A DNA stretch of 38,243 nt from an uncultured Fidelibacterota bacterium (GTDB lineage Bacteria; Fidelibacterota; Marinisomatia; Marinisomatales; TCS55). The first letter of the stretch is position 1. Each line of letters begins with the position of its first letter. The translations under genes and the position numbers were made by a program. Location of the stretch: the NCBI GenBank assembly GCA_902581045.1, contig CACHMU010000009.1, forward strand, positions 1-38,243, read 5' to 3'. This document shows, one piece after another, positions 1-38,243 of this stretch. A model generated the notes under the pieces. The model did no database searches, was not told the origin of the DNA, and saw nothing but the letters and a program-made list of their open reading frames with translations.

Positions 1-2898
1 GCTTTTATTCTTGAAGAGGATGGTCGTCTTACTCAACAAATACTTTATGAATATTTAGGTATGAATCTTTCTTATGCTCCAAGAGTTTGGCATGCTAAAG
101 ATGCAACTACTGGTTTAAGAATGCTTTCTGATAGAAGTTATGATTTAGTTATTGTTATGATGAGAATATCAGATATGGATCCAATAACTTTTGGGGAAAA
201 AGTGAAAAATAATTATCCAGACAAGCCAGTTATACTTTTAGCTTTTGACGAATCAGAAATAACGACGCTACCTTATGAAAGAATGAAAAAAACAATAGAT
301 CAAGTATATATTTGGTCAGGTAATGCAAATGTCTTCCCTGCTATTATAAAAAATATCGAAGATAGAATGAATTTAAAACGAGATTATAATATTGCAGATA
401 TTCGCTCGATAATTATGGTTGAAGATGATCCTCGATATTATTCAATAATTCTTCCCTTATTATATAGAACTGCATTAAAACACGCGAGAGATTTGATAAG
501 CAAAAGTTTTTCGGATACTGATAGACTACTTCTTTTTAGAGCAAGACCAAAAATTATTTTGACATCTACCTACGAAGAAGCGATAGAGATTTATAATCAA
601 TATAGAAACAATATTTTAGGATTTATCTCTGATGTTCGGTTTCCTAAAAAAGGAGTAATGGATTCAGATGCAGGATTAAAGTTAATAAAATATATCAGAA
701 ATAAAGATTCTGACATGCCAGTTTTACTCCAATCAACAAATTCTGAGCATAAAAAACATGCAAAAAAAGTTAATGCTTCATTTATAGATAAAAATTCAAC
801 GACCTTGATGCAAGATCTTGAAAGTTTTATAATCAACAATTTTGGTTTTGGGGACTTTATTTTTCGAGATCGAAAAAGAAATGAAATTTCTAGAGCTAAC
901 AACCTCAAGCAGTTCCAAAAAATACTTAAAACTATTCCATCAAAAACTTTGAGATATCACGCATCAAAAAACCATTTTTCTAATTGGCTAGCAGTGAGAG
1001 GTGAGTTTAATATTGCTTCAAATCTAAGACCTATTAAAATAAGTGATTTTAATAATATAGAAGATTTGCGTAAAGTAATACTTGACCATTTAGAATCTGG
1101 TGTAAATACAAGAAGCAGAAGAAGTTTGGTCCAATACAACGCAGAGTCAAAAGGTGAAGATATTGACTTTGTTAGACTGTCTACTGGTTCGCTAGGGGGC
1201 AAAGCAAGAGGTTTGGCTTTTGCCATAAATTTAATTAATGAGAGTGGCTTAAATAAAAAATTTGATAAAATAAATTTAAGAGTTCCAAAGGTTGCAGTAA
1301 TTGGCACAGATGAATTCGATTATTTTATGAATGAAAACAACTTATGGAAGATTGCATTTGCTAAAAATAAATCAGACAAATCAATCATTAATTCATTCTT
1401 AAAAGGCTCCCTGAGTAAAGAATTAACTAAAACGCTTTCAAAATACCTATCAACTATACGTTTTCCACTTGCGATTCGTTCATCAAGTTTGCTTGAAGAT
1501 TCTCAATACCAACCTTTGGCTGGTATGTATGCAACTTATATGCTACCAAATTCTAATAAGTCAAAAACAATAAGATTAGAAGAACTAACTAAAGCAATAA
1601 AGCTTGTCTATGCATCAACATACTTAAAAGAACCCAAATCTTTAATTGAAGGTTCAGTCCACCATCATGAAGAGGAAAAGATGGCTGTCATCGTTATGGA
1701 GTTAGTTGGAAAATCTCACGCAAATCGCTTTTATCCTTCAGCAAGCGGCTTAGCTCAAAGCTTTAATTATTATCCAGTGTCATATATGAAAAGAAAAGAA
1801 GGTGTAGCATATTTAGCATTGGGACTTGGAAGAACCATCGCAGAAGGCGAAAAATCTCTTAGATTTTCACCCAAGTACCCTGGTATAATCCCTCAATATT
1901 TTTCTGTACGTTCTACAATTGATAATTCTCAAAATCAATTTTATGCATTAGACCTTAATAAAGGAATGAAACTCCTTAAACATGGCTTAGATGAAAATAC
2001 GTCACTATTTGACTTAAATATTGCTGAAAAAGATGGCGAATTAGACTGGTCTGCAAGTGTCGTATCAAATGAAGATAATGTTGTTAGAGATTCACTTCGC
2101 TTTGATGGAACGAGAGTGATCACTTTTCCCTCATTATTAAAATGGAAAACCTTGCCAATAACTGACCTACTATTAGATTTACTAAAGTTGGGTGAATCTT
2201 CCTTAGGATGTCCTGTTGAAATAGAATTTGCAATCAATATGCATGATACTGAAGAAACTTTAACTGATTTTTGCTTATTACAAATTAAACCAATGGTTGT
2301 TGGCGGTTTAGATCGAATACAAGATTTTGATTCTATTCAAAAGAAAAATATTCTATGTAAAAGCTCTGTTGCTTTAGGAAATGGATTAATTGAAAATATC
2401 AATAATTTAATTATTGTAGATCCTAAAAATTTCGATCCAAGTAAAACAAAATTAATTGCTAAACAGATTGAAAAGATTAACAATGAATTAAGTGATCTTG
2501 AACAATATGTACTTATTGGCCCTGGTAGATGGGGATCGGCTGACCCATGGCTTGGAATACCTGTTGAATGGGATCAAATTTCTAAGGCAAAAGTGATTGT
2601 TGAATATGGAATGGATTCATTCCCAGTAGATCCATCATTTGGGAGCCATTTCTTTCAGAATGTAACTTCTATGAGGATAGGATATTTTACTATCAATCAT
2701 AAGAAAAGATCAGACAAGATTGATATGGATTGGATCAATACTCAACAAGTAAAGAAAAAGTCAAAATATATTAAATGGATTAAGCTAGATAAGCCAATTA
2801 CAGTAACAATTGATGGCCAAACAGGTGAGGGAAATATAATTAAGCCCTTAGAGCCAATTGAAGAAAAAATGGATGAACACGAGACTTCAGGAATATAA
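1..2898 (+). CDS. Receiver-receiver-PEP/pyruvate-binding domain signalling protein (5' partial)
   Basis: The frame is open from base 1, so the true start lies just outside the window. The residues before the Met at 61 read as the first strand of a receiver domain. Numbering from that Met, residues 1-105 are a receiver-like fold in which Met33 sits where the phospho-Asp should be, and the conserved Lys is also missing. Residues 113-260 are a second receiver with an acidic pocket (E121, D122, D123), probable phospho-Asp D191, S225/T226 and K244. From about 370 onwards comes a PEP synthase/PPDK N-terminal (ATP-grasp-like) domain, with GSLGGKARGLAF (377-387) and RSSSLLEDS (473-481). The C-terminal part has GPGRWGSADPW (820-830) and GSHFFQN (861-867). 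No phosphohistidine swivel domain and no PEP-utilising TIM barrel is present, so it is not a working PEP synthase. A signalling or phosphotransfer role is inferred; the substrate is unknown. Confidence 0.85.
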   Translation, partial: AFILEEDGRLTQQILYEYLGMNLSYAPRVWHAKDATTGLRMLSDRSYDLVIVMMRISDMDPITFGEKVKNNYPDKPVILLAFDESEITTLPYERMKKTIDQVYIWSGNANVFPAIIKNIEDRMNLKRDYNIADIRSIIMVEDDPRYYSIILPLLYRTALKHARDLISKSFSDTDRLLLFRARPKIILTSTYEEAIEIYNQYRNNILGFISDVRFPKKGVMDSDAGLKLIKYIRNKDSDMPVLLQSTNSEHKKHAKKVNASFIDKNSTTLMQDLESFIINNFGFGDFIFRDRKRNEISRANNLKQFQKILKTIPSKTLRYHASKNHFSNWLAVRGEFNIASNLRPIKISDFNNIEDLRKVILDHLESGVNTRSRRSLVQYNAESKGEDIDFVRLSTGSLGGKARGLAFAINLINESGLNKKFDKINLRVPKVAVIGTDEFDYFMNENNLWKIAFAKNKSDKSIINSFLKGSLSKELTKTLSKYLSTIRFPLAIRSSSLLEDSQYQPLAGMYATYMLPNSNKSKTIRLEELTKAIKLVYASTYLKEPKSLIEGSVHHHEEEKMAVIVMELVGKSHANRFYPSASGLAQSFNYYPVSYMKRKEGVAYLALGLGRTIAEGEKSLRFSPKYPGIIPQYFSVRSTIDNSQNQFYALDLNKGMKLLKHGLDENTSLFDLNIAEKDGELDWSASVVSNEDNVVRDSLRFDGTRVITFPSLLKWKTLPITDLLLDLLKLGESSLGCPVEIEFAINMHDTEETLTDFCLLQIKPMVVGGLDRIQDFDSIQKKNILCKSSVALGNGLIENINNLIIVDPKNFDPSKTKLIAKQIEKINNELSDLEQYVLIGPGRWGSADPWLGIPVEWDQISKAKVIVEYGMDSFPVDPSFGSHFFQNVTSMRIGYFTINHKKRSDKIDMDWINTQQVKKKSKYIKWIKLDKPITVTIDGQTGEGNIIKPLEPIEEKMDEHETSGI

Positions 2899-2906
2899 AG
2901 AGATTC

Positions 2907-4253
<1,347 letters not shown>

Positions 4254-4329
4254 CTAATAAAATGAACTGTTAATAGTAAACCAAAAATTTCGATGGAAAT
4301 TAAATGTTTATTCTTAAAAATCTCATATA

Positions 4330-4351
4330 AATTGTTTGAACTAAAACAATT
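4330..4351. promoter_or_regulatory. Perfect 8-bp inverted repeat between gdhA and tRNA-Met
   Basis: AATTGTTT and AAACAATT are perfect inverted arms separated by GAACTA. The spacing (TTGTTT-N6-AAACAA) resembles sites for dimeric helix-turn-helix regulators such as the CRP/FNR superfamily. It sits between the divergent gdhA and tRNA genes and overlaps the -35-like box of the tRNA. No T-tract follows on either strand, so a terminator is unlikely. The function is inferred. Confidence 0.35.
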
Positions 4352-4365
4352 AAAAAGAGTAATTT
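4336..4365 (+). promoter_or_regulatory. Candidate sigma70-like promoter for tRNA-Met
   Basis: TTGAAC (4336-4341) and TAATTT (4360-4365) are separated by 18 nt, and would start transcription about 20 nt before the tRNA. Both boxes are imperfect and the region is AT-rich, so chance matches are easy. Confidence 0.3.
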
Positions 4366-4390
4366 TTTCTACCTCTTTAAAAATAAAAAT

Positions 4391-4464
4391 GGCGGAGTAG
4401 CTCAGCTGGTTAGAGCAGTGGAATCATAATCCACGTGTCGGGGGTTCAAGTCCCTCCTCCGCTA
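4391..4464 (+). tRNA. tRNA-Met (anticodon CAU), elongator type
   Basis: A full cloverleaf folds by eye. Acceptor GGCGGAG pairs with CTCCGCT (the G1-U72 pair is a wobble). The D arm is GCTC/GAGC. The anticodon stem GTGGA/TCCAC carries loop ATCATAA with CAT at 4425-4427. The variable loop is GTGTC, the T arm GGGGG/CCCTC has loop TTCAAGT, and the discriminator is A. CCA is not encoded (the gene is followed by CTA). A paired acceptor end with G1 argues against the initiator tRNA. The overall sequence resembles elongator tRNA-Met rather than the lysidine-modified tRNA-Ile2, which also has a CAU anticodon. Confidence 0.95.
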
Positions 4465-4569
4465 CTATCTTTTTTCTTATATAAATAGCCCCATATTAGT
4501 GAACAATGGCGGTATTTTATTAAGGAGTTTCTGAATAAATTTCTGTAATAAAGCTTACTAAACAGCCAA

Positions 4570-4598
4570 TTGAATCTTGAGAGTATTTGTTTTAGATT
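4570..4598 (+). promoter_or_regulatory. Candidate promoter for the outer-membrane-barrel gene
   Basis: TTGAAT (4570-4575) and TAGATT (4593-4598) are separated by exactly 17 nt. They would give a start near 4605, just before the strong Shine-Dalgarno at about 4614-4620. Each box matches the sigma70 consensus at four of six positions. Confidence 0.35.
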
Positions 4599-4629
4599 AA
4601 AGTTCAAATACCAAAGGAGAATCTATAAA

Positions 4630-5151
4630 ATGAAAAAAATTAGTTTTTTATTAATTACTATCAGCACAATTGTATCTGCTCAGTTACGACTTGGAGCAGA
4701 TATCAGTAGAGAAATGGATGTTAGCCTTGCTGGCTTTGGTGGTGAAAGTGAAAAAGCTGAAGGAATGGGCTTTACACTTGGCTATGAACAAATGCTTTTA
4801 AGTTTAGTTGGTGTTGGAGCTGAATATTCATTAGCTGGAGACGAAGGTATTGATATGCTCTATGGCTATGCTGTTGGCAAAATACCTGTTGGGATGCCAA
4901 TGATGAGAGGTGTCATACGTGTTGGATATTCAATGCCGATGGGTGATGGAGCTGATGCTTATGATCCTGGCTTGGCTTTTGGTGGTGGTTTGAGAATTAA
5001 ACCACCCATTCTTCCTATTGGATTAGAAGCATTATACACCATTCATAATCTGGAGATGAAATCTACAGGAGATGAACTTGGTGATGCGCTTTCGGGCCTG
5101 ATTGAAGTAAAATATAATGTTTTTACAATTACAGCTACATATTCCTTCTAA
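4630..5151 (+). CDS. Small secreted outer-membrane beta-barrel-like protein
   Basis: 173 aa from the ATG at 4630. This start is chosen because AAAGGAG lies about 9 nt upstream and the N-terminus MKKISFLLITISTIVSA is a clean Sec signal peptide with probable cleavage before QLR. Translation from an earlier in-frame ATG at 4570 would bury the signal and is rejected. The mature part alternates glycine-rich and hydrophobic strands (for example GFTLGYEQMLLSLVGVGAEY, then GVIRVGYSMPM and GLAFGGGLRIK) and ends in an aromatic residue (TATYSF), as many outer-membrane barrels do. The size would suit a barrel of about eight strands. No specific family is recognised. The gene stands alone with its own terminator at 5176-5212. 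Confidence 0.75.
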   Translation: MKKISFLLITISTIVSAQLRLGADISREMDVSLAGFGGESEKAEGMGFTLGYEQMLLSLVGVGAEYSLAGDEGIDMLYGYAVGKIPVGMPMMRGVIRVGYSMPMGDGADAYDPGLAFGGGLRIKPPILPIGLEALYTIHNLEMKSTGDELGDALSGLIEVKYNVFTITATYSF

Positions 5152-5175
5152 TTAAAACTAAAATAGAACTATTAT

Positions 5176-5212
5176 AAAAAAAGCCCTGTTACATTAAAGC
5201 AGGGCTTTTTTA
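5176..5212. terminator. Bidirectional intrinsic terminator
   Basis: AAAAAGCCCTG and CAGGGCTTTTT form a perfect stem with an 11-nt loop. T-runs on both strands serve the barrel gene (+) and the SGNH hydrolase gene (-). The stop codon of the latter lies in the T-tract. Confidence 0.92.
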
Positions 5213-5956
5213 TTTCAACAACATTTTGTCAACAATCGCTTGACACTTGGCAGCTGTATCTTTTTCAACCATCATTAAGAATATTTTTTTACCATATTCA
5301 TCTTTTCTGTCAAACCTTCTAGGTAATCCTAAAGGGCTTTTTCCTGTTAAAATCTTGTAAAAAACGCATGCTGCTAAATATGACCCAACTGCAGATGGAT
5401 GTTTATTATCGCTAGTAAAAATTGGAATTTCCGGATGTTTTTCTTGAAATAATCGAAATGCAGTACCAACTGGAGCAATTGGTGAACTTGTTTTTACTGA
5501 AATAGGTTCCAATGCATTTTGAATCGGGTCAGCGCTTTTATACTTCTTATTAAAAATTGCTGGAAACATCCACGTTCCATAGATAATCGCCTGACCTTGA
5601 TTTGATTTTATCAATTGGATGAAACGGTTAAAATATTCTCTAGACTCTTTAGTCTTTAATATTGGATTAGAACTATAATCCTGCAAAATAATTTTTGAAA
5701 ACGTCCCACTCTCAATTAATTTTTTAGTATTTAATTTTTTTTCTCCAAACCAATGCTGCTTAAGCGATGCTCCTCCAGCTGTTGATTGATGGATATCAAG
5801 ATAAATTTCTTTTTCTGCTGCCATAGATTCAACAATAGAAGGAAGATTCCAATAGAAGGTGAAACTGTTTCCTACAAAAAGTATTTTTTCTTTATTTTGA
5901 GAAAAAATTGAAGAAAAGATGAAAAGCGCTAAAAGGTTTAATCTGAAAAATTTCAT
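5210..5956 (-). CDS. Secreted SGNH/GDSL-type hydrolase
   Basis: 248 aa with a Sec signal peptide (MKFFRLNLLALFIFSSIFSQ). SGNH-fold signatures are visible. Block I is ILFVGNSFTF with nucleophile Ser31. A block II-like glycine is in STAGGASLKQHW (about 59-69). A block III-like strand is IILQDYSSNP (89-98). The C-terminal catalytic pair D183-x-x-H186 is in SDNKHPSAVGSY. The closest recognisable type is the SGNH group that includes DUF4886-like proteins. The expected activity is ester hydrolysis, perhaps sugar or lipid deacylation, in the periplasm or outside the cell; the substrate cannot be told. The gene is monocistronic, divergent from the M16 peptidase, and ends inside a shared terminator. 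Confidence 0.8.
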   Translation of the reverse strand: MKFFRLNLLALFIFSSIFSQNKEKILFVGNSFTFYWNLPSIVESMAAEKEIYLDIHQSTAGGASLKQHWFGEKKLNTKKLIESGTFSKIILQDYSSNPILKTKESREYFNRFIQLIKSNQGQAIIYGTWMFPAIFNKKYKSADPIQNALEPISVKTSSPIAPVGTAFRLFQEKHPEIPIFTSDNKHPSAVGSYLAACVFYKILTGKSPLGLPRRFDRKDEYGKKIFLMMVEKDTAAKCQAIVDKMLLK

Positions 5957-6158
5957 CTTAGTGTATTTCCTTTATTCAATTAAGAAGAATAAAAAATATT
6001 TTTGAGTTCATTTGCTTCTATGTAGTACTTTTTAAACTCAAATATTTAGTAGAAAGTTAATTTTAATATGTTCAGTGAATCAAATAATGTAAATTTTAAT
6101 AATATAAATTTTATATTTTGCACCATTCAAAAATTGTTACATTTTTAGGAGAATTTAA
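5957..6158. other. Divergent intergenic region
   Basis: This 202-bp, very AT-rich stretch must hold the promoters of the SGNH hydrolase (-) and the M16 peptidase (+). No promoter boxes stand out from the background. The only clear element is AGGAG at about 6148-6152 before the M16 start. I see no small gene or RNA here. Confidence 0.6.
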
Positions 6159-8975
6159 ATGCTTAAGAAAACTCTAAATTTTATTCCATTACTTTTTATC
6201 TTATTCATTGGTTGCAATGAAAGAGAGAAAACCCCATTTAAAATAGATTATGAGAAATATCAATTAGACAATGGTTTGACCATTATTCTCCATGAAGATA
6301 AATCAGATCCAATAGTTGGTATCGCCATACAATATCATGTAGGATCTAATCGTGAAATTCCTGGCAGAACTGGTTTTGCTCATCTATTCGAACATATGTT
6401 ATTCCAAGAATCGCAACATGTAGGTCAAGATCAATTTTTTAAGATCATCCAAAATGCTGGTGGCACATTAAATGGAGGTACTAGCAAAGATGGGACCGTT
6501 TATTATGAGGTCATTCCTAAAAATGCACTTGAAACGGCTCTTTGGTTAGAATCTGATAGAATGGGCTGGCTATTATCAACTGTAACTCAAGCGGCTTTTG
6601 AAAACCAACAAGAGGTTGTTCAAAATGAAAAACGTCAAAGAGTAGATAATCGCCCTTATGGTCATTCAAATTATGTTATGATCAAAAATATGTACCCTGA
6701 AGACCATCCTTATAATTGGACAACAATTGGAGAATTAGAAGATCTGCAAAACGCTACTTTGACTGACGTACGAGAATTTTATGAGCAATGGTATGGCCCT
6801 AATAATGCCACAATGGTAATAGCAGGAGATATTAATAAACGTGAAGTGAAATCTTTAGTAGAAAAATACTTTGGTGAAATTAAACCTGGACCTGATAATG
6901 GTGACCCAGAACCTCAACTAGTTAAACTAAGCAAGACAAAAAAGGTTTACCATGAAGATAATTTTGCACGTTCTCCTCGTTTAACAATGAATTTTGCATC
7001 AGTTGATCAACGTCACTTTGATGCGCCTGCGCTTGAACTACTAGGTCAACTTTTAGGAGATGGTAAAAAATCACCTCTTTATAAAGTTATCGTTGAAGAA
7101 AAAAAATTAGCTCCTTCAGTCTATGCTCGTAGTGGGACTCAAGAAGTTGCGGGTACGTTTGATGTTGTTTTAACAGGATTTCCATCAACAAATCTTACTG
7201 CAGCTGAAAATGCTATTTTTGAAGCATTTGAGCGCTTTGAGATAGATGGTTTTACTACCGAAGATTTAGAAAGATTAAAAGCGAAGTATGAAACAAGTTT
7301 TTATAATGGCATTTCATCTGTGCTCGGTAAGGGATATCAATTAGCATATTACAATGAATACTATGGTTCACCTGATGCAATAGCGGTTGAACTCCAAAAA
7401 GTTCTTGATGTAAATATAAGTGATGTCAAAAGAGTATATGAGAAGTATGTCAAAAATCAAAATTACGTCTTGACGAGTTTTGTTCCCCGAGGTAAAGTTG
7501 ACCTCGTAGCTGACGGGTCTGAATTATTTCCAATTAAAGAAGAGAAAATCGTTAAAAATGTAACTAAGTCAGCAGGGTCTGGCGGAATGGATATTGCTAA
7601 AATACCCTCTACTTTCGATAGATCTTCGAAACCAATAGATGGTCCGCAACCAAGACTTAATCTACCTAAGGTATGGAAACACGATTATGAAAAGGGAATT
7701 GCAATCTATGGAGCAAAACATGATGAATTGCCTCTTGTAAGTTTTGGTATAACTATTGAAGGTGGAATGCTTTTAGATGACCCAAATAAAATTGGAGTAG
7801 CGAATCTTGTTACTGATATCATGATGCAGGGCACTGCAAATAAAACACCAATCGAATTAGAAGAAGCAATTGATGCCCTCGGCTCTTCTATAAATATGTC
7901 TACGGGAAAACAATCAATTAATATCAATGTAAACACTCTAAAAAGAAATTTTTTGCCAACTTTGGCCCTTGTTGAAGAAATACTTTTTGAACCAAGATGG
8001 GATTCCAACGAGTTTGAAAGAGTTAAACGTCAAACCGCTGAATTAATTAAAAGAAGAAGCGCTGTTCCTTCTACAATTGCATCTAGAGTATTTAATAAGT
8101 TGAATTATGGCTCTCATATTCTTGCTAATACAACTCTTGGAACAGTCGAAAGTGTACAGTCAATAAGCCTAGATGATTTGAAAAACTACGTTAATGCTAG
8201 TTTTTCTGTAGATCTAGCTACGATTAGTATCGTAGGAGATATTAGCCGCAGTGAGGCTGTTAATGCCTTTAAAAACATAGTTAATAGATGGGATGCTAAG
8301 GAAGTTGACTTTCCTAACTATCAAATTCCGTCACCAAATAAGAATGCTAAAGTATATTTTGTAGATGTTCCGAATGCTAAGCAATCTGAAATTAGAATAG
8401 GATATTTAGGAATTCCTCGAACGCATGAGGATTTTTATTCGACTACGATTATGAATATGAAACTTGGAGGAAACTTTAGCGGTGATGTGAATATGGTTTT
8501 AAGAGAGGAAAAAGGATTTACATATGGTGCTAGAACGGGCTTTTCTGGATCAAAATTTCCAGGAACTTTTACAGCATCTTCTGCAGTACGATCAAATACA
8601 ACTGAAGAATCAGTTAATATTTTTAAAACACTGTTAACCAATTACAGTAATCCAATTACTGAAGAAGATCTTGAATTCACTAAAAATGTTACTCTAAAAT
8701 CAAATGCTCGCCGCTTTGAAACACTTGGTGCACTTCGAGGAATGATTGCAAATATTGCCACCTATGGTCTTCCCTTTGATTATATAAAAAATGAAGAAGA
8801 TCAAGTCCGTAATATGACGATTCAAAGTCATAATGAATTAGTCAAAAAATATATTCGTCCTGATGAGATGATTTATTTAGTTGTTGGTGATGCAAAAACT
8901 CAAATGGATGGGCTGAAATCTTTAGGATATGGAGATCCAGTTCTACTAAACGAAAACGGCTCTCGAGTTAGATAA
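6159..8975 (+). CDS. M16 family zinc metallopeptidase lipoprotein, two-domain fused form
   Basis: 938 aa. The N-terminus is a lipoprotein signal with lipobox FIGC (Cys19), so it is probably anchored in the envelope facing the periplasm. The first M16 half (about 30-270) has the inverted zinc motif HLFEH (75-79) and the probable third ligand E157 in QNEKRQR, and should be catalytic. A middle M16 C-type domain follows. The second half, from about residue 505 (SFGITIEGGMLLDD), has the same fold but no HxxEH and is structural. One chain therefore combines the active and inactive subunits that some bacteria encode as separate genes. The role is likely degradation of peptides in the envelope. The ATG is supported by AGGAG 7 nt upstream, and a terminator follows at 9003-9035. 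Confidence 0.92.
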   Translation: MLKKTLNFIPLLFILFIGCNEREKTPFKIDYEKYQLDNGLTIILHEDKSDPIVGIAIQYHVGSNREIPGRTGFAHLFEHMLFQESQHVGQDQFFKIIQNAGGTLNGGTSKDGTVYYEVIPKNALETALWLESDRMGWLLSTVTQAAFENQQEVVQNEKRQRVDNRPYGHSNYVMIKNMYPEDHPYNWTTIGELEDLQNATLTDVREFYEQWYGPNNATMVIAGDINKREVKSLVEKYFGEIKPGPDNGDPEPQLVKLSKTKKVYHEDNFARSPRLTMNFASVDQRHFDAPALELLGQLLGDGKKSPLYKVIVEEKKLAPSVYARSGTQEVAGTFDVVLTGFPSTNLTAAENAIFEAFERFEIDGFTTEDLERLKAKYETSFYNGISSVLGKGYQLAYYNEYYGSPDAIAVELQKVLDVNISDVKRVYEKYVKNQNYVLTSFVPRGKVDLVADGSELFPIKEEKIVKNVTKSAGSGGMDIAKIPSTFDRSSKPIDGPQPRLNLPKVWKHDYEKGIAIYGAKHDELPLVSFGITIEGGMLLDDPNKIGVANLVTDIMMQGTANKTPIELEEAIDALGSSINMSTGKQSININVNTLKRNFLPTLALVEEILFEPRWDSNEFERVKRQTAELIKRRSAVPSTIASRVFNKLNYGSHILANTTLGTVESVQSISLDDLKNYVNASFSVDLATISIVGDISRSEAVNAFKNIVNRWDAKEVDFPNYQIPSPNKNAKVYFVDVPNAKQSEIRIGYLGIPRTHEDFYSTTIMNMKLGGNFSGDVNMVLREEKGFTYGARTGFSGSKFPGTFTASSAVRSNTTEESVNIFKTLLTNYSNPITEEDLEFTKNVTLKSNARRFETLGALRGMIANIATYGLPFDYIKNEEDQVRNMTIQSHNELVKKYIRPDEMIYLVVGDAKTQMDGLKSLGYGDPVLLNENGSRVR

Positions 8976-9002
8976 TATTTTTCTAAATCATTAAATACTA
9001 GG

Positions 9003-9035
9003 AACCCCTTCATTTATTTTTTGAGGGGGTTTTTA
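9003..9035 (+). terminator. Intrinsic terminator after the M16 gene
   Basis: AACCCCTTCA pairs with TGAGGGGGTT (one G-U pair), followed by a T-run. It ends about 9 nt before the start codon of the next gene on the same strand. Confidence 0.88.
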
Positions 9036-9043
9036 TTATTCTT

Positions 9044-10510
9044 ATGAATTCAATTCTATCAATAAATCAGTGGACGTTATTTGTAATAATATTTGTTTCA
9101 ATATTTATTGTATTGGGGCTAGCTGAATTCATAAGAAACTATTTCAAAAGGCCCCCTGAATCGACCCGTAAATTTGTCCATATTTTCATAGGTTTAATAA
9201 TATGTTTTTGCCCGATACTATTTAAAGTTAATTATCAGATAATTGTCTTATCTTCCTTATTTATAGTAATTAATACATATCTTTTATTGTCTAAAAAATT
9301 TAAAAGCATGAATGCTACTTCACGAAAGAGCTACGGAACGATATATTTCCCTTGTTCAGTTTTAATCTTGTCTTTTTTCTGGTGGGATAAGCCGATCTCA
9401 TTTATCTTATCAATCCTTGTTTTAACTCTTGCAGATCCAATTGCTGCAATATTTGGATCTCAACAAAATTATAAATTCACACCTTGGATTGATAAAAAGT
9501 CGATTCGAGGCTCATCAGCAATGTTTACCTCTTCATTCTTTATAATTCTATTAGGTACTGATCTATTATTAAAATATTATGGTTCGAATTATTCGATTCC
9601 AATACCAGTATTACTTGGGCTTGCCATATTTACTGCATTTTCAGCTACTTTAAGTGAATTAGTAAGCTATAGGGGATCTGATAACCTTTCTATACCAATT
9701 ATCACATTTTTATCTTACGAGATATACTTAATTAATTTTACACATGGAAACTTAACCAGTTTGATAATTTGGACTTTTTTATCAATTATTATTTTCACAA
9801 TTGCTTATAAACAAAAGTCATTATCACTTAGCGGGGCAATTGGAGGGTACCTATTGGGAATGATTATTTTTGGATCTGGAGGATGGAATTGGATTATACC
9901 TCTCATATTCTTCTTTATATCATCATCTATATTGTCACATTTTAATCGTAAAGAAAAATCTCAAAGAAATCTATTGCAAATCCTTTCAAATGGTGGTTTA
10001 GCAACTATTTTTGCCATCGAGAATATCTTTATAAAATCATCATTTTCTTTAATCTTTTATTTAAGTGCTATTGCTGCTGCTACAGCAGATACTTGGGGAA
10101 CTGAAGTTGGTTTTCATTCAAGATCAAAACCCAAACTTATTTTCTCTAAAAAACTTGTTCCAAAAGGAACATCAGGTAGCATTACTTTATTAGGTACAAT
10201 TGGTTCAATTATAGGAGCCATATTAATTGCAGTTTTGGGTCAAATAATTTTTAGTCATAAAAATATCTTCTTGCCGATAGCAATTGCTGGAATTAGTGGC
10301 TCAGTATTTGATTCTTTTTTAGGAAGATTTTTTCAGGCAAAGTATTTATGTAAAGAGTGTGGTGAACATTCTGAGGGCAATAACCATTGTGATTTACCTG
10401 CATTAAGGATAAGCGGTTTAAAAGTAATTGATAATAATATGGTAAATTTTTTAAATACTTTATGTGGTGGAATTATGGGATATTTTTTTTGGACTATAGT
10501 AAATCAATAA
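9044..10510 (+). CDS. Phytol/dolichol-kinase-like domain fused to a DUF92 (VTE6-like) domain, integral membrane
   Basis: 488 aa, almost entirely membrane segments. Residues 1-255 resemble the polyprenol kinase/CTP-dependent family (dolichol kinase, VTE5 phytol kinase). Motifs are RPPESTRKFVHIFIGL (36-51), LADPIAAIFG (129-138), KKSIRGSSAMF (151-161) and SELVSYRGSDNLSIP (204-218). Residues 260-488 are DUF92, with SGAIGGYLLGMIIFG, QILSNGGLATIFA (312-324), AAATADTWGTEVG (344-356), VPKGTSGSITLLGTIGS (372-388) and a late CKEC...HC cluster. In plants and cyanobacteria VTE5 phosphorylates phytol and DUF92/VTE6 phosphorylates phytyl phosphate. The fusion therefore suggests stepwise conversion of an isoprenoid alcohol to its diphosphate; the substrate is inferred. 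No Shine-Dalgarno is visible, and the start lies just behind the M16 terminator. Confidence 0.82.
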   Translation: MNSILSINQWTLFVIIFVSIFIVLGLAEFIRNYFKRPPESTRKFVHIFIGLIICFCPILFKVNYQIIVLSSLFIVINTYLLLSKKFKSMNATSRKSYGTIYFPCSVLILSFFWWDKPISFILSILVLTLADPIAAIFGSQQNYKFTPWIDKKSIRGSSAMFTSSFFIILLGTDLLLKYYGSNYSIPIPVLLGLAIFTAFSATLSELVSYRGSDNLSIPIITFLSYEIYLINFTHGNLTSLIIWTFLSIIIFTIAYKQKSLSLSGAIGGYLLGMIIFGSGGWNWIIPLIFFFISSSILSHFNRKEKSQRNLLQILSNGGLATIFAIENIFIKSSFSLIFYLSAIAAATADTWGTEVGFHSRSKPKLIFSKKLVPKGTSGSITLLGTIGSIIGAILIAVLGQIIFSHKNIFLPIAIAGISGSVFDSFLGRFFQAKYLCKECGEHSEGNNHCDLPALRISGLKVIDNNMVNFLNTLCGGIMGYFFWTIVNQ

Positions 10511-10538
10511 AAAAGCCCCGCATTGGCAGGGCTTTTTA
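10508..10538. terminator. Bidirectional intrinsic terminator
   Basis: AAAAAGCCCCGC and GCAGGGCTTTTT pair with one C-A mismatch around an ATTG loop. The stem begins at the stop codon of the DUF92 fusion gene. The T-run on the minus strand would also stop transcripts of the small membrane-protein gene at 10565-10801. Confidence 0.9.
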
Positions 10539-10564
10539 ATGATGAATATTGGTAGTATATAAAA

Positions 10565-10801
10565 TTAAATAACTTTATATACGATCAAACCAACCATAAC
10601 GATTAACGAAACAAAAATTAATGAGACACCCATATTTCCCTTCTTAATCTCTTCCCATTCGTCAATATCTGTTGATAGCCAATCAAATACCTTCAAAGAT
10701 ATACCAACACCTAAGCCGAAACCAATCGCGGCTGTAATAGCCCATAATAAGGAACGACCATATTGTGCAAACATGCCACTCCAACTGGTAGGATCTAACA
10801 T
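10565..10801 (-). CDS. Small DUF350-like membrane protein
   Basis: 78 aa with two predicted transmembrane helices (about 15-40 and 57-77) joined by an acidic loop (DIDEWEEIKKGN). The EEIKKGNMGVSLIFVSLIV stretch resembles the 'x-x-G-N-x-A/G-V' repeat unit of DUF350 inner-membrane proteins, here as a single unit. The start is well supported by AGGAGG just upstream. It lies 12 nt behind the secreted-protein gene at 10814-11278, so the two should be cotranscribed. The function is unknown. The DUF350 assignment rests on that short motif and the topology and is tentative. Confidence 0.7.
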   Translation of the reverse strand: MLDPTSWSGMFAQYGRSLLWAITAAIGFGLGVGISLKVFDWLSTDIDEWEEIKKGNMGVSLIFVSLIVMVGLIVYKVI

Positions 10802-10813
10802 TCTTCCTCCTTT

Positions 10814-11278
10814 TTACAATGTTTCAATTGAATTTTTTATCAATCGCATAAAACCAGCAGTATCAATCTTTCCATCTGTAAGTTGGCGTACTTGCTCTGC
10901 AGTCGCTTTAGCGGTGATAATTGTATTTTCTCTTGATAAAGGGATTACCACTGACACAGCGGTATTACCTGGAATAACAGGCGAATATCCCGGTTTTTTC
11001 TTTGCAAATGATTGCTGATGGTTTATAGCTTGACCTACAGAAATGAATGCGACAAGCATTGGCATTTCAAAATTGTTTCTGGTAGTACTTTCCAATTCAA
11101 TTGAAAAGCTATAAGAACCATCAAGATTCTGTGTTAAAATCATTTTTTTCTCATCGACAGATATACGATAAAACTTACACGTATTTGCTACCTTCCGATA
11201 AAAAGCATAATTTGCTGATAGAGTCTGTGTCCCCATCAAAAGAACAATAGATAATATGAGAATTTTTCTTAAGTTCAT
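10814..11278 (-). CDS. Secreted protein of unknown family
   Basis: 154 aa. The N-terminus MNLRKILILSIVLLMGTQ followed by TLSA is a Sec signal peptide with probable cleavage near residue 22. The mature part (about 130 aa) has strand-like alternation (SYSFSIELESTTRN, then TAVSVVIPLSRENTIITAKA) and a helical C-terminus (GFMRLIKNSIETL), with a single Cys in ANTCKFY. I recognise no family. It is the first gene of a two-gene unit with the DUF350-like membrane protein 12 nt downstream, which suggests a shared envelope function. hutI lies 59 nt upstream in the same direction, so readthrough from the hut genes is possible. Confidence 0.72.
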   Translation of the reverse strand: MNLRKILILSIVLLMGTQTLSANYAFYRKVANTCKFYRISVDEKKMILTQNLDGSYSFSIELESTTRNNFEMPMLVAFISVGQAINHQQSFAKKKPGYSPVIPGNTAVSVVIPLSRENTIITAKATAEQVRQLTDGKIDTAGFMRLIKNSIETL

Positions 11279-11337
11279 TTATTTACCATATCCTATTATT
11301 AATCAGCTGGAATTTTACAAGAAGACATATCTTCTAG

Positions 11338-12537
11338 TCAAGCACCAAATACTATTTTCCCATTCTTTATAACTTTTTGAATTGGGTGATTAGAAATATA
11401 ATAAGGTATATCAATTAAAGAGTCTAAATCCCAAATAATTAAATCCGCTTTCATTCCCAATTCAACTGACCCCACTTTATTTTCCAGCCCCAAAGATTTT
11501 GCACTATTATACGTAGCCGCTTTAAATGCTTCTTCAACTGTTAACTCCATAAATAGACAAGCTAAACTGATTATAAATGGCATTGATTGAATATTTGAAC
11601 TACCGGGGTTAAAATCGGTCGCTAATGCAACATCTATACCAGAATCAATAAGCTTTCTAGCAGGAGCATAAGTATTTTTTCCAAGAAAAAATGTTGTTCC
11701 AGGTAGTAGAGTCCCAATTACATTATTATTCACAAGAGATTCAATACCTCTTTCGCTAATAGCCATTAGATGATCTGCAGAAAAAGCACCTATCTCACCT
11801 GCAAGTTCAGCTGCTCCTGAATCCACAAATTCATCTGCATGCATCCTTGGCTTTAACCCATATTCTATTCCAGTATTTAGAATTCTTCTTGTATCATCTA
11901 CATTAAAATACCCCTCTTCACAAAAAACATCATTAAATAATGCGACTCCTTGCTTAGAGATTTCAGGAATCATTTCATCACATATTAGATCAATATAGTT
12001 TTCAGGATTATTTTTATATTCAATTGGAATGGCATGGGCTCCCATAAATGTAGGTATAATATCTATAGAGTGGTTTTGATTGACTTGGTCTATGACTGAT
12101 AAAGATTTTAGCTCAGAATCTGTATCTAGCCCATAACCTGACTTTGCTTCAATTGTTGTAGTACCATTTTGCAAAAATCTATCAACGCGATCTTCTAATT
12201 TTGCAATCAATTCATCCTCTGAAGCATTTCGTAGTCCGTTGACACTAGATATTATCCCGCCACCATTTCTAGCTATTTCTTCATAAGTTAAGCCAGACAA
12301 TCGCATTGAATACTCATTTGCCCTATTTTCAAAAAAAACTGGATGAGTATGAGAATCTACAAAACCAGCGGTAACCATTTTACCATTACAATCAATGGAT
12401 TTATCTTCATTTTTTTCTCCAATAGATCTAATTAATCCATCCTCAATTGTTATGGTTGTATTCTTATAAGATTGAACACCATCTTCATTAGCTGTGTACA
12501 AACAACCAATATTGTCAATTTGAATTATATTACTCAT
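11338..12537 (-). CDS. hutI: Imidazolonepropionase
   Basis: Third step of histidine degradation: hydrolyses 4-imidazolone-5-propanoate to N-formimino-glutamate. 399 aa, full length for this amidohydrolase. Metal and active-site residues are visible: H63 and H65 in DSHTHPVF, H233 in RMHADEF, H256 in SADH and D308 in [11 protein letters not shown]. The family stretch [18 protein letters not shown] and the GGGI turn are also present. The start overlaps the end of hutU by 8 nt, so the two are translationally coupled. The next steps (hutF, hutG or formiminotransferase) and hutH are not in this window. Confidence 0.97.
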
Positions 12538-14185
12538 TAATCATTGGAATATTAATATTCCAATTTTTTGAATTTTTAATTGCATCATCGTATCCTGCAT
12601 CTGCGTGCCGTAAAAGACCCATGCCTGGATCATTTGTTAATACGGCCTCTATCCTTTTTGCCATTTCAGTAGTTCCATCGACACATATTACTTGGCCAGC
12701 ATGAATTGCAAGCCCCATCCCAACGCCGCCACCATGATGTATAGATGTCCATGTAGCGCCACTAGCTGTAGATGTCATCGCATTTAATAAAGGCCAATCT
12801 GCTACAGCATCTGAGCCATCTTTCATATCTTCTGTTTCACGATAAGGAGACGCGACAGAACCACAATCTAAATGATCTCTACCAATAACAATTGGAGCAG
12901 AAAGTTCTCCATTTCCAACCATCTCATTTAAAGCTAAACCAAACTTTGCTCTTTGATTATACCCTAACCAACATATACGGGAAGGCAAACCTTGAAATTT
13001 AACTTTTTCCCTAGCCAATTTAATCCATCTCACTAATGTTTTATCATCAGAAAACATTTCTAATACTTTTTCATCTGTTTTATAAATATCATTTGGGTCA
13101 CCTGATAAAGCTACCCACCTAAAAGGACCTTTACCTTCACAAAATAAATCTCTGATGTATGCTGGCACAAAGCCTGGAAAGTCAAAAGCATTTTTAACAC
13201 CTGCTTTTTGTGCTTGACCTCTAAGATTATTTCCATAATCAAATGCAATACTTCCCATTTTTTTTAATTTTAAAATTCCCTCACAATGCTCAGCCATAGC
13301 CCTATAGCTTTCTTTAACATAAAGATCAGGATTAGATTCTCTTAATCTAAGGGCTTCACCAAATGACATATTATTTGGAATATATCCATCTAATTCATCA
13401 TGAGCCGATGTTTGATCAGTTACTATATCAGGCACTATATCTTTTTCAGCTATTTGTGCAATAATATCAGCTGCATTACTATGTAAACCGATAGATAATG
13501 GTTTTTGTTGTTTTTTTGCTTTTAAAGCCATTTCTAGAGCCTTATCGAGTGAATCTGTAGAAGTATCCAAGTATTTTGTCGATAATCGACGTTCAATCGA
13601 TTTTTCATCAATTTCAATGCATATTGCAACACCATTATTCATAGTAACTGCTAAAGGCTGAGCACCTCCCATGCCACCAAGGCCTGCCGTTACGACTAGT
13701 TTGCCAGTTAAATCGGAATTAAAATGTTGTTTTGCAGCAGCAGCAAAAGTTTCATATGTACCCTGAAGTATACCTTGTGTACCTATATAAATCCATGAGC
13801 CTGCTGTCATTTGACCATACATCATCAAGCCTTGTTTATCCAATTTATTAAAATTATCCCAGTCAGCCCAGTTAGGGACAAGATTGGAGTTTGCAATTAA
13901 AACACGAGGAGAAGTTATATGTGTTCTTAAAACCCCAACAGGTTTCCCTGATTGAATAATTAAAGTTTCATCTTCATTCATACTCTTTAATGTAGATAAT
14001 ATTGAATCATAGCATTCCCAATTTCGCGCTGCCTTACCTTTACCACCATATACAACTAGCTCATTTGGATTTTCCGCAACATCAGGATCTAAATTATTTT
14101 GAATCATACGGTAAGGTGCTTCGATTTGCCAATTCTTGCAATTGAGATGGTTACCTGTTGGTGCTTTTATAATTCTCGTAGCCAT
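12530..14185 (-). CDS. hutU: Urocanate hydratase
   Basis: Second step of histidine degradation: hydrates urocanate to 4-imidazolone-5-propanoate, using tightly bound NAD+ as an electrophile. 551 aa, the usual size. The NAD-binding loop is [10 protein letters not shown] (168-177). Other conserved blocks are [44 protein letters not shown] (C405 at the position of the conserved active-region Cys), [17 protein letters not shown] and [11 protein letters not shown]. It overlaps hutI by 8 nt and starts 15 nt after the GHL10-type hydrolase gene, so all three may share a transcript. There is no clear Shine-Dalgarno. Confidence 0.97.
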
Positions 14186-14200
14186 ATAGTCTTCGGATTA

Positions 14201-15364
14201 TTACTTTGGATAAAGTATCTTTTTTATTGGGGGGAAATATCTAGGATTCTGTTCAATAACATTATAAGAAAAAAATGATATAGATTTGAATCTAGTTACT
14301 TTAGAATATTTGATTTTATTAATCACATCTATTGGTGATTGATTATACGTAGCGATTCCCATCACGATCTTACCCCAATATTTCGAAGGCAAGTTGTCAT
14401 AAATAATGTCAATATTTGAAGCAAAAACTTTTAAATCTTTAGCATAATTCATAATTAAAACCTTATCTATATATCCAGCAGCAATCCAAACATCCCACTC
14501 TTGAAAAAATCTTTCTCTAGCTTGATATAAATTTGGTTTAACAGCAGCTGTTAATTCAATATTAGGATTTACATAATTAAGCATTTTTTTTGTTTCTTTT
14601 ACCAAATCTGTAACTGATTTCCTTCGATAAGAACTCCAAAGAGAAAGTTCTGATGGATTCATTCTAGAAATATCTGACTCTGTAATAGAATTGTTATATT
14701 TACTATAATACTCAATTGCTTGAGGGTTTTGGCCATATTCTGAATCTTGATATCTTACATAATCAAGATGTAAACCATCTAAATCATAATTTTCAATTAA
14801 TTCCCTAAAAACTTGAACTAAATATGAGTTTACTTTTGGATGATTAGGCGCTAAATAAAGTCCTTCATATCCATTATTTGAGTAATTATTTTTTTTTAAT
14901 TCATTATTTATATTCATTTCCAAATTGTTATTCTGATCCATCCATTTAGGTTTTTTATATAAAATATGGTCTTCTTGTAATGGTTTCTTATTTGATGACC
15001 ACAAAATATATGTATTTACCCAAGCATGAACATTTATACCTTTTTCTTTTGCTTTAGGAATCAAATAATTTAATGGATCAAAATCAATCTGTTGAATAAA
15101 ATGAGATTTAGGAACAAGGTCTGATTTGTAATAAGCATCTCCTCTACCACGAACCTGTACTAGCAAATGATTAAATCGATTTAACGTAGCAAAATCGAGC
15201 ATGCGATCAATGCTCTGCTTTGTAGTCAAAGTATTTCTAACTACCCAAAGGTATCTACCTTCAAATTGGCTAGTTTGATTATCTAATGGCCAAATTAATG
15301 AAAAAAGAAGGGCAAGTATAAACATTGCCCTTAAAAAAAAGTAAGTGTGTATATTTATTTTCAA
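14201..15364 (-). CDS. Secreted GHL10-type (DUF187/YddW-like) glycoside hydrolase
   Basis: 387 aa if it starts at TTG 15362-15364, which gives a signal peptide with a charged N-region (MKINIHTYFFLRAMFILALL). The first ATG is at 15323-15325 (374 aa, signal MFILALLFSLIWPL with no positive charge), so the start is uncertain. The mature protein is a TIM-barrel of the glycosyl-hydrolase-like family 10. Motifs are LLVQVRGRGDAYYKSDLVP, LIPKAKEKGINVHAWVN, DLDGLHLDYVRY (acidic D201) and VLIMNYAKD. Family members act on cell-wall or polysaccharide substrates; the substrate here is unknown. The TTG lies only 2 nt past the rplQ stop. A terminator-like hairpin (15308-15332) lies inside the first codons, and hutU follows 15 nt after the stop. 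Confidence 0.85.
   Translation of the reverse strand: MKINIHTYFFLRAMFILALLFSLIWPLDNQTSQFEGRYLWVVRNTLTTKQSIDRMLDFATLNRFNHLLVQVRGRGDAYYKSDLVPKSHFIQQIDFDPLNYLIPKAKEKGINVHAWVNTYILWSSNKKPLQEDHILYKKPKWMDQNNNLEMNINNELKKNNYSNNGYEGLYLAPNHPKVNSYLVQVFRELIENYDLDGLHLDYVRYQDSEYGQNPQAIEYYSKYNNSITESDISRMNPSELSLWSSYRRKSVTDLVKETKKMLNYVNPNIELTAAVKPNLYQARERFFQEWDVWIAAGYIDKVLIMNYAKDLKVFASNIDIIYDNLPSKYWGKIVMGIATYNQSPIDVINKIKYSKVTRFKSISFFSYNVIEQNPRYFPPIKKILYPK
15301..15332 (-). terminator. Intrinsic-terminator-like hairpin after rplQ, inside the next gene
   Basis: On the minus strand AAGGGCAA and TTGCCCTT form a perfect 8-bp stem with a 9-nt loop, followed by CTTTTTT. It lies 35 nt past the rplQ stop, where the end of the alpha operon would be expected, but also within the signal-peptide codons of the GHL10-type gene. 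Confidence 0.6.
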
Positions 15365-15366
15365 AT

Positions 15367-15762
15367 CTATTCTGGTTTTGCAACTTCTTTCACTTCATCA
15401 GTCTTTTTGAAATCAACAAATTCAATTATTGATACAGATGCACGATCATTATCTCTAAATCCTAATTTTATAATTCTAGTATATCCACCATTTCGTTCTA
15501 AAAAGCTAGGTGCAACATCATGAATTAATTGATTTACTATTTCTTTTCGAGGCAATTTCTTAGATATTTGTCTAATTGAATTTAAATCACCTCTTTTTGC
15601 TTTAGTAATTAATGGTTCTATAAAAGTTCTCAACTCTTTAGCACGTGCATCAGTTGTTTTTATACGTTTATGCTCAATTAGATTAGATGCTAAATTTCTA
15701 AGCATAGCTTTTCTATGAGAAGGGTCAACACCAAGCTTCCGTCCTTTTTTTTGATGCCTCAT
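15367..15762 (-). CDS. rplQ: 50S ribosomal protein L17
   Basis: 131 aa. The N-terminus MRHQKKGRKLGVDPSHRKAM and the segment NLIEHKRIKTTDARAKELR are typical of L17, which binds 23S rRNA near the polypeptide exit region. A lysine/glutamate-rich tail (KKTDEVKEVAKPE) follows the conserved core, as in Bacteroidetes-like L17. It is the last gene of the alpha operon, 6 nt after rpoA, and its TAG stop is followed by a terminator-like hairpin about 35 nt on. Confidence 0.97.
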   Translation of the reverse strand: MRHQKKGRKLGVDPSHRKAMLRNLASNLIEHKRIKTTDARAKELRTFIEPLITKAKRGDLNSIRQISKKLPRKEIVNQLIHDVAPSFLERNGGYTRIIKLGFRDNDRASVSIIEFVDFKKTDEVKEVAKPE

Positions 15763-15768
15763 AAAAGT

Positions 15769-16743
15769 TCAAACTTCCAATTTTAAATATTTATCAACAT
15801 CCATTCCGAAGCTTATTCCCATTTCATCAAGCTTTTCAACTAACTCAGTAAGAGATTTTCTACCAAAATTCTTATACTTTAACATTTCATTTTCTTCTTT
15901 GCTAACCAATTCATAGATATATTTGATTCCAGCAGCTTGCAAACAATTATGACTTCTAACTGAAAGCTCCATTTCATCAATAGTTAAATTTAAAAGGTTC
16001 CTTATATTAATGATTTCTTCACTGATTTTTTCAGTTACTTCAAGAACTTCCGGTTTAGCAATCGCCTCAACCATTCTAAGATGATCCATCAATACAGTCG
16101 CTGAATAACTAATTGCGTCTTCAGGAGTAACTGAACCATCAGTCTCTAATTCAATACTTAGTATTTCAATTGGGTCTTTTGCTCCTGGGACAGGTTCTAC
16201 ATTATATGATACTTTTTTAACTGGATTAAAAATACTATCAACTGCTAGGGTACCAATAGGAGCATTTGGCAATTCATTCTCTTCAGCGGGAACATAACCT
16301 TTTCCTACACCAATTCTAAGTTCAATATTTATTTTACCATTGGAGTTTAGTTCAGTTATATAAAGATCTTTATTTAAAACTTCAAATTCATCAGTAGCTG
16401 CTTGAATATCTGAAGCAGTGAACACTTTTTTACCTTTTAAAGCTATATTTAAATTATCTACATTTGAATCTGATAATTTAAACCTCACCAATTTTAAATT
16501 TTGTATAATATCAGACATGTCATCTTTAACCCCAGGTATGGTTGAGAATTCATGCAAAACATTTTCCACTTTCACATTAGTTATGGCCGCTCCAGGCAAA
16601 CTTGTTAAGAGTACACGTCTTAAAGCATTTCCAATGGTAACTCCATAACCTCTTTCAAGAGGCTGTAAAACAAATTTTCCATATGTTCCTGTTAAGGATT
16701 TTTTTTCTGTTTTAATTTTAAGCTTATATTCTTTTTTACTCAT
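15769..16743 (-). CDS. rpoA: RNA polymerase alpha subunit
   Basis: 324 aa. The N-terminal assembly domain (about 1-235) includes LERGYGVTIGNALRRVLL, which drives dimerisation and beta/beta' binding. A short linker leads to the C-terminal domain (about 250-320) with the helix-hairpin-helix fold (LTIDEMELSVRSHNCLQAAG, then MLKYKNFGRKSLTEL), which contacts UP-element DNA and activators. An intact C-terminal domain means activator-dependent regulation is available. It lies 19 nt after rpsD and 6 nt before rplQ. Confidence 0.98.
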   Translation of the reverse strand: MSKKEYKLKIKTEKKSLTGTYGKFVLQPLERGYGVTIGNALRRVLLTSLPGAAITNVKVENVLHEFSTIPGVKDDMSDIIQNLKLVRFKLSDSNVDNLNIALKGKKVFTASDIQAATDEFEVLNKDLYITELNSNGKINIELRIGVGKGYVPAEENELPNAPIGTLAVDSIFNPVKKVSYNVEPVPGAKDPIEILSIELETDGSVTPEDAISYSATVLMDHLRMVEAIAKPEVLEVTEKISEEIINIRNLLNLTIDEMELSVRSHNCLQAAGIKYIYELVSKEENEMLKYKNFGRKSLTELVEKLDEMGISFGMDVDKYLKLEV

Positions 16744-16762
16744 AAAATTTAAATACCTTATT

Positions 16763-17380
16763 TTATTTAGAGTAGAGTTCTACTACTAATTGTTCATTTA
16801 CAGTAAGAGCCATTTCTTCACGCTCTGGAAGAGCAAGAAACGTTCCAGTCATTTTTGCCTTATCTAATTCTAACCATGGCAAACCAATATCACCTTTTAT
16901 TCTTTTCATTGAATCCATAATTATATCTAGCTTCTTTGATTTATCTCTAACTTTTATAATATCACCAGGACTTATGGATGCAGATGGATAATTACATTTT
17001 CTATTATTAACTAGAAAATGAGCATGTGAAACCATTTGACGAGCCTGCGCTCTTGTTGAAGCAAAGCCAAGTCGGTAAACTATATTATCAAGTCTACATT
17101 CTAATAGTATTAGTAGATTTGAACCTGTTTCGCCTTTCATCTTATCAGCTTTATGAAAGTAATTACGAAATTGCCTCTCTAATACTCCATACATTGCCTT
17201 AATTTTTTGTTTTTCTCTTAGCTGGGTGCCGTAATTGGATAGTCTTCTTCTCCGAGTCGGACCATGTTGGCCAGGAGTATACGGTTTTTTATTTAACAAA
17301 TTGTCATATTTGGGGTTACCAAAAATATTTTCCCCAAATTTTCTAACTAATTTGCCTTTAGGAATATTAGTTTTTGCCAT
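16763..17380 (-). CDS. rpsD: 30S ribosomal protein S4 (zinc-free form)
   Basis: 205 aa. Primary 16S rRNA-binding assembly protein; in model bacteria it also represses the alpha operon. The S4 RNA-binding domain is visible at about 92-150 (ECRLDNIVYRLGFASTRAQA, then HAHFLVNNRKCNYPS). The N-terminal part (KFGENIFGNPKYDNLLNKKP) has none of the four cysteines of zinc-binding S4, so this is the C-minus paralogue. YTPGQHGPTRRRRLSNYG is a conserved family stretch. Confidence 0.97.
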   Translation of the reverse strand: MAKTNIPKGKLVRKFGENIFGNPKYDNLLNKKPYTPGQHGPTRRRRLSNYGTQLREKQKIKAMYGVLERQFRNYFHKADKMKGETGSNLLILLECRLDNIVYRLGFASTRAQARQMVSHAHFLVNNRKCNYPSASISPGDIIKVRDKSKKLDIIMDSMKRIKGDIGLPWLELDKAKMTGTFLALPEREEMALTVNEQLVVELYSK

Positions 17381-17392
17381 AAAATTTCTCGT

Positions 17393-17782
17393 TTATACTC
17401 TTCTTCTTTTTGGTGGACGACATCCATTATGAGGCAAGGGAGTAACATCTCGAATAGATGTAACTTCTAGGCCAGCAACAGCAAGGGCACGAATTGCTGA
17501 TTCACGACCAGCGCCAGGCCCTTTAACCTTAACATCTATAGAACGCATCCCCATTTGAACAGCTTCCTGTCCTACTTTCTCTGCTGCCATAGTAGCTGCA
17601 AAAGCAGTACTTTTTCTAGAACCTTTAAATCCACTAGTTCCTGCAGTTGACCAAGCAACTACATTACCAAATCTATCTGTTAAAGTAACATGAGTATTGT
17701 TAAAAGTTGCTTTTATATGTGCTACGCCTGCAGCTTCAACTTTACCTTTTTTCTTTTTTTTCTCTTTTTGTTGCTGTGCCAT
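17393..17782 (-). CDS. rpsK: 30S ribosomal protein S11
   Basis: 129 aa. S11 forms part of the 30S platform near the E site. Conserved stretches are [46 protein letters not shown] and the C-terminal [14 protein letters not shown]. The N-terminus has an extra run of lysines (KEKKKKKGK). It lies 21 nt after rpsM and 12 nt before rpsD, the usual alpha-operon order. Confidence 0.98.
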
Positions 17783-17803
17783 TTAATTCCTATAATCTCT
17801 TAT

Positions 17804-18184
17804 CTAAACTACTACCTTCTTACCTAGACCAATTGTACGTCTTTTACCTTTTCTTGTCCTTGAATTAGTCTTTGTTCTTTGTCCATTTACAGGTAAACCA
17901 CGTCTATGTCTTAATCCTTGATAACAACCAATATCTCTTTTCCTTTTAATATTCATCGAAACTTCTGTTCTTCTTTCACCTTCAATCCTAAGATCCATAT
18001 TCGTTATTGCTTCTCGAACAGAAGCAACTTGGTTATCTGATAAATCTTTTACTCTCAAATCTAAATCAATTTTGGCTATATTACATATTTCCTTAGCGGT
18101 CGTAAATCCTATACCATGGATATAACAAAGTGAATAAGGTACTTTTTTTTCTTTTGGAATATCTATACCTGAAATACGTGCCAT
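17804..18184 (-). CDS. rpsM: 30S ribosomal protein S13
   Basis: 126 aa. S13 sits in the 30S head, where its C-terminal tail contacts P-site tRNA and its body bridges to 50S L5. The N-terminus MARISGIDIPKEKKVPYSL and the basic C-terminal segment RHRRGLPVNGQRTKTNSRTR are diagnostic. It starts 10 nt after rpmJ. Confidence 0.98.
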   Translation of the reverse strand: MARISGIDIPKEKKVPYSLCYIHGIGFTTAKEICNIAKIDLDLRVKDLSDNQVASVREAITNMDLRIEGERRTEVSMNIKRKRDIGCYQGLRHRRGLPVNGQRTKTNSRTRKGKRRTIGLGKKVVV

Positions 18185-18194
18185 ATTTAAACTC

Positions 18195-18308
18195 CTATCC
18201 TTGCCTCTGCTTATGTTTAGGGTTATCGCATATAACCATTAAGACCCCATTACGTCGGATAATTTTACATTTTGCGCAAATTTTCTTAACTGATGATCTT
18301 ACTTTCAT
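18195..18308 (-). CDS. rpmJ: 50S ribosomal protein L36 (zinc form)
   Basis: 37 aa, found by reading the gap between infA and rps[21 protein letters not shown], then [17 protein letters not shown] and TAG. The zinc ligands C11, C14, C27 and H32 give the CxxC-x12-C-x4-H pattern of the zinc-binding L36. L36 is the smallest 50S protein and helps organise domain VI of 23S rRNA. Its size, motif and position (infA-rpmJ-rpsM) all match the family, and it lies 6 nt after infA. Confidence 0.96.
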
Positions 18309-18314
18309 AATTAC

Positions 18315-18542
18315 CTATTTATTTCTGTAAGTAATGCGGCCTCTTGTTAAATCATAAGGCGATATTTCAAGCTTAACAATATCACCTGGTAAAATTTTAA
18401 TAAAGTGCATTCGCATCTTACCGCTTACATGAGCAAGTACTTCATGAGCATTCTCTCCTATCTCAACTTCAACTCTAAACATAGCATTCGGTAATGTTTC
18501 TTTAATGACCCCTTCTACTTGTATTGCTTGTTCTTTAGCCAT
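18315..18542 (-). CDS. infA: Translation initiation factor IF-1
   Basis: 75 aa, a single OB-fold protein that occupies the 30S A site during initiation. Diagnostic stretches are [39 protein letters not shown] and [15 protein letters not shown]. The start overlaps the map stop by 8 nt, indicating coupled translation, and rpmJ follows after 6 nt. Confidence 0.98.
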
Positions 18543-19296
18543 TAATAGGATCCCTTTGGCTTAAAATTTTTGGCCCATTATTTGTAATAGCAATCGTATG
18601 CTCAAAATGTGCTGAGACCTTTCCATCTAATGTTCTAATTGTCCAACCATCAGAATCTGTTTTTATTTCTTTTAGTCCCATATTAATCATTGGCTCTATT
18701 GCAATGCACATTCCTTCACGAAGCTTATACCCTTGACGTGGCTCTCCATAATTAGGAATTTGAGGCTCTTCATGTAAATCAGTTCCTATTCCATGCCCTA
18801 CGAGTTCACGAACAACAGAATAACCATGAGGTTCAACAAATGATTGAATTGCATGCCCAATATCAGAAACATAATTATCTGGTTTAGCCTCAGCAATCCC
18901 TCTCATAAGTGATTCTTGAGTAATCTTCATTAATTTTTTTTTATCATCAGAAACTTCACCTACTGCAAACGTACGAGCATGATCTCCATAATAGCCATCT
19001 TTCTCTGCACCACAATCAATACCAACAATTTGCCCTTCAAGCAATATTCTATCATTAGGTATTCCATGAACAACTTCGTCATCGACTGAAACACACAATG
19101 TTGCTGGGAATCCCATATAACCTTTAAATGCAGGGCGGGCACCGCAATCAAGGATAAAGGATTCAGCTTTTTTATCCAAATCTGTAATCTTGATTCCAGG
19201 CTTTACATACTCTGTTAACATATCAAGTGTATCTGATACTATTTGACAACTAATAGCAATTAATTCAATTTCCCGATCTGTTCTGATACGAACCAC
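18535..19296 (-). CDS. map: Type I methionine aminopeptidase
   Basis: 253 aa. Removes the initiator Met from nascent proteins with small second residues. All five metal ligands are present: D94 (GIDCGAE), D105 (YGDHARTF), H168 ([12 protein letters not shown]), E201 (CIAIEPM) and E232 (HFEHTIAIT). The start is GTG at 19294-19296, sharing one base with the secY stop, and gives the expected N-terminus ([10 protein letters not shown]). The secY-map-infA order is common. Confidence 0.97.
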
Positions 19297-20624
19297 TACA
19301 TTCTCCTCCGACCACGAATTTTACCTTTAGTTAAAAATCCATCATAATGACGGCTCATTAAATGAGACTCGATTTGCTGTAATGTGTCTAAGGCAACACC
19401 AACAATAATTAATAAACTGGTGCCACCAAAAAAAGATGCTAAATCATAACTTACATCCATTGATTTCATGAGTATGTAAGGGAAAATTGCGACAAGAGCT
19501 AATGCGAATGAGCCTGGAAGAGTAACTCTAGAAAGAATGTTATCTATAAATTCTGCAGTTTTCTTACCTGGTCTAATTCCAGGTATAAATCCACCATGTT
19601 GTTTCATTTGCTGAGATACCTGATTTGGATCAAATGCTATAGCTGTATAAAAATATGTAAAAAAGACTATCATTATTCCAAATATAAACCAGTAGAATGG
19701 ATGATCAAAAGAGAACCACCGCATCACACCTTGCATAAAAACATTCTCGCTAAAAAAAGTTGCAATTGTACTTGGTATAAACATTATTGATTGTGCAAAA
19801 ATAATTGGCATTACTCCAGCTGTGTTTACTTTTAAGGGTATATGTGTTGATTGGCCACCGTACACTTTTCGACCTACAACTCTTTTTGCATATGATACAG
19901 GTATCTTCCTTGTGCCTTGAGTAAGAAGAACAACAAAAGCAATAACAATAAACATTATCCCTAATAATATAACCTCACTAAGCAATCCTCTTACCCCCTC
20001 ATTAATCAAAGCAATTTCAGCTACAATTACATTAGGGAGCCCAGAAACAATACCAACCATAATAATTAAAGAAATCCCATTGCCTATACCACGCTCAGTT
20101 ATTCTTTCACCAAACCACATTAAAAGGATTGTACCTGTAATCAAACTAACTGTACCTGTAAAAATAAAACTAAAACCAGGATTTATTACAACTGATTGAC
20201 CACCTGCTGACATTGATGGTAAAAAGACTGCAACAATTCCATAAGCTTGCATTGCTGATATTAAAACAGTAAGATAACGCGTAATTTGTGTGATCTTCTT
20301 TCTTCCTGCTTCACCTTCCTTTTGCAATCGTTGGAAATAAGGCACTACGGTGCTCATTAATTGAATTATAATTGATGCAGAGATATAAGGCATAATACCT
20401 AACGCAAATAAAGTTGCCTTTTCAAATGCTCCTCCTGCAAATAAATTATAAAGCCCCAATAAAGTATTTTGATAGCCTTGAAAAGCGGCAGAAAGTGTAT
20501 CTGTATCAATTCCAGGAATAGGTATATGAGCACCCAAACGTACTAATACAAGGATGCCTAGTGTAAAAAGCACACGTTTCCTTAATTCAGGAATTGCAAA
20601 AATATTTTTTATTTTTTCAATCAT
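19296..20624 (-). CDS. secY: Protein translocase subunit SecY
   Basis: 442 aa inner-membrane channel protein of the Sec translocon, with about ten transmembrane helices. Conserved stretches include HIPIPGIDTDTLSAAF, GIMPYISASIIIQLM (plug and helix 2 region), RGIGNGISLIIMVGI, and DPNQVSQQMKQHGGFIPGIR in the cytoplasmic loop that binds the ribosome or SecA. Its start codon shares a base with the rplO stop (TAATG). Partners SecE and SecG are not in the window. Confidence 0.98.
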   Translation of the reverse strand: MIEKIKNIFAIPELRKRVLFTLGILVLVRLGAHIPIPGIDTDTLSAAFQGYQNTLLGLYNLFAGGAFEKATLFALGIMPYISASIIIQLMSTVVPYFQRLQKEGEAGRKKITQITRYLTVLISAMQAYGIVAVFLPSMSAGGQSVVINPGFSFIFTGTVSLITGTILLMWFGERITERGIGNGISLIIMVGIVSGLPNVIVAEIALINEGVRGLLSEVILLGIMFIVIAFVVLLTQGTRKIPVSYAKRVVGRKVYGGQSTHIPLKVNTAGVMPIIFAQSIMFIPSTIATFFSENVFMQGVMRWFSFDHPFYWFIFGIMIVFFTYFYTAIAFDPNQVSQQMKQHGGFIPGIRPGKKTAEFIDNILSRVTLPGSFALALVAIFPYILMKSMDVSYDLASFFGGTSLLIIVGVALDTLQQIESHLMSRHYDGFLTKGKIRGRRRM

Positions 20625-21064
20625 TATTGTTCTGTGAATTTTCCACCAGCTTTTATGATTTTTTGTTTAGCTGAATTGCTAAAAGCACTTGCTGTAATGT
20701 CAAATTTTTTATTTAACTCACCGTCACCTAATATTTTAATTGGGCGCATAGAATATTTAACTATTCCATTATTTTTCAAAGTATTTGCATCAACAATTCC
20801 CTCATCCAATTTGTCTAAATCTGAAATATTTACTACCTGATATTCTTTTTTAAATAAAAAATTAGAAAAGCCACGCTTGGGAAGTCGACGGTGCAATGGC
20901 ATCTGGCCACCTTCAAACCAAGGTCTATGCTTCGAGCCTGATCTTGAATGATAACCCTTATCTCCTCTGCCCGCATTTCTTCCCCAGCCAGACCCATGAC
21001 CTCGCCCCAGTCTTTTCTTGCTATGGGTTGATCCTTTAGATTTTCTTAGCTCGCCTAACTTCAC
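20624..21064 (-). CDS. rplO: 50S ribosomal protein L15
   Basis: 146 aa. The glycine/arginine-rich N-terminal extension that threads into 23S rRNA is clear (RLGRGHGSGWGRNAGRGDKG), followed by MPLHRRLPKRGFSN. The start is GTG (21062-21064), forming a GTGA overlap with the rpmD stop, so translation is coupled. Confidence 0.96.
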   Translation of the reverse strand: MKLGELRKSKGSTHSKKRLGRGHGSGWGRNAGRGDKGYHSRSGSKHRPWFEGGQMPLHRRLPKRGFSNFLFKKEYQVVNISDLDKLDEGIVDANTLKNNGIVKYSMRPIKILGDGELNKKFDITASAFSNSAKQKIIKAGGKFTEQ

Positions 21065-21252
21065 TGCACTTCCTCAACATGAACTAAATAATCTACGGTT
21101 TTAATCATACCTCTAATAGATGGCAAATCTTCTTTAATGACAGTTTGATTCATTTTTCGAAGGCCAAGTGCTTTAAGAGTTAATTTAGCTTTTTCCTTAT
21201 AGCCTATCTGGCTTTTAATTTGTGTTATCTTTATTTTGTTTTGTTTTGACAT
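21061..21252 (-). CDS. rpmD: 50S ribosomal protein L30
   Basis: 63 aa, the compact bacterial form. KIKITQIKSQIGYKEKAKLT and LGLRKMNQTVIKEDLPSIRG match the family, ending in the usual VDYLVHVEEV. The stop overlaps the rplO start by 4 nt. L30 is absent in some bacteria, so its presence is mildly informative. Confidence 0.95.
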   Translation of the reverse strand: MSKQNKIKITQIKSQIGYKEKAKLTLKALGLRKMNQTVIKEDLPSIRGMIKTVDYLVHVEEVQ

Positions 21253-21262
21253 AAAAAACTTA

Positions 21263-21760
21263 TTAATTAAAAACCTCTTTTACCTTCATACCGCGCTTAT
21301 TTGCTACTGTTACTACGTCTTGTAAATCAGTTAATGCCTTCATAGTAGCCTTAGTAACATTCAATGGATTATTTGAGCCAAAACGTTTTGTTAAAATATT
21401 TTGAATTCCAACTTGCTCCATTATAGATCTTACAGCTGCACCTGCAATTATTCCAGTTCCAGGGGAGGCAGGTTTTAACATTACTTGACTAGCGCTATAT
21501 CGGGAAATAATTTTATGAGGAATTGTTTTATTAACTAAATGAATTTTTACGATATTTTGTTTTGCTTCCTCTTTCGCTTTATTAATAGCAGACATGACTT
21601 CACCTGCTTTTCCTTGGCCGATACCCACATGCCCATTACCATCACCAATGACTACGAGCGCACCAAAACGAAAGTTCTTCCCTCGTGATGTCACTTTAGC
21701 AACTCGGCTAACGCGAATTACAGATTCTTCTTTTAAATCAAGTTCTGCAGGATTAATCAT
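21263..21760 (-). CDS. rpsE: 30S ribosomal protein S5
   Basis: 165 aa. S5 shapes the mRNA entry channel and affects decoding accuracy. The N-terminal dsRNA-binding-like domain has FRFGALVVIGDGNGHVGIGQ and GKAGEV. The C-terminal domain has GTGIIAGAAVRSIMEQVGI and GSNNPLNVTKATMKAL. It lies 16 nt after rplR and 10 nt before rpmD. Confidence 0.98.
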   Translation of the reverse strand: MINPAELDLKEESVIRVSRVAKVTSRGKNFRFGALVVIGDGNGHVGIGQGKAGEVMSAINKAKEEAKQNIVKIHLVNKTIPHKIISRYSASQVMLKPASPGTGIIAGAAVRSIMEQVGIQNILTKRFGSNNPLNVTKATMKALTDLQDVVTVANKRGMKVKEVFN

Positions 21761-21776
21761 ACATTTTCCTAATTTT

Positions 21777-22148
21777 TTAAAATTCTAAACCAGCTTCTCT
21801 TGCGGCATCCGCAACTGCTTTAATTCGACCATGATATGGATAACCATTCCTATCAAAAACAACTTTTTTAATTTTATTTTTAATAGCCTTTTCTGCAATA
21901 ACAGTACCAATCTTAGTGCTAATTTCAGTTTTATTTTTCGCCTTTGAAATATCTTTAATCATTGATTTATCATTAGATGAAGCAGATACTAAAGTCTGCC
22001 CTCTATGATCATCAATGATTTGAGCCCTGATATGCTTATTTGAACGATTCACGACCAAACGTGGACGTTCTTGGTGATAAAGATTATTTCTTTTACTTCT
22101 ATTACGTCTACGCAAATTACGTGTTTCTTTTATAGAAAGTTTTTCCAT
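21777..22148 (-). CDS. rplR: 50S ribosomal protein L18
   Basis: 123 aa. L18 binds 5S rRNA in the central protuberance with L5. The basic N-terminus ([14 protein letters not shown]), [20 protein letters not shown] and the C-terminal [19 protein letters not shown] followed by REAGLEF are characteristic. The start shares one base with the rplF stop. Confidence 0.98.
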
Positions 22149-22693
22149 TATGCAGTCGCCCCGCCTACTGTTTTACCTTGTTTTGTTTTGACATATTCAT
22201 CTTTATACCTTATGCCTTTACCTTTATAAGGTTCAGGAACCCTAAAAGATCTTATTTTAGCTGAAACTTCACCAACTAACTGTTTATTAATACCACTTAC
22301 TATTATCTCAGTTTTATTTGCTTTAATATCTATTCCTTCGGGAGGCTCAAAAATAATGTCATGCGAATAACCTAGCTGTAAAACAAGGTGCTTACCCTGC
22401 ATATTAGCTTGATAACCAACGCCTCTTATCTCTAATTCTTTTATAAAACCTTCATTAACACCGTGTATACCATTTGCAATTAATTGACGAGTGGTTCCAT
22501 GTAATGATCGATGAATTCTTGAATCAGAAGGACGTTCAACTAATAAAGTATCATTATTTTGCAAAACTTTCATATCTTTGTGAATAGATATATCAATAGT
22601 ACCCTTAGGACCAGTAATGCCAATTAAATCTGAATCAATATTAACATTAACTTTTTCTGGAATTTCAATAATCATTTTTCCAACCCTAGACAT
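22148..22693 (-). CDS. rplF: 50S ribosomal protein L6
   Basis: 181 aa from the ATG at 22691-22693. This start gives the family N-terminus [15 protein letters not shown] and lies 7 nt after the rpsH stop. A longer reading from 22738 would overlap rpsH by 38 nt and add residues foreign to L6. Two duplicated domains are visible. The C-terminal RNA-binding stretch is [21 protein letters not shown]6 lies near the factor-binding centre. Confidence 0.96.
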
Positions 22694-22700
22694 CGCTAAC

Positions 22701-23099
22701 CTACCAAACCCTACAAAGGATTTCACCACCAACACCAATACGCTTTGCGGTCTTGTTTGAAATCACACCTTTTGAAGTTGACAAAATAGATATTCCTAAT
22801 CCATCTAGCACTCTAGGAATCTCATCTCTACCAACATATACACGTAAGCCAGGTCTACTTACCCTTTCTATACCAGAAATCACAGCATCACCTTTATGGT
22901 CATACTTTAAAAAGATTCGAATCGTTGACTTAACATTATCATCAACAAACATAAAATCATTAATATATTTTTCTTCTTTTAAAACAAATGCAATTCGTTT
23001 CTTTAAATTTGAAGATGGAATATCAATAAATCTCTTTTCGACTGCCATTCCATTTCTAATGCGTGTTAGCATATCAGCAATTGGATCTGTCATAGACAT
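22701..23099 (-). CDS. rpsH: 30S ribosomal protein S8
   Basis: 132 aa. Primary 16S rRNA binder of the central domain, and repressor of the spc operon in E. coli. The N-terminus MSMTDPIADMLTRIRNGM and the C-terminal block LSTSKGVISNKTAKRIGVGG followed by EILCRVW are diagnostic. It lies 15 nt after rpsN. Confidence 0.98.
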   Translation of the reverse strand: MSMTDPIADMLTRIRNGMAVEKRFIDIPSSNLKKRIAFVLKEEKYINDFMFVDDNVKSTIRIFLKYDHKGDAVISGIERVSRPGLRVYVGRDEIPRVLDGLGISILSTSKGVISNKTAKRIGVGGEILCRVW

Positions 23100-23114
23100 A
23101 AAATAATTCTCCTA

Positions 23115-23300
23115 TTACCAGCTAGCCTTTGTAACACCAGGGATTTCTCCTTTAAGTGCCATTTCTCTAAAACAAATACGACAAAGACCAAATTTTCTCA
23201 TATAACCATCAGGACGACCGCAGTTAAAACAACGATTGTATTTTCGGCATGCAAACTTTGGCTTTCTTCTTGCTTTAACAATAAGTGATTTTTTAGCCAT
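23115..23300 (-). CDS. rpsN: 30S ribosomal protein S14, zinc-binding type
   Basis: 61 aa, the short form. C24, C27, C40 and C43 give the CxxC-x12-CxxC zinc ribbon (FNCGRP, then CRICFREMA). The C-terminus [11 protein letters not shown] is typical. S14 sits in the 30S head. The start overlaps the rplE stop by 8 nt. Confidence 0.98.
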
Positions 23301-23898
23301 CAGCTACCTCAATTTCCTCTTTATTCACCAACTTTTCTCTTAATGGCAAACCCATTAGTTTTAATAACCAATAAGATTCATCATTAGAATTAGCTGAAGT
23401 TGAAAATGTTATGTCCATTCCACGGATACTATCAATTTTATCATAATCAATTTCAGTAAAAATAATTTGCTCTTTTACACCAAATGAATAATTCCCCCTA
23501 CCATCAAATGATTTAAAAGATAGACCTCTAAAATCACGAGTTCTCGGCAATGCAATACTAATTAGTCTTTCCATAAAATCATACATCCTATTGCCACGCA
23601 AAGTAACTTTACAACCGACAGGAAATCCTTTACGAATCTTAAAATTTGAAATATCTTTCTTCGAAAAAGTAGTTAAAGGTTTCTGACCGGTAATTAAAGT
23701 TAATTCTTGGATAGCACTTTCTAATTTTTTTGGATTATCTTTTGCATCTCCAATTCCCATATTTACTGATATATGAGACAAGCTAGGAACCTCCATAATA
23801 TTTTGATACTTAAAACGTTCAACCATAGCTGTAATAACTTCATTCAAATATTTATTTTTAAGATTAGAGCTAAAATTATTTTTTTTCTTTTTTGCCAT
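23293..23898 (-). CDS. rplE: 50S ribosomal protein L5
   Basis: 201 aa, about 20 residues longer than the usual bacterial L5. The excess is a lysine-rich N-terminus ([12 protein letters not shown]) and a short acidic tail ([10 protein letters not shown]). The core is standard: [61 protein letters not shown]5 binds 5S rRNA and the P-site tRNA elbow. No later in-frame ATG gives a better start. Confidence 0.96.
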
Positions 23899-23902
23899 AA
23901 TT

Positions 23903-24208
23903 TTATTTTATCTCTTCACGATTTCTAACAGAAATTCTAACCTTAGAACCATCATCCAATTTTTTATATCCAATTCTTGTTGGTTTTCCATTATGAATTA
24001 ACATAACATTTGAAACATGAATAGAACCTTCTTTCTCGACTATACCTCCTTGAGGATTATCTTGAGATGGGCGCATATGCCGTTTAATCAAATTAACCCC
24101 TTCAATAATAACACGTTCTTTTTTTGGAAAAACATAAAGTATTTTCCCCTCCTGACCTTTGTAGTTACCACGAATTACACGAACAGTCATTCCAGTCGTA
24201 ATATTCAT
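23903..24208 (-). CDS. rplX: 50S ribosomal protein L24
   Basis: 101 aa. The KOW motif is in the N-terminal part (MTVRVIRGNYKGQEGKILYV), followed by GVNLIKRHMRPSQDNPQGGI. L24 starts 50S assembly and sits near the exit tunnel. The start shares one base with the rplN stop (TAATG). Confidence 0.97.
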   Translation of the reverse strand: MNITTGMTVRVIRGNYKGQEGKILYVFPKKERVIIEGVNLIKRHMRPSQDNPQGGIVEKEGSIHVSNVMLIHNGKPTRIGYKKLDDGSKVRISVRNREEIK

Positions 24209-24576
24209 TATATTACCTCCGGTGCCATGGATACAATTTTCATATAACCACTATCACGCAATTCACGTGCTACTGGCCCTAAAACGCGAGTTCCTCTAGG
24301 CTCACCAGCTGAATTCAATAGCACAGCTGCATTATCATCAAAACGAATATATGAACCATCGGAGCGACGTATCTCTTTTTTTGTCCTTACTACAACCGCA
24401 CGTGTAACTTGACCTTTTTTTACCATACCATCAGGAATGGCTTGCTTAACTGTAACTACAATCAAGTCACCGATTGAAGCATAACGACGACGGCTGCCAC
24501 CTAATACCTTGAAGCATAGTACCTCACGTGCGCCAGAATTATCAGCTACTTTAAGCCTTGTCTCTTGCTGTATCAT
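24208..24576 (-). CDS. rplN: 50S ribosomal protein L14
   Basis: 122 aa, the standard length. [41 protein letters not shown] and [20 protein letters not shown] are hallmark stretches. L14 forms an intersubunit bridge and is the docking site of the silencing factor RsfS. It lies 6 nt after rpsQ. Confidence 0.99.
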
Positions 24577-24582
24577 TAATTA

Positions 24583-24846
24583 TTAACCAATTTTTACCGA
24601 TTCTCTAATAATATCACTTACGCACCATCTTTTTCTTTTACTAATGGGTCGCATAGCGCTTATCTTAACAATATCACCTAATTTAGGTTGGATGGTACCC
24701 ACATGGGCCAAATATTTTTTAGATTTCTTTACAAATTTCCCATAAACTGGATGTGCAATTTTTCTTGTAACTAGAACCACAACAGTTTTTTCCATTTTAT
24801 CACCAACCACTTCACCAACCAAAGTTTGTTTTCGTTTATTTACCAT
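24583..24846 (-). CDS. rpsQ: 30S ribosomal protein S17
   Basis: 87 aa OB-fold protein and early 16S rRNA binder. LVGEVVGDKMEKTVVVLVTR, HPVYGKFVKKSKKYLAH and the C-terminal RPISKRKRWCVSDIIRESVK match the family. It lies 8 nt after rpmC. Confidence 0.98.
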   Translation of the reverse strand: MVNKRKQTLVGEVVGDKMEKTVVVLVTRKIAHPVYGKFVKKSKKYLAHVGTIQPKLGDIVKISAMRPISKRKRWCVSDIIRESVKIG

Positions 24847-24854
24847 AAATTCTA

Positions 24855-25064
24855 TTAACTCTTATTTTCTCTAATACCAATATCAAACTCTCTTTTTAAA
24901 GTTTTTAATTGAGCAATTTCTTTTTTTAAATACTTTATTTTCAAAGGATCTTCAAGCTGTTGCATGGCTTTTTGAAATTTTAAATTTTGCAAAGCTTCTT
25001 CATTCTCATCCAATTTTGTATCAATTTCTAAAATATTTAAATCATTTAAATCACGGCTTTTCAT
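24855..25064 (-). CDS. rpmC: 50S ribosomal protein L29
   Basis: 69 aa, all-helical. LNDLNILEIDTKLDENEEAL and LRF-like FQKAMQQLEDPLKIKYLKKE fit L29, with the usual central Leu/Asn-rich turn partly diverged. L29 flanks the exit tunnel and contacts trigger factor and SRP. Position between rplP and rpsQ supports the call, since the sequence itself is poorly conserved. The start shares one base with the rplP stop. Confidence 0.93.
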   Translation of the reverse strand: MKSRDLNDLNILEIDTKLDENEEALQNLKFQKAMQQLEDPLKIKYLKKEIAQLKTLKREFDIGIRENKS

Positions 25065-25477
25065 TATAAATCTCTTCTAGCTACAACTTTAGTTTTGATA
25101 GGTAGTTTATATGAAGCATTATAAAAAGCTTTTTCTGCACCTTCTTTATCTACTCCTTCAATTTCAAATAAAATTCTACCTGGTTTTACAACTGCAACCC
25201 AATATTCTGGGGTACCTTTTCCCTTTCCCATACGAGTTTCTGCTGGCTTTTTTGTAATTGGCTTATCGGGGAAAATTCGTATCCACATTTTACCAACCTT
25301 ACGTATAACACGGGTTATAGAAACACGACATGCTTCAATTTGCCTGCTAGTAATCCATCCAGATTCCATAGCTTTTAGTCCATATGAACCAAAAGCTACA
25401 TAATTTCCGCCTTTGGCAACGCCTCTACGGTTTCCCCTATGGTGTCTTCTAAATTTTACTTTTTTAGGTTCAAGCAT
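25064..25477 (-). CDS. rplP: 50S ribosomal protein L16
   Basis: 137 aa, full length. [20 protein letters not shown], the [22 protein letters not shown] block, and [19 protein letters not shown] are diagnostic. L16 contacts A-site tRNA and is needed for peptidyl-transferase centre maturation. It lies 3 nt after rpsC. Confidence 0.98.
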
Positions 25478-25480
25478 AAA

Positions 25481-26110
25481 CTATTTCCTTGAGGACTCTC
25501 CATTACAAATCCAAACTTTTATACCTATTATCCCATACTGTGTCTGAGCTTCAGTGAGAACATAATCTATATCTGCACGTAAAGTATGTAATGGGACTCT
25601 CCCTTGGGAGAATTTCTCACTTCGTGCTATCTCAACACCTCCAAGACGACCAGCTACATTTATCCTTATTCCTTCTGCACCCATTCTCATTGTCGATTGG
25701 ATTACTTTATTTACTACCCTACGGTAAGAAACTTTCTTTTGTAACTGATGTGCGATATTGGAGCCAACTAAAGCCGCATCAAGCTCAGGTCGCTTAACCT
25801 CAGAAATATTTAGTTGAATATTTTTTTCAGTAAGCTGCTTAATCTCATCTTTTAGTCTATTAACTTCTTCACCACCCTTCCCGATAACAATACCTGGCCT
25901 TGCAGTATGAATGGTTACAGTAACAGTTTTTGAAGATCGGCTAATCTCAACTCTTGAGATTCCAGCATTAGGAAGTCTTGCTTTTATATATTTTCTAATT
26001 CTCAAATCTCCCTCAAGACCCGATGTAAAACTTTTACCAGCGAACCAAGTGGATCGCCAATCTTTATTTATTTGCAATCTAAAACCTACAGGATGTGTTT
26101 TTTGACCCAA
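25481..26110 (-). CDS. rpsC: 30S ribosomal protein S3
   Basis: 209 aa. Forms the mRNA entry site and helicase activity with S4 and S5. The N-terminus is MGQKTHPVGFRLQINKDWRS. The KH domain has the GIVIGKGGEEVNRLKDEIKQ loop. The C-terminal domain has GAEGIRINVAGRLGGVEIAR and RADIDYVLTEAQTQYGIIGI. It lies 10 nt after rplV. Confidence 0.98.
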   Translation of the reverse strand: MGQKTHPVGFRLQINKDWRSTWFAGKSFTSGLEGDLRIRKYIKARLPNAGISRVEISRSSKTVTVTIHTARPGIVIGKGGEEVNRLKDEIKQLTEKNIQLNISEVKRPELDAALVGSNIAHQLQKKVSYRRVVNKVIQSTMRMGAEGIRINVAGRLGGVEIARSEKFSQGRVPLHTLRADIDYVLTEAQTQYGIIGIKVWICNGESSRK

Positions 26111-26120
26111 TCAATACTCC

Positions 26121-26468
26121 TTAATTTTTATTATCAGAGACTATAATTGTTAGATGAGCAGTAGGCTTATTTAATCTAGAAATACGCCCCATCGATGCTG
26201 CCCGAAAACGTTTAATATGAGCGCCTCCATTAGCATAACACTCTTTAATTCTGAGTGTCTCAGTCTCGATTTTTTCATCCTCTATTTTATTTATTAGATT
26301 ATGATAGGCAGATCGTAATGTTTTCTCAATTTGAACAGAGGCTTTAGCTTTTGAAAAGTGTAAATAATTCAGTGCTTCATCAAACTTTAAGCCACGAATT
26401 TCATCTAACACCACTCCAATTTTTCGAGGAGACTGTCGAATATGTCTAGTTATTGCTTTCGCTTCCAT
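26121..26468 (-). CDS. rplV: 50S ribosomal protein L22
   Basis: 115 aa. RHIRQSPRKIGVVLDEIRGL and the C-terminal hairpin region (ANGGAHIKRFRAASMGRISR, then LNKPTAHLTIIV) are typical. The hairpin lines the exit tunnel, and changes there give macrolide resistance in other bacteria; the loop here appears intact. It lies 2 nt after rpsS. Confidence 0.97.
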   Translation of the reverse strand: MEAKAITRHIRQSPRKIGVVLDEIRGLKFDEALNYLHFSKAKASVQIEKTLRSAYHNLINKIEDEKIETETLRIKECYANGGAHIKRFRAASMGRISRLNKPTAHLTIIVSDNKN

Positions 26469-26470
26469 AC

Positions 26471-26740
26471 TTAACTCTTTCTATCTCCGGAGTGTAACCT
26501 AAAAGTTCTTGTAGGCGCAAATTCACCAAGCTTATGGCCTACCATATTTTCATATATAAATACAGGAATAAATTTATTTCCATTATGGACTGCAAAAGTA
26601 TGTCCCACAAAATCTGGTGTAATCATAGAACGCCGCGACCAAGTTTTAATAACTTTTTTCTTTTTTGCTTCGTTCATTTTTTCAACCTTTTTTTGAAGCT
26701 TAGAGTCTACAAACGGTCCTTTCTTTAACGATCGAGCCAA
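26471..26740 (-). CDS. rpsS: 30S ribosomal protein S19
   Basis: 89 aa. [40 protein letters not shown], and [20 protein letters not shown] are family hallmarks. S19 works with S13 in the 30S head near A-site tRNA. It is separated from rplB by a single nucleotide. Confidence 0.98.
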
Positions 26741-26741
26741 T

Positions 26742-27566
26742 CTACTTTCTCCTCTTTAAAATAAATTCATTGGATTTCTTATTCTTTTTGCGCGTTTTAT
26801 ATCCTTTCGTTGGAGTACCCCAAGGAGAAACTGGATGGCGACCACCAGATGATTTACCTTCACCTCCACCATGTGGATGATCAACGGGATTCATAACTAC
26901 TCCACGGACGGTAGGTCGTTTACCTAGCCATCTAGTTCTTCCAGCTTTACCTGAAACTATCTGCTCATGAGATTTATTACCTACTTCACCAATAGTTGCA
27001 AAACAATCTTGACGAACTTGTCTTATTTCTCCAGATGGTAGCTTCAATGTTGTAAAACCATCATCATGAGCCATAACTTGAGCTGCAGAACCAGCGCTTC
27101 TAACTAATTGGCCTCCTCTACCAGGCTCAAGCTCTACATTATGCACAAACATTCCAGTTGCAACCTTTTTCAAAGGTAATGCATTCCCTATTTTTAACGG
27201 AGCATTTTCTCCACTAAAAATCTCATCACCAACTTTAACTCCAAAAGGTGAAAGAATATAACGTTTTTCTCCATCTTCATAAAAAAGTAACGCAATATTT
27301 GCAGATCTATTTGGATCATACTCAATAGATACAATCTTAGCTTGAATATCAAATTTATCACGCTTAAAATCAATAATTCTGTACCTTCGCCGATGTCCAC
27401 CACCACGATGTCTTACAGTTATTCTACCATTATTATTTCTACCACCTGTTTTTCTCAAAGCTACTGTAAGGCTTTTTTCAGGAGAACTTTTAGTTATCTC
27501 TGAAAAATCTGATCGAGATGCAAATCTACTTCCTGGCGTTGTGGGTTTTAAGTTTCTTATCCCCAT
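26742..27566 (-). CDS. rplB: 50S ribosomal protein L2
   Basis: 274 aa, full length. Required for subunit association and peptidyl-transferase activity. [20 protein letters not shown] and the C-terminal catalytic-region loop [20 protein letters not shown], with the conserved histidines, are intact, as is [17 protein letters not shown]. The start shares one base with the rplW stop. Confidence 0.99.
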
Positions 27567-27886
27567 CAGTTAGCTACCTCGCCACTCAACAAATCTATTT
27601 CATAACCATCCATTAATGTAATTACTGCTTTTTTCCAACTTGCCCTTTTTCCTTTTGTCCTAATTGTTCTTCCACCACTACGAACTGTCATATTTTTCTC
27701 TTTACCAATAAAATTCATTGTTGCTATTTTTTTTACTTTAACATCAAATTTATTTTCAATTGCTCTAGCAATCTCTATTTTATTTGAGCCTTTTAGAACT
27801 TCGAAAGCATATTTTTTTTCCAGTTCTTCCAATCTGCTCATTTTTTCAGTAAATAAAGGACGAATAATTATTTTTTTGTATGACAT
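27566..27886 (-). CDS. rplW: 50S ribosomal protein L23
   Basis: 106 aa. [20 protein letters not shown], then [20 protein letters not shown] and the basic [20 protein letters not shown] give the L23 pattern. L23 is the docking site at the tunnel exit for trigger factor and SRP. It overlaps rplD and rplB by one base each, so the three are coupled. Confidence 0.97.
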
Positions 27887-28518
27887 TAGTTAGACACCAT
27901 CAATTTTTTATTTAGCAACGCTAAACCAGCTTTATCAAAAAGTAATTTTTCACAATCAAGAAGATCATACGTACTTGCAGATGTTGCTTCCACTAAATAA
28001 ATATTTGGCACATTTCTTGAAGATAAAAAAAGATTTTCACTAAGGCTTGCAACAAGTATTGTGACTTTTTTGCCAGAGATATTTAATATCTTTAAAAACT
28101 CAATAAATTCTTTTGTTTTAGGAGATGAAATAGAAATTTCATCGACAACTAAGATATCTCCATTATCTACTCGAAATGACAATACTGAACGACGAGCTAA
28201 TCTTTTCATTTTTTTTGATATTTTAGTTTTATAATCATGCGGTTGCGGCCCAAAAACTGTACCACCACCTCTCCAAATTGGCGACCTAATTGTTCCAGCT
28301 CGAGCAACACCACGACCTTTCTGCTTCCAAGGTTTTTTACCACCACCTCTAACTTTTGATCGATTTTTTGAAGCATGTGTACCTTGGCGCTCATTCGCTA
28401 GCTCAGTAATCACAGCCTGATGAATAACGCTTTCATTTGGCTTTATACCAAACACAGATTTATCAACTGTTACAGCTTTCCCTTCGCTTCCATCACTGTT
28501 TAAAATATTTAACTTCAT
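27886..28518 (-). CDS. rplD: 50S ribosomal protein L4
   Basis: 210 aa. The tunnel-lining loop is present (RSKVRGGGKKPWKQKGRGVA, then RAGTIRSPIWRGGGTVFGP), and the globular domain (RRSVLSFRVDNGDILVVDEI) follows. In E. coli L4 also represses the S10 operon; whether it does so here cannot be told, since no S10 leader structure is visible upstream of rpsJ. It lies 6 nt after rplC. Confidence 0.98.
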   Translation of the reverse strand: MKLNILNSDGSEGKAVTVDKSVFGIKPNESVIHQAVITELANERQGTHASKNRSKVRGGGKKPWKQKGRGVARAGTIRSPIWRGGGTVFGPQPHDYKTKISKKMKRLARRSVLSFRVDNGDILVVDEISISSPKTKEFIEFLKILNISGKKVTILVASLSENLFLSSRNVPNIYLVEATSASTYDLLDCEKLLFDKAGLALLNKKLMVSN

Positions 28519-28524
28519 TATAGC

Positions 28525-29142
28525 TTATTTAGATATGTATACTATCCCATTATTTGAACCAGGGACAGCTCCTTTAATCAAAATTTTATTATTTTCTACA
28601 TCTACGTTGACAACTTCAAGATTTCTTGTTGTAATTCTTTTATTACCATATTGACCAGCCATTTTCATCCCTTTAAACACTCTAGATGGATCAGATGCTT
28701 GACCAATAGAGCCAGCAGATCTTGGATGCTCCCTTTGTCCATGAGTTTTTGGACCACCACCAAAACCATGGCGTTTCATTACTCCAGAGAAGCCTTTTCC
28801 TTTTGAAGTGCCAGCTATATCAACATATTCACCTTCTTTAAATAAAGATACTCCGAATTTTTGTCCGGTTTCGTATTTATATTTTGGAACAGGGGAGAAT
28901 TCAGCTAAAAATCTCATTCTTTCAGAACCTGCTTTTTTAAAATGTCCATTTAATGCTTTATTAGAATGCTTTTCTTTCATCTTAGTAAACCCAATTTGAA
29001 TTGCATCATATCCATCTTTATTCTTGGTCTTAATCTGAGTAACGACACATGGACCAGCCTCAATAACAGTTACAGGTACTATTGAACCTTGATCATTATA
29101 AAATTGCGTCATTCCTATTTTCTTGCCAATTAGACCACGCAT
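28525..29142 (-). CDS. rplC: 50S ribosomal protein L3
   Basis: 205 aa from the ATG at 29140-29142, which gives MRGLIGKKIGMTQFYNDQGS, the family N-terminus. A longer reading from 29172 adds ten foreign residues and would overlap rpsJ, so it is rejected. GFSGVMKRHGFGGGPKTHGQ and RSAGSIGQASDPSRVFKGMK are the extension reaching the peptidyl-transferase centre. It lies 4 nt after rpsJ, with no clear Shine-Dalgarno, so translational coupling is likely. Confidence 0.96.
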   Translation of the reverse strand: MRGLIGKKIGMTQFYNDQGSIVPVTVIEAGPCVVTQIKTKNKDGYDAIQIGFTKMKEKHSNKALNGHFKKAGSERMRFLAEFSPVPKYKYETGQKFGVSLFKEGEYVDIAGTSKGKGFSGVMKRHGFGGGPKTHGQREHPRSAGSIGQASDPSRVFKGMKMAGQYGNKRITTRNLEVVNVDVENNKILIKGAVPGSNNGIVYISK

Positions 29143-29146
29143 AGAA

Positions 29147-29455
29147 CTATACCTTAATCTCAATATCAACACCAGCTGGAAGATCCAACTTCATAAGTGC
29201 CTCTACAGTTTTAGGGGTTGAATTCAAAATATCAATTAATCTTTTATGAATTTTAGTTTGAAACTGCTCACGAGATTTTTTATCAACAAAAGGCGAGCGC
29301 AGGACTGTATAAATTGTTCTTTTTGTAGGTAATGGAATAGGACCAGAAATAAGAGCACCAGTTGATTTTGCAGTTTTTACAATTTTTTCAGTTGATTTGT
29401 CAATCAATGAATGATCATATGCTTTTAAACTTATACGTATAGTTTGCTTTGCCAT
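29147..29455 (-). CDS. rpsJ: 30S ribosomal protein S10 (NusE)
   Basis: 102 aa, the standard length. [40 protein letters not shown], and [16 protein letters not shown] match S10, which also acts as transcription antitermination factor NusE and binds NusG. It follows fusA directly (17 nt) with no tuf gene between. Confidence 0.98.
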
Positions 29456-29472
29456 TATAATTTTCTTTCTAG

Positions 29473-31563
29473 CTAAGAAGCCTTTCCATGAACTTTCTCA
29501 ATAATTTCTTCTCTTACTGAATTCGGTACTTCTTTAAAGCTTGAAAATTCCATATGGAAAACTGCACGACCTTGAGTAATTGATCTTAAATCAGTAGCAT
29601 AACCAAACATTTTTGCAAGTGGCACAATAGCATTAAGAGTATGAGCATCTTTACGCTGCCCCATTTTTTCAATATTTCCTCTACGTGAATTTATATCTCC
29701 CATAACATCACCAAGATATTCTTCAGGCACTACGACTTCAACTTTCATCATAGGCTCCATAAGGACAGGCTTAGCCTTCTTGCAACCTTCTTGTATTGCC
29801 ATTGAACCAGCAATTTTAAATGCCATTTCAGATGAATCAACATCATGGTATGAGCCAAAAATCAACTCAACTCTAACATCTTCAATTGGGTATCCAGCTA
29901 AAACACCATTTTTCAATGCATCTTCAATACCATCACTAACGGGTTGTATATATTCACGAGGAATAACACCACCAACAATTTTATTCTCAAAATGGTAACC
30001 TTTGCCAACTTCATTTGGCTCGACATTAATTACTACATGCCCATATTGTCCTCTTCCTCCAGATTGGCGAGCAAACTTAACATCAACTTTTTCAACACGT
30101 TTAGTTATTGCTTCTGTATATGCTACTTGCGGGGTACCAACATTTGCTTTTACGCTAAATTCTCTTAGCAAGCGATCAACCAAAACTTCAAGGTGTAGCT
30201 CTCCCATTCCAGCAATAATTGTTTGGCCTGTATCTGGATGAATAGAAACTTTGAATGTTGGATCCTCTTCAGACAACTTAGATAAACCTTTAGATAAAGC
30301 ATCTTGATCAGCTTTTGTTGCTGGCTCTACTGAGACCTCAACGACTGGCTCAGGAAACTCCATTGATTCAAGCAAAATTTCTTTCTTTTCTTCACAAAGC
30401 GTATGTCCAGTATTGGTGTTTTTTAGGCCAACAGCTGCAAAAATCTCACCAGCAGAAACTGTATCTATTTCTTCTCTCTTATTAGCGTGCATTAATAAAA
30501 TCCTACTGATTCTCTCCCTTTTCCCTGTATTTGGGTTAGCAACATAAGATCCAGATTTCAATATTCCGGAATATGCGCGGACAAAAGTAAGTCTTCCAAC
30601 ATAAGGATCCGTCATGACTTTAAATGCTAATGCACTAAATGGCTCATCATCATTTGGCTCACGACTCATTACAATATCATTATCATTCGGATCAAAACCA
30701 TTAATTGCACCTATATCCAGAGGAGATGGTAAAAAATCATTAACAGCATCTAATAGTCTCTGCACGCCTTTATTTTTAAATGCTGAGCCACAAAGTGTTG
30801 GAATGAATGTATTATCAATACAACCTTTTCTTATTGCAGCTTTAAGTTCATTTTCCGTTATTTCTTCTTCAGATAAATATTTCTCAAGCAAATGTTCATC
30901 ATAACTAGCAGTCTCTTCAATTAGATGGTGCCTCCATTTTTCAGCCTCATCTTTCATATCAGTTGGAACTTCAGCAATCTCAAAATGCGCACCCAAAGAT
31001 GAATCATTATAAAGAATTGCTTTCATTGTAATTAAATCAATAATTCCTGTAAAAATATCTCCAGCACCGATTGGCAAAACTATAGGCAGTGGGTTAGCAC
31101 CTAACCTATCCTTTATCATATCTAAAACATGATAAAAATCGGCTCCAGTTCGGTCCATTTTATTTACAAATGCTATCCTTGGAACATTATATTTGTCAGC
31201 TTGACGCCATACGGTTTCACTTTGAGGTTCAACCCCACCAACTGCACAAAAAACCGCACAAGAGCCATCAAGGACACGTAAAGAGCGCTCAACTTCAACA
31301 GTAAAATCAACATGGCCAGGAGTATCTATTATATTGATTCTGTGATCATTCCATATTGCGGTTGTTGCAGCAGAAGTGATTGTAATCCCACGCTCTTTTT
31401 CCTGCTCCATCCAATCCATAGTTGCTCCACCATCATGAACTTCGCCCAACTTATGAGTTCGGCCAGTATAAAACAAAATTCTTTCGGTTAAGGTTGTCTT
31501 TCCAGCATCAATATGTGCCATAATCCCAATATTTCGAACATCTTTTAAAGGTATTTTTTTCAT
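29473..31563 (-). CDS. fusA: Elongation factor G
   Basis: 696 aa translocation GTPase. G motifs: AHIDAGKTT (16-24), switch I RGITITSA (58-65), DTPGH (80-84), NKMD (132-135) and GSAF. Domains II-V follow, with the domain IV tip region [14 protein letters not shown] and the domain V stretch [20 protein letters not shown]. All expected domains are present, so it is a canonical EF-G. It lies between rpsG (11 nt) and rpsJ (17 nt). Confidence 0.98.
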
Positions 31564-31574
31564 TTTATTTTTAT

Positions 31575-32039
31575 CTACCTAAAATGAGCAAATGCACGAT
31601 TAGCCTCAGCCATTCGATGGGTATCATCCTTCTTTTTTATTGCACCACCTTCGCCACTTGCAGCTGAAATCAATTCAGAGGCTAAACATTCAGCCATAGA
31701 CTTTCCTGATCGACTTCGAGCTGAATTAATAATCCATTGCGAAGCGAGAAAAAATTGACGGTGTTTGGAAACTTCAATTGGGACCTGATAATTAGCTCCA
31801 CCTATTCTTCGAGTTTTAACTTCAAGCATAGGAGAAGCATTTTTTATTGCTAGTTTGAATATATCCATTCCTTCTTTTTTTGTCCGAGATTTAATTGTGC
31901 TCATTGAAGTGTAAAAAATATGTTCTGACACACCTTTTTTTCCACCCATCATTAAATAATTCATAAACTTAGCAACTTCCAAATCACCATATATTGGATC
32001 TGGTAAAATTTTTCTCTTATCTGGCCTTCTTCTTCTCAT
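31575..32039 (-). CDS. rpsG: 30S ribosomal protein S7
   Basis: 154 aa. Nucleates assembly of the 30S head and contacts E-site mRNA and t[62 protein letters not shown] and [20 protein letters not shown] are diagnostic. It lies 3 nt after rpsL. Confidence 0.98.
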
Positions 32040-32042
32040 AGT

Positions 32043-32417
32043 TTATGCTTTTGGTCGTTTAGCTCCATATCGTGAGCGACTAGTTTTACGATCAGATACT
32101 CCAGCTGTATCAAATGTTCCCCTTACAATATGATAACGTACTCCCGGCAGATCTTTAACGCGCCCACCTTCAATCAAAACAATAGAATGTTCTTGCAAAT
32201 TATGACCTTCTCCTGGGATATAAGCATTCACTTCAATACCATTTGTTAATCTAACTCTCGCTACCTTACGCAAAGCAGAATTAGGTTTTTTTGGTGTTGT
32301 AGTGTATACGCGCGTGCATACTCCTCTTTTTTGAGGACTACTTTTTAAAGCAGGACTTGCAGTTTTTTTCTTTACCCGCTTTCTACCTTGTCTTACTAAT
32401 TGATTTATCGTCGGCAT
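32043..32417 (-). CDS. rpsL: 30S ribosomal protein S12
   Basis: 124 aa decoding-centre protein. [37 protein letters not shown] (K43, K44) and [16 protein letters not shown] (K88, P91) are intact, so none of the classical streptomycin-resistance changes are seen. One oddity is E83: the conserved loop usually reads I-R-G-G-R-V-K, but this gene reads I-E-G-G-R-V-K (codon GAA). The start has GGAAGTGA just upstream. It follows rpoC after 84 nt, the largest gap in this gene block. Confidence 0.97.
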
Positions 32418-32501
32418 TTCACTTCCATTTAAGCCTGCGAAACTAATACTGACAAGAGCATTTTATCAATTTGTTTTTGCATAACATCTTTTTTATTAAG
32501 C
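32418..32501 (-). other. rpoC-rpsL intergenic gap
   Basis: This 84-nt stretch is the only break longer than 21 nt in the block, so it is the most likely site for an internal promoter or processing site at the start of the str operon. No GC-rich hairpin with a T-run is visible, so rpoBC transcripts probably read through. No convincing promoter boxes were found. Confidence 0.4.
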
Positions 32502-35500
32502 CTAACTTTCTTCATCGATTTTCTCAGGTTCAGAAACCTCATTTGAAACAATATTTTTTTCTTTAACAAATAAGTCCTTTAAATGAGGTGATCCAGAACC
32601 AGCTGGAATTAAGCGTCCAACAGCAACATTTTCTTTTAAACCACGGAGATGGTCAACTTTACCTGATGTAGCAGCATCTGTTAATACTCTAGTAGTCTCT
32701 TGAAATGATGCCGCAGAAATGAAGCTCTCGGTATTTAAAGAGGCTTGAGTTATTCCCATAAGCAATGGATCAAATGTCGCAGGCTTAATTTTTCTAGATT
32801 TTGCAGCAATTTTACCATTTTCTTTTAAAGCTCTATTTATTTCTTGATATTCCTTTTTATCAACAAGCATGTCTTCTTCTAATTCAGAGTCACCACTACT
32901 TGTAACGACAACCATAGATTGAAGTTTTTCGTTTGTTTCAAAGAATTCAGCGCGATTCACTCTATCCTTATGTAAAAAATGAGAATCTCCTGGCTCATCT
33001 ATACTTACTTTTTGCATCATTTGACGAACAATTACCTCAATATGTTTATCGTCAATTTTTACACCTTGCAATCTATATACTTCCTGAATCTGATTAACCA
33101 AATATTCTCGAACTTTATTCGGCCCCAATATTTTTAAGATATCAGCTGGAGAAATACTTCCTTCACATAGTGAAGTCCCCGCCGTAATTCTATCACCCTC
33201 ATGTACCACAACATGCTTACCATAAGGAATAGAATATGTTTTGGTTGAGCCATCGACACCTTCAACTTGGATTTTACGAATTCCACGTTTTGTTTCACCA
33301 AATTTTACTAGACCATCAATCTCCGTTACAACTGCTGGCTCAGTTGGCTTACGAGCTTCAAATAATTCTGTAACCCTTGGGAGGCCTCCAGTTATATCAC
33401 GAGACTTACCATATTGGCGCGGAATCTTTACTAAAGTTTGGCCTCGAGCAACCTTATCACCTTTCCGAACAACTAAATTCGCAGTAACTGGAAGAATCGT
33501 TCCACCTGCAAGTATACTACCATCTTTATTAACAATTTCGACATGAGGACTCAAATTGCGATTTTTGGATTCAATTATTACCATTTGTTTTTTGCCGCCT
33601 TCAACAGCTTCCACTTGATATGTTTCATTTTCTATAAAATCTCTAAGCTCAACTATCCCCGACTGTCTAGCTAGAATAACATCTGTATATGGATCCCAAT
33701 TAAAAAGTACTGCCCCAGCCTTAACTTTCTCACCATCAGCAACATTTAAATTCGCACCATACGGCACATTAAAATCAGAGTTAGATTTTTTGTCTTTAGT
33801 CTTAATAGTGATTTTTGAATGACGAACCATACATCTTAAAACTTCAGTCCCAAATTCATCTTTTGATTTTGCTACTTCAAGATTATCAGAAAATTGAACT
33901 ACCCCTGCCCGCTGTGTTATCATTTCAGATTGTTCGATTATTCGGGTGGCAGTTCCGCCGATATGAAATGTTCTAAGAGTTAACTGTGTCCCAGGCTCTC
34001 CAATGCTCTGAGCAGCTTGAATTCCAACAGAAGTGCCTAAGTCAACTAATTTGTGATTTGAAGGGTTCCAACCATAACATTTTGCGCAAACACCCCTTAG
34101 AGATTCACATGTAAGAACAGACCTAATTCGCAATGATTCAATGTTACTATCAGATATAGCCTTAGCCTCGCTATCTTTTATCATCGTACCAGCTTTAATA
34201 ATAGTTTTTCCATCTTCAATAAAATTTTCTAATATAGTTCTACCTAAAATTCTATCTGCCAATGGCTCAATTATATCCTCTCCCTCTTTCAAGTCGTCTG
34301 CTAAAATTCCATTGATTGTGCCACAATCAGCTTCACTAATAACTACATCCTGAGCTACATCAACCAACCGGCGAGTTAAATAACCTGCATCAGCAGTTTT
34401 TAATGCGGTATCGGCTAATCCTTTTCTAGCCCCATGGGTAGAAATAAAATATTCTTGAACAGACAAACCCTCTTTAAAGTTTGAAGTAATAGGTGATTCA
34501 ATAATTTCTCCTTTTCCACCAGTCATTGCCTTTTTAGGCTTCGCCATTAAGCCTCGCATGCCAGCAAGCTGTTTAATTTGATCTTGTGAGCCACGTGCCC
34601 CAGAATCAGCCATCATGTAAACTGGATTAAAACCTTGATCATTAGACTTTAAATTTTCCATCATTGTTGCAGCAATATCATTAGTAGCATGAGTCCAAAC
34701 ATCGATAACCTTATTGTACCTTTCGCCATCAGTTAAGACATGACGTTTAAATTTATTCTGAATATCGTCAACCTTTTTTTGAGCATAATTTATAATTTCA
34801 TCCTTTGCATCTGGAATCATGATATCACTTATTGCTATAGATAAACCTGCTTGCGTGGCTGCATTAAATCCTAGATTTTTTAACTTATCAAGAAAAATCA
34901 CTGTTTCTTTATTCCCAGCTACCAAATAAGTTTCATTAACCAATTCACTTAGCCTTTTTTTATCAATCAGGTCATCAATAAAATCCATTTCATCAGGTAA
35001 AATAGAATTTATTATAACTCTACCTACAGTGGTATCTTTGAACCATATACCAGCATGACGAACATTTATTGAAGCATTTACATCTACAACTTTATTCTCA
35101 TAGGCAAGTATAACCTCATCAAAAGAGCCGAATGTTTTCCCTTCGCCTTTTGCTCCTTCTCTCTTTCGGGTTAAATAATATGTACCTAGAACCATATCTT
35201 GGGATGGTAATGCTAATGGCTTACCATTTGCAGGATGTAAAATATTATGACTAGACAACATAAGTACTCTGGCTTCCATTTGTGCAGCAACAGATAATGG
35301 CACATGAACAGCCATCTGATCTCCATCAAAATCCGCATTAAATGCCGAACATACAAGAGGATGAATTCTCAAGGCTTTCCCATCAACAAGTACTGGCTGA
35401 AATGCTTGTATGCCAAGACGGTGAAGAGTAGGAGCGCGATTTAATAAAACCGGGTGATCTTTAACAACATATTCTAAAACTTTGTAAACGATTGGATCCT

Positions 35501-36758
35501 TATCCTCAATTAGCAATTTAGCACCCCTAGGTGTTTGAGAATAACCCCTACCCATTAATTCGCTTATCATATGAGGCTTAAATAGCTCTAGTGCCATATT
35601 CTTGGGAAGACCACACTCATGAAGCTTAAGCTCGGGACCTACGACGATTACTGATCTTCCTGAATAGTCAACCCGCTTACCTAACAAATTTTGACGAAAC
35701 CTACCTGTCTTACCTCGAATCATATCTGAAATCGATTTTAAGGGTCTTCTTGTACCACTTCTAATTGCAGTTTTCCTACGACTATTATCGAACAAAGCGT
35801 CTACAGATTCTTGAAGCATCCTTTTTTCATTTCTAAGAATCACATCGGGTGCCTTTATCTCCATCAATTGCTTTAATCTATTGTTGCGTATTATTATTCG
35901 TCGATAGAGATCATTTAAGTCACTGGCAGCAAAACGACCTCCATCTAAAGGAACAAGTGGACGTAACTCAGGAGGAATAACAGGTAAAATTGAAACAACC
36001 ATCCATTCAGGTTTATTTATTTTTTTTACATTTGTAATATCAACCAAAAAAGTTTTTACCACTTTTAATCGCTTGAGGGCTTCTTCGCGCTTTTGCTTAG
36101 ATTTAGAATTTTTAAGTACATCTTCCATATCTCGACGTAATTCTACTAAATTCATTCTAGATAGCATTTCCTTAAGAGCTTCTCCTCCCATTGCCGCATA
36201 AAAGTAATCATCATTATCCCTATCTTCCTCTGAAACAGCATCAAAACCATACTCTCTCTCTAATTCAATAAACTCAAATTCATCAATCATTTCAAATTTT
36301 TCTCTACCACTCTTGCCAGGCTCAATAATTAAGAATTTCTCATAATAAACAATTTTTTCAAGGTCTTTAGTCGATATACCGACAAGATAACTTAATTTTG
36401 AAGGAATTGAGCGAAGATACCAAATATGAACGACCGGTACAGCAAGGGTAATGTGGCCCATTCTATCACGACGAACTTTTTTTCGAGTAACTTCAACTCC
36501 ACAACGATCACAAATAATCCCACGATATCTAATACCTTTATACTTCCCACAGTGGCATTCATAATCCTTTACTGGGCCAAAGATTTTTTCACAAAACAAC
36601 CCATCTTTTTCTGGCTTATATGATCGATAATTAATTGTCTCTGGCTTTAATATTTCACCATATGATTTTTGAAGGATACCCTCCGGAGAAGCTAAACCAA
36701 TTCGAATTGATGAAAAACCTCTACTAGTATCTACTTTATTTGTTTGAATGAATGTCAA
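32502..36758 (-). CDS. rpoC: RNA polymerase beta' subunit
   Basis: 1418 aa, full length for the FCB-type beta'. The N-terminal zinc ribbon has C68, C70, C83 and C86 (ECHCGKYKG, then IICDRCGVEV). The active-site Mg loop NADFDGD is at 474-480 with D476, D478 and D480. The lid/rudder and bridge-helix/trigger-loop regions are present (RKGLADTALKTADAGYLTRR, SIGEPGTQLTLRTFHIGG), as is a second cysteine cluster (CESLRGVCAKC). A C-terminal omega-contact region follows (QETTRVLTDAATSGKVDHLR). It lies 12 nt after rpoB and is separate from it, not fused. Confidence 0.99.
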   Translation of the reverse strand: MTFIQTNKVDTSRGFSSIRIGLASPEGILQKSYGEILKPETINYRSYKPEKDGLFCEKIFGPVKDYECHCGKYKGIRYRGIICDRCGVEVTRKKVRRDRMGHITLAVPVVHIWYLRSIPSKLSYLVGISTKDLEKIVYYEKFLIIEPGKSGREKFEMIDEFEFIELEREYGFDAVSEEDRDNDDYFYAAMGGEALKEMLSRMNLVELRRDMEDVLKNSKSKQKREEALKRLKVVKTFLVDITNVKKINKPEWMVVSILPVIPPELRPLVPLDGGRFAASDLNDLYRRIIIRNNRLKQLMEIKAPDVILRNEKRMLQESVDALFDNSRRKTAIRSGTRRPLKSISDMIRGKTGRFRQNLLGKRVDYSGRSVIVVGPELKLHECGLPKNMALELFKPHMISELMGRGYSQTPRGAKLLIEDKDPIVYKVLEYVVKDHPVLLNRAPTLHRLGIQAFQPVLVDGKALRIHPLVCSAFNADFDGDQMAVHVPLSVAAQMEARVLMLSSHNILHPANGKPLALPSQDMVLGTYYLTRKREGAKGEGKTFGSFDEVILAYENKVVDVNASINVRHAGIWFKDTTVGRVIINSILPDEMDFIDDLIDKKRLSELVNETYLVAGNKETVIFLDKLKNLGFNAATQAGLSIAISDIMIPDAKDEIINYAQKKVDDIQNKFKRHVLTDGERYNKVIDVWTHATNDIAATMMENLKSNDQGFNPVYMMADSGARGSQDQIKQLAGMRGLMAKPKKAMTGGKGEIIESPITSNFKEGLSVQEYFISTHGARKGLADTALKTADAGYLTRRLVDVAQDVVISEADCGTINGILADDLKEGEDIIEPLADRILGRTILENFIEDGKTIIKAGTMIKDSEAKAISDSNIESLRIRSVLTCESLRGVCAKCYGWNPSNHKLVDLGTSVGIQAAQSIGEPGTQLTLRTFHIGGTATRIIEQSEMITQRAGVVQFSDNLEVAKSKDEFGTEVLRCMVRHSKITIKTKDKKSNSDFNVPYGANLNVADGEKVKAGAVLFNWDPYTDVILARQSGIVELRDFIENETYQVEAVEGGKKQMVIIESKNRNLSPHVEIVNKDGSILAGGTILPVTANLVVRKGDKVARGQTLVKIPRQYGKSRDITGGLPRVTELFEARKPTEPAVVTEIDGLVKFGETKRGIRKIQVEGVDGSTKTYSIPYGKHVVVHEGDRITAGTSLCEGSISPADILKILGPNKVREYLVNQIQEVYRLQGVKIDDKHIEVIVRQMMQKVSIDEPGDSHFLHKDRVNRAEFFETNEKLQSMVVVTSSGDSELEEDMLVDKKEYQEINRALKENGKIAAKSRKIKPATFDPLLMGITQASLNTESFISAASFQETTRVLTDAATSGKVDHLRGLKENVAVGRLIPAGSGSPHLKDLFVKEKNIVSNEVSEPEKIDEES

Positions 36759-36770
36759 AACAATTCTCCC

Positions 36771-38243
36771 TTAATCTTCTAATTCTATATCTAAACTAAG
36801 TCCCTGAAGCTCTTTTATAAGAACATTGAATGACTCAGGCACACCAAATGGTGGTAGATCCTCACCTTTAACTATAGCGTTGTAAACTTTTGATCGCCCA
36901 TCTACATCATCTGATTTTACTGTTAAAATTTCTTGTAAAGTATGTGCTGCTCCATAAGCCTCAAGAGCCCAACATTCCATCTCTCCAAAACGCTGACCTC
37001 CAAATTGTGCTTTGCCTCCTAGAGGCTGCTGGGTTACCAATGAATATGGTCCAGTAGAACGGGCATGCATCTTATCATCTACCATGTGACTTAATTTCAT
37101 CATATATATATTCCCAACTGTTACAGGGTTATCAAGAATTTCTCCAGTTCTACCATCAATTAATTGAGTCTTACCTGACAAAGGCAACCCTGCTCTCTTT
37201 AACTCAGCTGTCACTTCAGAAGGAGTAGCTCCATTAAAAACAGGAGTTGAATATTTAACACCCAATGCTTCACCAGCCCAACCAAGCATAGTTTCGTAGA
37301 GCTGCCCCAGATTCATTCTTGATGGAACACCCAAAGGATTCAAGACTACATCTATTGCTGTACCATCTTCTAAAAATGGCATGTCTTCTTCAGGTACTAC
37401 GGTAGCAACAATCCCCTTATTCCCGTGACGACCAGCCATTTTATCTCCCACTTGAATTTTTCTCTTATTTGCAATATCAACTTTGGCTAATTTGAGGATA
37501 CCAGGCTGAAGCTCGTCTCCAATTCTAAGCTTAAAAACCTCCCGTTCAAGAGAATCTTCAATAAGACGCCACTCTTTCCAAAACGAACGCCATACAGCTT
37601 TGAGCTTTTTCCACGAATCATTTTTCTCAACCCATTGATCTTCATGGGAAAATCTTTCTAAATTATAATTCTTCAACCTCTTTGGGGTAAGCTTCGTACC
37701 TTTTTTTATCAATGTCCTTCCAGATGATACATCTCTTATTCCATTAGAAACTTCATTTTTTAAAAGAGTTAAAAGTTTCTCATCCCTAGAAAGCTTGAGC
37801 TCTTTCTTTTTTAAAGAAGATTCTTTTTGAAGCTCAATGATGTTTTTTCTTTCTTCTACTCGTGCAGATTTACTTCTTTTCTCAAATAGCTTTGTACTAA
37901 TAACAACGCCACTAACTCCGGGCTCTGCTCTTTTTGAAGCATCTTTAACCTCACCAGCCTTCTCTCCAAATATAGCTCTAAGAAGTTTTTCTTCAGGGGT
38001 AGGGTCTGTTTCACCCTTAGGTGTAACTTTTCCAATTAATATATCCCCATCTTTAACCTTAGCGCCAACACGAACAATACCACGATCATCTAATTCCTTA
38101 GTGGCATCCTCTCCCACATTGGGAATCTCAGCGGTTAATTCTTCCTCACCGCGCTTTGTATCTCGAACTTCCAGCTCAATTTCATTAACATGAATACTAG
38201 TAAAAAAATCATCTTTCACTAACCTTTCACTAATGACAATAGC
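36771..38243 (-). CDS. rpoB: RNA polymerase beta subunit (C-terminal 490 aa, 5' partial)
   Basis: The frame stays open to the window edge; the first visible residues are [19 protein letters not shown], so the N-terminal half lies beyond 38243. A GTG at 38217-38219 is internal, not a start. Visible core regions are [35 protein letters not shown], the [20 protein letters not shown] clamp region and [20 protein letters not shown] near the C-terminus. Compared with E. coli, a lineage-variable insert region is present around [20 protein letters not shown] (about residues 145-165 of the visible part). The rifampicin-resistance region is outside the window. Confidence 0.98.

Follow-up and report, generated by a model that had tools for sequence, protein, structure and literature searches.

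A bacterial fusion of a CdsA/SEC59-superfamily domain with DUF92, predicted to phosphorylate isoprenoid alcohols in two steps

Can a single bacterial membrane protein perform both phosphorylations that lead from an isoprenoid alcohol to its diphosphate? The question is raised by an ATG-initiated frame of 488 codons, free of internal stops by the ORF list and its translation, on the stretch of DNA analysed here (38,243 nucleotides; hereafter the window), which is contig C9 of a 943-kb genome that is 58.5% complete. A sequence-only reading of the window had proposed that this frame fuses a phytol/dolichol-kinase-like domain to a DUF92 (VTE6-like) domain and serves the salvage of alcohols such as phytol. 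Judging from comparisons of the sequence with its relatives, we consider it fairly probable that one membrane enzyme does carry out both recycling steps, first a VTE5-like and then a VTE6-like one. The features discussed below are collected in Table 1.

Table 1. Features of the fused gene and its product, with window positions and the basis of each assignment
Feature	Position	Strand	Basis
Fused protein, PF01148-superfamily N-half and DUF92 C-half, 488 amino acids	9044..10510	+	ORF, relatives, AlphaFold2
N-half (residues 1-237), predicted CTP-dependent isoprenoid-alcohol kinase, SEC59/VTE5/CdsA (PF01148) superfamily	9044..9754	+	Profile links, structure rows
LADPIAAIFG...DKKSIRGSS, residues 129-158, with D131	9428..9517	+	Conservation; CdsA alignment
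RGSDNLSIP, residues 210-218, with second invariant aspartate D213	9671..9697	+	DN..P-type pattern
DUF92 domain (PF01940; COG1836/VTE6 family), residues 246-475, predicted isoprenyl-monophosphate kinase	9779..10468	+	Pfam match
AATADTWGTEVG ... GTSGS, residues 345-379, D349 invariant	10076..10180	+	Conservation
CxxC-x8-HC cluster in DUF92 (C436, C439, H448, C449)	10349..10390	+	Pattern counts

The product of the gene is one membrane protein with two domains. No other ORF of at least 100 amino acids overlaps the frame on either strand in the ORF list, and the one reverse frame that was translated contains many stops. Sequence comparison shows that the fused protein is kept at full length in relatives, the closest named of which are Candidatus Neomarinimicrobiota metagenome-assembled genomes (MAGs; 94% identity in L022). 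The AlphaFold2 model of the whole chain is confident and mostly helical (pLDDT 86.6, pTM 0.87). The two separate motif sets described earlier are both present, with LADPIAAIFG starting at residue 129, KSIRGSS at 152, AATADTWGTEVG at 345 and GTSGS at 375. We aligned 38 distinct fused sequences, counting the window's own protein and excluding frames shorter than 440 amino acids (L008-L010). All 38 keep D131, G156, E205, D213, N214 and P218 in the first half and D349, T350, W351, E354, G375, S377, G378 and D423 in the second. Because these key residues are invariant, the quoted motifs are not chance. In a PDB sequence search the whole protein retrieved only ArnA, at chance level (E 0.55), and in Foldseek its model ranked an unrelated transporter first (E 0.085) and CdsA second (E 0.21). 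An internal duplication, by which the two halves would be homologous, is not supported, since the hhalign probability between them was 3.1 with the 38 fused sequences and 10.4 with larger sets, versus 12.9 for a reversed control.

The assignment of the C-half to DUF92 is secure. PF01940 matches residues 246-475 with an E-value of 7.4e-59 (3.0e-60 in the genome scan) and 199.6 bits against a curated cut-off of 27.5. The NCBIfam model TIGR00297, a hypothetical equivalog with a cut-off of 205.85 bits, was missed by both the whole protein (101.4 bits) and the C-half (109.2 bits), which places the C-half in the wide DUF92/COG1836 family, outside the narrow TIGR00297 group. COG1836, which equals pfam01940, has been linked to the cytidylyltransferase-like group by HHpred (PMC5898192). 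It contains VTE6, the phytyl-phosphate kinase (PMC9782597), and has been filed under "phytol-phosphate metabolism" (PMC3223725). The conserved aspartates of the family have been assigned to a cytidylyltransferase-like centre (PMC5898192), and by our own mapping D349 and D423 would be these aspartates.

Modelled alone, the C-half reached a pLDDT of 86.1. Its best structural row was 5guf (Z 6.7, modest for helical proteins; rmsd 3.9, 121 aligned), titled an intramembrane enzyme of archaeal membrane lipid biosynthesis, which we take to be CarS, the CDP-archaeol synthase. CdsA rows followed with Z 5.4 and 5.3 (rmsd 3.3), tied with unrelated TRIC channels at Z 5.8-5.3. Foldseek placed CdsA at ranks 1-3 (E 0.14-0.38), and hhalign between the C-half and CdsA gave nothing (probability 1.2). 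We regard the structural link to CdsA and CarS as suggestive only. These same rows are what would speak for a kinase joined to a cytidylyltransferase, in which a lipid phosphate produced by the N-half would be converted to a CDP-lipid by the DUF92 half, as CdsA or CarS would do. We hold that arrangement to be quite improbable, given the tie with TRIC channels and the report that VTE6, the one characterised member of the family, is a kinase (PMC9782597). The DUF92 half also carries a CxxC-x8-HC cluster, found in 37 of the 38 fused Neomarinimicrobiota sequences, in the Bacilli C-half, in 12 of 23 archaeal C-halves (L121-L143) and in 4/4 of the stand-alone DUF92 proteins of family f25, and in 0/14 proteins tested from the order that includes the Tissierellales MAG L027. 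It looks like an optional, possible metal site.

For the N-half, the proposed kinship with phytol and dolichol kinases stood at the level of the superfamily and failed as a direct match to PF01148. As a single sequence, residues 1-237 gave no Pfam or NCBIfam match above cut-off, and PF01148 was not listed for the window's N-half at E <= 10; the family match predicted for residues 1-255 thus appears only with profiles. Among 26 N-halves from Neomarinimicrobiota, Firmicutes and Bathyarchaeota, PF01148 directly matches three (best E 5.2e-5), and the unrelated model SPW matches more of them (six; best E 0.013). With hhalign, a profile of 38 N-halves was linked to 12 CdsA-type proteins (E 1.2e-7, probability 94) and to ten proteins of about 190 amino acids, the closest profile to the N-half (E 2.4e-20, probability 99.3), while the reversed controls were negative (0.31 for the reversed N-half profile against the CdsA-type proteins, and 0.032). 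In the CdsA alignment the D..A..G...KS..G motif is matched, LADPIAAIFG...DKKSIRGSS lying against TDTFAYIIG...SPKKSVEG, and D131 would be a metal-binding aspartate. Nine positions (R42, H46, G98, D131, G156, E205, D213, N214, P218) are invariant across the 26 N-halves. As loose patterns, D..A..G...KS..GS occurs in 34 of 38 N-halves and DN..P in all 38; we take both to be typical of the SEC59/VTE5 group of polyprenol kinases.

The proteins of about 190 amino acids (L117, L071, L075) are of the PF01148 type and presumably SEC59/VTE5-like by motif. They are shorter than the N-half, stand alone and lie in another neighbourhood. L117 exceeds the PF01148 cut-off (25.5 versus 24 bits), scoring 5.5e-66 with the profile of its own family and 4.7e-9 with that of the N-half. 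When the profile of 26 N-halves was run over 13 genomes it found matches in 11, and its weak matches in three of them (4e-6 in G033, contig C74; 9e-5 in G036, contig C8; 9e-4 in G022, contig C136) coincide with the matches of PF01148 itself. The archaeal N-partner L120 reaches PF01148 at 7e-5 (23.2 bits against the cut-off of 24) and DUF92 at 1e-4, also just below cut-off, and is the only N-partner that matches both. In the structure comparison of the N-half, the CdsA entries 4q2g (Z 8.4, rmsd 4.4, 167 aligned) and 4q2e (Z 8.1, rmsd 4.7, 157 aligned) took the first two places among 973 aligned chains, with Z values modest for helical proteins. The N-half profile found no match in a PDB sequence search, and the structure lists contain neither a dolichol kinase nor a phytol kinase. 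On the strength of the profile links, the L117 match and the top CdsA structure rows, the N-half belongs, at profile level and distantly, to the superfamily that comprises CdsA and, according to published work, SEC59. With CdsA (CDP-diacylglycerol synthase, PF01148) it shares the D..A..G...K(S/T)..G motif and may share the fold; CdsA is a cytidylyltransferase, whereas the N-half is a predicted kinase.

Are the two halves kept together elsewhere? Near-full-length matches to the fusion were found in 29 of 41 genomes (counting that of the window) and, among the 23 best genomes, in 18, so that it is common but not universal. DUF92 is present in 154 of 245 genomes of the phylum Neomarinimicrobiota, and among the matches listed 135 of 150 lie in open frames of 482-590 amino acids, the size of the fusion; presence of the N-half was confirmed by alignment in 38 proteins. 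Family f25 differs, with five genomes in which DUF92 occupies frames of 276-300 amino acids. No N-half was found within about 4 kb of DUF92 in four of these genomes, and elsewhere in the genome there are only distant relatives of about 190 amino acids. In the order of the Tissierellales MAG L027, 60 sampled genomes gave 14 DUF92 genes, eight of them fused and six with the N-half gene adjacent upstream. The two genes are also adjacent in a Bacilli locus (L030) and are divergent neighbours in two Bathyarchaeota loci (L028, L029). In the archaeal phylum of L029, DUF92 occurs in 55 of 151 genomes, with no frame of fusion length among the matches listed and an N-half nearby in only 2 of 24 loci; a Sulfolobus control genome had no DUF92 match. 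The fusion itself occurs in Neomarinimicrobiota and Firmicutes. Fusion or adjacency in 14/14 cases in the Tissierellales order argues for two consecutive steps, and from the recurrence of this linkage in unrelated phyla we consider such a sequence of steps, as first proposed, likely.

We infer the following course of events. The N-half, SEC59/VTE5-like, would use CTP to phosphorylate a free isoprenoid alcohol, recycled from turnover or taken from outside, and so yield the monophosphate. The monophosphate would be handed over directly to the DUF92 half, which, like VTE6, would add the second phosphate, and the diphosphate would then enter menaquinone, carotenoid or longer-chain synthesis. The substrate would most likely be of C15-C20 length, namely farnesol or geranylgeraniol; phytol is a possible substrate as well, and nothing favours it over these two. 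CTP is the presumed donor by analogy with VTE5, FOLK and VTE6 (PMC9782597).

FastTree phylogenies built from 55 sets, fused or paired (L026 was excluded; its frame ends early and has many N), bear on how the fusion arose. The Neomarinimicrobiota fusions form one clade and the Firmicute fusions another, beside the split pairs of Firmicutes. Support in the combined tree is 0.997 and 0.994 for two Firmicute groups, 0.705 for their union and 0.824 for the union with the Bacilli pair. The trees of single halves are weaker. In the N-half tree the Firmicute fusions have 0.559 and the Neomarinimicrobiota 0.553, with one archaeal N-half among the Firmicutes, and in the C-half tree the Firmicute union has only 0.104. 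Either two fusions or a single fusion plus a fission would fit. More speculatively, and with somewhat less than even confidence, we suggest that a single polypeptide makes C15-C20 diphosphates through two CdsA-like sites with intramembrane hand-over, that it arose at least twice (in Neomarinimicrobiota and in Firmicutes) from a conserved gene pair, and that it fills the place of the missing polyprenol-salvage genes of non-phototrophic bacteria.

A Methanosarcina fusion of similar build was reportedly described in 2015 by Makarova, Galperin and Koonin. In Methanosarcina barkeri Mbar_A3310 (arCOG02245/COG1836) an N-terminal COG0170/SEC59-like domain was recognised by HHpred at 99.85% (PMC5898192, 2015), and the same paper notes conserved aspartates and linkage to uppS and predicts an isoprenoid step for which kinase activity would be needed. 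By that published description, the archaeal protein and the bacterial fusion of the window have the same two domains in the same order and the same predicted kinase-requiring step. The architecture is not new, because it is already in print for Methanosarcina (PMC5898192). The bacterial fusions of Neomarinimicrobiota and Firmicutes are not mentioned in section 11 of that paper, and a search, incomplete in that most subscription papers were outside its reach, found no earlier report of them among the papers listed. The window's fusion is plausible and not surprising, a widespread bacterial case of a known architecture.

The same protein may be set beside VTE5 and VTE6 of plants and cyanobacteria. 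The C-half lies in the VTE6 family (COG1836/PF01940), and the N-half, at profile level, in the wide superfamily to which we assign VTE5 as well. VTE5 and VTE6 take two consecutive steps, as predicted for the fusion, but they are two separate genes and the fusion is one polypeptide; and while their hosts are plants and cyanobacteria, the stretches read from the window's bacterium give no hint of phototrophy. VTE5 itself has modest similarity to dolichol kinase (PMC9782597). Proven genes for polyprenol and polyprenyl-phosphate kinases are few and come from photosynthetic organisms (PMC9782597, a 2022 review), and a prenol kinase of malaria parasites was added in 2024 (PMC10849223). With a compact bacterial fusion, both steps could conveniently be tested on one gene and, if the prediction is true, non-phototrophs including Neomarinimicrobiota would gain a salvage route beside the MEP pathway.

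Gene neighbourhoods bear on which alcohol would be used. Squalene/phytoene synthase lies directly upstream of the gene pair in two of six split Firmicute loci (L027/L057, L058). Among 20 neighbours in nine Neomarinimicrobiota loci (the scan was made without loci L036 and L038) no isoprenoid gene was recognised; they include RmuC, MoxR, DUF58, PPK2, methyltransferases and others, and a conserved isoprenoid neighbourhood is ruled out for these 20 neighbours in nine loci. In the family to which the window belongs, the fusion has as neighbours genes for an M16 peptidase, a 154-aa protein, an amidohydrolase and urocanase. The squalene/phytoene synthase in two loci, together with the tight DUF92 link, also argues against a reading that makes the N-half a counterpart of DGK1, presumably a CTP-dependent diacylglycerol kinase, and the fusion a part of phospholipid turnover. 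That reading is consistent with membership of the same superfamily as CdsA, and we judge it very unlikely.

Phytol salvage proper, in which phytol from algal chlorophyll becomes phytyl diphosphate as by plant VTE5 and VTE6, draws on the fact that the relatives of the fused protein are MAGs of Neomarinimicrobiota, a marine group. VTE5 and VTE6 do act on the phytol route (PMC9782597, PMC5694494). The same pair, however, occurs in the Tissierellales order and in a Bacilli MAG, with squalene/phytoene synthase beside it at two Firmicute loci; no chlorophyll-related gene is found among the neighbours scanned, and no specific use of phytyl diphosphate was identified in the incomplete genome. On this evidence the earlier proposal of phytol as the substrate is not supported, and we consider phytol salvage unlikely. 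Equally unlikely, in our view, is a kinase of long-chain lipid carriers, with the N-half acting on undecaprenol or polyprenol in the manner of dolichol kinase and the DUF92 half on the carrier phosphate, for envelope glycans. Since carriers of this kind work in the monophosphate form, a second kinase would be hard to explain. The two loci with squalene/phytoene synthase point instead to C15/C20, and no UppS signature, by a pattern of our own, was seen in 24 DUF92 loci of the phylum of L029, within flanks of about 1.5 kb. What recommends this alternative is that SEC59 is the closest relative of the N-domain in the archaeal fusion and that DUF92 neighbours uppS in archaea (PMC5898192).

The genomes hold users for the diphosphate that the two-step enzyme would make. 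Dxr is present in 40 of 41 genomes, the window's included, and UbiA-family enzymes in 41/41. PF00494 is found in 8 of 41, again including the window's genome, where this CrtB-like gene adjoins a CrtI-type desaturase that is over its NCBIfam cut-off, and a prenyltransferase there is above the TIGR00751 MenA cut-off. Dxr, phytoene synthase and desaturase, and the MenA-like gene, which also weigh against phytol as the substrate, imply that the cell makes prenyl diphosphates de novo and consumes them, and salvage would supplement this supply. Phytoene synthase is no obligate partner, and the fusion is not tied to carotenoids, as PF00494 is in 8/41 genomes versus 29/41 for the fusion. PF01148 matches occur in 38 of 41 genomes, most relatives having a separate CdsA-length gene; the window's genome, at 58.5% completeness, gave no PF01148 match.

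Several minor observations were made along the way. The MenA-like prenyltransferase of the window's genome (L116:2454-3728, plus strand, own contig C17) has an N-terminal PAS domain (PF13426, 2.5e-11, residues 8-102; UbiA at 142-388). UbiA frames of about 430 amino acids recur in several relatives, and PAS-MenA fusions could be widespread in Neomarinimicrobiota. In the window, the M16 peptidase gene (6159-8975, plus strand) ends 69 bases upstream of the fusion on the same strand; M16-like ORFs occur in 14 fetched loci, duplicates counted, and co-transcription with the fusion is possible in part of the family. The 154-aa protein (10814-11278, minus strand) has no Pfam match or convincing NCBIfam match, and ORFs like it occur in 25 fetched loci, a count that includes duplicates of one place. 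At the 5' end of the window, a single ORF open at that end (1-2898, plus strand) joins a response regulator, DUF5752 and PPDK_N. The stand-alone PF01148-type proteins of about 190 amino acids in Neomarinimicrobiota are encoded at L071:1501-2067, L075:1486-2076 and L117:1209-1781, and the one in L071 lies behind the genes for ribulose-phosphate 3-epimerase and a PASTA protein.
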